Under the pieces are notes generated by a model. That model made no database searches and was not told where the DNA came from. It saw only the letters and a program-made list of their open reading frames with translations. DNA of 64,000 bases from Dechloromonas denitrificans. GTDB taxonomy: Bacteria; Pseudomonadota; Gammaproteobacteria; Burkholderiales; Rhodocyclaceae. The position numbers were made by a program, and so were the translations under genes. The stretch is taken from assembly GCF_001551835.1 (NCBI RefSeq), contig NZ_LODL01000035.1:546093-610092 (forward strand), given 5' to 3'. This document shows positions 1-64,000 of the stretch, piece by piece (position 1 is the stretch's first letter; each line of letters begins with the position of its first letter).

Positions 1-1245
1 CGTGAACTGCAGCCGCCACTCGTCCACTGCCGCCTTGGGTTCGGCCCGGACAGTGATCACGACGCCGCCCTGTTCGGTGAACTTCAGCGCATTCGACAGC
101 AGATTGGTCAGGATCTGGCGCAGCCGGAAGGGGTCGCCAATAATTCGCTGCGGCAGGTCGCCATTTGCCTGCCAGCGCAGGCTCAGGCCCTTTTCCCGGG
201 CCTGGACGGCGTAGATGCCGACCAGGCTGTCGAGCAGTTCGGGCAGGAAGAGCGGAATCTTTTCCAGGCCGAGATGGCCGGCATCGATCTTGGAAAAGTC
301 GAGAATGTCGTTCAGGACCTGCATCAGGCTCTCGCCGGAGAGCTTCACCCAGGTCAGATATTCGCGTTGTTCGGCGGTCAACTCGGTGGCCAGCGCCAGA
401 TCGGTCATGCCGAGAATGCCGTTCATCGGCGTCCGGATTTCATGGCTCATCGTTGCCAGAAAATCGGTCTTCGCCTGGGCGCCCGCCTCGGCGGCCAGGG
501 CCAGGGCCTTGGCTTGGTCGCGGGCGGTGGTCAGGTCGCGGATCCGTTCGTCGACGGCGCGCGACATCGCATTAAAGGCGGCACCGAGACGGCCGACGTC
601 GTCGTCGCCCTCGGCCACCGGTGGCGGCGTCAGGTTGCCGGCGGTTACCGCTTCGCTGGCCCGGGTCAGGTCGCTCAGGTGGCGGGTCAGGAAATAGCCG
701 AGCAAGCCCATCAGGCCGGCCGAAAAAATGATTTCGAGCAGCGCGATGCCGACCCCCTGCTTGAGCAACTGGCCGTGTGCTTCAATGATCTGCTTGAGGT
801 CGAGGCCGAACTGCAGCACGCCCAGCTTCTGGCCGTAGGCTTCGACCGGCAGCGCGACGTCGTAGCGCGGCGCGTCGCCTTCCTCTTCGAAGAGGTGAAA
901 GTCCTTGTCCGGCAAGGGCAGCGGCTTGTTGTCCGGCCAGCCGCTGCCGGCCAGGCGCCGACCACTGGCGTCGCTCACCGCCAGGTAGTCGATGCCGCTG
1001 GCCGCGGCGCTCTCGTCGAGCACGGCCTGGACGGTGGCGTAGTCGCGCTGGGCCATCGGCGCCAGGATGGCGGCGATCAGCACCGGGGCGATCTGTTCGG
1101 CATGGCGCCGGGCCTGGCCGCCCATGTGGTCGGTCAGCAGGCGCAGGCTGTTGGCGACGAGCAGGGTCAGCATCAGCGCTTCGACGGCAACAGCGAGGAT
1201 TAGCAGGCGGCCGCGGACGGAACGCAAAGGAGAGATGGGGGTCAT
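1..1245 (-). CDS. sensor histidine kinase, C-terminus cut by window edge
   Basis: Open for 415 codons from an ATG at 1245 to the window edge, so the C-terminus is missing. The visible protein has an N-terminal membrane segment ([19 protein letters not shown]), a periplasmic sensor region, a second membrane segment near residue 180, a HAMP region, a HisKA dimerisation helix with the phosphoacceptor motif [17 protein letters not shown], and the start of an ATPase domain (N-box [12 protein letters not shown]). Its ATG overlaps the stop codon of the upstream PhnD-like gene (ATGA), so the two are translationally coupled. The ligand sensed by the binding protein is probably passed to this kinase. 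Whether a receiver domain follows is not visible. Confidence 0.9.
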
Positions 1246-2069
1246 TTGCCCTTGATCTGGAGCAGCGTTTCCGCGGCGTAAGGTTCCATCGCCTCGAGCT
1301 CCTTCGGACGCAGCTTGCGATAGCCGCCAAGCTTGTTATCTTCAAAGTACTTTTTGCCTTCGGCCGTCTCGGCAAAGGTCCACAGTGCCGCGTCGATCTT
1401 GCCCTGTTGGCTGCTGCGCTGTCGGTTCAACACGTATACGCGGCCGGCCATCGGCTCGCTCTCGGCCAGAATGCGCAGGGCGGCCTGCTGCTCGGCCGGC
1501 AGCTTCTGGTAGTTGGCGAGCGAGGTGAAGGCAACGGCGGCATCGCCGGCCAGCACCTGCCGGCTGACGCTGTCGGCGGCGGAGATGTAACGCAGCGTGA
1601 CGTCGTTCAGGTCGTTGATTTTCAGCCAGTGCTGGCCCCACAGCGTGACCAGCGAACTGCGCGACAGGCCGAGTCCCGTCGTCCCCCTGAGGTCGGCCGC
1701 CTTGCGGTATTTGCTCTGGCGGGCGACCAGCGCCACCGCCTTGAAGTCGGCCTTGTAGGTGAGCAGCGGCAGATAGCCGGCCTCCGTCTGGTAGAGGCGG
1801 GCCTGATGGCCGGTGGTGACGGCGAGGTCGTATTCCTGGTTCAGCGCGCGGCGGCCGAATTCGGTGAAATCCGGCGCGGTCTGTACCTCGACCGGCAGGC
1901 CCAGTGTGCTCTCGAGATGCTGGCGCAGCGGCTGGTACATTTCGAGAATGACCCGGGCGCTGGTGTGCGGGGCGATGCCCAGTTTGAAGGTGGCGTCCTG
2001 GCTGCGGGCCGGGTCGGCGAACAGCGCGAGGAGGGAAAACAGGATGGCGAAGGTCGGACGGGCCAGCAT
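1242..2069 (-). CDS. PhnD-like periplasmic substrate-binding protein
   Basis: A 275-residue protein with a Sec signal peptide ([24 protein letters not shown]) and the fold signature of phosphate/phosphonate-type (PhnD/SsuA) binding proteins: [20 protein letters not shown] at the mature N-terminus and [14 protein letters not shown] around residue 100. No ABC permease or ATPase lies nearby. Instead the gene overlaps a membrane histidine kinase by four bases and follows ptsI by only 7 bp. This context suggests it serves as a periplasmic sensory subunit rather than a transporter component. The ligand cannot be assigned; PhnD-type homologues bind phosphonates, phosphite, quaternary amines and other ligands. 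Confidence 0.85.
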
Positions 2070-2076
2070 GCAATCC

Positions 2077-3819
2077 TTAGCCGTTCAGCTTGTCGAGCGC
2101 CTCACGCAGCTTGCCGGGCTCATCCAGGCGCAGCATGCGGCGAACGTTGGGGGTCAGCTCGCTGACGTCGGATTTGAGCACCCGGTTTTTCACTTCCAGC
2201 ACCTGCGACGGGTGCATCGAGAAAATGCGCAGCCCCATGCCGAGCAGCAGGCGGGTCAGGTTCGGGTCGCCGGCCATTTCGCCGCAGACGGAGACCGGCA
2301 CGCCGACCTTCTCGGCGCTCGACAGCGTGTGGGCGAGCAGCATCAGCACGGCCGGGTGCAGCGGGTCGTAGAGGTTGGCGACTTGCTCGTCGGAACGGTC
2401 GATGGCCAGCGTGTACTGGATCAGGTCGTTGGTTCCGATCGACAGGAAATCGAGGCGGCGCAGGAAGAGGCCGACGGCCAGCGCGGCGGCCGGAATCTCG
2501 ATCATGCCGCCGACCTGGATGTTTTCGTCGAACGTCACCTTTTCGCCACGCAGGCTGGATTTGGCCTGCTCGAGCGCGGCCAGCGTCTGGTCGATCTCGT
2601 GGGCGTGGGCCAGCATCGGAATCAGCAACTTGATCGGCCCGTATTTCGAGGCGCGCAGGATGGCTCGCAACTGGGTCTGGAACATCCGCGGCTCGGCCAG
2701 CGACAGCCGGATGGCGCGGCGGCCGAGGGCCGGGTTGGTCTTGACGCGGTCGTTGACGATGCTGTCCGGACGGATGTCCTTGTCGTTGCCGAGGTCGAAG
2801 GTGCGGATGGTGACCGGGCGGCCGGCCATGCCCTTGACCACCTTCTTGTAGGCCTCGTACTGCTCGCGCTCGTCCGGCATGTCGCCGCGGTCGAGAAAGA
2901 GGAACTCGGTGCGGAACAGGCCGACGCCTTCGGCGCCGGCTTCGAGGGCGATCGGCACGTCGCCGGGCAGTTCGATGTTGGCAAACAACTGCACGTCAAT
3001 GCCGTCGATTGTCTGCGAACGGGCGGTCTTCAGGCGCTTCAGTTTCGAGCGTTCCAGCTCGATCTGGTTCTTGCGAAGCTGGTATTCCTCGAGCACCCGC
3101 GGGTCGGGATTGACGATGACGACGCCGCGCTTGCCGTCGACGATGATCTGCTCGCCATCGCGGATCAGCGAGCGTGCCGTTTCGAGGCCGACGATCGACG
3201 GGATCGCCATGCTGCGGGCAAGGATCGCGGTGTGCGAGGTGGCGCCGCCGACATCGGTGATGAAGGAGGCGAAGCGGTGGTCCTTGAAGGCGATGACGTC
3301 GGCCGGCGACAGGTCGTGGGCGACGACGATCAACTGCTCTTCCTTGACTCCCTTGGCCGTCTTCATCACGGCCCGGCCGGGGTGACCGAGCAGTTCCTTG
3401 ATGACGCGCTCGACGACCTGGACGACGTCGAACTTGCGCTCGCGCAGGTAGGGGTCGTCGAACTGCTCGAACTGGGCGACCAGCGTTTCCATCTGCTGGA
3501 CCAGCGCCCATTCGGCATTGCAGCGTCGTTCGCGGATGATCTCGCGCGGCTTGTCGACCAGTTCCGGGTCTTCCAGGAACATGGTGTGGATGTCGATGAA
3601 GGCGGCGAGCTCGGCCGGCGCGTGCTCGGTGGTTTCCTTCATCGTCATCAGCTCGCCCTTGACGGCGTGCATGGCCGCCGCAAAGCGGGCAATTTCCTTT
3701 TCGACCATGCGCGGCGCGATGGTCAGGTGCGACACTTCCAGCGTCGCGTGCGACATCAGCATGGCCCGCCCGATGGCGATGCCGCCCGAGACACCGAGAC
3801 CGTGCAGGGTAAAGCTCAT
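2077..3819 (-). CDS. ptsI: PTS enzyme I (PEP-protein phosphotransferase)
   Basis: A 580-residue enzyme I, the usual length. It takes phosphate from phosphoenolpyruvate and passes it to HPr in the cytoplasm. The phospho-histidine motif VGGATSHTAILARSMAIPS is present with active His196. The PEP-binding barrel carries the FRTEFLFLDR and GTNDLIQYTLAIDRSD motifs and the catalytic Cys512 in SVCGEMAGD. There is no N-terminal GAF domain, so this is ordinary EI rather than PtsP. It lies 6 bp after the HPr gene in an EIIA-HPr-EI set without EIIB/EIIC permease genes, which suggests a regulatory rather than a sugar-transporting phosphorelay. Confidence 0.96.
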   Translation of the reverse strand: MSFTLHGLGVSGGIAIGRAMLMSHATLEVSHLTIAPRMVEKEIARFAAAMHAVKGELMTMKETTEHAPAELAAFIDIHTMFLEDPELVDKPREIIRERRCNAEWALVQQMETLVAQFEQFDDPYLRERKFDVVQVVERVIKELLGHPGRAVMKTAKGVKEEQLIVVAHDLSPADVIAFKDHRFASFITDVGGATSHTAILARSMAIPSIVGLETARSLIRDGEQIIVDGKRGVVIVNPDPRVLEEYQLRKNQIELERSKLKRLKTARSQTIDGIDVQLFANIELPGDVPIALEAGAEGVGLFRTEFLFLDRGDMPDEREQYEAYKKVVKGMAGRPVTIRTFDLGNDKDIRPDSIVNDRVKTNPALGRRAIRLSLAEPRMFQTQLRAILRASKYGPIKLLIPMLAHAHEIDQTLAALEQAKSSLRGEKVTFDENIQVGGMIEIPAAALAVGLFLRRLDFLSIGTNDLIQYTLAIDRSDEQVANLYDPLHPAVLMLLAHTLSSAEKVGVPVSVCGEMAGDPNLTRLLLGMGLRIFSMHPSQVLEVKNRVLKSDVSELTPNVRRMLRLDEPGKLREALDKLNG

Positions 3820-3825
3820 ATCGTC

Positions 3826-4095
3826 CTACTCTCCCTCGCCGAAGTAGTCGGCAATCAGCGCCAGCAGCGCCGCCATCGCCTCGGCCTCGTCGGCGCCGTC
3901 GGTTTCGATGCTGACTTTGGACCCCTTGCCGGCGGCCAGCATCATGACGCCCATGATGCTCTTGGCGTTGATGCGGCGTGTCCCCTTGGTCATCCAGACC
4001 TCGCATTTGTACTTGCCTGCCAGTTGGGTCAGCTTGGCGGAGGCGCGGGCATGCAGCCCGAGCTTGTTGATGATTTCGGCTTCCTGAGTCAGCAT
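3826..4095 (-). CDS. ptsH: phosphocarrier protein HPr
   Basis: An 89-residue HPr that relays phosphate from enzyme I to EIIA. The active site His15 sits in NKLGLHARASAKL and the regulatory serine in INAKSIMGV falls exactly at Ser46. The open frame continues upstream to 4122, but the ATG at 4095 gives the canonical HPr N-terminus and numbering and leaves only 1 bp after the EIIA stop. Conservation of Ser46 suggests possible control by an HPr kinase, but no hprK gene lies in this window. Confidence 0.96.
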   Translation of the reverse strand: MLTQEAEIINKLGLHARASAKLTQLAGKYKCEVWMTKGTRRINAKSIMGVMMLAAGKGSKVSIETDGADEAEAMAALLALIADYFGEGE

Positions 4096-4096
4096 T

Positions 4097-4486
4097 TTAG
4101 TGATCCAGCATGTTGAAGACACCGTCGCGGCCGCCGTCGCGGGCTCGGGTGAGCAGAGTTTCCATGCCCTTGTCGCGGTAAGTCAGCGCGCGCAGCAGCA
4201 TGGGCAGATTGACGCCGGTCAGGCCTTCGATACGGCCGGGTTCGAGCAGTTTGGTGGCGAGATTGGCCGGCGTCGCGCCGAAAATATCGGTGAGGACGAG
4301 GACGCCCCGGCCATTGTCGACCAGGCGGAGCATCTCACGGGCCAGCGGCAACAGGTCGAGCGGGTCGTCCTGCGCGGCAACGCCGAGCTGGTTGAGCTGG
4401 GGCGGGCGTTTGTTGAGGACGTGACAGGCATTCTGGACGAGCGCCTCGCCAAAGCTGCCGTGGGTGATGAGTAGAATTCCGATCAT
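4097..4486 (-). CDS. PTS mannose-family EIIA domain protein
   Basis: A stand-alone 129-residue EIIA of the mannose/fructose family, starting MIGILLITHGSFGEALVQNA. The phosphorylatable His9 is in the HGxxGE motif, and the GVLVLTDIFGATPANLA segment matches the family. EIIA of this class normally passes phosphate to an EIIB/EIIC/EIID permease, but none is present here. It is the first gene of the EIIA-HPr-EI cluster and starts 21 bp after the stop of the upstream permease gene. Its output is therefore probably a protein interaction rather than sugar transport; this last point is inference. Confidence 0.9.
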   Translation of the reverse strand: MIGILLITHGSFGEALVQNACHVLNKRPPQLNQLGVAAQDDPLDLLPLAREMLRLVDNGRGVLVLTDIFGATPANLATKLLEPGRIEGLTGVNLPMLLRALTYRDKGMETLLTRARDGGRDGVFNMLDH

Positions 4487-4507
4487 GCGCCGGATTCTAC
4501 CGCCCTT

Positions 4508-5413
4508 TCAGCGTCGGCTGACGATCAGGATGCCGACGACGACAAGGGCCGCGCCGGCCGTCTGGGCCAGCGAAATATGTTCGGCGAGCAGCCACCAGCC
4601 GAAGCCGATGGTGAGCAGCGGTCCGACCATGCTGAACAGCGACGAACGACCGGCGCCGAGCCGGCGGATTGCCGCCGATTGGGCGAAGACCGGGATGATG
4701 GTGGCGAACAGCGCCATCGCCAGGCCCCAGCCATAAACCGGCAGCGGCTGGATGAAGGCGGTCAACGGGTGGGCGGCGGCAAAATGCAGCAGCGTCACCG
4801 CCGATGAAACCAGCGAGGCCAGCGCCGTGAAGCGCATGGCGCCGAGGCGGCCGATCATCGGCGCGCTGCCCGACAGGTAGATGGCGTAGGAGACGCTGGA
4901 GCCGAAGACCAGCGCGCCGCCGAGCCAGACGTCGCGGGCCTCGTTGAGGCCGAGGTCGTGCATGAAGGCGAAGCCGATGCCGCAGTAGCAGAGGACAAGG
5001 GCGATGCCTTCGCGTTTGGTGAACGCCCGGCCCTGGAAAAGGACGCCGATCAGGATGGTCAGCGTCGGGTAGGTGAACAGGATCAGCCGTTCCAGCCCGG
5101 CCGAAATGTATTCCAGGCCCCAGAAGTCGAGAATGCTGGCACCGTAGTAGCCGAAGCAGCCGAGCAGGATCAGCCGGCCCCAGTCGCCGCCGGACAGGCT
5201 GGCGCCGGCCCGCTGTTCGGCCAGGCCGATCCACAGGAAGACCGGCAGCGAGAAGCCCATGCGCAGCGCGAGCAGCGTGATGGCATCGACGCCATACGGG
5301 TAGGCCAGCTTGACGAAAATGGCTTTCAGCGAAAAACCGAAGGCGGCGAGCAGGGCGAGGGCTGCCCCGGCGGCGCTACTGTCTTTCCAGGCATTCGATT
5401 TTTGCAAAGTCAT
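4508..5413 (-). CDS. EamA/DMT-family permease
   Basis: A polytopic inner-membrane protein with about ten hydrophobic segments arranged as two EamA repeats, typical of drug/metabolite transporters. The ATG at 5413 (MTLQKSNAWKDSSAAGAALA) gives 301 residues, the usual family size; the open frame continues to 5482 but the added stretch lacks membrane character. It is divergent from a LysR-type gene that starts 84 bp away, a common arrangement in which the regulator controls the exporter. The substrate cannot be inferred from sequence. Confidence 0.88.
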   Translation of the reverse strand: MTLQKSNAWKDSSAAGAALALLAAFGFSLKAIFVKLAYPYGVDAITLLALRMGFSLPVFLWIGLAEQRAGASLSGGDWGRLILLGCFGYYGASILDFWGLEYISAGLERLILFTYPTLTILIGVLFQGRAFTKREGIALVLCYCGIGFAFMHDLGLNEARDVWLGGALVFGSSVSYAIYLSGSAPMIGRLGAMRFTALASLVSSAVTLLHFAAAHPLTAFIQPLPVYGWGLAMALFATIIPVFAQSAAIRRLGAGRSSLFSMVGPLLTIGFGWWLLAEHISLAQTAGAALVVVGILIVSRR

Positions 5414-5496
5414 TCTCGGTGGGTGGGGGGCAGGTAGCCATTGAATACGCCACCCGAACGCCTGGCAATTGGTAATATCCAAAGCCTGCGTTCGTT

Positions 5497-6411
5497 ATGG
5501 ACGAAACCATGTATTACGACCTACCCGATTTGCGCCTGGTTGCCGCCATTGCCGACAGCGGCAGCCTGACCCGCGCCGCCGGCCGCGTCCATCTGGCGCC
5601 CTCCTCGGCCAGCCACCGGCTGACCCAGCTCGAGGCGGCGCTCGGCGTGCCGCTCTTCGCCCGCCACCATCGCGGCCTGACGCCGACGGCGGCCGGCGAA
5701 TCGCTGCTCCGTCACGCCCGCCAGGTCTTTGCCCAGCTCGAACAGATGCATGCCGATCTGGCGCCCTACGCCAGCGGCCTGAACAGCCAGGTCACGGTGT
5801 TCGCCAATACCAATGCGATCAACTGCTTTTTGCCGGAAGATCTCGGCGATTTTCTGCGCGAACAGCCGCGTATCCGGGTCAGTCTGGAAGAGCAGCCGAG
5901 TCCGGCGATCATTCAGGCGGTGGCGGCCGGCCAGGTCGAGATCGGCGTCGTTGCCGCCGAACGCAGCCTGAACGGCCTGGAAACCCAGCCCTACCGGCGC
6001 GACCGGCTGGTGTTCGTGGTGCCGGCCGGGCATCCGCTGGCCGGCCGGGCCGCCGTCGATTTCGCCGACGTGCTCGACCAGCCCTTCGTCTGCCTGCATG
6101 CCGGCAGCGCCATTCACACCTTCATGATGAACGCTGCCGCCCAGCTTGGGCGTAGTCTCGACGTACGTATCCAGGTCCGCAGCTTCAATGCGGTGTGCCG
6201 GATGGTGGCAGCCGGGGTCGGCATCGGCATGGTGCCGAATTCATCGATTCCCGTGGTCGACGCGCTGGAAACCGTAAAAATCAACGACCCCTGGGCGCCG
6301 CGCGACCTGCAGTTGTGTGTCCGGGCGCGGGCGGCGCTCAGTCCGGCCGCCGCCGCCCTTTTCGACCATCTGGCCGGCAAGGGCCGGCTGGCGCTTACAG
6401 CGGTCGCTTGA
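5497..6411 (+). CDS. LysR-family transcriptional regulator
   Basis: A 304-residue LysR-type regulator with an N-terminal winged helix-turn-helix (LVAAIADSGSLTRAAGRVHL) followed by the characteristic dimerisation helix, and a substrate-binding domain from about residue 95. The start could be the ATG at 5497 or at 5509 (MYYDLPDLRL); the latter is only four codons in. It is divergent from the DMT permease gene, which it probably regulates from the shared 83-bp promoter region. Its 3' end overlaps the convergent haem-protein gene by 17 bp. Confidence 0.93.
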   Translation: MDETMYYDLPDLRLVAAIADSGSLTRAAGRVHLAPSSASHRLTQLEAALGVPLFARHHRGLTPTAAGESLLRHARQVFAQLEQMHADLAPYASGLNSQVTVFANTNAINCFLPEDLGDFLREQPRIRVSLEEQPSPAIIQAVAAGQVEIGVVAAERSLNGLETQPYRRDRLVFVVPAGHPLAGRAAVDFADVLDQPFVCLHAGSAIHTFMMNAAAQLGRSLDVRIQVRSFNAVCRMVAAGVGIGMVPNSSIPVVDALETVKINDPWAPRDLQLCVRARAALSPAAAALFDHLAGKGRLALTAVA

Positions 6412-6961
6412 CGGTCAGCGCACCGCGAATCTGGCCCTTGCCGTAGCCAGTCGCCTGGTCGTGCGGGTAGCTTTCGGTCAGCTTCGCCTTCAGGCCGGCG
6501 TCCAGACCCTCGGCCGGGCCGTGGCACTGCAGGCAGACATCGCCGACCGGCAGCGCCTTCATGTAACGGAAGACCGGCTTGCCGTCGAGGCTGACAATCT
6601 CGCTCTTTTCCAGCGTGTCCGGCTTCTCGCCATTGGCGGCGCGAATATTGAACTCGGCCAGTTGGCGCGCTTCCCACAGATCCGGCGTACCGCGTTCGGC
6701 ATTGCGCGTCTTCAGGCTGACCCGGCGGATATCCCAGCCGGTTTCCTGACGCTTGGCCTTGATCAGCGCCGGCGCCTGTTCCTTGCACACCGGAATCGCC
6801 CCGGCCACGCCTTTCTCGGCCACCGCTTCCTGCATCGCGCTGACCACCTTGGGGACGACCGGCAGCACGGCCTTCCTGGTTTCTGCGGTCAGCGCGCCGA
6901 TGTCCTGGGCGAGGGTGGGCCAGGCGGCAAGCAGCAGGCTGAGCGGGAGAAAGGCTTTCAT
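6395..6961 (-). CDS. periplasmic DUF3365/Tll0287-like haem protein
   Basis: A 188-residue exported protein. The ATG at 6961 gives a clean signal peptide (MKAFLPLSLLLAAWPTLAQ); an in-frame extension to 6991 would spoil it. The region KRQETGWDIRRVSLKTRNAE and the single c-type haem site CLQCH at residues 143-147 match the DUF3365/Tll0287-like family, which binds haem in periplasmic sensor or electron-transfer proteins. It stands alone, with no kinase or oxidoreductase partner beside it. A role in redox sensing or electron transfer is inference. Confidence 0.82.
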   Translation of the reverse strand: MKAFLPLSLLLAAWPTLAQDIGALTAETRKAVLPVVPKVVSAMQEAVAEKGVAGAIPVCKEQAPALIKAKRQETGWDIRRVSLKTRNAERGTPDLWEARQLAEFNIRAANGEKPDTLEKSEIVSLDGKPVFRYMKALPVGDVCLQCHGPAEGLDAGLKAKLTESYPHDQATGYGKGQIRGALTVKRPL

Positions 6962-7086
6962 GGCGGACTCCGAACGTATATAAGAAAACACTTATTCTAC
7001 GCCGGCTGGTGTGCGTCCGTCATGATGCTGTTGGGCGAGCCCTGCAGTCGACCGGAGAAAAAAGCCGAAAATGCTCCCGGGCTGGT

Positions 7087-8706
7087 TTAGCGGCGGCGGC
7101 CGCCGAGGATCGAGCCGAGCACACCGCGCAGGATCTGCTGGCCGAGTTCGCGGCCGATGGTGCCGGCCATGCCGCGGGCGGCGCTCTTGGCGGCCGCTTC
7201 GATCATGCCTTCACGCTTGCCGCCGCGCGGGCCGGTAGTACCGCCGAGCATGTCGCCGATCGTGCCAAAGATGCCGCCGGATTCCTGCGCGGCCGGGGCG
7301 CTCTGGCGCGGCTGCGATGTCGAGCGGGGGCGGGCTTCGGCGGCGCTGTGGTTGCCCCAGTCATTGACATCGGGCGCACCGTTGCCGGCCGGCGGGGCGG
7401 GGATGGCGCCGGGCGCCGGCTGGCTGGCGGCCGGTTTGCCGCGCAGGATTTCGTAGGCCGATTCGCGGTCGATGGTTTGGCCGTAGGTGGCGAGCAACGG
7501 CGAGGCCTGGATCATGGCCTGGCGCTCGGCAGCGGTCAGCGGGCCGAGGCGGGAGGCGGGCGGGAAGATGGTGCTGCGGTCGACCACCGTCGGCCGGCCT
7601 TTTTCGTCGAGGAAGGAAACCAGCGCTTCGCCGACGCCGAGTTCGGTGATCACCGTGGCGGCATCGAATTTCGGGTTGGCGCGCATGGTCTGGGCCGCCG
7701 CCTGGACGGCTTTCTGGTCGCGCGGCGTGAAGGCGCGCAGGGCGTGCTGGACGCGGTTGCCGAGCTGGCCGAGGATCTTTTCCGGGACGTCGAGCGGGTT
7801 CTGCGTGACGAAATAGACGCCGACCCCTTTCGAGCGGATCAGGCGGACGACCTGTTCGACCTTGTCGGTCAGCGCTTGCGGCGCATCGCTGAACAGCAGG
7901 TGGGCTTCGTCGAAGAAGAAGACCAGCTTCGGCTTGTCGAGGTCGCCGGCTTCCGGCAGTTGCTCGAATAGCTCGGAGAGCAGCCAGAGCAGGAAGGTCG
8001 AGTAGAGGGCCGGTGAGTGGATGAGCTTTTCGGCGGCCAGCACGTTGATGACGCCGCGGCCGTTGGCGTCCACCTGCATCAGGTCGTGGATGTCGAGCAT
8101 CGGCTCGCCGAAGAAGAGGTCGCCGCCCTGCTCTTCCAAGGTCAGCAGGCCGCGCTGGATGGCGCCGATCGAGGCGGTCGAGACGTTGCCGTATTCGGTG
8201 GTGAATTCCTTGGCGTTTTCGCCGACGTACTGGATGCAGGCGCGCAGGTCTTTCAAGTCGAGCAGCAGCAGGCCCTGGTCGTCGGCGATCTTGAAGACCA
8301 GTTGCAGGACGCCGGTTTGCGTGTCGTTCAGGTTGAGCAGGCGGGCGAGCAGCAGCGGCCCCATGTCGGAAATGGTGGCGCGAACCGGAATGCCGCCCTG
8401 GCCGAACACATCCCAGAAAGCGACCGGGTTGGCGTAGGGCACGAAGCCTTCGAGGCCGAGATCCTTCAGGCGCGTTTCCAGCTTCGGCGTGACGACGCCG
8501 GCCGCCGCCATGCCGGAGAGGTCGCCCTTGACGTCGGCCATGAAGACGGGGACGCCGGCGTAGGACAGGCGCTCGGCCATCGACTGCAGCGTGACTGTCT
8601 TGCCGGTGCCGGTGGCGCCGGTGATCAGGCCGTGGCGGTTGGCCATCTGCGGCAGCAGCGCCGGGTAGCCGTCGTCGGATTTGGCGAGGTAAAGGGGCTC
8701 GGACAT
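7087..8706 (-). CDS. HerA-like ATPase, DUF853/YjgR family
   Basis: A 539-residue P-loop ATPase related to HerA/FtsK-type DNA translocases. Walker A is in [20 protein letters not shown] near the N-terminus, and Walker B is [14 protein letters not shown] low-complexity Pro/Ala/Gly linker precedes a C-terminal [20 protein letters not shown] tail. The ATG at 8706 is preceded by AGGAGA at good spacing, so I prefer it to the upstream in-frame start at 8739. E. coli YjgR is a homologue of unclear function. The gene is monocistronic and divergent from yebC. Confidence 0.9.
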
Positions 8707-8873
8707 GGTGCGGACTTCTCCTGGATAGGTTGTTGGCATTCTAGCAATGCTTGGCCGGGCGCAATGTGAAAGAGCGTAACGGCACCGCCCGGAAAAGCGC
8801 GATCCCGGCCTGACGAGAGCGCCGGCTGCGGGTAAAATCCCGGCTTCTTTGTTTACTGCAGTGAGAGAAGACC

Positions 8874-9599
8874 ATGGCAGGTCATTCCAAGTGGGCCAAT
8901 ATCCAGCACCGTAAGGGGCGTCAGGACGAAAAGCGCGGCGCCGCTTTCTCCAAGATCGCCAAGGAAATTACCGTGGCCGCCAAGATGGGCGGCGGCGATG
9001 CCGGTTTCAATCCGCGCCTGCGGGTTGCGGTCGACAAGGCGAAGGGCGTCAATATGCCCAAGGACAAGATCGACACCGCGATCAAGAAGGGCACCGGCGA
9101 GCTGGAAGGCGTCGATTACGTCGAGATCCGCTACGAAGGCTACGGTATCGGCGGCGCGGCGATCATGGTCGACTGCCTGACCGACAACAAGACGCGGACC
9201 GTCGCCGAAGTGCGCCACGCCTTCAACAAGTACGGCGGCAACATGGGCACCGAAGGCTGCGTCGTTTTCCAGTTCAAGCATTGTGGCCAGATGATCTTCG
9301 CCCCGGGCACCGACGAAGCGGCGCTGATGGATGCGGCGATCGAAGCCGGCGCCGAGGACGTGGCGACCAATGAGGACGGCTCGATCGAAGTGATCACCGG
9401 GCCGACCGATTTCATCACCGTCAAGGATGCGCTGGCCGCCGCCGGCTTCACGCCGGAATTCGCCGAAGTGACGATGAAGCCGGAAGGCGAGACCGAACTG
9501 GCCGGCGACGATGCCGCCAAGATGCAGCGTCTGCTCGATGTGCTGGAAGGCCTCGACGACGTTCAGGAAATCTACACCACCGCGGTGATGGACGAATAA
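8874..9599 (+). CDS. yebC: YebC/PmpR family regulator
   Basis: A 241-residue YebC-family protein with the family hallmark N-terminus [18 protein letters not shown] and the acidic C-terminal region. Members have been described as transcriptional regulators and, more recently, as translation factors that relieve ribosome stalling. A GAGAGAAG ribosome-binding site lies just upstream of the ATG. In many proteobacteria yebC sits directly before ruvC, as it broadly does here with two genes in between. Confidence 0.95.
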
Positions 9600-9628
9600 A
9601 TGTCCATTCAGCGCCGTCAGGAGTTGTC

Positions 9629-10075
9629 GTGAATCAAACCCGTGCCTTGCTTGCCGTGCTGCTTGCTTCACTGAGCCTGACCGCGTCGGCGACGACCCTG
9701 GTCTGCCCCGAATTGTCCGGGGCGGCCCAGGTCAATGCCTGCCCGCAGGAAGAAGAACTGAAATACACCTACAACGGCTATTGCAGCGATTCGGCCAAGG
9801 CCTACGCCAACCAGACCGATTCCTGCATCCGTTACGAAGACTACCGGGTGATGAAGAATGTCGCCCTCTGGGAGTCGAAGGATGGCGTCTTCGACGGCTA
9901 CGTGTCGTGCGATCTGCCGCCGGCCCAGGTCAAGGCGCTGCGCCCGACCGGCATGCAACTCGAAAAGCAGGGCAAGCTGAACAAGCTGGTCTGCAGTTAC
10001 CCGAACGGGGTGAAATTCACCTACCGGACCAAGGGCAAGTGCACCGTCGCCAACGCACAGGCGACTTGCGATTGA
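9629..10075 (+). CDS. Cys-rich secreted protein of unknown function
   Basis: A 148-residue protein starting at GTG, with CAGGAG seven bases upstream. A signal peptide (MNQTRALLAVLLASLSLTASA) is followed by a mature domain with eight cysteines (in LVCPEL, NACPQ, GYCSD, DSCIR, VSCDL, LVCSY, GKCTV, ATCD), which suggests four disulphides in the periplasm. I do not recognise the family with confidence; the N-terminal CPEL pattern is faintly like DUF3757. It sits between yebC and a DMT permease without evident functional linkage. Confidence 0.75.
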   Translation: MNQTRALLAVLLASLSLTASATTLVCPELSGAAQVNACPQEEELKYTYNGYCSDSAKAYANQTDSCIRYEDYRVMKNVALWESKDGVFDGYVSCDLPPAQVKALRPTGMQLEKQGKLNKLVCSYPNGVKFTYRTKGKCTVANAQATCD

Positions 10076-10094
10076 GTCTTGAGGCGCCTTGCTG

Positions 10095-10949
10095 ATGCAG
10101 CGCCTCTACCCCTTCCTCTTCGTCTTCCTGTGGAGCACCGGCTTCATCGGCGCCAAGTACGGCCTGCCCGATGCCGAGCCGCTGTCCTTCCTGCTCGCCC
10201 GCTACGGTCTGGTCATCGGGCTGATGCTGGTCATCGCGCTGGCCACCCGCGCCCCGTGGCCGAAGCAGCCGATGCAGTGGCTGCACATCGGCGTTTCCGG
10301 CCTGCTCGTCCATGCCGTCTATCTCGGCGGCGTCTTCATCGCCATCAAGCACGGCCTGCCGGCCGGGGTGACGGCGCTGGTCGTGGGCATGCAGCCGCTG
10401 CTGACCGCGGTTGGTGCCGGCTGGCTATTGGGTGAAAAAGTGGTCGGCCGGCAGTGGGCCGGTCTCGGCCTCGGCTTGGTCGGCGTCGCGCTGGTCGTCT
10501 CCGGTAAGTTCGGCGAAGCGGCGGCGCTCGGCCCGATGCTGCTGCCGGCGCTGGTTGCCTTGCTCGGCATTACGATCGGCACGTTGTACCAGAAGCGCTT
10601 CTGCGCCAGCTTCGACCTGCGCACCGGTTCGGTCATCCAGTTCGTGCCGACGGCCATGGTCACGGCGCTGGCCGTCGCCGTCTTCGAGGATTTCCACATC
10701 GCATGGACCGGCGATTTCATCTTTGCGCTCGGCTGGCTGGTGCTGGTGCTGTCGATCGGTGCCATCAGCCTGCTCAACCTGCTGATCCGCAGTGGCAGCG
10801 CGGTCAATGTCGCCAGCCTGTTCTACCTGACGCCCTTGAGCACGGCGTTGATCGCCTTCGCGGTTTTTGGCGAAAAACTGACGTTGACCGCCGGACTCGG
10901 CATGCTGATCGCCGTCAGCGGCGTCTATCTGGTGGCGCGCAGCAAATGA
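10095..10949 (+). CDS. EamA/DMT-family permease
   Basis: A 284-residue ten-segment inner-membrane permease with two EamA repeats, starting [20 protein letters not shown]. An in-frame TTG two codons earlier (10089) is a weaker alternative. The stop codon overlaps the ruvC start (ATGA), so this permease leads the ruvC-ruvA-ruvB transcription unit. The substrate is unknown. It is a different DMT subtype from the one at 4508-5413. Confidence 0.9.
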
Positions 10950-11485
10950 GCCTGGCGGCGCCGCGCATCCTCGGTATCGACCCCGGCCTGCGGGTGACCG
11001 GCTTCGGCGTCATCGAAAAGCACGGCAACCAGTTGCTCTACGTCGCCAGCGGTTGCATCAAGTCGAACGACAAGCAGTCGCTGCCGGAACGGATCAAGAC
11101 TCTGTTCGCCGGCATCAGCGAGGTGATCGCCACCTACCGGCCGGATCAGGCGGCGGTCGAGAAGGTCTTCGTCAATGTGAACCCGCAATCGACGCTGCTG
11201 CTCGGCCAGGCGCGCGGAGCAGCGCTCAGTGCGCTGGTTCATGCCGACCTGCCGGTTGCCGAATACACCGCGCTGCAGGTCAAGCAGGCCGTGGTCGGCC
11301 ACGGCAAGGCGGCCAAGGAGCAGGTCCAGGATATGGTCGTCCGCCTGCTCAAGCTGCCCGGCGCACCGACCGCCGATGCCGCCGACGCGCTCGCCTGCGC
11401 CATTGCCCATGCCCATGGCGGGCAGGGGCTGGGGGCGCTGGCGACGGCCGGCTATCGCGTTAAAGGTGGGCGACTGATAGGATGA
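10946..11485 (+). CDS. ruvC: Holliday junction endonuclease RuvC
   Basis: A 179-residue RuvC that resolves Holliday junctions with RuvAB. All four catalytic acidic residues are visible: Asp12 (GIDPGL), Glu72 (AAVEKVF), Asp144 and Asp147 ([11 protein letters not shown]). The ATG overlaps the TGA of the preceding permease. An in-frame extension upstream of this ATG merely reads through the permease gene and is not part of RuvC. Confidence 0.98.
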
Positions 11486-11534
11486 GAACCTGTGTGAAAA
11501 TACAGTACTTTTTCCAGAAAGAGACCACCCCGCA

Positions 11535-12113
11535 ATGATCGGAAGACTGACCGGCACCCTCGCCGAAAAAAATCCGCCGCAGATCGTGCTCGATGTGAAC
11601 GGCGTCGGCTACGAGCTGGATGTGCCGATGAGCACTTTCTACAACCTGCCAGCCGGCGGCGAGAAGACCACCCTGCTGACCCATTTCGCGGTGCGCGAGG
11701 ACGGCCACTACCTGTACGGTTTCCTGACCCAGGGCGAGCGCTTCGCCTTCCGCCAGCTGCTGAAAGTCTCCGGCATCGGCGCCCGCACTGCGCTGTCGGT
11801 GCTCTCCGGGCTGTCGGTCGGTGATCTCGCCGCTGCCGTCGCCCAGCAGGAACTCGGCCGGCTGATCAAGATTCCCGGCATCGGCAAGAAGACGGCCGAA
11901 CGCCTGCTGCTCGAACTGAAGGGCAAACTGGCCGAAACGACCGGCGTTTCGCTGAGCGCTGCGGTCGACGATGCGAAACAGGACATTTCCAACGCCCTGC
12001 TCGCCCTCGGCTACAACGAGAAGGAAGCGGCGGCGGCGATGAAGCAGCTGCCGGCCGAGATCGGCACCTCGGATGGCATCCGGGCAGCCCTCAAGCTGCT
12101 GTCGAAGGTCTGA
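11535..12113 (+). CDS. ruvA: Holliday junction branch migration subunit RuvA
   Basis: A 192-residue RuvA, the DNA-binding tetramer of the RuvAB branch migration motor. It starts [20 protein letters not shown] and carries the helix-hairpin-helix segments ([19 protein letters not shown] and [19 protein letters not shown]) and the C-terminal domain III that contacts RuvB ([19 protein letters not shown]). It lies 49 bp after ruvC, and its stop codon shares a base with the start of the next gene. Confidence 0.98.
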
Positions 12114-13168
12114 TGTTCACCGAAGAAAATCCCAAGCGGCTGGCGCAGATCGCGCTGGTCGTGCTGCTCATCGTCGGCTGTATCGCGGTGCTGTGGCCGA
12201 TGATCGGTGCCGTGCTCTTCGCCTTCGTGGTCTGGATTTGCACCTGGCCGCTCTATTCGGAAAAGCTGCTGCCCCGCCTCGGTGGGCGCGACACGCTGGG
12301 GGCCAGCCTGATGACGCTGCTGCTGGTCCTGCTGACACTGCTGCCGCTGGCCTTCCTGGCCGGCAGCCTGGCGAGCAGCGCCGACAACCTGATCGATTTC
12401 GTCCGACCTTATGTCGAGAACGGTCTGCCCAGCGCCCCGCCGGCCTGGATCAGCGGCCTGCCGTTGTTCGGCGCGGACATCGACAGTTTCTGGCATCAGC
12501 TGGCCAGCAACCGGGCCGAACTGAACGCCCTGCTCAAGCAACTGATCGCGCCGGCCCGCCAGTTCGCCCTGGCGCTCGGCGGCATCGCCGCCAATGGCCT
12601 GCTGCAACTGGCGCTGGTCCTCTTCGTCGTCTTCTTTCTTTACCGTGACGGGGCCAAGGTCAGCCATGCGCTGTATGTCGGCGCCCACAAGCTGGGCGGC
12701 GAACTGGGCGAGGAAATGCTGGAAAAGACGCGCGGCACCGTCGTCGGCGTCATGCTCGGCATCGTCGGCACTGCCGCAGCGCAGGGTACGGTGGCGATGC
12801 TCGGCTTTCTGATCGCCGGCATTCCGGCCGCCGTACTGCTCGGTTTCGCCACCTTCTTCCTGTCGATGATCCCGATCGGTCCGCCGCTGATCTGGGGGGG
12901 GGCGGCCGCCTGGCTCTATGCCCAGGACCAGACCGGCTGGGCGATTTTCATGGTGCTCTACGGCGTCCTGATCATCAGCAGCATCGACAATTTCGTCAAA
13001 CCGATCCTGATGGCGCGCGGCGCCGGCATCTCCATCCTGCTCATTGCCCTCGGCGTGCTCGGCGGCGTGCTGGTCTTCGGCTTCATCGGCATCTTTCTCG
13101 GGCCGGTGCTGCTCGCCCTGGGCCACATGCTGTTCGGACGCTGGACGCGCGAGGAAAACCCGACATGA
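12113..13168 (+). CDS. AI-2E family (PerM/YdiK-like) membrane protein
   Basis: A 351-residue polytopic protein of the AI-2E transporter/PerM family: two N-terminal membrane helices, a soluble loop around residues 85-150, then a helical bundle with the family segment [16 protein letters not shown] and C-terminal [18 protein letters not shown]. Characterised relatives export autoinducer-2 or act as Na+/H+ antiporters; the substrate here is unknown. It is wedged between ruvA and ruvB with overlapping start/stop codons on both sides, so it must be co-translated with them. Confidence 0.9.
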
Positions 13169-14226
13169 TCGAAACCGACAAGCTGACCCCTACCGTCGAC
13201 CGCATCATTGCGCCGCAAACCAAGTCGGCGCAGGAAGAAGCGCTCGAACGGGCGCTGCGCCCGAAGCGGCTGGCCGACTACACCGGCCAGGTGAAAATTC
13301 GCGAACAGCTGGAAATCTTCATCCAGGCCGCCAAGAACCGCAGCGAATCGCTCGACCACGTGCTGCTCTTCGGCCCCCCCGGCCTGGGCAAGACGACGCT
13401 GGCCCACATCGTCGCTGCCGAAATGGGCGTCAACCTGCGCCAGACCTCCGGTCCGGTGCTCGAACGGGCCGGCGACCTGGCCGCCATCCTGACCAATCTC
13501 GAACCGCACGATGTGCTGTTCATCGACGAAATCCACCGTTTGAGCCCGGTGGTCGAGGAAATCCTCTACCCGGCGCTGGAAGATTTCCAGATCGACATCA
13601 TGATCGGCGAAGGCCCGGCGGCGCGTTCGGTCAAGCTCGATTTGCCGCCGTTCACGCTGGTTGGCGCGACGACCCGGGCCGGCATGCTGACCAACCCGCT
13701 GCGCGACCGCTTCGGCATCGTCGCCCGCCTCGAATTCTACAATGCCGAGGAGCTGAAGAGCATCGTCAGCCGCTCGGCCTCGCTGCTCAATGCACCGATC
13801 GACCCGGAAGGTGCCTTCGAGATCGCCAAGCGCTCGCGTGGCACGCCGCGCATCGCCAACCGGTTGCTGCGCCGGGTCCGCGACTACGCCGAGGTCAAGG
13901 CCGACGGCAACATCACCCGGCAAGTCGCCGATGCCGCGCTGCACATGCTCGACGTCGACCCGGCCGGGCTTGATCTGATGGACCGCAAGCTGCTGTCCGC
14001 GGTGATCGACAAGTTCGGCGGCGGCCCGGTCGGCGTGGACAACCTGGCGGCGGCGATCGGCGAGGCGCGCGACACCATCGAGGACGTGCTGGAGCCCTAC
14101 CTGATCCAGCAGGGCTACCTGCAACGCACCCTGCGCGGCCGGATCGCGACGCCGGCCATCTACCGCCACCTCGGGCTGGTCGAACCGGCCAGCGCCATCG
14201 TCCGGGACGCCTTGGCCGACGAGTAA
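13165..14226 (+). CDS. ruvB: Holliday junction helicase RuvB
   Basis: A 353-residue AAA+ motor for branch migration. Walker A is [12 protein letters not shown] (residues 70-81), and Walker B with the DEIH signature is [11 protein letters not shown] (residues 118-128). The arginine-finger region [20 protein letters not shown] and the C-terminal winged helix follow. It overlaps the preceding permease gene by four bases and ends the ruv transcription unit. Confidence 0.98.
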
Positions 14227-14333
14227 TTCGGGCGATAAGGGACTTTTCTTCGCTAGTCGGCCATTTCCTGGCGAACAGGCCGCCGTATTTGCCGCAGAAA
14301 CATCCCGTTACACATCTATGCTGCGGCGCAAGG

Positions 14334-14339
14334 TAAAAT
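14334..14339 (+). promoter_or_regulatory. -10-like box six bases before the ybgC ATG
   Basis: A TAAAAT hexamer ends 6 nt before the ybgC start codon, and no Shine-Dalgarno-like sequence separates them. A transcript initiated here would begin at or within 1-2 bases of the ATG (leaderless). A convincing -35 element at standard spacing is not evident. The region 14227-14345 otherwise holds nothing I recognise. Confidence 0.4.
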
Positions 14340-14345
14340 TCCCGG

Positions 14346-14768
14346 ATGAAATACGAGCCCAAGCCCAACGCCTTCGCCATCCCCGTGCGCGTTTATTACG
14401 AGGATACGGACGCCGGCGGTGTCGTGTATTACGCCAATTACCTGAAATTCTTCGAGCGCTGCCGCACCGAATGGATGCGCTTCGCCGGCCACGATCAGTC
14501 GGCGCTGGCTGCTGAATCCGGCATCGGCTTCGTCGCCCGCAAGGCCAGTTGCGAATACCTGAAGCCGGCCCGCCTCGACGATGAATTGACGGTCGGGCTC
14601 GAAGTCGAAAAGTTGACCCGCGTCCGCGTCGTCTTCCGCCAGCATGTCCGCCGCGGCGATGTCGAGCTGGTCACCGGCACCGTCGAAATCGCCTGCGTCA
14701 ACATGGCGACCATGACGCCGGCCGCCATCCCCGATTTCCTGCATCAAAAACTGGAAGCGCTTAAATGA
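14346..14768 (+). CDS. ybgC: Tol-Pal-associated acyl-CoA thioesterase YbgC
   Basis: A 140-residue hot-dog-fold thioesterase. The signature RVYYEDTDAGGVVYYANYLK contains the catalytic Asp of the 4-hydroxybenzoyl-CoA thioesterase-like family. YbgC acts on acyl-CoA or acyl-ACP at the cytoplasmic membrane and is the conserved first gene of the tol-pal cluster. It overlaps tolQ by four bases. Confidence 0.95.
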   Translation: MKYEPKPNAFAIPVRVYYEDTDAGGVVYYANYLKFFERCRTEWMRFAGHDQSALAAESGIGFVARKASCEYLKPARLDDELTVGLEVEKLTRVRVVFRQHVRRGDVELVTGTVEIACVNMATMTPAAIPDFLHQKLEALK

Positions 14769-15442
14769 ACGTCACCCAGGATCTCTCCATCCTCCACCTG
14801 ATTCTCCAGGCCAGCGCGGTCGTCCAGGCCGTCATGGCGCTGCTCGCCGGCGTCTCCTTCATGTCCTGGTACTACATCTTCATGAAGTGGTTCTCGGTCC
14901 GCCAGTCGCGGGCCAAGACCGAGACTTTCGAGCGCGATTTCTGGTCCGGCGGCGATCTCAACAACCTGTACAACAGTGCGGTCAACGACCGCCACCATGC
15001 CGGTTCCATGGAACGCATCTTCGAAGCCGGCTTCCGCGAATTCACCAAGCTCAAGGGCCAGAAGAACCTCGAAGCCAAGGACGTGGTCGACGGTTCGCGT
15101 CGCGCCATGCGCGCCACCTACCAGCGTGAGATGGATGCCCTCGAATCGCACCTCGCCTTCCTCGCCTCGGTCGGTTCGGTCTCCCCGTACATCGGCCTGT
15201 TCGGCACCGTCTGGGGCATCATGCATGCCTTCCGCGCCCTCTCCAATGTCGGCTCGGCGACGCTCGCCTCGGTCGCCCCGGGTATCGCCGAAGCGCTGGT
15301 CGCCACCGCCATTGGCCTCTTCGCCGCCATTCCGGCCGTTCTTGCCTACAACCGCTTTTCGCACGATATCGACCGCCTCGCCGTCCGCTACGAGTCGTTC
15401 ATGGAAGAGTTTTCCAACATCCTGCAGCGGCAGATGCGTTAA
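14765..15442 (+). CDS. tolQ: Tol-Pal motor subunit TolQ
   Basis: A 225-residue inner-membrane protein with three transmembrane helices in the TolQ/ExbB/MotA pattern (near residues 20-40, 135-155 and 170-190), including LASVGSVSPYIGLFGTVWGI. With TolR it forms the proton-driven motor that energises TolA during outer-membrane constriction. The start overlaps the ybgC stop. Confidence 0.97.
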   Translation: MNVTQDLSILHLILQASAVVQAVMALLAGVSFMSWYYIFMKWFSVRQSRAKTETFERDFWSGGDLNNLYNSAVNDRHHAGSMERIFEAGFREFTKLKGQKNLEAKDVVDGSRRAMRATYQREMDALESHLAFLASVGSVSPYIGLFGTVWGIMHAFRALSNVGSATLASVAPGIAEALVATAIGLFAAIPAVLAYNRFSHDIDRLAVRYESFMEEFSNILQRQMR

Positions 15443-15457
15443 GGAAAAGGTCAGGCC

Positions 15458-15859
15458 ATGCGTCAGCGCCGCCTCAAAAACGAAATCAACGTCGTGCCCT
15501 ATATCGACGTCATGCTGGTGCTGCTCGTCATCTTCATGGTGGCGACACCGATGATGACGACCGGCTCGGTCGAGCTGCCGAGTTCCGGCACGGCACCGCA
15601 AAAGCCGGACAAGTTCACCCGGGTGCAGATCAAGGATGACGGCTCGCTGTCGATCTTCGACACCAACGGCAAGGAAAGAAGTGTCAAGGGCATCAAGGAA
15701 CTGAAAGGCGAACTGGCCGCGCTGAAGGAAGCCGACGAGAAAATGGCGATCCTGATCGCCGGCGCCAAGGAAACCCAGTACAAGAACGTCATCGAAGTGC
15801 TCGATGAGGCCAAGCGCGCCGGGTTCCAGAAGGTCGGCCTGGAAACCGCCAGCAAATAA
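15458..15859 (+). CDS. tolR: Tol-Pal motor subunit TolR
   Basis: A 133-residue protein with one N-terminal membrane helix bearing the essential proton-carrying Asp (VVPYIDVMLVLLVIFMVATP) and a periplasmic ExbD/TolR domain. It partners TolQ to convert the proton motive force into TolA movement. It begins 15 bp after tolQ with an AAGGAAAAGG ribosome-binding region. Confidence 0.97.
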   Translation: MRQRRLKNEINVVPYIDVMLVLLVIFMVATPMMTTGSVELPSSGTAPQKPDKFTRVQIKDDGSLSIFDTNGKERSVKGIKELKGELAALKEADEKMAILIAGAKETQYKNVIEVLDEAKRAGFQKVGLETASK

Positions 15860-15865
15860 GCCGCG

Positions 15866-16693
15866 ATGATCGACGAAAAACGCGAAGAGCCCGGCAAGAA
15901 ATACGCGCTGGCGTTCACCATCCTGGTGCACGTCGGGCTGCTGGTCGTGCTCTTTTTCGGCGTGCAGTGGAAGCGCAGCGCGCCGGAGGTGATGGAAGTC
16001 GAACTGTGGTCGGCCAAGCCGACGCCGGCGACCTATGTCCCGCCGCCACCACCGCCGCCGCCCGAACCCGAGGTCAAGCCGGAGCCGAAACCGGTGCCCA
16101 AGGTCGAGCCGAAGCCAGAACCGCCGCCGAAAAAGCCGGATATCGCGGTCAAGGAAGAAAAGAAGAAGCCCGAACCGAAGAAACCGGAACCCAAGCCGGA
16201 GCCGCCGAAGCCGGAACCGAAAAAGCCGGAACCCAAGCCAGAACCGAAGAAACCCGAGCCGGCAAAGCCGGAAGCCAAGCCGCAGCCGAAGTTCGATTTC
16301 AACAAGGAACTGGCCAATGAAACCAGCCAGTTGCGGTCGAAGAACAATCCGAGCGCCCAGCAGATGGCCAATGCCGCCGCCGCCGAGTCCGAGCAGCGCG
16401 CCTCATCGAACAAGCGCGGGCTGGCCGATTACGCGACCAAGATTCGCACCAAAGTGCGCGGCAACATCGTGCTGCCGCCGAATATCCAGGGCAACCCGGA
16501 GGCCGTTTTCGAGGTCAACCAATTGCCGACCGGGGAAGTGCTGGCTGTAAAACTCAAGCGCTCAAGCGGCAATCCCGGCCTGGATGCGGCCATCGAGCGC
16601 GCCATCCTGAAATCCTCGCCCCTTCCCAAGCCCGACGATGCGGCCCTGTTCCAGCGCACGCTGGAAATCAAATACAAGCCGTTTGAAGAGTAA
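15866..16693 (+). CDS. tolA: Tol-Pal protein TolA, proline-rich
   Basis: A 275-residue TolA/TonB-like protein: a short cytoplasmic tail, one membrane anchor ([20 protein letters not shown]), a long Pro/Glu/Lys-rich periplasmic linker (about residues 50-150, reiterating [13 protein letters not shown]) and a C-terminal TonB/TolA fold (residues 185-275). TolA spans the periplasm to contact Pal/TolB. The linker here is a polyproline-like rod rather than the long Ala/Lys helical domain of E. coli TolA. Order and spacing in tolQRAB-pal support the assignment. Confidence 0.94.
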
Positions 16694-16715
16694 AATCGCG
16701 CGAAACTTATTGAAA

Positions 16716-17996
16716 ATGAAGACAATGCAACGAATTACCCGCCGTGCTTTTCTGGCTTTTGCGCTGTTGACCGCAGGCATCGCGCAGGCCCAGCTTTCGA
16801 TCGAAATTACCGGCGCCGGCGCCAACCGCATTCCGGTGGCGATTGCCGATCTGCTCGGTGATGCCACCGCTTCGCGCATCATCACCTCGACCGTGCGCTC
16901 CGACCTCGAACGCAGCGGCCTGTTCAAGCTGATCGATACGACCGGTGCCGCCCTCGACGAGAACGCCCAGGTCAATCATGCCGACTGGAAGAGCCGTGGC
17001 GCCGATGCGCTGGCCGCCGGCAGCATCGGGCGCAGCCCGGACGGCCGGATGGAAGCGCGCTTCCGCCTCTACGACACGCAAAAAGCCGTGTCGCTCGGCG
17101 GTGCCGCCTACATCACCAGCAACGAGCAGTTGCGCGCCGCCGGCCATCGCATCGCCGATTACATCTACGAAAAACTGACCGGCGAAAAGGGCATCTTCTC
17201 GACCCGCATCGCCTACGTCGTCAAGTCGCGCGGCCAGTTCCTGCTGCAGATTGCCGATGCCGACGGCCAGGGCGCCGCCACCGCGCTGACCTCGACCGAA
17301 CCGATCATCTCGCCGGCCTGGTCGCCGGATGGCAGCAAGCTGGCCTACGTCTCCTTCGAGAAGAAGAAGCCGGTGATCTACGTCCATTCGCTGGCTTCCG
17401 GCCAGCGCAGCATCGTTGCCAATTTCAAGGGCTCCAACTCGGCGCCGGCCTGGTCGCCGGATGGCCGCAAGCTGGCCATCGTCCTCTCCAAGGACGGCAA
17501 TTCGCAGCTCTATGTGGTCAATGCCGACGGCAGCGGCCTGCAGCGCCTGACCCAGTCCGGCGGTATCGATACCGAACCGCGCTACGCGGCCGACGGCGGC
17601 ACGATTTTCTTCACCTCCGACCGTGGCGGCAGCCCGCAGATCTATCAGGTCGGCGCCAGTGGCGGCGAAGCCCGCCGGGTCACCTTCGAAGGCAGCTACA
17701 ACGTCTCGCCGCGGCCGTCGCCGGATGGCAAGAGCCTGGCCTTCATCAGCCGCCGCGAAGGCCGTTTCCAGTTGGCGACGATGGATCTGGCCAGCCGCCA
17801 GGTGCAGGTGCTGACCGACTCGAACAAGGACGAATCCCCAAGTTTTGCCCCCAATAGCCGCATGATCCTGATCGCCACTGAAGTCGGCGGGCGCGGCGTA
17901 CTATCGGCTGTGTCCAGCGATGGCAGGATCAAACAGCGCCTCTCGGTTGCCGCAGGTGATGTGCGGGAACCGGCCTGGGGCCCTTTCTATAAATAA
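16716..17996 (+). CDS. tolB: Tol-Pal translocation protein TolB
   Basis: A 426-residue periplasmic protein: a signal peptide ([22 protein letters not shown]), an N-terminal domain, and a six-bladed beta-propeller visible as repeated [15 protein letters not shown]-type units. It binds Pal and TolA. I start it at ATG 16716 ([10 protein letters not shown]); ATG 16725 is equally compatible, while the open frame back to 16638 lies inside tolA. A TAAAAT at 16691-16696 could be an internal promoter. Confidence 0.97.
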
Positions 17997-18014
17997 TCCT
18001 CCCCGGAGAATGTT

Positions 18015-18557
18015 GTGAAAAAACTGCTAATTCCCGCTCTGCTGTCCGCCCTGATCCTCGGTTGCAGCTCGACCCCGATCCCCGATGAAAATGGTGGTGC
18101 CCCGGTCGAATCCCGCGGTGCCAGTTCCGGCGTCGCGCCGGTGACGGCGGGTGGCGTCGATGCCAACGGCCTGCCGCGCGAACTGACCGATCCGAAGAGC
18201 AAGCTGTCGCAGCGCAGCATCTACTTCGACCTCGACAAGTACGAAGTCAAGGACGAGTACAAGGATCTGGTCGCTTCCCACGCCAAGTATCTGGTCGCCA
18301 ACCGCGGTTTCAAGATGCTGATCCAGGGCAACACCGACGAACGCGGCAGCCGTGAATACAACCTGTCGCTCGGCCAGAAGCGCGCCGAAGCCGTCAAGCG
18401 TTCGCTGGTCCTGCTCGGCGCCAAGGAAGAGCAACTGGAATCGGTCAGCCTCGGCGAGGAAAAGCCGAAGAACGCCGGTCATGACGAATCCGCCTGGTCG
18501 GAAAACCGTCGTGCCGACATGCTGTACAAGGCTGCCGACGGCCGCGGCGAGTTCTAA
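18015..18557 (+). CDS. pal: peptidoglycan-associated lipoprotein Pal
   Basis: A 180-residue outer-membrane lipoprotein with a GTG start (CGGAG five bases upstream) and a lipobox signal peptide (MKKLLIPALLSALILGCSS, lipidated Cys17). The OmpA-like peptidoglycan-binding domain contains IYFDLDKYEV and the GNTDERGSREYNLSLGQKRA signature. Pal anchors the outer membrane to peptidoglycan and cycles between TolB and the wall. Confidence 0.98.
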   Translation: MKKLLIPALLSALILGCSSTPIPDENGGAPVESRGASSGVAPVTAGGVDANGLPRELTDPKSKLSQRSIYFDLDKYEVKDEYKDLVASHAKYLVANRGFKMLIQGNTDERGSREYNLSLGQKRAEAVKRSLVLLGAKEEQLESVSLGEEKPKNAGHDESAWSENRRADMLYKAADGRGEF

Positions 18558-18559
18558 TC

Positions 18560-19300
18560 ATGCGCCCGGTTCGAATCGCCCTTTTCATCGCCGCGCTGGG
18601 GGCCGCCCAGGCCCAGGCCGGCATGTTTGACGACGAAGAAGCGCGTCGCCAGGTGACGGATCTGCGGATCAAGAACGAGGCGCGATTCGACCAGCAGGCC
18701 AAGGCCCAGCTGGATCTGGCCAGCCAGATCCAGCGCCAGGCCGAAGAAATCGCCCGCCTGCGCGGACAGATTGAAACGCTGAATTACGAGCTGGAAACCG
18801 CCAAGAAGCGGCAGCAGGACTTCTACCTCGATCTCGATACCCGCCTGCGCAAGTTCGAAGGCGGCGCCAGCCCGAGTGCTGCGGTCGACCCGGCCAGCGG
18901 GGCAAATTCCAGGCCGGCCGCTGATCCGGCCAAGGAAAGCCAGGACTACGAAGCGGCCCTGAACCAGTTCAAGGCCGGCAAATACAAGGAAGCCGCCGCC
19001 GGCTTCGGTGCCTTCGTGCAGAAATACCCGGACAGTTCGCTGGCGCCCAATGCCCAGTACTGGCTGGGCAATGCCTGGTACGCCCAGCGCGACTGCAAGC
19101 GGGCGATCGAGGCGCAGAGTGTGGTCACCACCAGGTATGCCGAGAGCGCCAAGGCGCCGGATGCCTGGCTGGCCATCGCGACCTGCCAGCAGGAACTCGG
19201 CAATCCGACCGGCGTCAAACGCTCGCTCGAAACCCTGATCGCCAAGTACCCGACTTCGCCGGCCGCCGAAACGGCGCAGCAGCGGCTGAAGAAAAAGTAA
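18560..19300 (+). CDS. cpoB: Tol-Pal cell division coordinator CpoB (YbgF)
   Basis: A 246-residue periplasmic protein with a signal peptide (MRPVRIALFIAALGAAQAQA), an N-terminal coiled coil (about residues 30-90, heptads in LDLASQIQRQAEEIARLRGQ), a linker, and C-terminal TPR repeats (DYEAALNQFKAGKYKEAAAG onward). In E. coli CpoB links the Tol machine with PBP1B-dependent septal wall synthesis. It starts 2 bp after the pal stop and completes the ybgC-tolQRAB-pal-cpoB cluster. Confidence 0.96.
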   Translation: MRPVRIALFIAALGAAQAQAGMFDDEEARRQVTDLRIKNEARFDQQAKAQLDLASQIQRQAEEIARLRGQIETLNYELETAKKRQQDFYLDLDTRLRKFEGGASPSAAVDPASGANSRPAADPAKESQDYEAALNQFKAGKYKEAAAGFGAFVQKYPDSSLAPNAQYWLGNAWYAQRDCKRAIEAQSVVTTRYAESAKAPDAWLAIATCQQELGNPTGVKRSLETLIAKYPTSPAAETAQQRLKKK

Positions 19301-19372
19301 GCGGCAGCGCTTCCGGTGTTGGGAGCGCTGCGCAATTCCCCCGGCCGTGACGGCCATTCCCGAAAGCTGGCC

Positions 19373-20011
19373 GTGGCTCTACGTCTTACCGAAATTTTCT
19401 ATTCCCTGCAGGGCGAGGCGTCGCGCGTCGGCCTGCCGACCGTCTTCGTCCGCCTGACCGGCTGCCCGCTGCGCTGCGTCTGGTGCGACACCGAATATAG
19501 CTTCACCGGCGGCGAGCCGGCTACCATCGAATCGGTGCTGGCTGAGGTCGGCAAGTACCCGGCCCGTCAGGTCTGCGTCACCGGTGGCGAACCGCTGTCG
19601 CAGAAGGAATGCCTGCCCTTGCTGCAGGCTCTGTGCGATGCCGGTTACGAGGTTTCGCTGGAAACCTCGGGCGCCCTCGACATTGCGGCGGTCGACCCGC
19701 GCGTGGCGCGAATCATGGACCTCAAGGCGCCCGATTCCGGCGAATCGGCCAAGAACCGCTGGGAAAACCTGGCGCTGCTCAATGGTCGCGACGAGATCAA
19801 GATCGTCATCGCCTCACGGGATGATTACCTGTGGGCCCGTGAGGTCCTGCGCGAGCGTTCGCTGGCGTCTATCTGCCCGGTCCTTTTCTCGCCGGCCCAA
19901 GGCCGTGTCGAGCCCGCCGAGCTGGCCGCCTGGATACTCGAAGACGGCCTCGAGGTGCGCTTCCAGCTACAGTTGCACAAGCTGCTTTGGGGTAACATGA
20001 AGGGCAAATAA
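19373..20011 (+). CDS. queE: 7-carboxy-7-deazaguanine synthase QueE
   Basis: A 212-residue radical SAM enzyme of queuosine biosynthesis that converts 6-carboxytetrahydropterin to 7-carboxy-7-deazaguanine. The [4Fe-4S] motif is Cys31-x3-Cys35-x2-Cys38 (GCPLRCVWCDTEYSF), followed by VTGGEPLSQ. I use the GTG at 19373 because it gives the family N-terminus (ALRLTEIFYSLQGEA); the frame is open further upstream without family similarity. The next pathway enzyme, QueC, is encoded at 27934. Confidence 0.94.
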   Translation: MALRLTEIFYSLQGEASRVGLPTVFVRLTGCPLRCVWCDTEYSFTGGEPATIESVLAEVGKYPARQVCVTGGEPLSQKECLPLLQALCDAGYEVSLETSGALDIAAVDPRVARIMDLKAPDSGESAKNRWENLALLNGRDEIKIVIASRDDYLWAREVLRERSLASICPVLFSPAQGRVEPAELAAWILEDGLEVRFQLQLHKLLWGNMKGK

Positions 20012-20028
20012 AGCCCAGGGAGACACGC

Positions 20029-20391
20029 ATGACCAGCAACCGCCGCCAGTTTTCCCGCATTCGCTTCGAGACGGACGCCCGCCTTTTTTTGCCGAGTGGC
20101 GAAGTGACCGTCGAGGTTCTCGACCTGTCGCTGAAAGGGGCGCTGATCAAGCCGGGTGAGCCGATTTTTGCCAATGTCGGCAGCAAATGCACGCTGAAAG
20201 TCCGGCTCGACGAGGTCGGTACGGTGATCCGCATGGAGTGCACCATCGTTCATCGACGGGGCCTGCTGGTCGGCCTGATCTGCCGTGAAATCGACCTCGA
20301 CAGCATCACCCATCTACGCCGTCTGGTGGCGCTCAACCTGGGCGACGAAGCCCTGCTCGAACGTGAGTTCGGCCTGCTCACCCAGGCTTGA
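20029..20391 (+). CDS. PilZ-domain protein
   Basis: A 120-residue single-domain PilZ protein. The c-di-GMP-binding signature is present as the N-terminal RRQFSRIRFE (RxxxR) and VEVLDLSLKGALI (D/NxSxxG). It probably acts as a cytoplasmic c-di-GMP receptor. It starts 17 bp after queE. A GGDEF/EAL protein follows after a terminator, so ligand supply and receptor lie close together although in separate transcription units. Confidence 0.9.
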   Translation: MTSNRRQFSRIRFETDARLFLPSGEVTVEVLDLSLKGALIKPGEPIFANVGSKCTLKVRLDEVGTVIRMECTIVHRRGLLVGLICREIDLDSITHLRRLVALNLGDEALLEREFGLLTQA

Positions 20392-20461
20392 GATGGCCCC
20401 GGGCGCTGCCCCGGGGGGAATACCAAATAACTATGATTTGGCTGGGCAATCGGCTATGCAG

Positions 20462-20487
20462 GCCTTGATCGCCAAGGCTGGTTTTTT
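20462..20487 (+). terminator. Rho-independent terminator after the PilZ gene
   Basis: A perfect six-base stem GCCTTG/CAAGGC (20462-20467 with 20473-20478) has a five-base loop and is followed by TGG and six T residues. It lies 70 bp downstream of the PilZ stop. The rest of 20392-20570 contains a CCCCGG/CCGGGG hairpin near 20400 without a T tract and nothing else I recognise. Confidence 0.7.
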
Positions 20488-20570
20488 CCGCAAAAATAAC
20501 TAATATAGCTAACTCGAACGATGGTCAGCATTTAGTACTTCGGTGCAGCATTTTCTTTCGGGGGGGAGAA

Positions 20571-20660
20571 ATGTCGGGCGAACAGGGGCTGGTGGCTTCA
20601 GCGGTAGTGCGGGCGTGGTCGCATTGGGCGCAGGGCTCGATGGGAGGTGAAGCAGCATGA
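20571..20660 (+). CDS. 29-codon upstream ORF coupled to the GGDEF/EAL gene
   Basis: An ATG at 20571 directly follows a strong GGGGGGAGAA ribosome-binding site and opens a 29-codon frame (MSGEQGLVASAVVRAWSHWA...). Its TGA overlaps the ATG of the next gene as ATGA. Such an arrangement is typical of translational coupling or a leader peptide. The peptide resembles nothing I know. It could be fortuitous, but a good Shine-Dalgarno sequence at one end and an exact ATGA overlap at the other are together suggestive. Confidence 0.45.
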   Translation: MSGEQGLVASAVVRAWSHWAQGSMGGEAA

Positions 20661-22852
20661 ACGATATGCTGCCCATCCTCTGCGTCCGCGCCAGTCATGA
20701 AGTCCTACCCGGCAAGACCCTGCCGGAGCTTTGCGAAATCCAGCACGCCGTGCTCGAAAGCGCCGGCCGCTCGATCATTGCCACCGACGTCTACGGCACC
20801 GTCATCTATTTAAATCGGGCCGCCCAGCATCTGCTCGGCTATAGCTGGGACGAGGTGGTCGGCCACCAGGTGGCGGCAATCTTTCACCTCGAGGACGAGG
20901 TCAGGGAACGGGCACAGCTTCTGTCGGCCGAACTGCAGAGCGACATTGCCCCCGGTTTCGAGGTTTTCGTGGCGCGGCTGGCCCGGGGCGGCTGCGATGA
21001 AAACGACTGGACCTATGTTCGCAAGGATGGCAGCCGGCTGCCGGTGACGCTGTCGGTTAGCGCGCTGCACGACGGCCGCGGCCAACTGATCGGTTATGTC
21101 GGGGTGGCCAGCGATATCAGCGACCGGCAACGGCGCGAGCAAGACCTGCAAATCGCCGCGCTGGCTTTCGACTCGCAGGCGGCGATCATGGTCACCGATG
21201 CCGAGCAGCGCATTCTGCGGGTCAATCCGGCCTTCACAACGCTGACCGGCTATAGCGCTGAGGAGGCGGTCGGCCGCATCCCGTCGATGTTGAAATCGGG
21301 GCGGCAGGACGCCGATTTTTACCGCAAGATGTGGCTCAGCCTGAGCGCCACCGGCCACTGGCAGGGCGAGATCTGGAACCGGCGCAAATGCGGCGGCATC
21401 TACCCGGAATGGCTGACGATCAGCGAGGTGCGCGACGAATGCGGTCAGCTGACGCATTACGTCAGCACCTTTTCTGACATCACCGATTTGAAGCTGGCCG
21501 AATCCGAGATTCACAGCCTGGCCTTCTACGACCCGTTGACGGCGCTGCCCAACCGTCGCCTGTTGCTCAACCGGCTCGGCCAGGCCCGGGTGACCAGCAA
21601 GCGCAGCCAGCAGTACGGTGCGCTGCTGATCATCGACCTCGATCATTTCAAGAATCTCAACGACACGCTCGGCCACGATATCGGCGACCGTCTGCTGATC
21701 GAGGTGGCGCGCCGCCTCAAGCACTGCGTCCGGGAAGGCGACACTGCGGCCCGACAGGGCGGCGACGAATTCATCGTCATGCTCGAGAATCTCGGCCTGG
21801 AGGCGGCCGGGGCGGCGATCCAGGCTGAGGCGGTGGCGGAAAAGCTGCGCCTTGAATTGAACAAGCCCTATGTTGTCGCCGGCGATGTCGAAAATTTCCA
21901 TTCGGCCAGCATCGGCATCAGCCTGTTCTGCGGCCACGACAAGAGTACCGAAGCGCTGCTCAAGCAGGCCGACATCGCGCTCTACAAGGCCAAGGATGCC
22001 GGTCGCAACATGATCCGCTTCTTCGACAACGAGATGCAGACCGCGCTCGATGCCCGGGCCTTGCTCGAATCGCAACTGCATCAGGCGCTGACCCGCAACG
22101 AACTGCTGCTCTACGTCCAGCCGCAGCTGGACAAACAGCGCCGGCTGGTCGGTGCCGAAGCCTTGCTGCGCTGGCGCATGCCCGATGGCAAGATGGTACC
22201 GCCGGGCGATTTCATTCCGCTCGCCGAGGAAACCGGGCTGATCATCGCCATCGGCAACTGGGTACTCGATACCGCCTGCGCCCGCTTGAAATGCTGGGCG
22301 GCCAATCCGCTGGCGGCCGACCTCTACATTGCGGTCAATGTCAGTGCGCGCCAGTTCCGGCAGGCCGATTTCGTCGAACAGGTCTGCCTGGCACTGGCCA
22401 AACACGAGGTCAATCCGGCCCGCCTGAAGCTCGAACTGACCGAGAGCCTGCTGCTTGACCATGTCGATGGCGTTGTCGCCAAGATGCAGGCCCTGCGCCG
22501 GATCGGCGTCCGTTTCTCGCTCGACGATTTCGGCACCGGCTACGCCTCGCTGTCCTATCTGAAGCGCTTCCCATTCGAGCAATTGAAGGTCGATCGTTCC
22601 TTCATCCGCGATATCGCCGTCGACCCCGACGATGCGGCGATCGTCCGGGCCATCATCGCCATGGGCAACGCCCTGCGCCTCAGTGTCGTGGCCGAAGGGG
22701 TCGAAACCGAAGCCCAGCTCGACTATCTGCTGCTGCACGGCTGCACCCGCTTCCAGGGTTTCCTGCTCGGCCGGCCGGTCTCCTTTGCCGACTTCGAGCA
22801 CAGCCTGCAGAGCGGCGCATTGATCCCGGCTGCCGGCCGTACCGGCGATTAG
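20657..22852 (+). CDS. PAS-PAS-GGDEF-EAL c-di-GMP turnover protein
   Basis: A 731-residue cytoplasmic protein without membrane segments: two PAS domains (about residues 25-150 and 165-285), a GGDEF domain with intact RQGGDEFIVM active site, and an EAL domain with GAEALLRWRMPDG and LDDFGTGYASLSYLKRFPFE. Both catalytic motifs look complete, so it may synthesise and degrade c-di-GMP depending on the PAS signal. Its ATG is preceded by GGGAGGTGAAG and overlaps the stop of a small upstream ORF. Its stop codon directly abuts the convergent livF stop with no base between. Confidence 0.95.
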   Translation: MNDMLPILCVRASHEVLPGKTLPELCEIQHAVLESAGRSIIATDVYGTVIYLNRAAQHLLGYSWDEVVGHQVAAIFHLEDEVRERAQLLSAELQSDIAPGFEVFVARLARGGCDENDWTYVRKDGSRLPVTLSVSALHDGRGQLIGYVGVASDISDRQRREQDLQIAALAFDSQAAIMVTDAEQRILRVNPAFTTLTGYSAEEAVGRIPSMLKSGRQDADFYRKMWLSLSATGHWQGEIWNRRKCGGIYPEWLTISEVRDECGQLTHYVSTFSDITDLKLAESEIHSLAFYDPLTALPNRRLLLNRLGQARVTSKRSQQYGALLIIDLDHFKNLNDTLGHDIGDRLLIEVARRLKHCVREGDTAARQGGDEFIVMLENLGLEAAGAAIQAEAVAEKLRLELNKPYVVAGDVENFHSASIGISLFCGHDKSTEALLKQADIALYKAKDAGRNMIRFFDNEMQTALDARALLESQLHQALTRNELLLYVQPQLDKQRRLVGAEALLRWRMPDGKMVPPGDFIPLAEETGLIIAIGNWVLDTACARLKCWAANPLAADLYIAVNVSARQFRQADFVEQVCLALAKHEVNPARLKLELTESLLLDHVDGVVAKMQALRRIGVRFSLDDFGTGYASLSYLKRFPFEQLKVDRSFIRDIAVDPDDAAIVRAIIAMGNALRLSVVAEGVETEAQLDYLLLHGCTRFQGFLLGRPVSFADFEHSLQSGALIPAAGRTGD

Positions 22853-23563
22853 TTACAGGCCCAGGTAGCGCTGCCAGACGCCGTGATCGGCATCCAGCAC
22901 CGCTGATGAACCGTGCCAGACGACCTGGCCGCGTTCGATGATGGTGTGGTGGTCGGCCAGCCCAATCAGCTTTTCGACATACTTGTCGATGACCAGGATG
23001 CTTTGCCCGGCCGCCCGCAGGCGGCGCAGGCAGGCCCAGATTTCCTCGCGGACGAGCGGGGCGAGGCCTTCGCTGGCTTCGTCGAGAATCAGCAGGCGTG
23101 GATTGGTCACCAGGGCGCGGCCGATCGCCAGCATCTGCTGTTCGCCGCCGGAGAGCTGGTTGCCGAGATTTCTGCAACGTTCGCTCAGGCGCGGGAAGAG
23201 TTCGTAGACGCGGGCCGGCGTCCAGGCTTCGGCGACGCCGCGCCGGTTGGCGAAAAAGGCGACCAGATGCTCGTCCACCGTCAGATTTGGGAAACACTGG
23301 CGTCCTTCCGGGACCAGCGCGATGCCGGCCCGGCCAATGCGGTCCGGGCGCCAACCGTCGATACGCTCGCCGGCAAAGCGGATGGTCCCGCCCTTGACCG
23401 GCTGCAGGCCGCAGATGGCGCGCAGCGTCGTCGTCTTGCCCATGCCGTTGCGGCCGAGCAGGGTCGCCGCCTCACCTTCGTGCATCGCCAGGTCGAGGCC
23501 GAACAGCACCTGGCTGGTGCCGTAGGCGACTTCCAGGCCGCTGACTTCGAGCAGCATGCTCAC
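22853..23563 (-). CDS. livF: Liv-type ABC transporter ATP-binding protein LivF
   Basis: A 236-residue ABC ATPase with Walker A (LLGRNGMGKTTTLRA), signature (QLSGGEQQMLAIGRAL) and Walker B (LLILDEASEGLAP), and the LivF-type ending WQRYLGL. It is the last gene of a branched-chain-amino-acid-type uptake operon and overlaps livG by four bases. The substrate of the complex is set by the binding protein at 26670-27836 and is not necessarily an amino acid. Confidence 0.93.
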   Translation of the reverse strand: MSMLLEVSGLEVAYGTSQVLFGLDLAMHEGEAATLLGRNGMGKTTTLRAICGLQPVKGGTIRFAGERIDGWRPDRIGRAGIALVPEGRQCFPNLTVDEHLVAFFANRRGVAEAWTPARVYELFPRLSERCRNLGNQLSGGEQQMLAIGRALVTNPRLLILDEASEGLAPLVREEIWACLRRLRAAGQSILVIDKYVEKLIGLADHHTIIERGQVVWHGSSAVLDADHGVWQRYLGL

Positions 23564-24315
23564 AGGTGGTCTCCGAGATAGGCACGGCGGACATCGCCGT
23601 TCTGGCGCACTGCCTCCGGTGTGCCGGTACAGATCAACTGGCCGTTGACCAGCACCGAAATACGGTCGGCCAGCCGGAAGACGGCGGCCATGTCGTGCTC
23701 GACGAGCAGGATGGTGACGTGGCGGGCCAGTTGCTCGATCAGTTCGACCATGCGCGCCGATTCCTCGGGGCCGGTGCCGGCCATCGGCTCGTCGAGCAGC
23801 AGCAGTTTGGGGCGGGTGGCCAGCGCCATGGCCAGTTCCAGCGCCCGCTGTTCGCCATGCGACAGATTGCCGGCGACGGTCTCGACCTGGTCGGCCAGGC
23901 CGACTTGCGCCAGATAGTCGCGTGCCTCGTCGAACAGTGCCGTTTCGCAGCGCACCGGGCGCCAGAAGCGGAAGCTGCTGCCGCTATCGGCGCGCCCCTG
24001 GACGGCGAGTGCGACATTGTCGAGCGCCGACAGGCCGCGGAAGACATTGGTGATCTGGTAGGAGCGCGCCATGCCGGCGGCAACGCGCTGGTGCATCGAG
24101 CGCCGGGTCACGTCGCGGCCGGCGAAGTGGATGCTGCCCGAATCGGGCTGCAGGGCGCCGGAAACGTGGTGGATGAAAGTCGTCTTGCCGGCGCCGTTGG
24201 GGCCGATCAGCGCATGCACCTCGCCGGCCTCGACGCTGAAATTGACCGTTTTCAGAGCGTCGACCGCAGCAAAGCGGCGGGAAAGCTGGCGGACGTCGAG
24301 CAGGGCCTCAGTCAT
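23560..24315 (-). CDS. livG: Liv-type ABC transporter ATP-binding protein LivG
   Basis: A 251-residue ABC ATPase with Walker A (LIGPNGAGKTTFIHHVSG), signature (LSHGEQRALELAMAL) and Walker B (LLLLDEPMAGTGPEES). I start it at ATG 24315 (MTEALLDVRQLSRRFAAVDA); the frame continues upstream through livM but without homology. It overlaps livM and livF by four bases each, so all are co-translated. Together with LivF it powers import through LivH/LivM. Confidence 0.93.
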   Translation of the reverse strand: MTEALLDVRQLSRRFAAVDALKTVNFSVEAGEVHALIGPNGAGKTTFIHHVSGALQPDSGSIHFAGRDVTRRSMHQRVAAGMARSYQITNVFRGLSALDNVALAVQGRADSGSSFRFWRPVRCETALFDEARDYLAQVGLADQVETVAGNLSHGEQRALELAMALATRPKLLLLDEPMAGTGPEESARMVELIEQLARHVTILLVEHDMAAVFRLADRISVLVNGQLICTGTPEAVRQNGDVRRAYLGDHL

Positions 24316-25256
24316 GTCTTTTTTCCGAACAAGGCGGCGACGCCTTTGGGGGCAAAGAGCACGACGCCGAGCAGCAGCAGGCCGAGGCCGATATGCCAGT
24401 GCAGCGTGAATCCGGCCAGCACTTCCTCCAGGCCGAGCAGCACGACGGCGCCAACAACACCGCCGTACAAGTAGCCGACGCCGCCGATGATCAGCATCAC
24501 CAGCAACGTGCCGGACTGCGTCCATTGCAGCAGGTTGGGGCTGGCCAGCCCGCTCAGATTGGCGAGCAGGGCGCCGGCCAGGCCGGCCAGGGCGCCGCCG
24601 AGCGCGAAGCAGAGCAGGCGGTAGCGGAAGACCGGGTAGCCGAGCGCCTCCATCCGTGTTTCGTTTTCGCGGATGGCCTGGATGACGCGGCCGAAACGCG
24701 CCTCGGCCAGCCGGCCGAGCAGGACGATGACCAGCCCGAGGCAGCCGAGCGCCGTGTAGAACAGTGCGGCATCGCCGGCCAGCTGCAGGCCGCCGAGCGT
24801 CATCCGGGCCGGCAGCGGCAAGCCGTCGTCACCACCCCAGGCGCGCGCCGAAACGAACAGGTAATAGGCCATCTGGGCGAAAGCCAGCGTGATCATGATG
24901 AAATAGACGCCGCGCGTGCGCAGGCTGACGGCGCCGACCAGCAGGGCGAAGAGACCGGCGGCGAGCATGGCCAGCGGCAAGGCGAACAGCGCCTCGCTGA
25001 TGCCGCTGTTCAGGCAGATCGCCGCGGCATAGGCGCCGGCCCCGAAAAAGGCGGCGTGGCCGAGCGAGAACATGCCGCCGAAACCGAGTACCAGATTCAG
25101 GCTGGAGGCGGCCAGCGCGAAGATCAGGATGCGCGTCGCAAAGCCGATGTAGAACTCCTGGCCAAAGGCGGTGAGCAGCGTCGGCAGGGCGAGCAAGGCC
25201 AGCAGCTGGATGGCGGCCAACGGCTTCTGATAGGGAGCGGGACGATAGAAGGCCAT
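24312..25256 (-). CDS. livM: Liv-type ABC transporter permease LivM
   Basis: A 314-residue inner-membrane permease with about eight to ten helices and the conserved GFGGMFSLGHAAFFGAGAYA segment. The ATG at 25256 (MAFYRPAPYQKPLAAIQ) shares a base with the stop of livH. It pairs with LivH as the translocation channel. The frame open upstream to 25670 is antisense-like sequence through livH and is not used. Confidence 0.92.
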   Translation of the reverse strand: MAFYRPAPYQKPLAAIQLLALLALPTLLTAFGQEFYIGFATRILIFALAASSLNLVLGFGGMFSLGHAAFFGAGAYAAAICLNSGISEALFALPLAMLAAGLFALLVGAVSLRTRGVYFIMITLAFAQMAYYLFVSARAWGGDDGLPLPARMTLGGLQLAGDAALFYTALGCLGLVIVLLGRLAEARFGRVIQAIRENETRMEALGYPVFRYRLLCFALGGALAGLAGALLANLSGLASPNLLQWTQSGTLLVMLIIGGVGYLYGGVVGAVVLLGLEEVLAGFTLHWHIGLGLLLLGVVLFAPKGVAALFGKKT

Positions 25257-26182
25257 CAGGCGCGTGCCGGGAACAGGCCTTGCGGCTTGAAGAAGAGGAT
25301 GCCGGCCATCAGCAGATAGATCAGGATCGAGGCCAGCGCCGGGCCGAGCGTCGACGCGGCGTCGGCCGGCAGCGCGGCGCGCAGCAGGGTCGGCAAAAGG
25401 GCCCGGCCCAGCGTGTCGACCGTACCGACGATCAGGCTGCCGACCAGGGCGCCGCGGATCGAGCCGATACCGCCGATGATGATGACGACGAAGGCGAGGA
25501 TCAGCACGCTCTCGCCCATGCCGACCTGCACCGCGAGCAGCGGCCCGAGCAGGCCGCCGGCCAGTGCGCAAAGGGCGGCGCCGAAGACGAAGACGGCGGT
25601 GAACAGGCGCTGGACGTTGATGCCGAGGGCCTCGGTCATTTCCCGATTCGAGGCGCCGGCCCGCACCCACATGCCGACCCGGCTTTTCGCGACGAGCAGG
25701 TAGAGCAGGCCGCCGACGGCAAGGCCGACGGCGATGATCAGCAGCCGGTAGGCCGGGTAGAAGAAGGTTTCGCCGAACAGTTCGAATTCGACCGGGCCGG
25801 CCAGGGCCTCGGGCGGATTCAGCATCACCGGCTGGGCGCCCCAGATCATCCGCACCGCCTCGTTGGCGATCAGGATCAGCGCGAAGGTGGCGAGCACCTG
25901 GGACAGGTGGTCGCGCTTGTACAACCGGCGGAACAGCGACAGTTCGAGCAGCAGGCCGAGCACGGCAGCGCCAGCCACTCCGGCGCCGAGGCCGATCCAG
26001 AACGAATCGGCGGCCTGTGCGGCCGCGGCAACGAAGTAAGCGCCCACCATGTAGAGCGAACCGTGGGCCAGGTTGATGCAGTCCATGATGCCGAAGACCA
26101 GCGTCAGGCCGGCGGCAAGCAGGAAGAGCATGAGGCCGAATTGCAGGCCGTTCAGGGCCTGCTCGAGGATGAGCTGGGTCAT
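25256..26182 (-). CDS. livH: Liv-type ABC transporter permease LivH
   Basis: A 308-residue permease with the LivH hallmarks NGLQFGLMLFLLAAGLTLVF, MDCINLAHGSLYMVGAYF and the C-terminal GGIGSIRGALVGSLIVG. It is the first permease of the operon. The binding-protein gene normally placed just upstream is separated here by a 487-bp stretch containing a GIY-YIG gene and repeats. Confidence 0.93.
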   Translation of the reverse strand: MTQLILEQALNGLQFGLMLFLLAAGLTLVFGIMDCINLAHGSLYMVGAYFVAAAAQAADSFWIGLGAGVAGAAVLGLLLELSLFRRLYKRDHLSQVLATFALILIANEAVRMIWGAQPVMLNPPEALAGPVEFELFGETFFYPAYRLLIIAVGLAVGGLLYLLVAKSRVGMWVRAGASNREMTEALGINVQRLFTAVFVFGAALCALAGGLLGPLLAVQVGMGESVLILAFVVIIIGGIGSIRGALVGSLIVGTVDTLGRALLPTLLRAALPADAASTLGPALASILIYLLMAGILFFKPQGLFPARA

Positions 26183-26194
26183 TCGCCGAACTCC

Positions 26195-26276
26195 GTCACT
26201 CCCGCATAGGCGGGAGTCCAGTGCGGTGTTCGTGTATTTCGAGGCATCTCTGGATTCCCGCCTACGCGGGAATGAC
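26195..26276. repeat. inverted pair of 27-bp REP-like palindromic units (pair 1)
   Basis: Two 27-base units in opposite orientation, at 26195-26221 and 26250-26276, are separated by 28 bases. Each unit is itself a near palindrome around CCCGC..GGCGGG. Reading the second on the minus strand gives almost the same 27 bases as the first. The pair lies between livH and the GIY-YIG gene and is matched by a second pair on the other side of that gene. Confidence 0.85.
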
Positions 26277-26285
26277 GGGGGCGGC

Positions 26286-26579
26286 TCATGCGCAAATCTC
26301 CGGCCACAGGTCGCGCCAGGTCGGGTTTTCCTTTTCGATCAGCGCCAATTTCCAGGCACGGTTCCATTTTTTCATTTGCTTCTCGCGCAGGATGGCTGCG
26401 CTCATTTCCGCATGTTGCTCAAAGTAGACCAGGGTGTGACAGCCGTATTCCTTGGTAAACCCCTCAGCCAGATTTTCCTTGTGCTCCCAGATGCGTTTGA
26501 CAAGGTCGCTGGTGACACCGATGTACAAGGTGCCGTTGCGCTGACTGGCCAGGATGTAGACGGCGGGGTGCTTTGCCAT
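26286..26579 (-). CDS. small GIY-YIG nuclease domain protein
   Basis: A 97-residue protein consisting of a single GIY-YIG domain: VYILASQRNGTLYIGVTSDL holds the two signature strands (VYI and YIG), followed by VKRIWEHKEN and the conserved LREKQMKKWNR helix. Small stand-alone members (YhbQ/UPF0213 type) are common and mostly uncharacterised. It has its own ATG and lies inside the liv operon, bracketed by two pairs of palindromic repeats. This suggests that the gene and repeats came in as one cassette. Whether it acts on those repeats is unknown. Confidence 0.88.
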   Translation of the reverse strand: MAKHPAVYILASQRNGTLYIGVTSDLVKRIWEHKENLAEGFTKEYGCHTLVYFEQHAEMSAAILREKQMKKWNRAWKLALIEKENPTWRDLWPEICA

Positions 26580-26594
26580 GGTCGGCTGGGGTAC

Positions 26595-26659
26595 GTCATT
26601 CCCGCGCAGGCGGGAATCCAGAATTCAAGGCACTGGGTCCCCGCCTGCGCGGGGACGAC
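26595..26659. repeat. inverted pair of 27-bp REP-like palindromic units (pair 2)
   Basis: Units at 26595-26621 and 26633-26659 lie in opposite orientation with 11 bases between. The first differs from the unit at 26195-26221 at only a few positions, and the second is its inverted counterpart with compensating G/C changes in both arms (CCCCGC..GCGGGG). Arms changing together suggests selection for the hairpin. It lies just upstream of the GIY-YIG start and just downstream of the binding-protein stop. Confidence 0.85.
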
Positions 26660-26669
26660 GATCGGATGG

Positions 26670-27836
26670 TCATTTCATCTTGCAGGAGGCGACATAAGCG
26701 TCCGCATGATTGGTGAAGATCGTGCCCATCGTCTTGTTCGTCACCCGGCCGGCGGCGTCCTTGCCGATGGCGCGCAGGTAGTAGTTCTGCACCGGGTAGT
26801 GGTTGCTGTTGAACTTGAAGTCGCCGCGTACCGACTTGAAGCGCTTGGCTTCGAGCGCCTTCTGTAGCGCCGCCTTGTCCTCGACCTTGCCCTTCACGTC
26901 GCGGACGGCGCCGTCCATCATCAGCGCGGCGTCATAGCCCTGCGAGGCGTAGAGCGAGGGCAGGCGGCCGTAGTCCTTCAAGAAATCGACGACGAAACGC
27001 TTGTTCTCGCTGTTTTCCATGTCGTGCGCCCAGTGCGAGGAATTGAACATGCCCATCATCGGCGCGCCAACCGCCTTGATGACGTCCTCGTCGGCCGAGA
27101 AGCCGGGGGCGAACAGTTGCGTGTCGCGCGACAGGCCGGCGGCGACGAACTGCTTGACGAAGTTGATGCCCATGCCGCCGGGCAGGAAGAAGAACAGCGC
27201 ATCCGGCTTGGTGGCGCGAATCTGCGCCAGTTCGGCAGCGTAGTCGAGCTGGCCGAGCTTGGTATAGACCTCGTCGGCGACCTTGCCCTTGTAGTAGCGC
27301 TTGAAGCCGGCCACCGCATCCTTGCCGCCCGGGTAGTTCGGGGTGACGATCACGACATTCTTGAAGCCCTTGTCCTGCACCACCTTGCCGACCGCTTCGT
27401 GCAGGTTGTCGTTCTGCCAGGCGACGTTGAAGAAGAAGGGATTGCACTGCTCGCCGGCGTATTGCGACGGGCCGGCGTTGGCCGAGATGTAGAAGGTCTT
27501 GTTGTCGAAGACGGCCGGGCCGACGGCGAGCATGATGTTGGAGAAGACGATGCCGGTCATGAAATCGACCTTGTCCTTCTTCAGGAACTTGTCGGCCGTC
27601 TGCTTGGCAACGTCGGGGCTCTGCTGGTCGTCGGCGATCAGGATTTCGGCCGGCAGGCCGCCGAGCTTGCCGTTCAGGTGCTTCATCGCCAGGTTGAAAC
27701 CGTCGCGGATATCGACACCGAGGCCGGCACCGGGACCGGACAGGGTCGACACGAGGCCGACCTTGATCTGCTCGGCGGCGTGAGCGGAGCCGGCAAGCAT
27801 CAGGGCGGCGGCAAGGGCAGTCAGGCGAAGCGACAT
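26670..27836 (-). CDS. Liv-type ABC transporter substrate-binding protein
   Basis: A 388-residue periplasmic binding protein. The ATG at 27836 gives a clear signal peptide (MSLRLTALAAALMLAGSAHAAEQ) and a mature start IKVGLVSTLSGPGAGLGVDI typical of the Leu/Ile/Val-binding (Peripla_BP_6) fold. It is the first gene of the liv operon. Members of this subfamily in betaproteobacteria bind amino acids, amides or aromatic acids; the ligand here is undetermined. The promoter should lie in the gap shared with divergent queC. Confidence 0.92.
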   Translation of the reverse strand: MSLRLTALAAALMLAGSAHAAEQIKVGLVSTLSGPGAGLGVDIRDGFNLAMKHLNGKLGGLPAEILIADDQQSPDVAKQTADKFLKKDKVDFMTGIVFSNIMLAVGPAVFDNKTFYISANAGPSQYAGEQCNPFFFNVAWQNDNLHEAVGKVVQDKGFKNVVIVTPNYPGGKDAVAGFKRYYKGKVADEVYTKLGQLDYAAELAQIRATKPDALFFFLPGGMGINFVKQFVAAGLSRDTQLFAPGFSADEDVIKAVGAPMMGMFNSSHWAHDMENSENKRFVVDFLKDYGRLPSLYASQGYDAALMMDGAVRDVKGKVEDKAALQKALEAKRFKSVRGDFKFNSNHYPVQNYYLRAIGKDAAGRVTNKTMGTIFTNHADAYVASCKMK

Positions 27837-27919
27837 CGAAATCTCCGGGGCGGCGTCAAAGCGGCAAATTGTAGCGCAGGAACAAGCAGATACCGGCTGA
27901 GTCCAAGCCTGATTTCGGG

Positions 27920-27925
27920 TATATT
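27920..27925 (+). promoter_or_regulatory. -10-like box eight bases before the queC ATG
   Basis: TATATT ends 8 nt before the first queC ATG, and the sequence between them (CGCGCCCC) has no Shine-Dalgarno character. A transcript started from it would be leaderless or nearly so. No clear -35 hexamer at 17 bp was found. Confidence 0.35.
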
Positions 27926-27933
27926 CGCGCCCC

Positions 27934-28611
27934 ATGATGAAGCCTGCTGTCGTTCTCCTGTCCGGTGGACTCGATTCCGCCACCTGCCTTGCCCTTGCCC
28001 GTAGCCAGGGTTTTGATTGTTATTGCCTGTCGTTCGATTATGGCCAGCGCCACAATGCCGAACTGCAGGCGGCCGAACGCGTCGTCAAGGCGCTTGGCGC
28101 CGCCGAGCACCGGGTGATCAACTTCGGCCTCGCCCAGTTCGGCGGTTCGGCCCTGACCGACACCAACATTGCCGTGCCGACCGCCGGCGTCCAGCCCGGC
28201 ATTCCGGTCACCTACGTGCCGGCCCGCAACACCATCATGCTGTCGCTCGCCTTGGCCTGGGCCGAAGTGCTCGGCAGCCGCGACATCTTCGTCGGCGTCA
28301 ATGCGGTCGACTACTCCGGCTACCCGGATTGCCGGCCGGAATACATCGCCGCCTTCGAAACGATGGCCAACCTGGCGACCAAGGCCGGCGTCGAAGGCGT
28401 CAAGCTGAGCATTCACGCGCCGCTGATCGACATGTCGAAGGCCGAGATCATCCGGACCGGTACCACGCTCGGCGTCGATTACGGCCTGACCGTCTCCTGC
28501 TACCAGGCGGACAGCGCCGGCCGTGCCTGCGGCGAGTGCGACTCCTGCCGGCTGCGGGCCGAAGGCTTCGCGGCGGCCGGTCTGGCCGACCCGACCATTT
28601 ACCGCGTCTGA
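27934..28611 (+). CDS. queC: 7-cyano-7-deazaguanine synthase QueC
   Basis: A 225-residue ATP-dependent enzyme that converts 7-carboxy-7-deazaguanine to preQ0 in queuosine biosynthesis. The PP-loop [14 protein letters not shown] is near the N-terminus and the C-terminal zinc cysteines are in [18 protein letters not shown]. The second codon is also ATG (27937). It takes the product of QueE (19373-20011). A sulfur-transporter-like gene begins 2 bp after its stop and is probably co-transcribed. Confidence 0.96.
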
Positions 28612-28613
28612 GC

Positions 28614-29717
28614 ATGGAAGCCGGCAGTTCGGTCAACCTCGTTCTCTGGCTGGTCTTTGCAGTTTCCTTCGTGTTCGGCGCAATCGGCCAGAAAACCCAT
28701 TTCTGCACGATGGGCGCGGTTTCGGACATCGTCAATATGGGCGACTGGAGCCGCATGCGGATGTGGCTGCTCGCCATCGGCGTCGCCATTCTCGGCGCGG
28801 CGGCACTGCACGCGGCGGGCCTGATCGACCTCGGCAAATCGATCTACCGGACGCCCAATTTCACCTGGCTGTCCTACCTGGTCGGCGGTTTCTGTTTCGG
28901 CATCGGCATGGTGCTCGCCTCCGGCTGCGGTTCGAAGACGCTGATCCGCATCGGCGCCGGCAACCTGAAATCGCTGGTCGTCTTCATGGTCCTCGGGCTG
29001 GTCGCCTACATGACGATCCGTGGCGTATTCGGCAGTTTCCGCGTCAACGTGCTGGAAAAGGCCGCCCTCAACCTGCCTGGCGGCCAGGATATCCCGGCCC
29101 TGCTGACCGCCGCCGGCCTCGAAGCGAAAACCGCCTTCATGTTGGCGGTACTGGCGATCGGTGGTGGCCTGACCGCCTTTTGCCTGCTTAAGCGTGATTT
29201 CTGGAGCTTCGACAACCTGCTCGGTGGCCTCGGCACCGGCCTGGCCGTCGTCGCCGCCTGGTACATCAGCGGCCACCTCGGCTATCTCGCCGAACACCCG
29301 GAGACGCTGGAAGAAGCCTTCCTCACCACCAACAGCGGCCGCATGGAAGCGCTGACCTTCGTCGCGCCGCAGGCCTACGCACTGGAACTGCTGCTGCTGT
29401 GGTCCGACGCCAGCCGCAAGCTGAGTTTCGGCATCGCCTCGCTGCTCGGCGTCATCGCTGGTTCGGCGGCCTGCGCCCTGCTGACCCGCAATTTCCGCTG
29501 GGAAGGCTTTGCCAGCGTCGAAGACACCGCCAGCCACCTGCTCGGTGCAGCGCTGATGGGCTTCGGCGGCGTCGTCGCCATGGGCTGCACGGTCGGCCAG
29601 GGGATCAGCGGGTTCTCGACGCTGGCCCTCGGTTCCATTATCACCTTCCTGGCCATCGTCGCCGGTGCCGCCGCCATGCTCAAAGTCCAGTACTGGCGAC
29701 TGATGCGCGAAGCCTGA
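28614..29717 (+). CDS. YeeE/YedE (TsuA-like) sulfur transport membrane protein
   Basis: A 367-residue polytopic membrane protein with the paired cysteine motifs of the YeeE/YedE family: GQKTHFCTMGAVSDIVNMGD near residue 25, VLASGCGSKTLIRIGAGNL near 100, and AMGCTVGQGISGFSTLALGS near 325. YeeE (TsuA) imports thiosulfate in characterised cases; the substrate here could be thiosulfate or another sulfur species. The ATG at 28614 lies 2 bp after queC. No TusA-like partner gene is adjacent. Confidence 0.9.
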   Translation: MEAGSSVNLVLWLVFAVSFVFGAIGQKTHFCTMGAVSDIVNMGDWSRMRMWLLAIGVAILGAAALHAAGLIDLGKSIYRTPNFTWLSYLVGGFCFGIGMVLASGCGSKTLIRIGAGNLKSLVVFMVLGLVAYMTIRGVFGSFRVNVLEKAALNLPGGQDIPALLTAAGLEAKTAFMLAVLAIGGGLTAFCLLKRDFWSFDNLLGGLGTGLAVVAAWYISGHLGYLAEHPETLEEAFLTTNSGRMEALTFVAPQAYALELLLLWSDASRKLSFGIASLLGVIAGSAACALLTRNFRWEGFASVEDTASHLLGAALMGFGGVVAMGCTVGQGISGFSTLALGSIITFLAIVAGAAAMLKVQYWRLMREA

Positions 29718-29742
29718 GCGGCAGCGCAGCTCGATCCAGCGG

Positions 29743-29765
29743 GGGCGCTCAGGCGCCCTCTTTTT
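29743..29765 (+). terminator. Rho-independent terminator after the YeeE-family gene
   Basis: A GGGCGC/GCGCCC stem (29743-29748 with 29753-29758) with a TCAG loop is followed by TCTTTTTCT. It overlaps the last codons of the convergent small gene at 29749. Confidence 0.6.
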
Positions 29766-29967
29766 CTTTCAGCTTCTCGATGACCAGCGGAAAGGCGCCC
29801 GAGCCGAAGAGGGCGATGGCCGAAACGACGAAGGCCAGCCCGGCCATCGGGTCGTCGAGCAGCGGGTGAATGGAAGCGCCGAAGCCGGCCAGGCTGAGCA
29901 GCCCGGGGATGGCGCACAGCACGCCGAGGGCGGTCAGGGCGATGAAGGAAAAGGGATAGCGGCGCAT
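29749..29967 (-). CDS. small two-helix membrane protein, function unknown
   Basis: A 72-residue protein with two predicted membrane helices (FSFIALTALGVLCAIPGLLS and AGLAFVVSAIALFGSGAFPL) and a charged C-terminus (VIEKLKEKEGA). I do not recognise the family. Codon usage matches its neighbours and the gene is convergent with the YeeE-family gene. A TAAACT box 6 nt before its ATG is a possible leaderless promoter. Confidence 0.6.
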   Translation of the reverse strand: MRRYPFSFIALTALGVLCAIPGLLSLAGFGASIHPLLDDPMAGLAFVVSAIALFGSGAFPLVIEKLKEKEGA

Positions 29968-30012
29968 GGTGCTAGTTTAAGGCGATTACGGTTGAGCGCT
30001 AAGCGCCGGTCG

Positions 30013-30061
30013 CGGCCGGAAATTGCCCGAAAAAACGGGTTGACCGCCGGAGTGGCTCAAA
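30013..30061 (+). repeat. 49-bp diverged direct repeat, copy A
   Basis: This 49-base stretch aligns without gaps to 32921-32969 at 36 of 49 positions by hand count. The longest exact run is GGTTGACCGC. The two copies flank the hybrid kinase gene in the same orientation. Copy A also contains a small hairpin CCCG-AAAAAA-CGGG. Neither copy codes for protein. Confidence 0.5.
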
Positions 30062-30121
30062 GCAACCTTGGATTCGACCGGCCAAGAATCCGACGACAGG
30101 AATCGGCCATAAACCTACCGA

Positions 30122-32731
<2,610 letters not shown>

Positions 32732-33089
32732 TTGTCAGCCGCTCTTGGGGTTAGCCAGCAGGATGTTCAGGAGCTTCATTCGGGGCAACCTGTCCTGCAA
32801 TTAGCGATGGTTGAGTCTACTCCAGCATCTGCTTGCCAGAACTAAGCGGACCTGTTTGATGTGTATTGGCCGAATCCTGTCAGGTATCAAAAGACTTGCC
32901 GGGTGCCAAGCAGGCCGCTACGGTCAGAAATCACCCCAAAAAGCAGGTTGACCGCAGCACTGCCCAAAAAGCCGGGCTGGCCTGAACCAATTGCCGTTTT
33001 TCGCCTCTGATCAGCAGAAGGTTCGGCACGCCATTTGCTGCGTGTTCGGCCTGCCTGCCACTTTTGCCTGAAAACCGACAAAGCCGCCG
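32732..33089. other. 358-bp divergent intergenic region between kinase and selO
   Basis: This gap separates two divergent genes, so it should hold both promoters, but I could not pick convincing -35/-10 pairs. Its one notable content is copy B of the 49-bp repeat at 32921-32969. The short open frames inside it lack codon bias or ribosome-binding sites and are not called. Confidence 0.6.
32921..32969 (+). repeat. 49-bp diverged direct repeat, copy B
   Basis: Partner of the element at 30013-30061, in the same orientation and 2.9 kb away on the other side of the hybrid kinase gene. It shares the core GGTTGACCGC and the flanking A-rich tract, but the CCCG/CGGG hairpin of copy A is not preserved here. 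Confidence 0.5.
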
Positions 33090-34589
33090 ATGAACGCCCC
33101 GGAATCCCTGCCGCTCGACCTGCCCGTCTTCGACAACAGCTTCGCTGCCCTGCCCGACGCCTTTTATACCCGCCTCAACCCGCATCCCTTGCCCGCCCCT
33201 TATGTCGTTGGGGTCAGCGACGAGGTGGCCGGTTTGCTCGGCTTGCCGGAGGCCCTGCTGAACAGCCCGGCCTTTGCCGAAATCTTTGCCGGCAACCGTT
33301 TGCTGCCCGGCAGCGAGCCGCTGGCGGCGGTCTATTCCGGCCACCAGTTCGGGGTCTGGGCCGGCCAGCTCGGCGATGGCCGGGCGCATCTGCTCGGCGG
33401 CCTGCGCAACGAACTCGGCCATTGGGAAATCCAGCTCAAGGGGGCGGGGCGGACGCCCTATTCGCGCGGCGCCGACGGTCGTGCCGTGCTGCGTTCGTCG
33501 ATCCGCGAATTTCTCTGTTCGGAGGCGATGGCCGGCCTCGGCGTGCCGACGACGCGCGCCTTGTGCGTGATCGGCGCCGACCATCCGGTACGGCGCGAGG
33601 AAATCGAGACGGCGGCGGTCGTCGCCCGCGTCGCGCCCGGTTTTGTCCGCTTCGGCTCCTTCGAGCACTGGGCGTCGCGCGACCGTCAGGTCGAACTGAA
33701 ACAGCTGGCCGATTATGTCATCGACACTTTCCGGCCGGCCTGCCGCTTCGCAGCCAACCCCTACGCCGAACTGCTGGCCGATGCCGCGCGCCGCACCGGG
33801 GAGCTGATCGCGCACTGGATGGCGGTCGGTTTCATGCATGGCGTGATGAATACCGACAACATGTCGATCCTCGGCCTGACGCTGGATTACGGTCCCTTCG
33901 GCTTCATGGAGGCGTTCGACGCCGGCCACATCTGCAACCATTCCGACAATCACGGCCGCTACAGCTACCGCAATCAGCCGGCGGTCGCCCAGTGGAATCT
34001 CTACCGGCTGGCCGATGCGCTGCTGCCGCTGATCGGGCGGCCGGCGCTGGCCCAGGCGGCGGTGGACGAGCAGTTCGGCCCGGCCTTCGAAGGCAAGTTC
34101 GAGCAGCTGTTCGGCGCCAAGCTCGGCTTGCGCGCCAAGCTGGACGGTGACGAGGACTTCATCGGCGAAACCTTCGGTTTCCTGCAGCAGCACCGGCCGG
34201 ACTTCACGCTGTTCTTCCGCGCGCTGTCGCGGCTGCCTGGCGCGGTCGACCCGGAAAATGCGGCAAAAACCGATGCCCCGCTGCGCGACATGTTCGTCGA
34301 CCGCAGCGCCTGCGACGTCTGGCTCGCCGGTTGGCGGGCCCGTCTGGCACAGACGCCGTGGGACGATGCCGAACGCCAAGCGGCGATGCTCGCCGCCAAC
34401 CCCAAATACGTGCTGCGCAACTGGCTGGCCGAAGTTGCCATCCGCCAGGCCAAGGCCGGCGACTTTTCCGAAGTGCAGCGCCTGCTGGCCTGCCTGCGCC
34501 ACCCTTACGACGAACAGCCGGAATTCGAGGCCTACGCAGCCTTGCCGCCGGACTGGGCGAACGGCCTGGCGGTCAGTTGTTCCAGCTGA
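33090..34589 (+). CDS. selO: SelO/YdiU pseudokinase-fold protein AMPylase
   Basis: A 499-residue SelO (YdiU) protein. Family segments visible are [20 protein letters not shown], the [20 protein letters not shown] region with the nucleotide-binding residues, and [20 protein letters not shown] with the metal-binding Asn/Asp. It ends in VSCSS, the bacterial counterpart of the C-terminal selenocysteine motif of eukaryotic SelO. SelO transfers AMP to protein hydroxyls and has been linked to oxidative-stress responses. The ATG at 33090 gives the family N-terminus. Confidence 0.95.
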
Positions 34590-34661
34590 TTTTGATCCCG
34601 CCGGCTTGTTCGGCCGGCAGCGGCAGCGGACAATGCCGGCGACTTTTTATTGATCGCCGCC

Positions 34662-35168
34662 ATGTCTGAGCACCTCTCACTGCCCACCACGCTCCACCGC
34701 GAAAATCCGTCGGCCTTGCTGGAAGCCCATTTTGGCGCCCGGCCGGCGGCGCATGCCGAGGCCCAGGCGCACAATCCGGCCTTGCGCGTCGAGGCGATCG
34801 GTTTCGTCCGTTATCGCGGCGATTGGCTCGGCGTGCTGGTCACGCCCTGGCGTCTCGACCTGCTGCTGCTGGCCGGCGGCGGCGACCTGTGGGGTGACAT
34901 TCCGGCCGGCCAGCGGCGCTACCTCGATCTCTACGGCGCCACCCTGCCCTTCGTCGCGGTCGATGAACCGCGCTTGGGGCCTTACCAGTACAGTTCGCTG
35001 GTCGATCAGGTCGGCCGTATTCCCGACATGGCGGCGGCCCGGGAAATTGCCCTTGATGCGCTGCACTCCTACCTGCCGCCGCAGCCGCCACCGGTCAGCC
35101 CGCCGATAGCGCCGGCCGAGTCGGTTTCCCGCCGTGGCTTCTTCCGGCGCCTGGCCGGCAAGCACTGA
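34662..35168 (+). CDS. HybE-family [NiFe]-hydrogenase assembly chaperone-like protein
   Basis: A 168-residue protein whose core HNPALRVEAIGFVRYRGDWL and GVLVTPWRLDLLLLAGGG match the HybE family, chaperones for the hydrogenase small subunit that interact with its Tat signal. The C-terminus SRRGFFRRLAGKH is itself twin-arginine-like. I prefer ATG 34662 over an in-frame TTG at 34650. No hydrogenase gene lies within this window; the nearest neighbours are selO (72 bp upstream) and an ABC protein gene. It may have been retained for another partner. Confidence 0.75.
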   Translation: MSEHLSLPTTLHRENPSALLEAHFGARPAAHAEAQAHNPALRVEAIGFVRYRGDWLGVLVTPWRLDLLLLAGGGDLWGDIPAGQRRYLDLYGATLPFVAVDEPRLGPYQYSSLVDQVGRIPDMAAAREIALDALHSYLPPQPPPVSPPIAPAESVSRRGFFRRLAGKH

Positions 35169-35169
35169 G

Positions 35170-35187
35170 CGCCGGCTTCAGCCGGCG
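35170..35187. terminator. hairpin at the convergent HybE/ABC junction
   Basis: A perfect CGCCGGC-TTCA-GCCGGCG stem-loop sits between the two convergent stop codons and overlaps the ABC gene's stop. It has no T tract on either side, so its role as a terminator is only possible; it could equally be a mRNA 3' stabiliser. Confidence 0.4.
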
Positions 35188-36881
35188 AACTGGTAGGTCG
35201 CCGCCGGCTCGGCCCGCCACTCGCCGTTGCCGGTCAGCTCCAGCACCTGGGCGTGGTATTTGAGGATGCCGGGGCGGTGCCCGACGCTGATCAGCGTCGT
35301 TTCGCTGTTCAGCAACTGCTGGTAGAGGTGTTCCTCATTGGCGATGTCGAGGGCGCTGGTTGCTTCGTCGAGCACCGCGTAGCGCGGCTTGCAGAGGAGG
35401 ACGCGGGCGAAGGCCAGGCGCTGCTGCTCGCCGATCGACAGCAGTTTCTCCCAGTCATGAATGGCATCGAGTCCGCCGACGCGGGCGGCGAGTTCGGGCA
35501 GGTTGACGCGCTCGAGCAGGCTTAGCAGGTCGGCGTCGTGCACCGGACGGTCTTCGTTCGGGTAGAGCAGTTGGCTGCGCAGCGTGCCGAGCAGCATGTA
35601 GGGCTGTTGCGGCAGGAACAGCATATCTTGCGGCAAGGGGCGACAGATGGTGCCGCTGCCGGCATACCACAGGCCGGCCAGGGCGCGCAGCAGCGAACTC
35701 TTGCCGCTGCCGCTCTGGCCGACGATGATCAGGCCCTGGCCGGGCTTGATGTGCAGCGACAGTTCCTTGATCAGCGTCCGCTCGTAATTCGGCGTTTGCA
35801 GCGTGACACGCTCCAGCCACAGTTGGCTGCCTTCGACCGATTCGATGACGCCCAGCGCGCTGGCCCGGCTCGTTGATTCGCCAGCCAGGTACTGGGTGAA
35901 GGTGTTCAGGCGATCGACCCCGGCGGTGAACCGGCTGAGCGCCTCGAAGTTTTCAATGATCACCGAAATGGCGCTGAGTACGGCGGCAAAGGCACCGGCC
36001 GCCTGTACGGCACGGCCGACTTCGAGTTCCCCGGAGAGCACCTGCGGCGCGATGATGATGCTGGGCAGCACGATGGTGAGCAGGCCGAAACCGTACTGGA
36101 ACAGGTTGAGGAAAAGCTGTGTCCGGATCAGCTGTTTGAAGTTGCGGAAGGCATTGGTGAAGCGCTGCCTGACCTGCTGCAATTCCTGCGCTTCGCCGTG
36201 ATAGAGGGCGATCGCTTCGGCATTTTCACGAAAGCGCACCAGGCTGAAGCGGAAATCGGCTTCGCGGCGCAGTTGCTGGAAATTGAGGCCGATCAGCCGC
36301 CGGCCAAAGCCGAAGATGATGATGACGGTGCCGATCGCGGCATAAAAGACGAGGAAATAGACCAGTTCGCGGGAAATCGACCACAACACGGCACTGAAGG
36401 CGACCAGTTGCAGGATGGAACCGATCAGGATGAGCAGGAAGTACAGCGAGCGCTGGGTGAAGGTATTGATGTCCTCGGCAATCCGCTGGTCCGGGTTGTC
36501 GATCTCGGCGTGGGCGTTCAGTTCGTAGAAATGGCGATGGCTGAAGTACTTGTCGAGCAGGCGATAGGTCAGCCAGCGCCGCCAGTGCAGGGCCAGCGTG
36601 TCGCGCACGAAGTAGTAGGAGGCGAAGAAGGGAATGGCGACGATCAGCAGGCCGAGGCAGTACTTGATCGACACCCAGAAGCGTTCCTCGTCGCGCGCCG
36701 CCAGCGCCGAGGTGAATTCGCCGGTCTGCTCGTTGAACAGTACGGCAAAGCGGGTTTGCCCGAGCAGCAGCAGGATGGAGAGCAGGAGCAGGCTCCAGGC
36801 CTTCCATTTTTCCTCATGGCGCCAGTAAGGCGTTGCAATGGCCAGGAAGCGCTGCCACAAGTGGCGATCGACGGTCTTCAT
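35178..36881 (-). CDS. SbmA/BacA/YddA-like ABC transporter, fused permease and ATPase
   Basis: A 567-residue half-transporter: a membrane domain of about six helices (residues 1-330) of the SbmA/BacA type (NPDQRIAEDINTFTQRSLYF is the family motif), then an ABC ATPase with Walker A (VGQSGSGKSSLLRAL), a variant signature (LSIGEQQRLAFARV) and Walker B (RYAVLDEATSALD). YddA and BacA-like proteins move peptides or very-long-chain lipids; the substrate here is unknown. The ATG at 36881 removes an unconserved 21-residue extension. It would act as a homodimer. Confidence 0.9.
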   Translation of the reverse strand: MKTVDRHLWQRFLAIATPYWRHEEKWKAWSLLLLSILLLLGQTRFAVLFNEQTGEFTSALAARDEERFWVSIKYCLGLLIVAIPFFASYYFVRDTLALHWRRWLTYRLLDKYFSHRHFYELNAHAEIDNPDQRIAEDINTFTQRSLYFLLILIGSILQLVAFSAVLWSISRELVYFLVFYAAIGTVIIIFGFGRRLIGLNFQQLRREADFRFSLVRFRENAEAIALYHGEAQELQQVRQRFTNAFRNFKQLIRTQLFLNLFQYGFGLLTIVLPSIIIAPQVLSGELEVGRAVQAAGAFAAVLSAISVIIENFEALSRFTAGVDRLNTFTQYLAGESTSRASALGVIESVEGSQLWLERVTLQTPNYERTLIKELSLHIKPGQGLIIVGQSGSGKSSLLRALAGLWYAGSGTICRPLPQDMLFLPQQPYMLLGTLRSQLLYPNEDRPVHDADLLSLLERVNLPELAARVGGLDAIHDWEKLLSIGEQQRLAFARVLLCKPRYAVLDEATSALDIANEEHLYQQLLNSETTLISVGHRPGILKYHAQVLELTGNGEWRAEPAATYQFAG

Positions 36882-37023
36882 TGTCCGTTCTGATACTGAA
36901 CCTGCGTTGGGGAGGCAAGGCAGCCGGCGCCGGCCGCCGTGCATGACGGGATTGTATGCCTCAATCCGGCCCGGAGATAAGCTTGGCTACTGTTTTCCGG
37001 GTAGTGCGAAGGGTGTTGAAAAA

Positions 37024-37059
37024 TGCCCGATTGCCGCGGTCGACCGCAGCAATCGGGCA
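37024..37059. repeat. 36-bp near-perfect palindrome
   Basis: Arms TGCCCGATTGC and GCAATCGGGCA (37024-37034 and 37049-37059) enclose a second palindrome, GCGGTCGACCGC. Only one base pair in the 36 bases is mismatched. It lies in the 240-bp gap between the Tim44-like gene and the ABC gene, 12 bases past the T tract of the Tim44-like terminator. It is neither REP-like like those near 26.2 kb nor followed by a T run. Confidence 0.75.
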
Positions 37060-37070
37060 AATTCCGGTCG

Positions 37071-37100
37071 AAAAAAAGCCGGCTGGATTGCTCCGCCGGC
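37071..37100 (-). terminator. Rho-independent terminator of the Tim44-like gene
   Basis: On the minus strand a GCCGGC...GCCGGC stem (37095-37100 with 37078-37083) with additional GGA/TCC pairing inside the loop is followed by seven T residues (37071-37077). It lies 21 bp after the stop codon. Confidence 0.8.
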
Positions 37101-37121
37101 GTTTGGGTGTTCAGTCCAGGA

Positions 37122-38015
37122 TTACTGGACTTGCTGGATACCGGCCAGCACCCAGCCACCGCTGCCGTTGCGCGGCTTGGTCATGTGCCAGATTTCATCG
37201 AAGGCTTCGGCCGAAGCGGCCTTTTCTTCGCGGATCAGGCCATGGAAGCGAACGCTGACGATGTAGCGGCTGCTTTCCTCGGCAACATCGAGCACTTCGG
37301 CGTTGAGCTGGACGACGTCGGTTTCCTGCTTTTCGGTACCGCGTTCGCCCATTGCCAGCTTGATCTCGGCGAACATTTCCGGCGCGGTGAATTCGCGGAT
37401 GTCGTCGAGGTTGCCGGCATCGTTGGCAGCCTGCAGGCGAATGAAGTTGACCTTGGCGTTACGGACGAAGCCATCGACATCGAAGTCGGCCGGGATATGG
37501 CCGCTGTTGCCGGTGTTGGCGGCCAGCGGGGCAGCGGCGGCGCTGCCGCCGGCCGGCGTGAAGTCAGGCTGGACCGGGGCGCGGTTGTCATAGTTGGCAC
37601 CGGCACCGGCGTACTGCATGCCGTGGTTCGTGCCGGCCTGTGTCGCGCCGGCCTTCTTGCGCATGACGAAGCCGATGACCATGACCACCGCCATGACCAG
37701 CAGGCCGATCATCATCATGTTGGCGAGGCCTTCGCCGAAACCGAAGTGGGAGGCCAGGGCGGCCAGGCCGAGACCGGCGGCAAGACCGGCCAGCGGGCCC
37801 ATCCACGAACGCTTGGGTTGAGCTTGCGGGGCGGCGGCCGGGGCGGCAGCCTGCTGCTGAGTCGGGGCGGCATTGGTCGCCTTGTTCGGGGTGACGGCCT
37901 GGCGCTGCATGCCGGACGAGCTGCCTCCGCCCAGACGGCGGGCGGCTTCGGCATCGCCGGTGGTCAGCGTGAAGCCGAGCACCAGGGCGGCGGCCATCAA
38001 TGCAAAGGATTTCAT
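37122..38015 (-). CDS. Tim44-like domain membrane protein
   Basis: A 297-residue protein with a signal or anchor segment (MKSFALMAAALVLGFTLTT), a Gln/Ala/Pro-rich linker, a hydrophobic pair of segments (about residues 75-115, including NMMMIGLLVMAVVMVIGFVM), and a C-terminal Tim44/MBA1-like domain (residues 155-295, FDVDGFVRNAKVNFIRLQAA). ATG 38015 has GGAG at correct spacing, unlike the in-frame ATG at 38027. Bacterial Tim44-like proteins are associated with the inner membrane, but their role is not settled. It is monocistronic. Confidence 0.88.
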   Translation of the reverse strand: MKSFALMAAALVLGFTLTTGDAEAARRLGGGSSSGMQRQAVTPNKATNAAPTQQQAAAPAAAPQAQPKRSWMGPLAGLAAGLGLAALASHFGFGEGLANMMMIGLLVMAVVMVIGFVMRKKAGATQAGTNHGMQYAGAGANYDNRAPVQPDFTPAGGSAAAAPLAANTGNSGHIPADFDVDGFVRNAKVNFIRLQAANDAGNLDDIREFTAPEMFAEIKLAMGERGTEKQETDVVQLNAEVLDVAEESSRYIVSVRFHGLIREEKAASAEAFDEIWHMTKPRNGSGGWVLAGIQQVQ

Positions 38016-38120
38016 GTTTGTCTCCATCGGGGTGAATGTTACGAGGCGAAGAATAGCCCTAATTCGGTTACCGAAAAATATGTATTAAGCGCAACAACGA
38101 TTCGTAAAAATCGAATTGTT

Positions 38121-39401
38121 TCAGCCGAACAAGGCGGCCGTCGCCACCGGATTGGACGCGAAGTAAAAGTGGACATAGGAAGCGGTCAGTCGTTCCCGGC
38201 GGTAGATCGCCTCGCCCTCCCGGCCATCCTGGGTCTGGGCGCGCACGATCGGCGTCAGCGGCGTTTCGCTCTTCGAGTAATGGAAGGTGTGGCCCTGCAG
38301 GCGGCCTTCCGGCAGGTCGGCGAATTGCATGCCGAGTGCGGCCAGGCGTTTCTGCATCACCGAAATGCCGGGCAGCAGGCCGGCGAAGGCATGGGTGTCG
38401 CCGGCCTTGTCGGTGACCTGCTCGAACAGGCTCATCATGCCGCCGCATTCGGCGAGCAAGGGCTTGCCGGCGGCGACGTGGGCGCGCAGCTCGTTCCACA
38501 AAGGCTGGTTGGCCGACAGCGTCGGGGCATGCAGTTCCGGGTAGCCGCCGGGCAGCCAGACGGCATCGCAGGCCGGCAGCGGCTCGCCGGCGACCGGCGA
38601 GAAGTAGCGCAGTTCGGCGCCGAGGTCGGCCAGGGTTTCCAGATTGGCCGGGTAGATGAAGCCGTAGGCGGCATCACGGGCGATGGCGATGCGCTTGCCG
38701 GCGAGCAGCGGCGCGATGTCTGGTGGTGGAACATCGTCGAAAACGACCGGTGGCGGCAGGTCGACCGTGGCACTGGCGGCCAAGGCATCGGCCAGACGGT
38801 CGAGGCGCTCCTCGATATCGTCGATTTCGGCCGCCTGCAGCAGGCCGAGGTGGCGTTCCGGCAGCACCGCGTCCGGGTTGCGCGGTAGCGCGCCGAACCA
38901 GCCCATGCCGGCCGGCAGGCTGTCGCGGGCCATCGCGGCGTGGCGTTCGCTGCCAACCCGGTTGGCCAGCACGCCGGCAAAGGGCAGGCCGGGCCGGTAG
39001 GTGGCGAGACCGTGGGCAACGGCACCGAAAGTCTGGGCCATGGCGCCGGCGTCGATCATCGCCATCACCGGGATGTTGAAGCGGCAGGCGATGTCGGCCG
39101 CCGACGGTGTGCCGTCGAACAGGCCCATGACGCCTTCGACCAGGATCAGGTCGGAATCCTGTGCCGCCCGGCTCAGCCGCCAGCGCGCATCTTCCTCGCC
39201 GCACATGCCGAGATCGAGGTTCTGGCACGGTCGACCGCTGGCCACGGCATGAATCTGTGGGTCGAGAAAGTCCGGGCCGCATTTGAAAACGGTGACGCGC
39301 CGGCCTTGCCGGGCATGCAGCCGGGCCAGCGCGGCGGTGACGGTGGTCTTGCCCTGGCCGGAGGACGGGGCGGCGATCAAGAGAGCGGGACAGGCGGTCA
39401 T
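38121..39401 (-). CDS. cobB: cobyrinate a,c-diamide synthase (CbiA/CobB)
   Basis: A 426-residue glutamine-dependent enzyme that amidates the a and c side chains of (hydrogeno)cobyrinic acid. The N-terminal P-loop is APSSGQGKTTVTAALARL, and the C-terminal class I glutamine amidotransferase domain has its nucleophile Cys in LLAECGGMMSL and its His near the C-terminus. ATG 39401 gives the family start (MTACPALLIAAPSSGQGKTT); the frame is open further upstream into the preceding gene. It is last in the riboswitch-controlled corrinoid operon. No other corrin-ring synthesis gene is in the window. Confidence 0.94.
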   Translation of the reverse strand: MTACPALLIAAPSSGQGKTTVTAALARLHARQGRRVTVFKCGPDFLDPQIHAVASGRPCQNLDLGMCGEEDARWRLSRAAQDSDLILVEGVMGLFDGTPSAADIACRFNIPVMAMIDAGAMAQTFGAVAHGLATYRPGLPFAGVLANRVGSERHAAMARDSLPAGMGWFGALPRNPDAVLPERHLGLLQAAEIDDIEERLDRLADALAASATVDLPPPVVFDDVPPPDIAPLLAGKRIAIARDAAYGFIYPANLETLADLGAELRYFSPVAGEPLPACDAVWLPGGYPELHAPTLSANQPLWNELRAHVAAGKPLLAECGGMMSLFEQVTDKAGDTHAFAGLLPGISVMQKRLAALGMQFADLPEGRLQGHTFHYSKSETPLTPIVRAQTQDGREGEAIYRRERLTASYVHFYFASNPVATAALFG

Positions 39402-39427
39402 TTTTCTTCCTTGGCGGTGCATCCGGC

Positions 39428-41053
39428 TTATCGGGTCGGCTGGCTGAAGCCTTGCCGGCGATCCCAATCGACGTAGAACAGCCGCGACTGGCTGGTACTG
39501 AACGAGTACAGCCGTTCGCCGCCAGCCGCGACGACGCTTTCGCCGCGCCTGAAATCGAGCTCCGGCTCGCGCCCGGTGCGGTTGTTGACGATCAGCGGTA
39601 GGCCGGTTTCGGCACTGCGCCGTTCCCACAGATCGTCCGGCCCCATGCCGTCGACTGGCGGCCAGTTGGCCGGGGCGAGCAGTATGGCGGCGCCCTGCTC
39701 ACGGTAGCGGGCGGCTGGCTCCGGCTTGTAGGTGTCGGCACAGATCAGGACGCCGACGGGAATGCCGTCGACCATGAAGGGCGCGCCGCCGGTGCCGGGC
39801 GTGGACCAGCTTTCGGCGCCGCCATGCACGCGCTGCTTGCGGTAGGCGCCCTGAATGACGCCGTTGCGGTCGATCACCGCGACGCTATTGTGGAATTTGC
39901 CGGTCTTTCCATCGCGTTCGGCGAAACCGACGAACAGCGCCACCCGGTTGTCGCGGGCGATGGCCGCCAGCGTGCTGATCCAGGTATCGGGAAAGGGCGC
40001 GATCCAGTCGGTGCCGATCCGGCTGGCGAAGTTGTAGCCGGTCTCGGCCAGTTCGGGCGTCATCACCCAGTCGGCGCCCTGGCCGACCGCCTCCTGGATG
40101 CCGGCCTCGATCCGGGCGCGGTTGCCGGCGACGTCGCCGGGTACGGCATCGAGATGGAGCAGGGCGAGACGCAGCGCATCCGGCGCCTTGGCCGGGGCGA
40201 CTGGCGCGGCGGTAAAACGCTTCGTTCCGGGCAGGAAAAAGCCGTTCTGCTTGCCGAGCGCTTCGAGCACCGCTTCGTAGCTGGCCTTGCCGATCAGTTC
40301 GCCGATCCGGCTGTGGCCGCCGGTATAGCTGGCCTGCGGGCCCTGCGTGCCGGAGACGACGATGATGCTGTCGGTGCCGGTCCCCGTCGCCTGCACGGTT
40401 TTGGTGTAGGTGCTCGGCACGTTGAGATCCTGCAGCGCTGCCGTCTTGCCTTCGGTGACGGTGATCAGGGCGCGGGCCAGCGCCGCGTCGGTCAGCCGGA
40501 TATTGGTCAGCAGCATGATGTTGATGGTGCCGGCCGGCGTCTGGCCTTCGATATAGGTCCCGGCATCGACGCCAGTGCGGATGGCATTGGTCTTGGCGCC
40601 GGCCGTCGCCAGCACGGTGACGGTCAGCGGGCCGTAGTGCTTGGTGATCACCGCCAGATTGTCCATGTCGGCGGCGGTGGCCATCCGGGCGACGGCCGGC
40701 TTGTCCAGCTGCAACTGGCCGGCCATCTTGGCGTGCACATGCTCGGCATAGGCCTTGCCACCCCGGCCATCCTGGCCCATGAAGCGGTGGCCGAGCGTTT
40801 TCCAGAGCACCGGGTGGGCGGCATGGTTGAGTGCTGCCCGGGCATCGAGCAGGCCGTCGGAGGTCGACAAGGTGCGGCGCGCCTCGGGAAAGCGGACGAG
40901 CAACACTTTCTCCCAAAGCCCGTCGCGCTCGCTGCGCACGATCTGCGCCTCGGCCCGGATATTGGCCGGGAGATTGCTCAGAACATCGCTTTCCGCCGCC
41001 CAGGCGGCCGCGGAAAAGAACAGCAGGCAGGCCAGCCGGCCAAGCGCATTCAT
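39428..41053 (-). CDS. exported CbiZ::nitrilase-superfamily fusion protein
   Basis: A 541-residue protein with a Sec signal peptide (MNALGRLACLLFFSAAAWA, predicted cut before AES). Residues ~55-266 match CbiZ adenosylcobinamide amidohydrolase: TLSTSDGLLDARAALNHA, LAVITKHYGPLTVTVLATAG, GTINIMLLTNIRLTDAALAR and YTGGHSRIGELIGKASYE. Residues ~293-525 are a nitrilase-superfamily carbon-nitrogen hydrolase with its triad intact: Glu334 (MTPELAETGY), Lys406 (AYRKQRVHGG) and Cys438 (GVLICADTYKPE). CbiZ cleaves the aminopropanol arm of corrinoids to give cobyric acid. The signal peptide would place this activity in the periplasm, beside BtuB and BtuF. The nitrilase substrate is unknown. It starts 10 bp after cobO. 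Confidence 0.9.
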   Translation of the reverse strand: MNALGRLACLLFFSAAAWAAESDVLSNLPANIRAEAQIVRSERDGLWEKVLLVRFPEARRTLSTSDGLLDARAALNHAAHPVLWKTLGHRFMGQDGRGGKAYAEHVHAKMAGQLQLDKPAVARMATAADMDNLAVITKHYGPLTVTVLATAGAKTNAIRTGVDAGTYIEGQTPAGTINIMLLTNIRLTDAALARALITVTEGKTAALQDLNVPSTYTKTVQATGTGTDSIIVVSGTQGPQASYTGGHSRIGELIGKASYEAVLEALGKQNGFFLPGTKRFTAAPVAPAKAPDALRLALLHLDAVPGDVAGNRARIEAGIQEAVGQGADWVMTPELAETGYNFASRIGTDWIAPFPDTWISTLAAIARDNRVALFVGFAERDGKTGKFHNSVAVIDRNGVIQGAYRKQRVHGGAESWSTPGTGGAPFMVDGIPVGVLICADTYKPEPAARYREQGAAILLAPANWPPVDGMGPDDLWERRSAETGLPLIVNNRTGREPELDFRRGESVVAAGGERLYSFSTSQSRLFYVDWDRRQGFSQPTR

Positions 41054-41063
41054 CGGCGCGGAC

Positions 41064-41672
41064 TCAGAATTCGAGGCCGGGCATGGCCTTGATGCCGCTC
41101 TGGAAGGCGTGCTTCTCCATGCCGATGTCGCTGACCGTGTCGGCCGCCTCGCGCAGGGCTTGCGGCGCGGCGCGACCGGTGATGATGACGTGCTGCATGT
41201 GCGGGCGGGTGAGCAGCTTGGCGATGACTTCGTCGAGTTCCAGCCAGCCGTATTTGAAGGCGTAGGTCATTTCGTCGAGGACGACGAGGCCGATCTCCGG
41301 GTTGCTCAGGTGGCCGCAGGCGACTTCCCAGGCGGCCTGGGCGGCGCGGGCGTCGCGCTCCTTGTCCTGGGTTTCCCAGGTGAAGCCTTCGCCACCGACA
41401 TGCCAGGCGACATTCGGCTGCTGGCGGAAGAAGGCCTCCTCGCCGGTATCCGAGCGGCCCTTGACGAATTGCACGACGCCGACCTTCAGGCCGTGGCCGA
41501 GGGCACGGGCGACGACGCCGAAGGCAGCCGAGGACTTGCCCTTGCCGTTGCCGGTGTTGATGACCAGCACGCCGCGTTCTTCCTGGGCGGCGGCGATCTT
41601 GCCGTCGACCACTTCCTTCTTGCGCTGCATGCGGTTGCTGTGGCGGGATTCCTGGTCCAGGGGTTCGGTCAT
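41064..41672 (-). CDS. cobO: cob(I)yrinic acid a,c-diamide adenosyltransferase
   Basis: A 202-residue ATP:corrinoid adenosyltransferase of the CobA/CobO/BtuR family, which attaches the 5'-deoxyadenosyl ligand to cobalt. The P-loop is VLVINTGNGKGKSSAAFG, with family motifs VGVVQFVKG and LVVLDEMTYAFKYGWLE. ATG 41672 overlaps the btuF stop by four bases. In this operon it would adenosylate corrinoids delivered by BtuFCD. Confidence 0.95.
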   Translation of the reverse strand: MTEPLDQESRHSNRMQRKKEVVDGKIAAAQEERGVLVINTGNGKGKSSAAFGVVARALGHGLKVGVVQFVKGRSDTGEEAFFRQQPNVAWHVGGEGFTWETQDKERDARAAQAAWEVACGHLSNPEIGLVVLDEMTYAFKYGWLELDEVIAKLLTRPHMQHVIITGRAAPQALREAADTVSDIGMEKHAFQSGIKAMPGLEF

Positions 41673-42466
41673 GGCTTCAGCGCCTCCTTCAGTTCGTCCA
41701 GGCCTTCGAGCAGGCGGGGACCGGGGTAGAAAAAATTGTCGCCGGAGAGCATGACCAGCGGCACCGGCAGGCTGCCGAGGCTGGCGTCGCACTGGCTGGC
41801 TGCGGTCGACATGAAATTGATCACCAAATCCGGCCGGGTGGCCGCGACCAGGGCCGGAATGCCGTCGATGGCCTGGCCTTCGCGCAGATGGTGGATACCT
41901 TCGGCCGGGTCGGCCAGGGTCAGGCCGGCCTGCTCGGCGAGATCGCCGAGCAGCGTGTTGTGGCCGTAGGAATAGGGCTTCGCGGCGCAGGCCGAGAGCA
42001 GCAGCACGCGGCGCTTGCGGCCGGGAAATTCGCTCAGCCGGCGATGGGCTTCGCGGCTGAATTCGGCGGCCCGGGCGGCGCCGTTCGGCGCGCCGCTGGC
42101 TTCGGCGAGCGCCACCAGCATCTGTTCGGTCTCGGCCAGCGAGCGCGAACCGCCAACGCGCAGCGTACGGGTGCCGGCCGGCGTGACCTGCTGCAGCGTT
42201 TGCTCGCTGGTCAGCGTCGAGGTGACGATCAGGTCGGGGCGTAGCGCGGCGATGGCGGCGGCATCCGGATCGCTGACCCCGCCGGTGCGTGGCAGATCCT
42301 TCTTGTCGTAGCGCGAAACGCCGACGATGCACTCGCCACGGCCGAGCCAGTCGAGGGCGATGCTCAGATAGGGCGACTGGCTGACGATGCGCGGACAGGC
42401 GGCTTGGGCGTTCAGCGCGCTCAGGCCAAGCAGGAAACAACACAGGAAACGAAACAGGGGACGCAT
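41669..42466 (-). CDS. btuF: cobalamin-binding periplasmic protein BtuF
   Basis: A 265-residue class III binding protein for corrinoids: a signal peptide (MRPLFRFLCCFLLGLSALNAQA), then ACPRIVSQSPYLSIALDWLG and GVSRYDKKDLPRTGGVSDPD typical of BtuF/FhuD-type proteins. ATG 42466 is preferred over an in-frame start at 42523. The gene lies between btuD and cobO and overlaps the latter. It hands corrinoids from the periplasm to BtuCD. Confidence 0.92.
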   Translation of the reverse strand: MRPLFRFLCCFLLGLSALNAQAACPRIVSQSPYLSIALDWLGRGECIVGVSRYDKKDLPRTGGVSDPDAAAIAALRPDLIVTSTLTSEQTLQQVTPAGTRTLRVGGSRSLAETEQMLVALAEASGAPNGAARAAEFSREAHRRLSEFPGRKRRVLLLSACAAKPYSYGHNTLLGDLAEQAGLTLADPAEGIHHLREGQAIDGIPALVAATRPDLVINFMSTAASQCDASLGSLPVPLVMLSGDNFFYPGPRLLEGLDELKEALKP

Positions 42467-42494
42467 GGGGAATCCTTGCAACAAAGACGGCCGC

Positions 42495-43271
42495 TCAGCG
42501 CGGGATGAAGCCGATCCGGCCATCGATCTCGACGGCTTGCAGCGGGTGCTGGTAAAGGGCCGACAGGTGTTCGGCGGTCAGCATCTGGCGGACCGGCCCG
42601 AGTTCGTGCCGGCCATCGCCGTGAATGAGCAGGGCGCGGTCGCAATAACGCCAGGCCAGCGCCGGTTCGTGCAGCACCATGATGACGCCGGCGCCGTTGT
42701 CGCGCGCGGCACCGGCAAACAGTTCGAGGACGGCGATCTGGTGATTGAGGTCGAGATGGGCGAGCGGCTCGTCGAGCAGGTAGAGCGGCGCCGCCTGGGT
42801 GAGCAGGGTGGCGATGGCCAGTCGCTGGCGTTCGCCGCCGGACAGGGTCTGCACGTCGCGCTGTTCCATCTCGGCCAAGCCGACGGCACGCAAGGCGGCG
42901 CGGGCGATATCGGCATCCTGGGCGCTTTCCCAGTCCCAGCGCCCGAGGTGCGGGTGGCGGCCGGTCAGCGTCGTTTCCAGTACCGTTGAGGCGAAGGCGT
43001 CGCCATGGCGCTGCTCCAGCCAGCCGCGGCGGAGCGCTGCCTGGCGCGGGCCGAGTTCGGCGTAGGAAGTGCCGCCGAGCAGGATTTCGCCGGTATCCGG
43101 GGGGCGCAGGCCGGCCAGCACCGAGAGCAGTGTCGACTTGCCGGCGCCGTTGCGACCGAGAATGGCCAGCCGTTCACCGGCCTGCAGCGTGAAGTTGAGG
43201 TTGGTGCACACCTGATGCTGGCCGACACTGACGCTCAGCGTCTGGGCTTCGATCAACGGGGCGGTGCTCAT
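42495..43271 (-). CDS. btuD: cobalamin ABC transporter ATPase BtuD
   Basis: A 258-residue ABC ATPase with Walker A (AILGRNGAGKSTLLSVL), signature (TLSGGERQRLAIATLL), Walker B (LYLLDEPLAHLDLNHQ) and the switch His in MVLHEPALAWRY. The ATG at 43271 overlaps the btuC stop (ATGA). It drives import through BtuC. The 28-bp spacer to btuF is the second-longest in the operon's permease part and holds the btuF ribosome-binding site. Confidence 0.94.
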   Translation of the reverse strand: MSTAPLIEAQTLSVSVGQHQVCTNLNFTLQAGERLAILGRNGAGKSTLLSVLAGLRPPDTGEILLGGTSYAELGPRQAALRRGWLEQRHGDAFASTVLETTLTGRHPHLGRWDWESAQDADIARAALRAVGLAEMEQRDVQTLSGGERQRLAIATLLTQAAPLYLLDEPLAHLDLNHQIAVLELFAGAARDNGAGVIMVLHEPALAWRYCDRALLIHGDGRHELGPVRQMLTAEHLSALYQHPLQAVEIDGRIGFIPR

Positions 43272-44245
43272 CGCTGATGCCTCGAGAGCAGGAAGAGGAA
43301 GACCGGCACACCGATCAGCGCGGTCAGCACGCCGACCGGCAGTTGCTGCGGCGCAATCAGCGTGCGGGCCAGGGTGTCGGCCAGCACCAGCAGCGAGCCA
43401 CCGGCCAGTACCGAGGCCGGCAGCAGCAGACGCTGGTCGTTGCCGGTGGCGAGGCGGACCAGATGCGGCACGACCAGACCGACGAAGCCGATCGAGCCAG
43501 CGGTGGTCACCGAGGCGGCGGTGGCCAGCGAGGCAAGCAGATAAATCGCATAGCGCAGCCGGTTGACCGCAACCCCCAGTGCCTGCGCCTGCATCAGGCC
43601 GCGCGCCAGCAAATTCAGTTCGCGGGCGAACGGCATGGCCAGCAGCAGGGCGACACCGAGCGCCAGCAGCGGCGGCCACCACTGGCCGCTCTGGCCGAGG
43701 TCGCCCATCAGCCAGAAGAGCATGCCGCGCAGCTTGTGTTCGGGGGCGATGGCCAGCATCAGCGCGACCAGCGCGCCGCAGCCGGCGGCAACGATGACGC
43801 CGGTCAGCAGCAGCCGCGTCTGCGTCCAGCTGCCGTCGCCGTGGGCCAGCCCGAAGACAATGAACATCGCACTCAGGGCGCCGAGGAAAGCCAGCCCATC
43901 GATGCCGAGCACCGGCAGGCCGAGCAGGATGGCGAACATCGCCCCGACCCCGGCGCCGCCGGAAATACCCAGCACGTAAGGGTCGGCCAGCGGATTGCGC
44001 AACAGTACCTGCATCAGCGCGCCGGCCAGGGCGAGCAGGCCGCCGCAGGCAAAGCCGGCCAGCGCCCGCGGCAGGCGCAGTTCGAGCACGACGTCGATAC
44101 CCGCTACCTCGCGCCCGGCCAGGGCGGCCAGCACATCCGGCAAGGGAATGCGTAGACTGCCCACCGTCAACGCCAGCCCGATACTGAGCCCGGCGAGCAG
44201 GCCGAGGCTGACGAGGATCAGAAGAGCGCGGTGACGAGTGGGCAC
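43268..44245 (-). CDS. btuC: cobalamin ABC transporter permease BtuC
   Basis: A 325-residue FecCD/BtuC-type permease with about ten helices. Family segments are VLELRLPRALAGFACGGLLA, NPLADPYVLGISGGAGVGAM and GSIGFVGLVVPHLVRLATGN. It begins 6 bp after btuB and overlaps btuD. It forms the inner-membrane channel for corrinoids. Confidence 0.95.
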   Translation of the reverse strand: MPTRHRALLILVSLGLLAGLSIGLALTVGSLRIPLPDVLAALAGREVAGIDVVLELRLPRALAGFACGGLLALAGALMQVLLRNPLADPYVLGISGGAGVGAMFAILLGLPVLGIDGLAFLGALSAMFIVFGLAHGDGSWTQTRLLLTGVIVAAGCGALVALMLAIAPEHKLRGMLFWLMGDLGQSGQWWPPLLALGVALLLAMPFARELNLLARGLMQAQALGVAVNRLRYAIYLLASLATAASVTTAGSIGFVGLVVPHLVRLATGNDQRLLLPASVLAGGSLLVLADTLARTLIAPQQLPVGVLTALIGVPVFLFLLSRHQR

Positions 44246-44251
44246 AGGAGC

Positions 44252-46114
44252 TTACTTGGGACTGTAGCGGACACCGACAAAGGCATTAACGCCCGGTGTC
44301 GCGAAATCGGCAGCGAGTTCGTAATCGCGATCGAAGACGTTGTTGACCCGGGCGAAGACAGACCAGTCGCCGGTAAAGCGGTAGGCCCCGTACAGGTTGG
44401 TGAGCGCGTAGCCGCTCAGCTTGCGGGTATTGGTCGCGTTGTCGAAACGACGGTCGCTGGCGACCATCTCGGCGCGCCATTCCCAGGGGCCGATCTGCTG
44501 GCCGATGCTGGCGGCGCCGAAATTGGTGGCGCGGCGTGCCAACTGGCGTCCGCTATCGGTGTCGCGCGGGTCGAGGTAGTTGTAGCTGGCCTGCAGGTTG
44601 AAGTTGCTGATCTGGCCGTCGTAGGCCAGGGTCGTGCCTTCCAGCCTGGCCTTGCCGACATTGACCGGTGTGTAGGCGAATGATCCCGGTGCCGTCTCGT
44701 TCCACGAGATGAGGTTGTCGACCTGGTTCAGATACCAGGTCAGGGAAACGTGATGCAGGCCCCGCTCGTAGTGAATCGCCGCCTCGCGGTTGCGCGAGGA
44801 TTCGGGGAGCAGGTTCGGATTGCCGTAGCTGCCGAAGGTCAGCGGGTAGTAGAGATCGTTGAACGATGGTGCCTTGAAGGCCGTGCCGTAGCTGACGTTG
44901 GCCCGCCAGTTGGGATCGATGCGATAGCCGTAGGCGATCGAACCGGTCGTCTTGTCGCCGAACTGCGAGTTGTTGTCAGTGCGCAGGTTGGCCTGCAGGC
45001 GGTGCGCCAGGTAGCTGCCGCTCCAGCCGGCCAGCACCGAGTTGATGCTGCGTGAATCGACGCTGTAGTTGCCGGTGCCGCTGACCGTCTGGTCGAGTCG
45101 TTCGACCGCCAGCAGGAACTTGCCGACGCCGGTCTTGATGTCGTTTTGCCAGGAATACAGGTCCTGGTCGGTGCGGAACAGGCTGCTTTGGACCCCGTCG
45201 GTGGTGTTCATCGAATCGTCGGTGCTGTGGCCGATGCGCAGGGTGCTCGTCCAGTTGCTGGTAAAGGCATCCTTCAGGTAGGTACTGAAGTTGGAGACGG
45301 CGAGCTGGTTGCGGTAATCCATGGCGGCGGTCGTCTTCGAGAAACCACCGTCGTACTTGTTCTCGCCGTCGCTGTAGAGGAAGCTGGCGCCGGCTTCGTG
45401 GCCGGGTGCGAAGGCATAGCCGAGGCTGCCGCTGACGCTGTTGTTGTCGAAACCGTCGCGGTCGGGGTTATAGGCGCTGTTTTTCGGATTCTTGATGCTG
45501 TTGAAGCCTTCGGTCCGGTAGGTCGAGGCATCGAGCGCATAGCGCCAGCCGTTCTGGCTGCCCGAGAAACCGGCGCTGGCGGCGCCCGAGTGGTAGGTGC
45601 CGCCGCCGACTTCGCCATGGGCTTGGAATGGGCCATGGCCCTGGCGGGTGAAGATCTGGATGACGCCGCCGATGGCGTCGCTGCCATAGAGTGAGGAGGC
45701 CGGTCCGCGCAGGATTTCGATGCGCTCGATCTGGCTGGCCGGAAGGCGCGACCAGGAGGACATCTGGCCCAGGGTGGCGGAGCCGGTCCGCATGCCGTCG
45801 ATCAGGACCAGGGTGTGGCCGCTGTTGGTGCCGCGCATGTAGACGCTGGCATTGGCGCCATTGCTGCCGTTCGTGCTGATCTCGATGCCGGGCTGGCGAG
45901 CGAGGATGTCGATCAGCGTCGACTGGCTGGCCTGCTCCAGTTCTTCACGATCAATGACGGAAACGTCGGAGAGCAGTTCCGAGGTGCGCGTTGCCTGGCG
46001 CGTCGCGGTGACCATGATGGGGTCGAGGCTGGCCACCTGCAGCGTTTCGGCCTGGGCCTGGGCGGTGAAAATGAAGGGCAGCAGCGCTGCCAGCGGTTTC
46101 AAGCGTGGATTCAT
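44252..46114 (-). CDS. btuB: TonB-dependent cobalamin receptor BtuB
   Basis: A 620-residue outer-membrane receptor: a signal peptide (MNPRLKPLAALLPFIFTAQAQA), a TonB box near mature residue 10 (LDPIMVTATR), a plug domain (GIEISTNGSNGANASVYMRG and IERIEILRGPASSLYGSDAI) and a 22-strand barrel. The last residues are VGVRYSPK, without the usual terminal Phe. ATG 46114 follows the riboswitch at appropriate distance. It captures corrinoids outside the cell with energy from TonB and is the first gene of the riboswitch operon. Confidence 0.95.
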   Translation of the reverse strand: MNPRLKPLAALLPFIFTAQAQAETLQVASLDPIMVTATRQATRTSELLSDVSVIDREELEQASQSTLIDILARQPGIEISTNGSNGANASVYMRGTNSGHTLVLIDGMRTGSATLGQMSSWSRLPASQIERIEILRGPASSLYGSDAIGGVIQIFTRQGHGPFQAHGEVGGGTYHSGAASAGFSGSQNGWRYALDASTYRTEGFNSIKNPKNSAYNPDRDGFDNNSVSGSLGYAFAPGHEAGASFLYSDGENKYDGGFSKTTAAMDYRNQLAVSNFSTYLKDAFTSNWTSTLRIGHSTDDSMNTTDGVQSSLFRTDQDLYSWQNDIKTGVGKFLLAVERLDQTVSGTGNYSVDSRSINSVLAGWSGSYLAHRLQANLRTDNNSQFGDKTTGSIAYGYRIDPNWRANVSYGTAFKAPSFNDLYYPLTFGSYGNPNLLPESSRNREAAIHYERGLHHVSLTWYLNQVDNLISWNETAPGSFAYTPVNVGKARLEGTTLAYDGQISNFNLQASYNYLDPRDTDSGRQLARRATNFGAASIGQQIGPWEWRAEMVASDRRFDNATNTRKLSGYALTNLYGAYRFTGDWSVFARVNNVFDRDYELAADFATPGVNAFVGVRYSPK

Positions 46115-46231
46115 GAATCTTCCTTTCCCGGCGGGCGTCCCCGCATGCCGGAACAGCATTGAGAAGGAAGCGCAGGGGGAACGGCGGCTCGCAGGAACCG
46201 GCGCCACACCCCCGTGGCACTTCCGTGATTT

Positions 46232-46410
46232 GTCTCAGGCCGGTATCCGGGCTCGCAAGTCTTGACGTACCGCCTTCCCAGGTTTGAACCCAGTGGCCTT
46301 GTGGTACGCCCGCACTTGTTACCGTTGCGGGGGCAGCAGCGGATTGGTCTCGTGGAGACGCACCGCTTTCCCGTTTAACTGCGCTTGGAAGAACCTTGCG
46401 CAGCACCTGA
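46232..46410 (-). promoter_or_regulatory. cobalamin (AdoCbl) riboswitch
   Basis: On the minus strand this leader carries the conserved cobalamin-riboswitch landmarks in order: AACGGGAA, the core CTGCCCCCGCAACGGTAA, GCCACTGGG, CTGGGAAGGCGG, and the B12-box-like GAGCCCGGATACCGGCC ahead of the 3' closing strand. It lies 118 bp upstream of the btuB ATG. High coenzyme B12 should therefore repress the whole btuB-to-cobB operon. The exact ends are estimates from the outer helix. The remaining bases 46115-46231 contain the btuB leader, and 46411-46503 show no feature I recognise. Confidence 0.93.
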
Positions 46411-46503
46411 CACGGCGCGCATTCTACATGGCAAGTTGTTGCGCCGCATCAGAAAAGTACTGTTAAATTCCGATAAAGCACTTTGAGAATAAAGGCTTAG
46501 TCC

Positions 46504-46533
46504 TTGACCACACGCTGTTTTTCCCTCTATAGT
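46504..46533 (+). promoter_or_regulatory. sigma70-type promoter of the zapB-like/zapA unit
   Basis: TTGACC (46504-46509) and TATAGT (46528-46533) are separated by 18 bp, a good vegetative promoter match. The -10 box ends 7 nt before the ATG at 46541, so transcription should start at or next to that ATG. No ribosome-binding site intervenes, pointing to a leaderless transcript. Confidence 0.65.
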
Positions 46534-46540
46534 TCGCGCC

Positions 46541-46738
46541 ATGAATACCGAACTCGAAGCGCTCGAAGCCAAGATTGAACAGGTGGTCGCCCTGGTTCAC
46601 CAGTTGCGCGCCGAGAACGAAGTGCTGAAGAATCAGATGGCAGCGGCCGAAACCGAAAGACTGCACTTGCGCCAGACAATGACGGCCGCTCGCGAGCGTC
46701 TGGAAGGTCTGATGGACAAGTTGCCCGAGGATGCCTGA
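46541..46738 (+). CDS. ZapB-like short coiled-coil protein (TIGR02449 type)
   Basis: A 65-residue protein that is almost entirely one coiled coil: heptads run from LEALEAKIEQVVALVHQLRA to LHLRQTMTAARERLEGLMDK. Small proteins of this type precede zapA in many beta- and gammaproteobacteria and resemble ZapB, the Z-ring-associated filament former. Linkage with zapA (overlapping stop/start region) supports a division role, but identity with E. coli ZapB is not proven. Confidence 0.8.
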   Translation: MNTELEALEAKIEQVVALVHQLRAENEVLKNQMAAAETERLHLRQTMTAARERLEGLMDKLPEDA

Positions 46739-46739
46739 G

Positions 46740-47075
46740 ATGAGCAGCGAGCCGAATTTCCTCGACGTCAAGATCATGGGCCGCGAATACCGCGTCGCCT
46801 GCGCCCCGGCCGAGCGCGATGCGCTGCTGTCGGCGGTCGATCTGGTCGACAACAAGATGCGTGAAATCGCCCAGCGGACCAAGAGCACCATCGCCGAGCG
46901 CGTTGCCGTGATGGCCGCCTTGAACATCGCGCACGAACACCTGTCCGGCGCCGCCGGCAATCCTTCGGAAACTGTTTTCGAAGCGGTTGATACTTCCGAC
47001 GCAAAGCGTAGAATCAGCGACATGGGAGCACGGATCGATGCCGTGCTTGCGCCCCAGCAGAACTTGGACCTGTAG
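46740..47075 (+). CDS. zapA: cell division protein ZapA
   Basis: A 111-residue ZapA, an FtsZ-bundling protein. The N-terminal globular part has LDVKIMGREYRVACAPAERD and the C-terminal half is helical (MREIAQRTKSTIAERVAVMA). I use ATG 46740 directly after the zapB-like stop; an in-frame ATG at 46731 would give three more residues. The 6S RNA gene follows, the same order as in E. coli. Confidence 0.93.
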   Translation: MSSEPNFLDVKIMGREYRVACAPAERDALLSAVDLVDNKMREIAQRTKSTIAERVAVMAALNIAHEHLSGAAGNPSETVFEAVDTSDAKRRISDMGARIDAVLAPQQNLDL

Positions 47076-47109
47076 TCACTTTCTGCTGACCCCGGCGCCG
47101 CCCGCCGAG

Positions 47110-47286
47110 CGTCCCCTGCGGTGTTTGTTAAGACCATACATTCCTTGAACCAATGCTAATTGGCATCGGTTGTGGACCATCAAGCTGCTGTTGTGAGCGC
47201 CTCTAGTCAGGAGCTTCTGATGCAGCGGGAAAGCGACCATTCTGGACCCAGGTTCAGGATGCCGGTCTGACGGCACTTGCGGGGGC
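47110..47286 (+). ncRNA. ssrS: 6S RNA
   Basis: This ~177-nt noncoding stretch follows zapA, the usual place of ssrS. It folds as a long interrupted helix with matching arms: CCCCTGC (47113) with GCGGGG (47279-47284), AAGACC with GGTCTGA, and CCTTGAACC with GGTTCAGG, leaving the open central bubble expected of 6S RNA. A GCTGC/GCAGC stem closes the terminal loop. A T-rich run follows at 47288-47294. 6S RNA binds sigma70 RNA polymerase in stationary phase. The ends are estimated. Confidence 0.85.
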
Positions 47287-47304
47287 CTTTTTTTGGCCGA
47301 AGAC

Positions 47305-47727
47305 ATGAAAAATCTCCTTTCCGCTTTGGGCATTCCGCTGCTCCTGGCCGCCTGTGCGGTCGGACCGACGGTGCAGGATGAACCGCTGGTCGAACGTTAC
47401 TGGCGGGTGCTCGCCATCGACGGCCAGCCGCTGCCGGCTGGCGTCAATCGCGCCGAGCCGCATATCGTGTTGACGGCGGCGCTGCGCACTCACGGTTCGG
47501 ACGGCTGCAACCGCTTTCACGGCAGTTACGATACGGCGGCCGGCCTGCAATTCGGGCAGATGGCGAGCACGATGATGGCCTGTCCGCCGCCGCTCGATGC
47601 GCTGGCCCGCCAGTTCAGCGCCGCCATCGGGGCGACGGCGGATTACCGGATCACCGGCCGGGTCATGGAATTGCTGGACGCCCGGGGCAAGGTTCGCCTG
47701 CGCCTGGAAGCGACCGCGCTCAAGTAG
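47305..47727 (+). CDS. META-domain (HslJ-like) lipoprotein
   Basis: A 140-residue lipoprotein with signal MKNLLSALGIPLLLAACAVG (lipidated Cys17) and an HslJ/META domain: YWRVLAIDGQPLP near the start and DGCNRFHGSYDTAAGLQFGQ, then TMMACPPP, the family's conserved core. HslJ is linked to heat shock and novobiocin resistance in E. coli. The ATG at 47305 lies 18 bp beyond the 6S RNA end; an in-frame TTG at 47293 would break the lipoprotein signal. Confidence 0.87.
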   Translation: MKNLLSALGIPLLLAACAVGPTVQDEPLVERYWRVLAIDGQPLPAGVNRAEPHIVLTAALRTHGSDGCNRFHGSYDTAAGLQFGQMASTMMACPPPLDALARQFSAAIGATADYRITGRVMELLDARGKVRLRLEATALK

Positions 47728-47736
47728 GTCCGGCCG

Positions 47737-48201
47737 ATGCACTACTGGCTGATGAAATCGGAGCCGGACGAGGTTTCGATCGACGACCTGGCGGCGGCAC
47801 CCGGGCAGAGCGTGCCGTGGTTCGGGGTGCGCAATTACCAGGCGCGCAATTTCATGCGTAACGGCATGGCAATCGGCGATCTGGCCTTCTTCTATCACTC
47901 CGGTTGTGCCGAGCCGGGCATTGCCGGCATTTGCGAGGTTTGTTCCGAGCCTTATCCGGACGACACCCAGTTTGCGCCGGACAGCCCGTATTTCGATGCC
48001 AAATCCGACCGGGAAAAGCCGCGCTGGTGGCTGCGCGACGTCCGTTTCGTCAGTAAAACCCGCTATCTGCCGTTGGCCGAACTGCGCCGTTACCCGGAAC
48101 TTGCTAACATGCGCCTCCTTGCCCGCGGCAACCGGCTGTCGATCACGCCGCTGAGCGCTGATGAATGGGCCTTTATCAATCGGCGTCTGGCAGAAAACTG
48201 A
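47737..48201 (+). CDS. EVE-domain protein
   Basis: A 154-residue single EVE domain (PUA-like superfamily), with the signature MHYWLMKSEPDEVSIDDLAA, WFGVRNYQARNFMRNGMAIG and FFYHSGCAEPGIAGICEV. EVE and the related YTH and ASCH domains bind modified nucleotides or bases; the human homologue is THYN1. The precise ligand is unknown. It starts 9 bp after the HslJ-like gene and overlaps the next start by one base. Confidence 0.92.
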   Translation: MHYWLMKSEPDEVSIDDLAAAPGQSVPWFGVRNYQARNFMRNGMAIGDLAFFYHSGCAEPGIAGICEVCSEPYPDDTQFAPDSPYFDAKSDREKPRWWLRDVRFVSKTRYLPLAELRRYPELANMRLLARGNRLSITPLSADEWAFINRRLAEN

Positions 48202-49001
48202 TGACACTCTGGTGGTTGACCTACCCCTTGCTGGGGATTTTCGGCGGTTTTGTCGCCGGCTTGTTCGGCGTTGGCGGCGGCCTGACCCTGGTCCCCTTCA
48301 TGTACATGCTGTTCGTCGCTCAGCAATTCCCGCCCGAGCATGTCATGCATCTGGCACTGGGTACCTCGATGGCAACCATCGTCTTCACATCGATTTCCAG
48401 CATGCGCGCCCACCACGCGCATGGCGCGGTGCGCTGGGATGTCGTGCGCAGCCTGGCGCCGGGCCTGGTACTCGGCACCTTCGGTGGTTCGCTGGTCGCC
48501 GGCCAGGTGCCGACCGGGCCGATGACGGCGATTTTCGTCGTCATCGTCTATTACGCCTCGCTGCAGATGATCCTCGACTTCAAGCCGCACGCCCATCGCC
48601 AACTGCCCGGTCCGCTCGGCCTGTTCGGGGTCGGCGGCATCATTGGTGTGATTTCCAGCCTGGTCGCGGCCGGTGGCGGTTTCCTGTCGATTCCTTTCAT
48701 GCTCTTCTGCAACGTCGCCATTCACGCGGCGGTCGGCACCTCGTCGGCGCTCGGCTTTCCGATTGCGGTGGCGGGGGCGATCGGCTACATCGTCGCCGGC
48801 TGGAGTGACAGTGGCTTGCCGCCCTATACCCTGGGCTACATCTACCTGCCGGCTTTTTTCGGCATTGTCGTGATGAGCATTACGATGGCGCCGGTCGGCG
48901 CCCGGCTGGCCCACCGGCTGCCGGTCAAGAAGCTGAAGCGGGCGTTCGGCGGCTTTCTCGCCCTGCTCGCCAGCAAGATGCTGTACAGCCTGATCGGCTG
49001 A
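48201..49001 (+). CDS. TauE/SafE-family permease (copy 1)
   Basis: A 266-residue polytopic membrane protein of the TauE/SafE/DUF81 family, with the paired signatures FVAGLFGVGGGLTLVPFMYM and SSLVAAGGGFLSIPFMLFCN. Family members are thought to export sulfite, sulfonates or other organic anions. It shares clear similarity throughout with the protein at 58949-59755, including the HLALGTxMATIxFTSxSSxR stretch and the C-terminal KMLxSL. It overlaps the EVE gene stop by one base. Confidence 0.9.
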   Translation: MTLWWLTYPLLGIFGGFVAGLFGVGGGLTLVPFMYMLFVAQQFPPEHVMHLALGTSMATIVFTSISSMRAHHAHGAVRWDVVRSLAPGLVLGTFGGSLVAGQVPTGPMTAIFVVIVYYASLQMILDFKPHAHRQLPGPLGLFGVGGIIGVISSLVAAGGGFLSIPFMLFCNVAIHAAVGTSSALGFPIAVAGAIGYIVAGWSDSGLPPYTLGYIYLPAFFGIVVMSITMAPVGARLAHRLPVKKLKRAFGGFLALLASKMLYSLIG

Positions 49002-49003
49002 GT

Positions 49004-49690
49004 TTAGGCGCCGGCCTTGAAGTCGCGCAGCGTCGCGACGAGGTCGGCGAAACGCTCGCCCTGGACCGTGACATGCGCCCGCAGTTGGGCCGCGGCGAGG
49101 TCGCTGTCGCCCTTGATGATCGCTTCAACGATCGCCTGATGTTCGTTGAACGAGGTCGCCATTCGGTTGCGCACGCGCAACTGTAGCCGCCGGTAGGGGC
49201 GCAGCCGGCGGTGCAGCGCCGTGGCCTGCTCGACCAGGAAGCCATTGTGGCTGGCCTCGTAGATGCGCTGGTGAAACACTTCATTCAACTGGTAATAGAT
49301 ATCCGGTGTGTTCGCATCGCGCGCCGCTTCGCAGGCGCGGTGCGCTTCCTGCAGGGCCAGTTGTTCGCCCGGCGTGATCCGGCGAGCGGCCAGCCGGCCG
49401 CACATCGCCTCCAGTTCGGCCATCACCTCGAACATTTCGCAGACCCGGTCGGCGCCGACTTCCGGCACGGTGGCGCCGCGCCGTGGCCTGATCTCGATCA
49501 GGCCGACCGAGGATAACTGGATCAGCGCTTCGCGCACCGGCGTCCGCGAGACGCCGAAGGTGTCGGCCAGTTCCTGCTCGTCGAGCCGCGTGCCGGGGGG
49601 GTAGACACCGGTGACGATGCGTTCCTCGATCAGTTCGCCGAGGCGTTCCGACTGGCGGGTGGTGGCGGGTATTTCGGCAGGGCTGTTCAC
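49004..49690 (-). CDS. GntR/FadR-family regulator of the malonate genes
   Basis: A 228-residue regulator with an N-terminal GntR winged helix (YPPGTRLDEQELADTFGVSR, TPVREALIQLSSVGLIEIRP) and a C-terminal all-helical FCD ligand-binding domain with metal-site histidines (EVFHQRIYEASHN). It is divergent from the TRAP-mdc operon. GntR-type repressors (MdcY in Acinetobacter, MatR in rhizobia) control malonate genes by responding to malonate, which fits this position. The assignment to mdcY rests on context. Confidence 0.9.
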   Translation of the reverse strand: MNSPAEIPATTRQSERLGELIEERIVTGVYPPGTRLDEQELADTFGVSRTPVREALIQLSSVGLIEIRPRRGATVPEVGADRVCEMFEVMAELEAMCGRLAARRITPGEQLALQEAHRACEAARDANTPDIYYQLNEVFHQRIYEASHNGFLVEQATALHRRLRPYRRLQLRVRNRMATSFNEHQAIVEAIIKGDSDLAAAQLRAHVTVQGERFADLVATLRDFKAGA

Positions 49691-49763
49691 GATTGATGCT
49701 CCGGCTTGTGGCAGTGATTTAATTATACGAAATTAGTTGACCAGTATTCAATCATTGCCTATC

Positions 49764-49775
49764 TTGTATACACAA
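49764..49775. promoter_or_regulatory. candidate GntR/FadR-type operator
   Basis: TTGTATACACAA is a near palindrome (TTGTATACAA interrupted by one base), resembling operators of FCD-type GntR regulators. It sits in the 196-bp divergent region between the GntR gene and the TRAP binding-protein gene, 112 bp before the latter's start. The AT-rich stretch around 49716-49735 probably includes the regulator's own promoter. Confidence 0.45.
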
Positions 49776-49886
49776 CGGTGATTTTTGAACACAAAACAAG
49801 AGTGCGGTATTCCGGAAGTCAGGATAAGCCAGCCAGTGAGGTTTCACCGTCTTCGTTATTTGTTCATTTATCCGGAGGAGACAATC

Positions 49887-50912
49887 ATGAACGAAACACG
49901 GCGCAATATCCTTAAAGGTCTGGCTGCCAGTCCCGCCCTGGCCCTTTCCCCCAATCTGCTGTGGGCGCAAAGCGCCGGCGAACTCAAGATATCCCACCAG
50001 TTTCCCGGTGGCACGGCGACCGAGGGTGACTTCCGCGACCGTCTGTGCCGCCGCTTCAGTGCCGAGATCGGCAAGCGGACCAACGGCGCGCTGCGTGGTA
50101 CGGTCTATCCGGGCTCGTCGCTGATGAAGACCAATGCCCAGTTCAGTTCGGTGCGCAAGGGCGCCCTCGACATGACGCTGGTCCCGCTTTCCTATGCCGG
50201 CGGCGAAGTGCCGGAAACCAACATCGGCCTGATGCCCGGCATCGTCACCAATTACGACCAGGCAGTGAGCTGGAAGAAGGCCGAAGTCGGCAAGGCGCTG
50301 GCCAATATCCTGGCCGACAAGGGCGTGCTGATCGTCAGCTGGATCTGGCAGGCCGGCGGAGTTGCCAGCCGGACGGTGCCGATCGTCAATCCGGAAGATG
50401 CCAAGGGCCTCAAGGTCCGCGGCGGCAGCCGTGAAATGGACATGGTGCTGAAGGCTGCCGGTTCGACGGTGCTGACTTTGCCTTCCAACGAAATCTACGC
50501 CGCGATGCAGACCGGCGCGCTCGATGCGGCGATGACCTCGTCGACCAGCCTGATTTCCTTCCGCCTTGAAGAAGTGGCCAAGGCGCTGACCACTGGCCGT
50601 GGCAAGACTTACTGGTTCATGTTCGAGCCGCTGCTGATTTCGCGCACCGTCTTCGAAAAGCTGCCCAAGGCGCAGCAGGACGTCATCATGGCGGTTGGCG
50701 CCGAGATGGAAGCCTTTGCGCTGGAAGGTGCCAAGGCCGACGACCAGGCGGTGGCGGCGGTTTATCAGAAGGCCGGCGGCAAGGCCTACGACCTCAACGA
50801 TGCCGCCGTCAAGAAGTGGCAGGCGATTGCCCGCGATACCGCCTGGAAGGATTTCGCCGGCAAGAACGAAAGCTGTGCCCGCATCCTCAAGCTGGCCGAG
50901 GCGACGCTATGA
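49887..50912 (+). CDS. TRAP transporter substrate-binding protein (DctP family)
   Basis: A 341-residue periplasmic binding protein of a tripartite ATP-independent transporter. The start at 49887 follows a GGAGGAG ribosome-binding site; the signal is MNETRRNILKGLAASPALAL, with a twin-arginine-like start. Family features include LKISHQFPGGTATEGDFRDR, the conserved Arg in GLKVRGGSREMDMV, and NEIYAAMQTGALDAAMTSST. Upstream of malonate decarboxylase genes it most likely binds malonate, as does MatP in Sinorhizobium. It overlaps the DctQ gene by four bases. Confidence 0.92.
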   Translation: MNETRRNILKGLAASPALALSPNLLWAQSAGELKISHQFPGGTATEGDFRDRLCRRFSAEIGKRTNGALRGTVYPGSSLMKTNAQFSSVRKGALDMTLVPLSYAGGEVPETNIGLMPGIVTNYDQAVSWKKAEVGKALANILADKGVLIVSWIWQAGGVASRTVPIVNPEDAKGLKVRGGSREMDMVLKAAGSTVLTLPSNEIYAAMQTGALDAAMTSSTSLISFRLEEVAKALTTGRGKTYWFMFEPLLISRTVFEKLPKAQQDVIMAVGAEMEAFALEGAKADDQAVAAVYQKAGGKAYDLNDAAVKKWQAIARDTAWKDFAGKNESCARILKLAEATL

Positions 50913-51460
50913 GCCACGGCTTCGAACTGGAGGGCGCCGTCAAGGCGCCCGAGATTCCCGAGGGAGGAATTCTGGAGGGCATCAATCGCCTGATGCAGGG
51001 TCTGCATACGGCGATCATGTTCCTGTCGTCGATCGCCTTGCTGCTTGCCTCGCTGATCCTGTGCAGCAGCGTCTTCCTGCGCTATTTCCTGAAGATTCCG
51101 ACCGACTGGCAGGACGAGATGTCGGTCTTCCTGTTGGTCGGCGCCACCTTCATGTGCGCCGGCTATGTCCAGTCGCAGCGCGGCCATATCGGCATCGAGG
51201 CGGTCGCAAGCCTGTTGCCGCCCCTGGTCAATCGGTTGCGCCTGGTCTTCTGCGACCTGGTTTCCTTCCTGTTCTGCAGCTTCTTTTCCTGGAAGTCGAT
51301 GCTGCTGTTGCATGAAGCCTGGGTTGATGGGCAGACCACCTCTTCGTCGTGGGCGCCACCGCTGTGGATTCCCTATGGCTTCATGACCACCGGCATGACC
51401 CTGTTGTCGCTGCAGATCCTGCTGCAGTTGCTTGCCGGTATCGTTCGGAAGGAGAAATAA
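50909..51460 (+). CDS. TRAP transporter small permease (DctQ family)
   Basis: A 183-residue four-helix small subunit of a TRAP transporter, with the DctQ-type LRYFLKIPTDWQDEMSVFLL and GYVQSQRGHIGIEAVASLLP segments. ATG 50909 overlaps the upstream stop. It pairs with the DctM protein encoded 1 bp downstream. Confidence 0.91.
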   Translation: MSHGFELEGAVKAPEIPEGGILEGINRLMQGLHTAIMFLSSIALLLASLILCSSVFLRYFLKIPTDWQDEMSVFLLVGATFMCAGYVQSQRGHIGIEAVASLLPPLVNRLRLVFCDLVSFLFCSFFSWKSMLLLHEAWVDGQTTSSSWAPPLWIPYGFMTTGMTLLSLQILLQLLAGIVRKEK

Positions 51461-51461
51461 C

Positions 51462-52814
51462 ATGGCCGAATCCACTATCGGCATGCTCTACGGGCTGGGC
51501 ACCCTGATCGTGATGTTCTCCGGCATCCCGATCGCCTTTGCCCTCGGCACCATCGCCGTCCTTTTCATGCTGGTCTTCATGCCGGCCGCCGCCACCGATA
51601 CGATCACCCAGAACGTGTTCGAGGAAATGGCCAACATCACGCTGCTCTCGATCCCGCTGTTCATCCTCAAGGGTGCGGCGATCGGCCGCTCGCGGGCCGG
51701 TGCCGACCTCTACCTGGCGATCCATGCCTGGATGCACAAGATACCGGGCGGCCTCGGCATTGCCAACGTCTTCGCCTGCGCGCTGTTCGCGGCGATGGCC
51801 GGCTCCAGCCCGGCGACCTGCTCCGCCATTGGCGGCGCCGGCATCCCGGAAATGCGCTCGCGTGGCTACTCGCCGGGCTTCGCGGCCGGCATCATCGCCG
51901 CCGGCGGTACGCTGGGCATCCTGCTGCCGCCGTCGATCACGATGATCCTCTTCGCGGTGGCCGCCGAGCAGTCGCTCGGTCGCCTGTTCCTTGCCGGTAT
52001 CGGGCCCGGCCTGCTGCTGGTCGCCCTCTTTGCCGGCTATGCCGTGTTCCGCTTCAAGGTCGAATACAACTCGGCGCTCGACGTCTGGCATTCCGGCGGC
52101 GCCAAGTCGGCCTACCTCGACGAAATGAAGATGACCCGGGCCGACAAGACCCGCATGCTGCCGCGCGTCATTCCTTTCGTGCTGCTGCTGATCGGCGTCA
52201 TGGCTGCGCTCTACGGCGGCTACGCGACGCCGTCGGAAACCGCAGGTCTCGGCGGCATCCTGGCCCTCGCCTTGATCGCCGGTATCTACGGCGTCTGGCG
52301 GCCGGCGCAGCTGAAGCCGATCCTCAACAGCACGTTGAAGGAATCGACCATGCTGATGTTCATCATCGGCATGTCGCTGCTCTACTCCTATGTGATGAGC
52401 TACCTGCACATCAGCCAGGGCGCCGCCGAGTGGATCGTCGCCATGCACCTGTCGAAGTGGCTGCTGCTCGCCGCCATCCTGCTCTTCGTCGTGGTCCTCG
52501 GCTTCTTCCTGCCGCCGGTGTCGATCATCCTGATGACTGCGCCGATCATCCTGCCGCCGCTGAAGGATGCCGGTTTCGACTTGATCTGGTTCGGCATCGT
52601 GATGACCGTGGTCATGGAAATGGGCCTGATCCATCCGCCGGTCGGGCTGAACATCTTCGTCATCAAGAACGTCGCACCGGATATTCCGTTGAAGGACATC
52701 GTCTGGGGCGTCATGCCTTTCCTTGGCCTGATGTTCCTCGCCGTACTGCTGCTCTGCCTCTTCCCGGGCATCGCCACCTGGCTGCCGGATCTGGTCATGG
52801 GCGTGGCGAGCTGA
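51462..52814 (+). CDS. TRAP transporter large permease (DctM family)
   Basis: A 450-residue large subunit with about twelve membrane segments and the DctM motifs GSSPATCSAIGGAGIPEMRS, GIIAAGGTLGILLPPSITMI and GLIHPPVGLNIFVI. It uses a Na+ or H+ gradient to import the acid delivered by the binding protein. It follows the DctQ gene after 1 bp with GGAGAAA as ribosome-binding site and precedes mdcA by 13 bp. Confidence 0.94.
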   Translation: MAESTIGMLYGLGTLIVMFSGIPIAFALGTIAVLFMLVFMPAAATDTITQNVFEEMANITLLSIPLFILKGAAIGRSRAGADLYLAIHAWMHKIPGGLGIANVFACALFAAMAGSSPATCSAIGGAGIPEMRSRGYSPGFAAGIIAAGGTLGILLPPSITMILFAVAAEQSLGRLFLAGIGPGLLLVALFAGYAVFRFKVEYNSALDVWHSGGAKSAYLDEMKMTRADKTRMLPRVIPFVLLLIGVMAALYGGYATPSETAGLGGILALALIAGIYGVWRPAQLKPILNSTLKESTMLMFIIGMSLLYSYVMSYLHISQGAAEWIVAMHLSKWLLLAAILLFVVVLGFFLPPVSIILMTAPIILPPLKDAGFDLIWFGIVMTVVMEMGLIHPPVGLNIFVIKNVAPDIPLKDIVWGVMPFLGLMFLAVLLLCLFPGIATWLPDLVMGVAS

Positions 52815-52827
52815 GAGGCCGATCATC

Positions 52828-54492
52828 ATGAACGCACCGCTCCCCCGCAACTGGGACAGCCTGCGCCAGAGCCGTGGCCGCCGCCTGGAGCGGGCGGCGA
52901 GCCTCGGCCTGGCTGGCAAAAATGGCAAGGAAATCCCGGTCGACCGCATCATTGACCTGCTCGAAGCCGTCATCCAGCCGGGCGACCGCGTCTGTCTGGA
53001 AGGCAACAACCAGAAGCAGGCCGATTTCCTCTCCGAGTCCCTGGCTGATTGCAGCCCGGAACGTATCAATCACCTCAGTCTGGTCCAGTCAGTCCTGGCT
53101 CTGCCGAGCCATGTGGACCTTTTCGAGCGCGGCCTGGCAAACCGCCTCGACTTTTCTTTCAGCGGCCCGCAGGGCGCCCGGCTGGCCAAGCTGGTCCAGG
53201 AGCAGCGCATCGAGATCGGGGCGATTCATACCTATCTCGAACTGTTCGGCCGCTACTTCCTCGACCTGACGCCGAATGTGGCGCTGATCGCGGCGCAGGC
53301 GGCCGATGCCGACGGCAATCTCTACCTCGGGCCGAACACCGAGGACACGCCGGCCATCGTCGAAGCCACCGCCTTCAAGGGCGGCATCGTGATCGCCCAG
53401 GTCAATGAGCGGCTGGAAAAACTGCCGCGTGTCGACGTGCCGGCCGACTGGGTCGATTTCACCGTGCTGGCACCGAAGCCGAACTACATCGAGCCGCTGT
53501 TCACCCGCGACCCGGCGCAGATCACCGAAGTCCAGGTATTGATGGCGATGATGGCGATCAAGGGCATCTACGCGGAATATGGCGTCACCCGCCTGAACCA
53601 CGGCATCGGCTTCGACACTGCGGCGATCGAACTGCTGTTGCCGACCTATGCCGCCGATCTCGGCCTGAAGGGCAAGATCTGCACGCATTGGGCGCTCAAT
53701 CCGCACCCGACGCTGATCCCGGCCATCGAATCCGGTTTCGTCGAATCGGTGCATTGCTTCGGTTCGGAAGTCGGCATGGATGCCTACATTTCGGCCCGTT
53801 CCGACGTCTTTTTCACCGGCGCCGACGGCAGCATGCGTTCGAACCGGGCCTTCAGCCAGACGGCCGGCCTCTACGCCTGCGACATGTTCATCGGCTCGAC
53901 CTTGCAGATGGACATGGCCGGCAACAGTTCGACGGCGACGCTGGGCCGGATCACCGGTTTCGGCGGCGCCCCGAATATGGGCTCCGACCCGCACGGCCGG
54001 CGGCATGCCAGTCCGGCCTGGTTGAAAGCCGGGCGCGAGGCCTACGGGCCGAACGCCATTCGCGGCCGCAAGCTGGTCGTGCAGATGGTCGAAACCTTCC
54101 GCGAGCACATGGCGCCGGTTTTCGTCGAGGAACTTGACGCCTGGCAGCTGCAGAAAACGATGGGCGCCGAACTGCCGCCGATCATGATCTACGGCGATGA
54201 CGTCAGCCATGTCGTCACCGAGGAAGGCATCGCCAACCTGCTGCTCTGCCGTAGCCCGGAAGAGCGCGAACAGGCCATCCGCGGTGTCGCCGGCTTCACG
54301 CCGGTCGGCCTGGCGCGCGACAAGGCGATGGTCGAGAACCTGCGCGACCGCGGCATCGTCCGCCGTCCTGAAGACCTCGGCATCGACCCGCGCCAGGCGA
54401 CGCGCGATCTATTGGCCGCCCGTTCCGTCAAGGATCTGGTGCGCTGGTCCGGCGGCCTCTACGCCCCACCGTCCCGCTTCCGCAATTGGTGA
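52828..54492 (+). CDS. mdcA: malonate decarboxylase alpha subunit (acetyl-S-ACP:malonate ACP transferase)
   Basis: A 554-residue CoA-transferase-like subunit that exchanges acetyl for malonyl on the MdcC carrier. Recognisable segments are VDRIIDLLEAVIQPGDRVCL, EGNNQKQADFLSESL, THWALNPHPTLIPAIESGFV and GNSSTATLGRITGFGGAPNM. The length is that of the family. It starts the biotin-independent mdcACDEGBH set and lies directly behind the TRAP genes in one operon. Confidence 0.96.
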   Translation: MNAPLPRNWDSLRQSRGRRLERAASLGLAGKNGKEIPVDRIIDLLEAVIQPGDRVCLEGNNQKQADFLSESLADCSPERINHLSLVQSVLALPSHVDLFERGLANRLDFSFSGPQGARLAKLVQEQRIEIGAIHTYLELFGRYFLDLTPNVALIAAQAADADGNLYLGPNTEDTPAIVEATAFKGGIVIAQVNERLEKLPRVDVPADWVDFTVLAPKPNYIEPLFTRDPAQITEVQVLMAMMAIKGIYAEYGVTRLNHGIGFDTAAIELLLPTYAADLGLKGKICTHWALNPHPTLIPAIESGFVESVHCFGSEVGMDAYISARSDVFFTGADGSMRSNRAFSQTAGLYACDMFIGSTLQMDMAGNSSTATLGRITGFGGAPNMGSDPHGRRHASPAWLKAGREAYGPNAIRGRKLVVQMVETFREHMAPVFVEELDAWQLQKTMGAELPPIMIYGDDVSHVVTEEGIANLLLCRSPEEREQAIRGVAGFTPVGLARDKAMVENLRDRGIVRRPEDLGIDPRQATRDLLAARSVKDLVRWSGGLYAPPSRFRNW

Positions 54493-54497
54493 ACGCC

Positions 54498-54812
54498 ATG
54501 GAAACTCTCGATTTTCGTTTCGACTCGGCGCCCGTTTCCCGGGCGGCCAACCCGGCGCTGTGCGGTGTTGTCGGCTCCGGCAACCTGGAAATCCTGGTCA
54601 AGGCCGGCGATGAACCGACCGCCTGCGCGGTCCGCATCAAGACCTCGGCCCGTGGTTTCGGCGAGACCTGGCGTGCCGTGCTGGGCAGCTTCGCCGCGGC
54701 CCATGCTGCCGGCGGCACCGCCATCGCCATCAACGATATGGGGGCAACCCCTGCTGTCGTCACGCTGCGCCTGGCGCAGGCGCTGGCCGAATACCAGGGA
54801 GGTGCGCAATGA
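54498..54812 (+). CDS. mdcC: malonate decarboxylase acyl carrier protein
   Basis: A 104-residue carrier (delta subunit) whose serine in CGVVGSGNLEILVKAGDE (Ser27) should carry the 2'-(5''-phosphoribosyl)-3'-dephospho-CoA arm supplied by MdcB/MdcG. ATG 54498 is preferred to an in-frame TTG four codons upstream. It starts 5 bp after mdcA and overlaps mdcD by four bases. Confidence 0.93.
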   Translation: METLDFRFDSAPVSRAANPALCGVVGSGNLEILVKAGDEPTACAVRIKTSARGFGETWRAVLGSFAAAHAAGGTAIAINDMGATPAVVTLRLAQALAEYQGGAQ

Positions 54813-55711
54813 ACCCGTCACTCGCGACCCGTCATAGTTGGTTCGAGGCGACTGCCCGCGCCCGCCTTGCCGGCCTGCTCGACGCCGGCAGTTTCCGCGA
54901 AATCCTGCCGCCGGCCGAAGCGCAGCCCAGCCCGCATCTGGCCCAGCTCGACCTGCCCGGCGCCTTTGACGACGGCGTGGTCATTGGCTGCGGTCGACTG
55001 GCTGGCAAGGCTGTTTTTGCCGCAGCCCAGGAAGGCCAGTTCATGGGGGGGGCCGTCGGCGAAATCCACGGCGCCAAGATCGTCGGCCTGCTGCGCCGGG
55101 CGGTCAAGGAAAAGCCGGCCGCCGTGCTCTTCCTGATCGACTCCGGCGGCGTTCGGCTGCATGAGGCCAACGCCGGCCTGATCGCCATTTCCGAAATCAT
55201 GCGCGCCGTGCTCGACGTCCGCGCCGCCGGCGTCCCGGTCGTCGCGCTGGTCGGCGGCAGCTGCGGCGCCTTCGGCGGCATGGGTATCGTCGCCAAGCTC
55301 TGTTCGGCCATCCTGATTTCCGAGGAAGGCCGGCTGGCGCTGTCCGGGCCGGAGGTCATCGAAACGGTGGCCGGCGTCGAGGAATTCGATGCCAAGGACC
55401 GGGCGCTGGTCTGGCGCGTCACCGGCGGCAAGCATCGCTACCTGATGGGCGACTGCGCGATGCTGGTCGAAGACGACCTCGCCGCCTTCCGCCGCGGCGC
55501 CACGGAGTTTCTCGCCGGCTGGACGGAACCGGCACCGAGCCTCGCCGGCCTGCGTGCCCGGCAGCAGGTGCTGAAAAACCGCCTCGCCGCCTATGGCGCG
55601 CTGCGCGACGGCCTGCAGGTGTGGGCGGCGCTCGGCGTTGCCGAGCCGGAAAGCGTGCCGCTGCTCGACCGCGATAGCCTGGTCGCCTTGAAGGAAGGAT
55701 TGCCGACATGA
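54809..55711 (+). CDS. mdcD: malonate decarboxylase beta subunit
   Basis: A 300-residue carboxyltransferase-like subunit that, with MdcE, decarboxylates malonyl-S-ACP. Crotonase/carboxyltransferase motifs include GQFMGGAVGEIHGAKIVGLL, LFLIDSGGVRLHEANAGL and VGGSCGAFGGMGIVAKLCSA. It overlaps mdcC and mdcE by four bases on each side, which fits a stoichiometric complex. Confidence 0.95.
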   Translation: MNPSLATRHSWFEATARARLAGLLDAGSFREILPPAEAQPSPHLAQLDLPGAFDDGVVIGCGRLAGKAVFAAAQEGQFMGGAVGEIHGAKIVGLLRRAVKEKPAAVLFLIDSGGVRLHEANAGLIAISEIMRAVLDVRAAGVPVVALVGGSCGAFGGMGIVAKLCSAILISEEGRLALSGPEVIETVAGVEEFDAKDRALVWRVTGGKHRYLMGDCAMLVEDDLAAFRRGATEFLAGWTEPAPSLAGLRARQQVLKNRLAAYGALRDGLQVWAALGVAEPESVPLLDRDSLVALKEGLPT

Positions 55712-56430
55712 GCCTCAACGACATTCTCGATAGCCTGTTCCCGGCCGGTCATGCGGTCGACGTCGCCAATTCGGTGATTACCGGCCAGGCGCAGACGGCG
55801 CAGGGTCCGGTTGCCGTGCTCGGCACCACCGACGCGGCGGCGATTGACCATGCGATGGCGCTGGCACTGGCCGATTTCATCCTCGACACCGTCGAGCAGC
55901 ACCCCGGCCGGCCGCTGGTCTTCCTGGTCGATACCAGCGGCCAGGCCCTGTCGCGCAGTCAGGAACTGTTGTGCCTGAACGGCTCGCTGGCCCATCTCGC
56001 CAGTTGCGTCGATCTGGCGCGCCGCCAGGGCCACGCCTCGCTCAGCCTGGTCACCGCCAATGCGGTCAGCGGCGGCTTCCTGTCCTTCGGGCTGATGGCC
56101 GACAAGGCTTATGCGCTGGCTGACGCCCAGGTCCGCGTCATGGATCTGCGGGCGATGGCGCGGGTGACCAAGATCGCCCACGAGCGACTGGTCGAGTTGG
56201 CGGCCAGTTCGCCGATTTTCGCGCCGGGCGCCGAGAGCTATGTCCGGATGGGCGGCATCGAGGCGATCTGGCCCGCGGCTTCGGCCGAGTTGCTGGAGCG
56301 GGCGCTGCTCGCCGCCGTGCAGACGACGCCGGTGACCGATCAGCGGATGGGCTGCGGCCTGAGCCGCGGTGGCCGCCAACTGGCGGCCGGTGTCGCCAAG
56401 ATGGTCCAGAACACCGTGCTCGGCGCCTGA
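55708..56430 (+). CDS. mdcE: malonate decarboxylase gamma subunit
   Basis: A 240-residue carboxyltransferase-like partner of MdcD. Visible features are FLVDTSGQALSRSQELLCLN and ANAVSGGFLSFGLMADKAYA, forming the second half of the decarboxylase active site. Its ATG overlaps the mdcD stop. Confidence 0.94.
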   Translation: MSLNDILDSLFPAGHAVDVANSVITGQAQTAQGPVAVLGTTDAAAIDHAMALALADFILDTVEQHPGRPLVFLVDTSGQALSRSQELLCLNGSLAHLASCVDLARRQGHASLSLVTANAVSGGFLSFGLMADKAYALADAQVRVMDLRAMARVTKIAHERLVELAASSPIFAPGAESYVRMGGIEAIWPAASAELLERALLAAVQTTPVTDQRMGCGLSRGGRQLAAGVAKMVQNTVLGA

Positions 56431-56434
56431 TCCG

Positions 56435-57103
56435 ATGCGCCGCCACGATCTCGTCTATCTGCAGCCGGACGCGGCCTTTGTGACGCCCTGCAGCGAGCCC
56501 GGCGATGCCTACTGGCAAGCCGCCCGGCAATGGATCGACGACGGGCGGCCGCTGGTCGCCGCCCGCCAGTCGGCCGACGGCGAGTGCCGGCTGCTTGGCC
56601 TCAGCCTGCCGACGACGTTGCAGCGAAAAAGGCTGTCGCTCAGCGTCGACCGCAGCGCCATTGCCGCGATTCGGCGGCCGCTGGCCATTGCCGACTGTCT
56701 GTCCCGGTTGCCGGCCGGGCAGGCCGTCGTGCTGGCCCGGCTGGCGGCCCAGGCAGCTACCTGTTCGGCCCGCCTCGGCGTGTACGGCTCGCTGGCCTGG
56801 GAGGTGCTGAGCGGGGAAAGCTACCGCCATGCCGACTCCGACATCGACCTGATTTGCGATATCGAGCAGGTCGGCCAATTCGCCGCCATGTTGCCGGCCA
56901 TGCAGCAGGCGGCCGCCGAACTGCCCTGCCGGCTGGATGGCGAGTTGCGCTTCCCCGGCGGCCATGCCGCCGCCTGGCGGGAAATCGCCGGGCAGCTCGG
57001 CCAGCCGGGTGCCCAGGTCCTGGTCAAGGGCGAGCACGAGGTCGGCCTGTGGCCGCTGCACGCCTTGACCGCCAGCTTGTTGCCGGAGCTTTGCCATGCT
57101 TGA
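56435..57103 (+). CDS. mdcG: phosphoribosyl-dephospho-CoA transferase MdcG
   Basis: A 222-residue nucleotidyltransferase that attaches the prosthetic group to MdcC. The nucleotidyltransferase signature is GVYGSLAWEVLSGESYRHAD followed by SDIDLICDI (GSxxW ... DxDxDL). ATG 56435 lies 4 bp after mdcE, and the 3' end overlaps mdcB by 8 bp. The C-terminus LWPLHALTASLLPELCHA is typical of the family. Confidence 0.92.
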   Translation: MRRHDLVYLQPDAAFVTPCSEPGDAYWQAARQWIDDGRPLVAARQSADGECRLLGLSLPTTLQRKRLSLSVDRSAIAAIRRPLAIADCLSRLPAGQAVVLARLAAQAATCSARLGVYGSLAWEVLSGESYRHADSDIDLICDIEQVGQFAAMLPAMQQAAAELPCRLDGELRFPGGHAAAWREIAGQLGQPGAQVLVKGEHEVGLWPLHALTASLLPELCHA

Positions 57104-57989
57104 ACGCGCCCTGCCGCGCCATCGCCCGCAGCCAATTGCTGCGCCGGCCGGCGAACTGTTTGCCGCCCGCGTCGGCCGGCTGGCCATCCGCAGCCTGTAC
57201 CGCGAAGTGGCGCTCGACGGCAAGCCCGGCCTGGTCGGCCCGACTGGTAACGGCAGCCACCCCGACATGGATTTCACCACCTTCATGCGCAGCCTGCAGG
57301 CCTTGCGGGGCTACTTCCCGGCGATTGCCGCCTGCGGTTTGCAGCGCCCCGGTTTCGCGCCGCTGCGGGCGCTCGGCATCGCGGCCGAAGCGGACATGCT
57401 GGCGGCGACCGCTGCGGTCAACACCCATCGCGGGGCAATTTTCAACCTCGGCCTGCTCTGTGCGGCACTCGGTGTTCTGCAGGCCGAGGGCGCGGCGAGC
57501 AGTGCCGAAGCGGCCTGTGCCGTTGTCCGCCGCTGCTGGGGGGCGGACATTCTGGCCGGCCTGAGCGAGACAAGCGCCGACGCACCGCTCAGCCACGGCC
57601 TGATCGTCGCCCGCCGCGATGGCAGCGGCGGCGCAAGGCAGGAAGCGGCGAGCGGCTTTCCGGCCGCCCTCAACGTCGGTCTGCCGGCCTACCGCGCGGC
57701 CCTGGCCGCCACCGGCGATGGCGAACTGGCTGCGATGCAGGCGCTGTTCGCGCTGATCGCCGAGCTGGAAGACACCAACCTGCTCTGGCGCGGCGGGCGT
57801 GCCGGGCTGGACTACGGCCGCCGTGCCGCTGCCGATTTCCTGGCCGCTGGTGGCGTGCTCGCCGCCGACTGGCGGACCCGCGCTGTCGGCATCGACCGTG
57901 ATTTCGTCGCCCGTCGCCTCAGCCCCGGCGGCAGTGCCGACCTGCTCGGCATCACGCTGTTCCTGGCCGAACTCGACGGCCTGGCCTGA
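57096..57989 (+). CDS. mdcB: triphosphoribosyl-dephospho-CoA synthase MdcB
   Basis: A 297-residue CitG/MdcB-family enzyme that makes the prosthetic-group precursor from ATP and dephospho-CoA. The signatures are ALDGKPGLVGPTGNGSHPDM with DFTTFMRS and, later, DTNLLWRGGRAGLDY. It precedes mdcH by 2 bp. Confidence 0.93.
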   Translation: MLERALPRHRPQPIAAPAGELFAARVGRLAIRSLYREVALDGKPGLVGPTGNGSHPDMDFTTFMRSLQALRGYFPAIAACGLQRPGFAPLRALGIAAEADMLAATAAVNTHRGAIFNLGLLCAALGVLQAEGAASSAEAACAVVRRCWGADILAGLSETSADAPLSHGLIVARRDGSGGARQEAASGFPAALNVGLPAYRAALAATGDGELAAMQALFALIAELEDTNLLWRGGRAGLDYGRRAAADFLAAGGVLAADWRTRAVGIDRDFVARRLSPGGSADLLGITLFLAELDGLA

Positions 57990-57991
57990 AC

Positions 57992-58933
57992 ATGCGCCTC
58001 GCCCTCCTCTTCAGCGGCCAGGGCGGGCAAGGCCCGGCCCACTGGCAACAGGTGATGGACGGGCCCGATGCGGCGCTGCGCGATCAACTGCGCCATTTGC
58101 TGCCGGAGTTGGCCGGGCCGGCGGCGACCACGGAAACAACGGCTGGCCCTGGGGGCGATGCGGAAAAACTGGCAAAAAACAGCATCGCCCAGCCGCTGAT
58201 CTTCGCGCAGCAGATGCTGCTCTGGGGGCAGTTGCAGCCGCGCCTGCCCCGGCCAATCTGTGCCGCCGGCTATTCGCTGGGCGAAATGGCGGCCTGTAGC
58301 GCGGCAGGCGCTTTTTCCGCCAGCGCCGGCCTGGACTTGTGCGCCAAACGCGCCGCCCTGATGGATGCTGCGGTGAGCGGTGAACAGGGAATGTTGGCCG
58401 TGCTCGGTCTCGACGAAGCGCTGGTCGAGGGTATGGCCGCCGCCGCCGGCCTCGCCGTCGCCATCCGCAATGCACCGCGCCATCTGGTGGTGGCCGGGCC
58501 GCGCCCCGGCCTGCTCGCCGTCGCCGAGCAGTTCACGGCGGCCGGCGCCAGTCGCCTGGTCCAGCTGGCGGTACGCACGCCGTCGCATACGCCGCAACTG
58601 AGGAGTGCTGCGGTCGACTTCCAGAAATGCCTTGATTTGCTGCCCGATGCCCGCCTGGCTTTTCCGGTACTCAGCGCCATCGATGCGACGCCGGCCCGGA
58701 CGGCCCGTCCGGCACTCGATGCGCTGGCCCGCCAGATCTGCACGCCGCTCGACTGGGCGGCCTGCCTGCAGGCGGTGGCTGAAATGCAGCCGGATGCGGT
58801 GCTCGAAATCGGCCCCGGCAATGCGCTGAGCCGGCTCTTCGCCGAACTGGCGCCGAATGTGCCGGTGCGGGCTTGCGACGATTTCCGCAGTGTCGACGGC
58901 ATCGTCCGCTGGGTCGAATCCGGCGGCCGCTAA
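57992..58933 (+). CDS. mdcH: malonyl-CoA:ACP transacylase of malonate decarboxylase
   Basis: A 313-residue FabD-like malonyltransferase that primes MdcC with malonyl groups. The N-terminal FSGQGGQGPAHW and the nucleophile Ser95 in AAGYSLGEMAAC, with the later QLAVRTPSHTPQ containing the catalytic His, are in place. It closes the mdc set; a TauE/SafE gene follows 15 bp later and is probably in the same operon. Confidence 0.94.
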   Translation: MRLALLFSGQGGQGPAHWQQVMDGPDAALRDQLRHLLPELAGPAATTETTAGPGGDAEKLAKNSIAQPLIFAQQMLLWGQLQPRLPRPICAAGYSLGEMAACSAAGAFSASAGLDLCAKRAALMDAAVSGEQGMLAVLGLDEALVEGMAAAAGLAVAIRNAPRHLVVAGPRPGLLAVAEQFTAAGASRLVQLAVRTPSHTPQLRSAAVDFQKCLDLLPDARLAFPVLSAIDATPARTARPALDALARQICTPLDWAACLQAVAEMQPDAVLEIGPGNALSRLFAELAPNVPVRACDDFRSVDGIVRWVESGGR

Positions 58934-58948
58934 ACGCCGGCCCCGGTA

Positions 58949-59755
58949 ATGCCGCTCGATGTCATTCCGATCTATCTGCTGACCGGCGCCGCGGCCGGTT
59001 TCTTTGCCGGCCTGCTCGGCGTCGGCGGCGGTGTGGTGGTGGTGCCGGTGCTGACCGTCATCTTCACCTGGCAAGGCTTTCCCGGCCGCGAGGTGCTGCA
59101 TCTGGCGCTCGGCACGGCGATGGCGACCATCCTGTTCACCTCGCTGTCCAGCCTGCGCGCCCATCACGCCCACCGCGCCGTACTGTGGCCGGTGATGCGC
59201 CGCCTGACCCCGGGCATCCTGCTCTGTACGCTGCTCGGCGCCCAACTGGCGGCCGGCATTTCGTCGCGGGCGCTGGCCATCTTCTACGTCGCCTTCATGC
59301 TGTTCATTGCCCTGCAGATGTTCGCCAACCTGCGCCCGACGCCGAGCCGCAGCTTGCCCGGGCGGGCCGGCCTCGGGTTGGCCGGCAGCCTGATCGGCGC
59401 CATCGCCAGCCTGGCGGCGATGGGCGGCGGCGCGCTGACCGTGCCTTACCTGATCTGGTGCAATGTCCGGCCGCACCAGGCGATCGGCACCTCGGCCGCG
59501 GTCGGCCTGCCGATCGCCGTCGGCGGCACCCTCGGCTATGTCTGGAACGGCTGGGGGCATGGCGAGCTGCCGGCCGGCAGCCTCGGCTTCGTCTACCTGC
59601 CGGCGCTGGTCGTCATCCTGCTCGCCAGTGTGGCGGTGGCGCCGCTCGGCGCCGGCCTCGCCCATCGCCTGCCGGTTGTCGTCCTCAAGCGCATTTTTGC
59701 CGGCCTGCTGCTCGTCCTTTCGGCAAAAATGCTGTGGAGCCTGTACGGCGCCTGA
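58949..59755 (+). CDS. TauE/SafE-family permease (copy 2)
   Basis: A 268-residue polytopic TauE/SafE protein with FFAGLLGVGGGVVVVPVLTV and ASLAAMGGGALTVPYLIWCN as paired signatures. It is a paralogue of the protein at 48201-49001, and the two genes frame the malonate island. By position (15 bp after mdcH, same strand) it is probably co-expressed with malonate decarboxylase. It could export acetate, import malonate as a second route, or handle an unrelated anion; the sequence does not decide. Confidence 0.9.
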   Translation: MPLDVIPIYLLTGAAAGFFAGLLGVGGGVVVVPVLTVIFTWQGFPGREVLHLALGTAMATILFTSLSSLRAHHAHRAVLWPVMRRLTPGILLCTLLGAQLAAGISSRALAIFYVAFMLFIALQMFANLRPTPSRSLPGRAGLGLAGSLIGAIASLAAMGGGALTVPYLIWCNVRPHQAIGTSAAVGLPIAVGGTLGYVWNGWGHGELPAGSLGFVYLPALVVILLASVAVAPLGAGLAHRLPVVVLKRIFAGLLLVLSAKMLWSLYGA

Positions 59756-59764
59756 GCACGGGGC

Positions 59765-60541
59765 TTACTGTGCCTTGAAAACCGGCTTGCGCTTTTCCAG
59801 GAAGGCGGCGAGGCCTTCCTTGTAATCTTCGGTGTCGAGGAAGGCGAAGGAGGCCGCCTTTTCTTCGTCGTTCAGTGGCTTGCCGCTTTGCAGCCGGCGT
59901 ATCCACTGCTTGTGCCAGCCGGCGACCAGGGGGGCACCGGCGCCGATGCGGCGGGCCGTGGCATAGGCTTCGTCCTCGACCTGCGACTCGGGTACGACGC
60001 GGGTGACCAGGCCTTTTTCGTAGGCTTCGGTGGCGGTCAGGATGCGCCCTTCGAGCAGGATTTCCTTGATCACCGCCGCTCCGGCCAGCTTGAGCAGACC
60101 TTCCATTTCGCCGGGATACATCGAGAAACCGAGCTTGTTGATCGGTGCCCCGAAGCGGGCGTTCTCGGCGCAGATGCGCAGATCGCAGACGCCGGCTATT
60201 TCCAGGCCGCCACCGATGCAGGCGCCCTGGATCAGGGCGACGGTCGGGTGCGGGCAATCGGCAATGGCGTTCAGCGCGCTGGCGACCTGGCCGTGATAGT
60301 GCAGCGCCTGTTCCAGCGTGGCGCGGCCGGTGACGAACTCTTCCAGATCGCCGCCGGCGGCGAAGGCCTCGTGGCCGGCACCGCGGATGACGACGCAGCG
60401 AATGCTGCGGTCGACCGACAATTTGGCCATGTTTTCGGCCAGTTGCTGCCACATCGCCAGATCGATGGCGTTCAGCTTGCCGGGGTTGTTCAGGGTCAGG
60501 GTGGCGATTTCGCCAGTGCAGGAAAGGTCGACCGTGGCCAT
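59765..60541 (-). CDS. enoyl-CoA hydratase/isomerase family protein
   Basis: A 258-residue crotonase-fold protein: IATLTLNNPGKLNAIDLAMW near the start, the oxyanion-hole segment VIRGAGHEAFAAGGDLEEF, and GACIGGGLEIAGVCDLRICA containing the usual catalytic acid position. The exact substrate is unknown. ATG 60541 is preceded by an in-frame GTG (60544). It is convergent with the TauE/SafE gene and divergent from the DUF485/actP pair. A TATAAT hexamer on its strand at 60570-60575 is a likely -10. Confidence 0.92.
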   Translation of the reverse strand: MATVDLSCTGEIATLTLNNPGKLNAIDLAMWQQLAENMAKLSVDRSIRCVVIRGAGHEAFAAGGDLEEFVTGRATLEQALHYHGQVASALNAIADCPHPTVALIQGACIGGGLEIAGVCDLRICAENARFGAPINKLGFSMYPGEMEGLLKLAGAAVIKEILLEGRILTATEAYEKGLVTRVVPESQVEDEAYATARRIGAGAPLVAGWHKQWIRRLQSGKPLNDEEKAASFAFLDTEDYKEGLAAFLEKRKPVFKAQ

Positions 60542-60668
60542 CACATATATCCATTATGGGAAGTCCGCCATTATAGGCGGCGCCCAATTCATTATTCGTT
60601 AATGTCTTATATAAGATACAATACTGCCGCCGGTTTTTTCGGTAATTATTAATTAGGGAGATCAAGCC

Positions 60669-60989
60669 ATGAGCAGCGCGATGTATGAGCGAATGCGGGC
60701 CAACCCGAAGTTCCAGGAACTCGTCGCCCGACGGGGACGCTTTGCCTGGACGTTGGCATTTATCGTTTTGACCATGTTTTACGGCTTCGTGATGGTGGTT
60801 GCCTTTAATCCGGCATCCCTCGGCCAGCCGCTTGCTGAAGGTTCGATGTGGACGGTGGGGGTCGCCGTCGAACTGTTCATGTTCATTTTCTTCTGGGTGC
60901 TGACCGCCGTGTATGTGAAGCGGGCCAACACCGAGTTCGATAGCTTGACGCAGGAAATCGTCAAGGAAGCCTGGAAGGAGCAGAAATGA
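60669..60989 (+). CDS. DUF485 small membrane protein of the acetate symporter
   Basis: A 106-residue protein with two membrane helices and the DUF485 (YjcH) signature: [20 protein letters not shown] and [18 protein letters not shown]. YjcH-type genes precede actP in many bacteria; their role in acetate uptake is accessory. It has a GGGAG ribosome-binding site and overlaps actP by four bases. Confidence 0.92.
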
Positions 60990-62653
60990 TGCGCCAACTG
61001 ATTACCGCGCTCGGACTGCTGAGCCTCTCCGCGCTGGCCGTTGCGGCCGGCGATCCGCTGGGCGCCGCTGAAAAGCAGGCGACCAACTGGCACGCCATCA
61101 TCATGTTCTGCATCTTCGTCTTCATGACGATGGGCATTACCTACTGGGCGGCCAGCCGCACCAAGTCGACCGCCGATTTCTACACCGCCGGCGGCGGCAT
61201 CACCGGCTTCCAGAACGGTCTGGCGATTGCCGGCGACTACATGTCGGCCGCCACCCTGCTCGGTCTGACCGCCATGGTCTACAGCCAGGGTTACGACGGC
61301 TACATCTACATGCTGGCCTTCTTCGCCGGCTGGCCGATCATCCTGTTCCTGATGGCCGAACGTCTGCGCAATCTCGGCAAGTTCACCTTCTCCGACATCA
61401 CCGCCTACCGCCTCGACCAGGGTAAGGTGCGCACCATGGCGGCGATTTCCTCGCTGATCGTGGTCTGCTTCTACCTGATCGCCCAGATGGTCGGTGCCGG
61501 TCAGTTGATCAAGCTGCTCTTCGGCCTGGAATACAACGTCGCCATCTTCGCCGTCGGCATCCTGATGATGGTCTATGTCACCTTCGGTGGCATGGTCGCG
61601 ACGACCTGGGTGCAGATCATCAAGGCCTGCATGCTGCTTGCCGGCGGTACGCTGGTCATGTTCCTCGCCTTCGGCCAGTTCGGCTTCTCGTTCCAGACCT
61701 TGCTGGAAAAGGCGACTTCGGTGCATAAGCTGGGCAACAAGCTGATGTATCCGGGTAGCCTGCTGGCCGATCCGGTCACCGCCATTTCGCTCGGTCTCGG
61801 CCTGATGTTCGGCACCGCCGGCCTGCCGCACATCCTGATGCGCTTCTTCACGGTGACCGACGCCAAGGAAGCGCGCAAGTCGGTGCTCTACGCCTCCGGC
61901 TTCGTTGCCTACTTCTTCAACGTCATCTTCATCATGGGCCTGTGCGGCATCATCATCGTCGGCCAGAACCCCGAGTTCTTCGAAGGTGGCACGGTCGGCG
62001 CCAAGCTGATCGGCGGCGGCAACATGGTCGCCATGCACCTGGCCAAGGCGGTCGGCGGCAACATGCTGCTCGGCTTCCTGGCCGCGGTCGCCTTCGCCAC
62101 CATCCTGGCCGTCGTCTCCGGTCTGGCCCTGGCCGGTGCCTCGGCCATCTCGCATGACCTCTACGCCCGCGTCATCATGAAGGGAACGGCTTCGGAAGAG
62201 AAGGAAATCCGCGTCTCGAAGATCGCCACCATCTGCCTCGGCTTTGTCGCCATCATCCTCGGCATCCTGTTCGAGAAGCAGAACATCGCCTTCATGGTCG
62301 GCCTCGCCTTCGGGGTGGCGGCCGCTGCCAACTTCCCGGTACTCATCCTGTCCATGTACTGGAAGGGTCTGACCACCCGCGGCGCGCTGTTCGGCGGCTA
62401 CGGCGGTCTGGTCTCCGCCGTCCTCTTCGTACTTTTCTCGAAGTCGGTTTGGGTCGATGTGCTGCATAACGCGGCACCGCTCTTCCCCTACACGCAGCCG
62501 GCACTGTTTGCCATGCCGATTGCTTTCCTGCTTGCCTTCATCTTCTCGAAGACCGACTCCAGCGTACGCGCTGGCAAGGAAATCGAAGCCTTCGAAGATC
62601 AGTACGTCCGGGCGCAGACCGGTTACGGCGCCGCCTCGGCCAGCAACCACTGA
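60986..62653 (+). CDS. actP: cation/acetate symporter ActP
   Basis: A 555-residue sodium:solute symporter family protein with a signal-like first helix and about thirteen further membrane segments. Family motifs are [40 protein letters not shown] and [20 protein letters not shown]. ActP takes up acetate and other short monocarboxylates with Na+. Two adjacent ATG codons (60986, 60989) are possible starts. Acetate is also the product of the nearby malonate decarboxylase. Confidence 0.94.
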
Positions 62654-62670
62654 TTTTCCAGTTGCTCCGC

Positions 62671-62706
62671 AAAACCCCGATGGCAGGCGCCATCGGGGTT
62701 TTTTTA
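62671..62706 (+). terminator. strong Rho-independent terminator after actP
   Basis: A ten-base perfect stem CCCCGATGGC/GCCATCGGGG (62675-62684 with 62689-62698) has a four-base loop, an A tract before and a seven-T tract after. The flanking A and T runs suggest it also works on the opposite strand. Confidence 0.93.
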
Positions 62707-62794
62707 TTGCGCCATCGCTTGGCGAAAGTCGTGTGGTGTGTAGTAAATTCGACGCCTGCTTCGGCAGGGCTGCAGAATTAAAGGAGGGCCAGCA

Positions 62795-63313
62795 ATGAAA
62801 CGCGGAATCGCACCGACAACGGTCGAGCGCCTGATGCGGGAGGATGATTTCATCGTCTCGAAAACCAGCGCCAAGGGCATTATTACTTACGGAAATCCGA
62901 TCTTCATCGAGTTTTCCGGCTACAGCGAGGCCGAATTGCTAGGCTCGCAGCACAACATCATTCGTCACCCCGACATGCCGCGGGCTGCCTTCAAGCTGGC
63001 CTGGGACACCATCCAGGCGGGGCAGGAGTTCTTTGGCTACGTCAAGAACCTGGCCAAGGATGGTAGTTTCTACTGGGTATTTACCCATATTTCGCCGGAT
63101 TTCGACCTGCGGCGCAACATCGTCGGCTACACCTCGGTGCGCCGTTGCCCGCAGCGTTCCGCCCTCGCCAAAATTGAACCGGTGTACCAGCAGATGCTGG
63201 CGGCCGAACGTGCGGCCGGAGCGCGCGACGCTATCGCCGCCGGCACCCAGGTCCTGCTCGACCTGCTGAAACAGACTGGAATGGGTTATGAAGAACTCGT
63301 CTTTTCCCTTTAA
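62795..63313 (+). CDS. Aer-type PAS domain protein without signalling domain
   Basis: A 172-residue cytoplasmic protein that is essentially one PAS domain of the Aer type: FIVSKTSAKGIITYGNPIFI, the conserved GSQHNIIRHPDMPRAAFKLA, and FFGYVKNLAKDGSFYWVFTH. It continues into a short helical tail (residues ~125-172). It has a strong AAGGAGG ribosome-binding site. The reading frame overlaps the next gene by 26 bp. In Aer this PAS binds FAD and is joined to the chemoreceptor signalling domain; here the two parts are separate genes. Confidence 0.9.
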   Translation: MKRGIAPTTVERLMREDDFIVSKTSAKGIITYGNPIFIEFSGYSEAELLGSQHNIIRHPDMPRAAFKLAWDTIQAGQEFFGYVKNLAKDGSFYWVFTHISPDFDLRRNIVGYTSVRRCPQRSALAKIEPVYQQMLAAERAAGARDAIAAGTQVLLDLLKQTGMGYEELVFSL

Positions 63314-64000
63314 GCGCCTGCTGCTGGTCGCGCTGATCGCCCTCGGTCTGGGCGCGGCGTTTTACGCGCCCTGGGCGGCGGCACTCTGCCTGCTCCCGGC
63401 CATGCTATTCGCTCTCTGGCCGGACCGCCAAACCGCAGGGCCGCTGGTCGATCTCGACCACCTGCTGCAAAGGGTCGGCCAGGGCGAACTGGTGGCGAGA
63501 ATGCCGAATGCCGTGAATTCGCCGCGGCTGGAGGCGATCCGGGTCAATCTGAACTCGGTGCTCGACCAGACGGAAACCACCTTCCGCGAAATTCTCGGCG
63601 CGATGAACGCGACCTCCGAGAGCCGGCATTGGCGTCGCCTGCAAACCACCGGCCTGCACGGCACCTTCAAGGATGTGCTGGCCCAGATGCAGAGCCTGCT
63701 CGACCAGTTGAGCGTGGCGCAGGAGTCGATTGCCCGGGAAGCGCTGCTTTCCCGGATCTTCCTCCGTTCCGAGCGCGGTCTGTCGATGGCGATCGAGCAC
63801 GTCAGTGCCGCCTTGCAGGAAGTCGGTGTGCATTCCCGTCATTCCGAGTCGCTGGCCGGCGATTTCGCCCATTCGGCCAGCGAGATGGCCGATGCGGCCA
63901 ACCGGATGTCCGGCGCCCTTGGCGGCGCCCAGCATTCGGCCGAGAGTGGGGTGCAGGCCCTGGCCGACCTCAATGACAAGGCCGATGCCATTCGCGACCT
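63288..64000 (+). CDS. methyl-accepting chemotaxis-like protein, cut by window edge
   Basis: An ATG at 63288, inside the end of the PAS gene, opens a frame to the window edge (237 codons). It starts MKNSSFPFKRLLLVALIALG with one or two membrane segments in the first ~40 residues. A HAMP-like or helical linker follows (residues ~50-165) and then long coiled-coil segments (FAHSASEMADAANRMSGALG) typical of chemoreceptor signalling helices. The conserved receptor tip is beyond the window, so a diguanylate cyclase or kinase ending cannot be excluded. Coupling to an Aer-type PAS protein supports a chemoreceptor. Confidence 0.75.
   Translation, partial: MKNSSFPFKRLLLVALIALGLGAAFYAPWAAALCLLPAMLFALWPDRQTAGPLVDLDHLLQRVGQGELVARMPNAVNSPRLEAIRVNLNSVLDQTETTFREILGAMNATSESRHWRRLQTTGLHGTFKDVLAQMQSLLDQLSVAQESIAREALLSRIFLRSERGLSMAIEHVSAALQEVGVHSRHSESLAGDFAHSASEMADAANRMSGALGGAQHSAESGVQALADLNDKADAIRD

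Follow-up and report, generated by a model that had tools for sequence, protein, structure and literature searches.

A conserved gene joining CbiZ and nitrilase domains in a cobalamin-riboswitch operon of Dechloromonas denitrificans, with a predicted role in periplasmic corrinoid remodelling

We analyzed a 64,000-nucleotide stretch of the Dechloromonas denitrificans genome (contig NZ_LODL01000035.1; hereafter, the window) and found in it a gene that joins a predicted signal peptide, a CbiZ domain and a nitrilase-superfamily domain. The fusion is real and conserved. Its sequence and gene context suggest, as the likeliest reading, that the protein hydrolyses corrinoid amides in the periplasm and carries an additional amidase. 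We think it probable, if far from certain, that the CbiZ half performs a first step of corrinoid remodelling in the periplasm and that the nitrilase half, as another amidase, attacks the same corrinoid. The initial annotation knew of no experimental description of this architecture, and our literature search found none: CbiZ and a nitrilase do not appear together in any paper of the searchable literature.

The fusion gene and its operon

The fusion gene (41053..39428, minus strand) starts with ATG and encodes 541 aa in a single frame with zero internal stops. The predicted signal peptide spans residues 1-19 (40997..41053), based on a composition heuristic and on conservation of the pattern in homologues. 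It is followed by the CbiZ domain at residues 54-262 (40268..40894; PF01955, 167.4 bits, cut-off 27) and the nitrilase-superfamily domain at residues 295-509 (39527..40171; PF00795, 88.8 bits, cut-off 23.2), all on the minus strand. The open reading frame and the Pfam matches thus confirm the uninterrupted three-part gene of the initial annotation, which had placed the CbiZ domain at residues ~55-266. The catalytic residues Glu334, Lys406 and Cys438 named there are all present, as is the second glutamate, Glu414.

We found this nitrilase tetrad to be invariant in 9 aligned fusions as well as in 11 more members of the genus. In the CbiZ domain, the invariant positions are Gly175-Thr176, the TGTGTD motif (to Asp228) and His247. 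The family-wide CbiZ motifs GTIN, TGTGTD and G-x-H are kept in an alignment of 26 exported and cytosolic members, and are invariant within the genus. Compared with the isolate D. hortensis, dN/dS was 0.05-0.07 in both domains, indicating purifying selection. AlphaFold2 modelled the mature chain with a pLDDT of 88.7 and a pTM of 0.77, and the CbiZ domain with values of 91.5 and 0.90, respectively. An assembly or annotation artefact was ruled out by the purifying selection on both domains and by the recurrence of the fusion at ~15 loci, including that of D. hortensis.

The fusion is the sixth gene (39428..41053) of an operon with the order riboswitch-btuB-btuC-btuD-btuF-cobO-fusion-cobB, in which genes are spaced by -4 to +28 nt and all lie on the minus strand. 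The cobalamin riboswitch (46221..46425; Rfam RF00174, 116.5 bits) is located just upstream of btuB, so that the placement of the fusion inside a B12-riboswitch operon, also part of the initial annotation, holds. The gene btuB (44252..46114) encodes a TonB-dependent vitamin B12 receptor with Pfam Plug and beta-barrel domains (TIGR01779, 456 bits, below the equivalog cut-off of 599.7). It is followed by btuC, a FecCD-type permease (43268..44245; PF01032, with NF007081 BtuC as the best NCBIfam match), btuD, an ABC ATPase (42495..43271; PF00005), and btuF, a periplasmic binding protein with a signal-like N-terminus (41669..42466; PF01497, 29.4 bits, cut-off 27.5). The corrinoid adenosyltransferase gene cobO/cobA (41064..41672; TIGR00708, 209.6 bits, cut-off 167.75) precedes the fusion, and cobB, encoding cobyrinate a,c-diamide synthase, is the last gene of the operon (38121..39401; NF002204, 445.9 bits, cut-off 254). 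A 6S RNA gene (RF00013; 47110-47289, plus strand) adjoins the operon, as it does in L002, L003, L005 and L012 (loci are numbered with the prefix L), and is ordinary.

The same genome carries cobQ, cobD, cbiB, bluB, cobU, cobT and cobS, all above the NCBIfam cut-offs, which make up the route from cobyric acid to cobalamin, and it also carries metH. Since the rebuilding genes are complete, cobyric acid formed in the periplasm would have a use. The genome also holds an anaerobic corrin pathway (a cbi cluster and cbiM), so the organism is not dependent on salvage.

These genes suggest the following mechanism. When B12 is low, the riboswitch would leave the operon on, and the fusion protein would be secreted to the periplasm via Sec. 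There, the CbiZ half would act on cobinamide, and on cobamides carrying a foreign lower ligand, that BtuB has brought in; hydrolysis of their f-side-chain amide would yield cobyric acid. The trimmed corrinoid would be imported by BtuF and BtuCD and adenosylated by CobO, after which CbiB, CobU, CobT, CobS and BluB would turn it into cobalamin whose lower ligand, dimethylbenzimidazole, is made by the cell itself. Also in the periplasm, the nitrilase half would act on that corrinoid as a second amidase. We infer export itself, CbiZ activity on non-adenosylated corrinoids, cobyric acid import by BtuFCD and the substrate of the nitrilase.

Export and corrinoid context of a separate CbiZ clade

We examined the evidence for export. 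The N-terminus, MNALGRLACLLFFSAAAWA followed by AES after the predicted cleavage site, shows a charged n-region, a hydrophobic core and an AxA-type site by the composition heuristic. This secretion-type pattern, rather than the sequence, is conserved at the N-terminus of all fusions. Secretion-type N-termini were also found in the stand-alone exported relatives with a readable start and are missing from cytosolic CbiZ proteins. The described CbiZ salvage enzyme is cytosolic and without a signal peptide, and the fusion departs from that description by the heuristic and by its position in a separate clade.

We constructed a maximum-likelihood tree from 26 exported rows (two of which are the same gene) and 17 cytosolic rows. 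The exported CbiZ proteins formed one clade apart from the 17 cytosolic rows with support of 100/100, and the fusions were monophyletic with support of 95/90. The branch parting exported from cytosolic CbiZ measures 2.76 changes per site, a length at which long-branch effects and a shift in activity are both possible. To our knowledge, the characterised CbiZ enzymes all come from the cytosolic side of the family.

Members of the exported clade stand alone or are fused to a nitrilase, to DUF4019 (L014:6460-7701) or to a BtuF-like protein, and this clade is new here. The BtuF-like fusion is a 690-aa exported protein (L077:7993-10065, minus strand) that combines PF01497 with the CbiZ domain PF01955, and it is the most direct sign that a CbiZ works in the periplasm. 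Its operon, which is under a cobalamin riboswitch, also contains genes for a TonB receptor, a MotA/ExbB-type protein, a CobN-like protein, a CbiK-like protein, a second BtuF and ExbD/TonB-type proteins.

The fusion could instead carry out ordinary cytosolic CbiZ remodelling, its hydrophobic N-terminus not being used for export, as might be expected given that all characterised CbiZ enzymes known to us, among them the R. sphaeroides enzyme, work on corrinoids inside the cell. We regard this as very improbable, because the secretion-type N-terminus survives strong divergence and is missing in cytosolic CbiZ, the separate nitrilase at L025 has its own signal peptide and the CbiZ at L077 is fused to a BtuF-like domain.

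In a scan of named genomes, ~15 fusion loci were identified in Rhodocyclales-type genomes, including that of D. hortensis (L002), whose fusion shares 96% identity. A further 8 loci with exported CbiZ but without the nitrilase domain were found in Zoogloeaceae, Accumulibacter, Geobacteraceae, Syntrophaceae and an unclassified deltaproteobacterium. Of the 76 species genomes of the genus, 37 contain CbiZ, in almost every case within a frame as long as that of the fusion, so that about half of the genus lacks it. The order sample contained CbiZ in 1 of 300 genomes and the class sample in 10 of 369. The trait is patchy and accessory.

Corrinoid context recurs across these loci. Of the 19 loci with exported CbiZ that we scanned for a cobalamin riboswitch, 16 have one (the window, L002, L003, L005, L009, L011, L012, L015, L016, L017, L018, L019, L020, L023, L024 and L077), and none was found by Rfam at L014, L022 and L035. 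The riboswitch at L023 lies between cbiZ and btuB and would therefore not control cbiZ. The btuBCDF and cobO genes are recurrent neighbours of exported CbiZ. In L009:5683-11716, L011:4813-11683 and L020:5723-11881, the fusion is located downstream of a cobalamin riboswitch and nrdA; in L009, where this was tested, the gene for the small subunit of ribonucleotide reductase directly follows the fusion. The ribonucleotide reductase genes at these loci are of class Ia, the kind that replaces the B12-dependent enzyme when B12 is short. With this setting and the riboswitch, the fusion would be expected when B12 is scarce, even away from transport genes. Homologues lying consistently outside corrinoid loci, which the initial annotation had set against its own reading, were not what we found: L022 is the only fusion locus with no corrinoid neighbour or riboswitch in the stretch examined.

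Considering the signal pattern, the separate clade, the BtuF-like::CbiZ fusion, the riboswitches and the uptake genes together, export and a corrinoid role for the fusion are well supported by sequence comparison. Of the earlier proposal that CbiZ acts between BtuB and BtuF, these two parts stand, and the periplasmic CbiZ step is a prediction.

We also considered whether the CbiZ domain might mainly bind periplasmic corrinoids and hand them over, as a substitute or helper for BtuF, with hydrolysis secondary or lost. No btuF like that of the window was found between btuD and cobO in the fusion operons L003, L004, L005, L006, L007, L008, L010, L012 and L013, and these operons keep the fusion; the fusion of CbiZ to a BtuF-like protein at L077 also fits a binding role. 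Even so, BtuF is encoded in the window operon, sister genomes may carry BtuF-like genes elsewhere, and the invariance of the CbiZ motifs and the nitrilase tetrad is a better fit to catalysis. We consider a mainly binding role quite unlikely.

The CbiZ-linked nitrilase and the CobN-like neighbours

The nitrilase domain belongs to a narrow subfamily, new here, that occurs only beside CbiZ in the genomes scanned. Three arrangements were identified. In Rhodocyclales, the nitrilase is fused to exported CbiZ. In G143 (L025/L035), a genome from another family of the class, a separate 298-aa nitrilase with its own signal peptide and 41% identity is located directly after exported CbiZ. In G538, which lies outside the class, two loci (L075 and L076) encode a nitrilase without a signal peptide, with 45-46% identity, clustered with cytosolic CbiZ. 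The G538 clusters (L075:9107-15161 and L076:9157-14897) comprise the nitrilase, a cobalamin riboswitch, a siderophore-type TonB receptor, DUF7676 (tested in one locus), a 184-189-aa protein and cytosolic CbiZ, and in both the nitrilase gene is upstream of the riboswitch. Because the G538 matches came via the nitrilase domain alone, their linkage to CbiZ is not a product of the search. When 369 genomes of the class were searched with a subfamily profile, the scores were 449 bits in the D. denitrificans genome, 378 bits in G143, which is partly by construction since G143 was included in the profile, and 100 bits for the next match; the absence of further members is not by construction. Wherever CbiZ is exported the nitrilase is too, and where CbiZ is cytosolic so is the nitrilase, which speaks for a substrate within one shared pathway.

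The best Foldseek matches of the nitrilase domain were N-carbamoylputrescine amidase and other amidases, with E-values of about 1e-18, and identity to the solved structures matched was at most ~28%. The subfamily has an ICAD motif at the catalytic cysteine. All scores against NCBIfam equivalogs were far below cut-off, and the domain was assigned to no characterised branch. Such relatives leave room for a nitrilase whose substrate is a non-corrinoid or is produced elsewhere; its union with CbiZ would then reflect only that both are needed at B12 scarcity. In keeping with this, the nearest solved relatives are small-amide and carbamoyl amidases, and we identified no feature specific to corrinoid binding in the domain. 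The occurrence of the subfamily only beside CbiZ, in three forms whose compartment tracks that of CbiZ, makes this improbable in our judgement.

A nitrilase acting on the same corrinoid as CbiZ, which we prefer, was anticipated in the initial annotation as a two-step breakdown. The tie between nitrilase and CbiZ is upheld by the fused, the exported separate and the cytosolic separate forms. The released amide suggested as a substrate is disfavoured. CbiZ cleavage yields cobyric acid, a carboxylate, and a free amine, so that the leaving arm offers no amide for the nitrilase. The adjoining cobB gene could point to a nitrilase that strips off a/c amides for CobB to put back; this idea is weakened, as the anaerobic corrin pathway needs CobB anyway. 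The nitrilase would most likely cleave amides spared by CbiZ, either the f-amide in other types of cobamide or an amide on a ring side chain; some other conjugate is a further candidate. A cytosolic side-chain deamidase, as G538 would then have, would damage the cofactor, which slightly favours the f-amide.

In some relatives, the operon contains additional genes. The D. hortensis locus has a set between the fusion and cobB (L002:10623-15710) that consists, by Pfam, of a CobN-like protein with a signal peptide and a C-terminal membrane anchor (PF02514), a MotA/TolQ/ExbB protein (PF01618) and DUF2149, and the set is also present in L005 and L007. Similar sets were found beside stand-alone exported CbiZ in L014, L015, L016, L024, L035 and L077, where the genes were labelled by similarity to the L002 proteins, a labelling that in some loci covers just the CobN-like and MotA-type proteins. 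The window genome yielded zero PF02514 (CobN) matches, and its operon is otherwise nearly identical to that of D. hortensis.

These sets raise another possibility, namely that exported CbiZ, the nitrilase and, in relatives, the CobN-like de-chelatase with the MotA/ExbB-type and DUF2149 proteins dismantle corrinoids for cobalt or the corrin ring. Exported CobN-like, MotA/ExbB and DUF2149 genes adjoin exported CbiZ in nine loci, and in Bacteroidota the CobN homologue HmuS, which has inner-membrane partners, takes the iron out of heme (PMC12583661). Against dismantling, the window genome is without CobN, the pathway for rebuilding is complete in the same genome, and many sister genomes keep the fusion with no CobN alongside, from which it follows that the fusion works without a de-chelatase. 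We consider dismantling unlikely as the role of the fusion, compared with remodelling.

We further compared the CbiZ fold with known structures. No solved structure matching CbiZ by sequence was found. Foldseek searches with the AlphaFold2 model of the CbiZ domain matched the self-cleaving amidases NylC, ThnT, BapA and DmpA with E-values down to 3.6e-7 and a probability of 1.00, at TM-scores of only 0.31-0.52. An hhalign comparison with DmpA placed GTIN on the GSII nucleophile motif in a non-significant alignment (probability 1.1%, E 0.05). Descent of CbiZ from a DmpA-like amidase may be taken from these models as a lead only, and no paper naming CbiZ together with DmpA was found in the searchable literature. 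If it is true, Thr176 would be the nucleophile, and cleavage between Gly175 and Thr176 might give an N-terminal chain and a nitrilase-bearing C-terminal chain.

On a wider and more tentative reading, which we hold to be possible but doubtful, these loci would encode a periplasmic corrinoid-processing system that trims or dismantles foreign corrinoids. At its core would stand exported CbiZ, either by itself or with a nitrilase, a BtuF-like or a DUF4019 partner on the same chain, together with TonB receptors, a dedicated nitrilase and, in many lineages, a proton-driven CobN-like de-chelatase, and the CbiZ half might be a self-cleaving enzyme of the DmpA/NylC type with Thr176 as the nucleophile.

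Comparison with known corrinoid systems

Cobamide remodelling decides which B12 relatives a cell can use, and in the accounts that we found it happens within the cell, either following import or coupled to it. In the papers found, CbiZ is a salvage enzyme that acts after or coupled to uptake. An exported CbiZ or periplasmic amide cleavage is undescribed in the searchable literature, and an earlier mention in the main CbiZ papers is possible. With an exported first step, cobamides that are of no use to the cell or are poorly imported would reach the inner-membrane transporter already converted to one common precursor. Such a step would possibly also deny cobamides to neighbours, and the cleaved ligands would be left in the periplasmic or outside pool. 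The CbiZ-linked nitrilase subfamily represents a new and directly testable enzyme in B12 metabolism. The authors of the HmuS study state that most of the CobN superfamily is unassigned (PMC12583661), and the recurring neighbourhood of the CobN-like de-chelatase provides a functional lead for it.

The closest described system is that of CbiZ in R. sphaeroides and methanogens (PF01955). The R. sphaeroides enzyme, which initiates remodelling, cuts pseudo-B12 and leaves B12 intact (PMC7733943). The fusion shares with these proteins the family, the core motifs, the context of riboswitch and corrinoid transport and the rebuilding pathway downstream, whereas it differs in being predicted to be exported, in belonging to a separate clade, in an extra N-terminal segment and in its nitrilase partner. 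CbiS (CbiZ/alpha-ribazole phosphatase, NF038002) likewise combines CbiZ with a second hydrolase, but its partner is a phosphatase, and the fusion scores 66.6 bits against NF038002, far under the cut-off of 250. CbiR of Akkermansia also starts cobamide remodelling, by cutting the nucleotide loop (PMC7733943); its fold is unrelated, and it cuts the phosphoribosyl bond rather than an amide.

Functional parallels within the nitrilase superfamily are vanin and biotinidase, amidases that are secreted and act on vitamin conjugates. With nitrilase amidases such as N-carbamoylputrescine amidase and the PH0642 type, the nitrilase half has the fold and the Glu-Lys-Glu-Cys residues in common, and it differs from them as a CbiZ-tied subfamily with an ICAD motif. 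The loci of the relatives resemble the Hmu system of Bacteroidota (PMC12583661) in having an exported CobN-like protein, inner-membrane MotA/ExbB-type and DUF2149 proteins and a TonB receptor. They differ from it in their cobalamin riboswitches and CbiZ, and in the window genome the set is missing.
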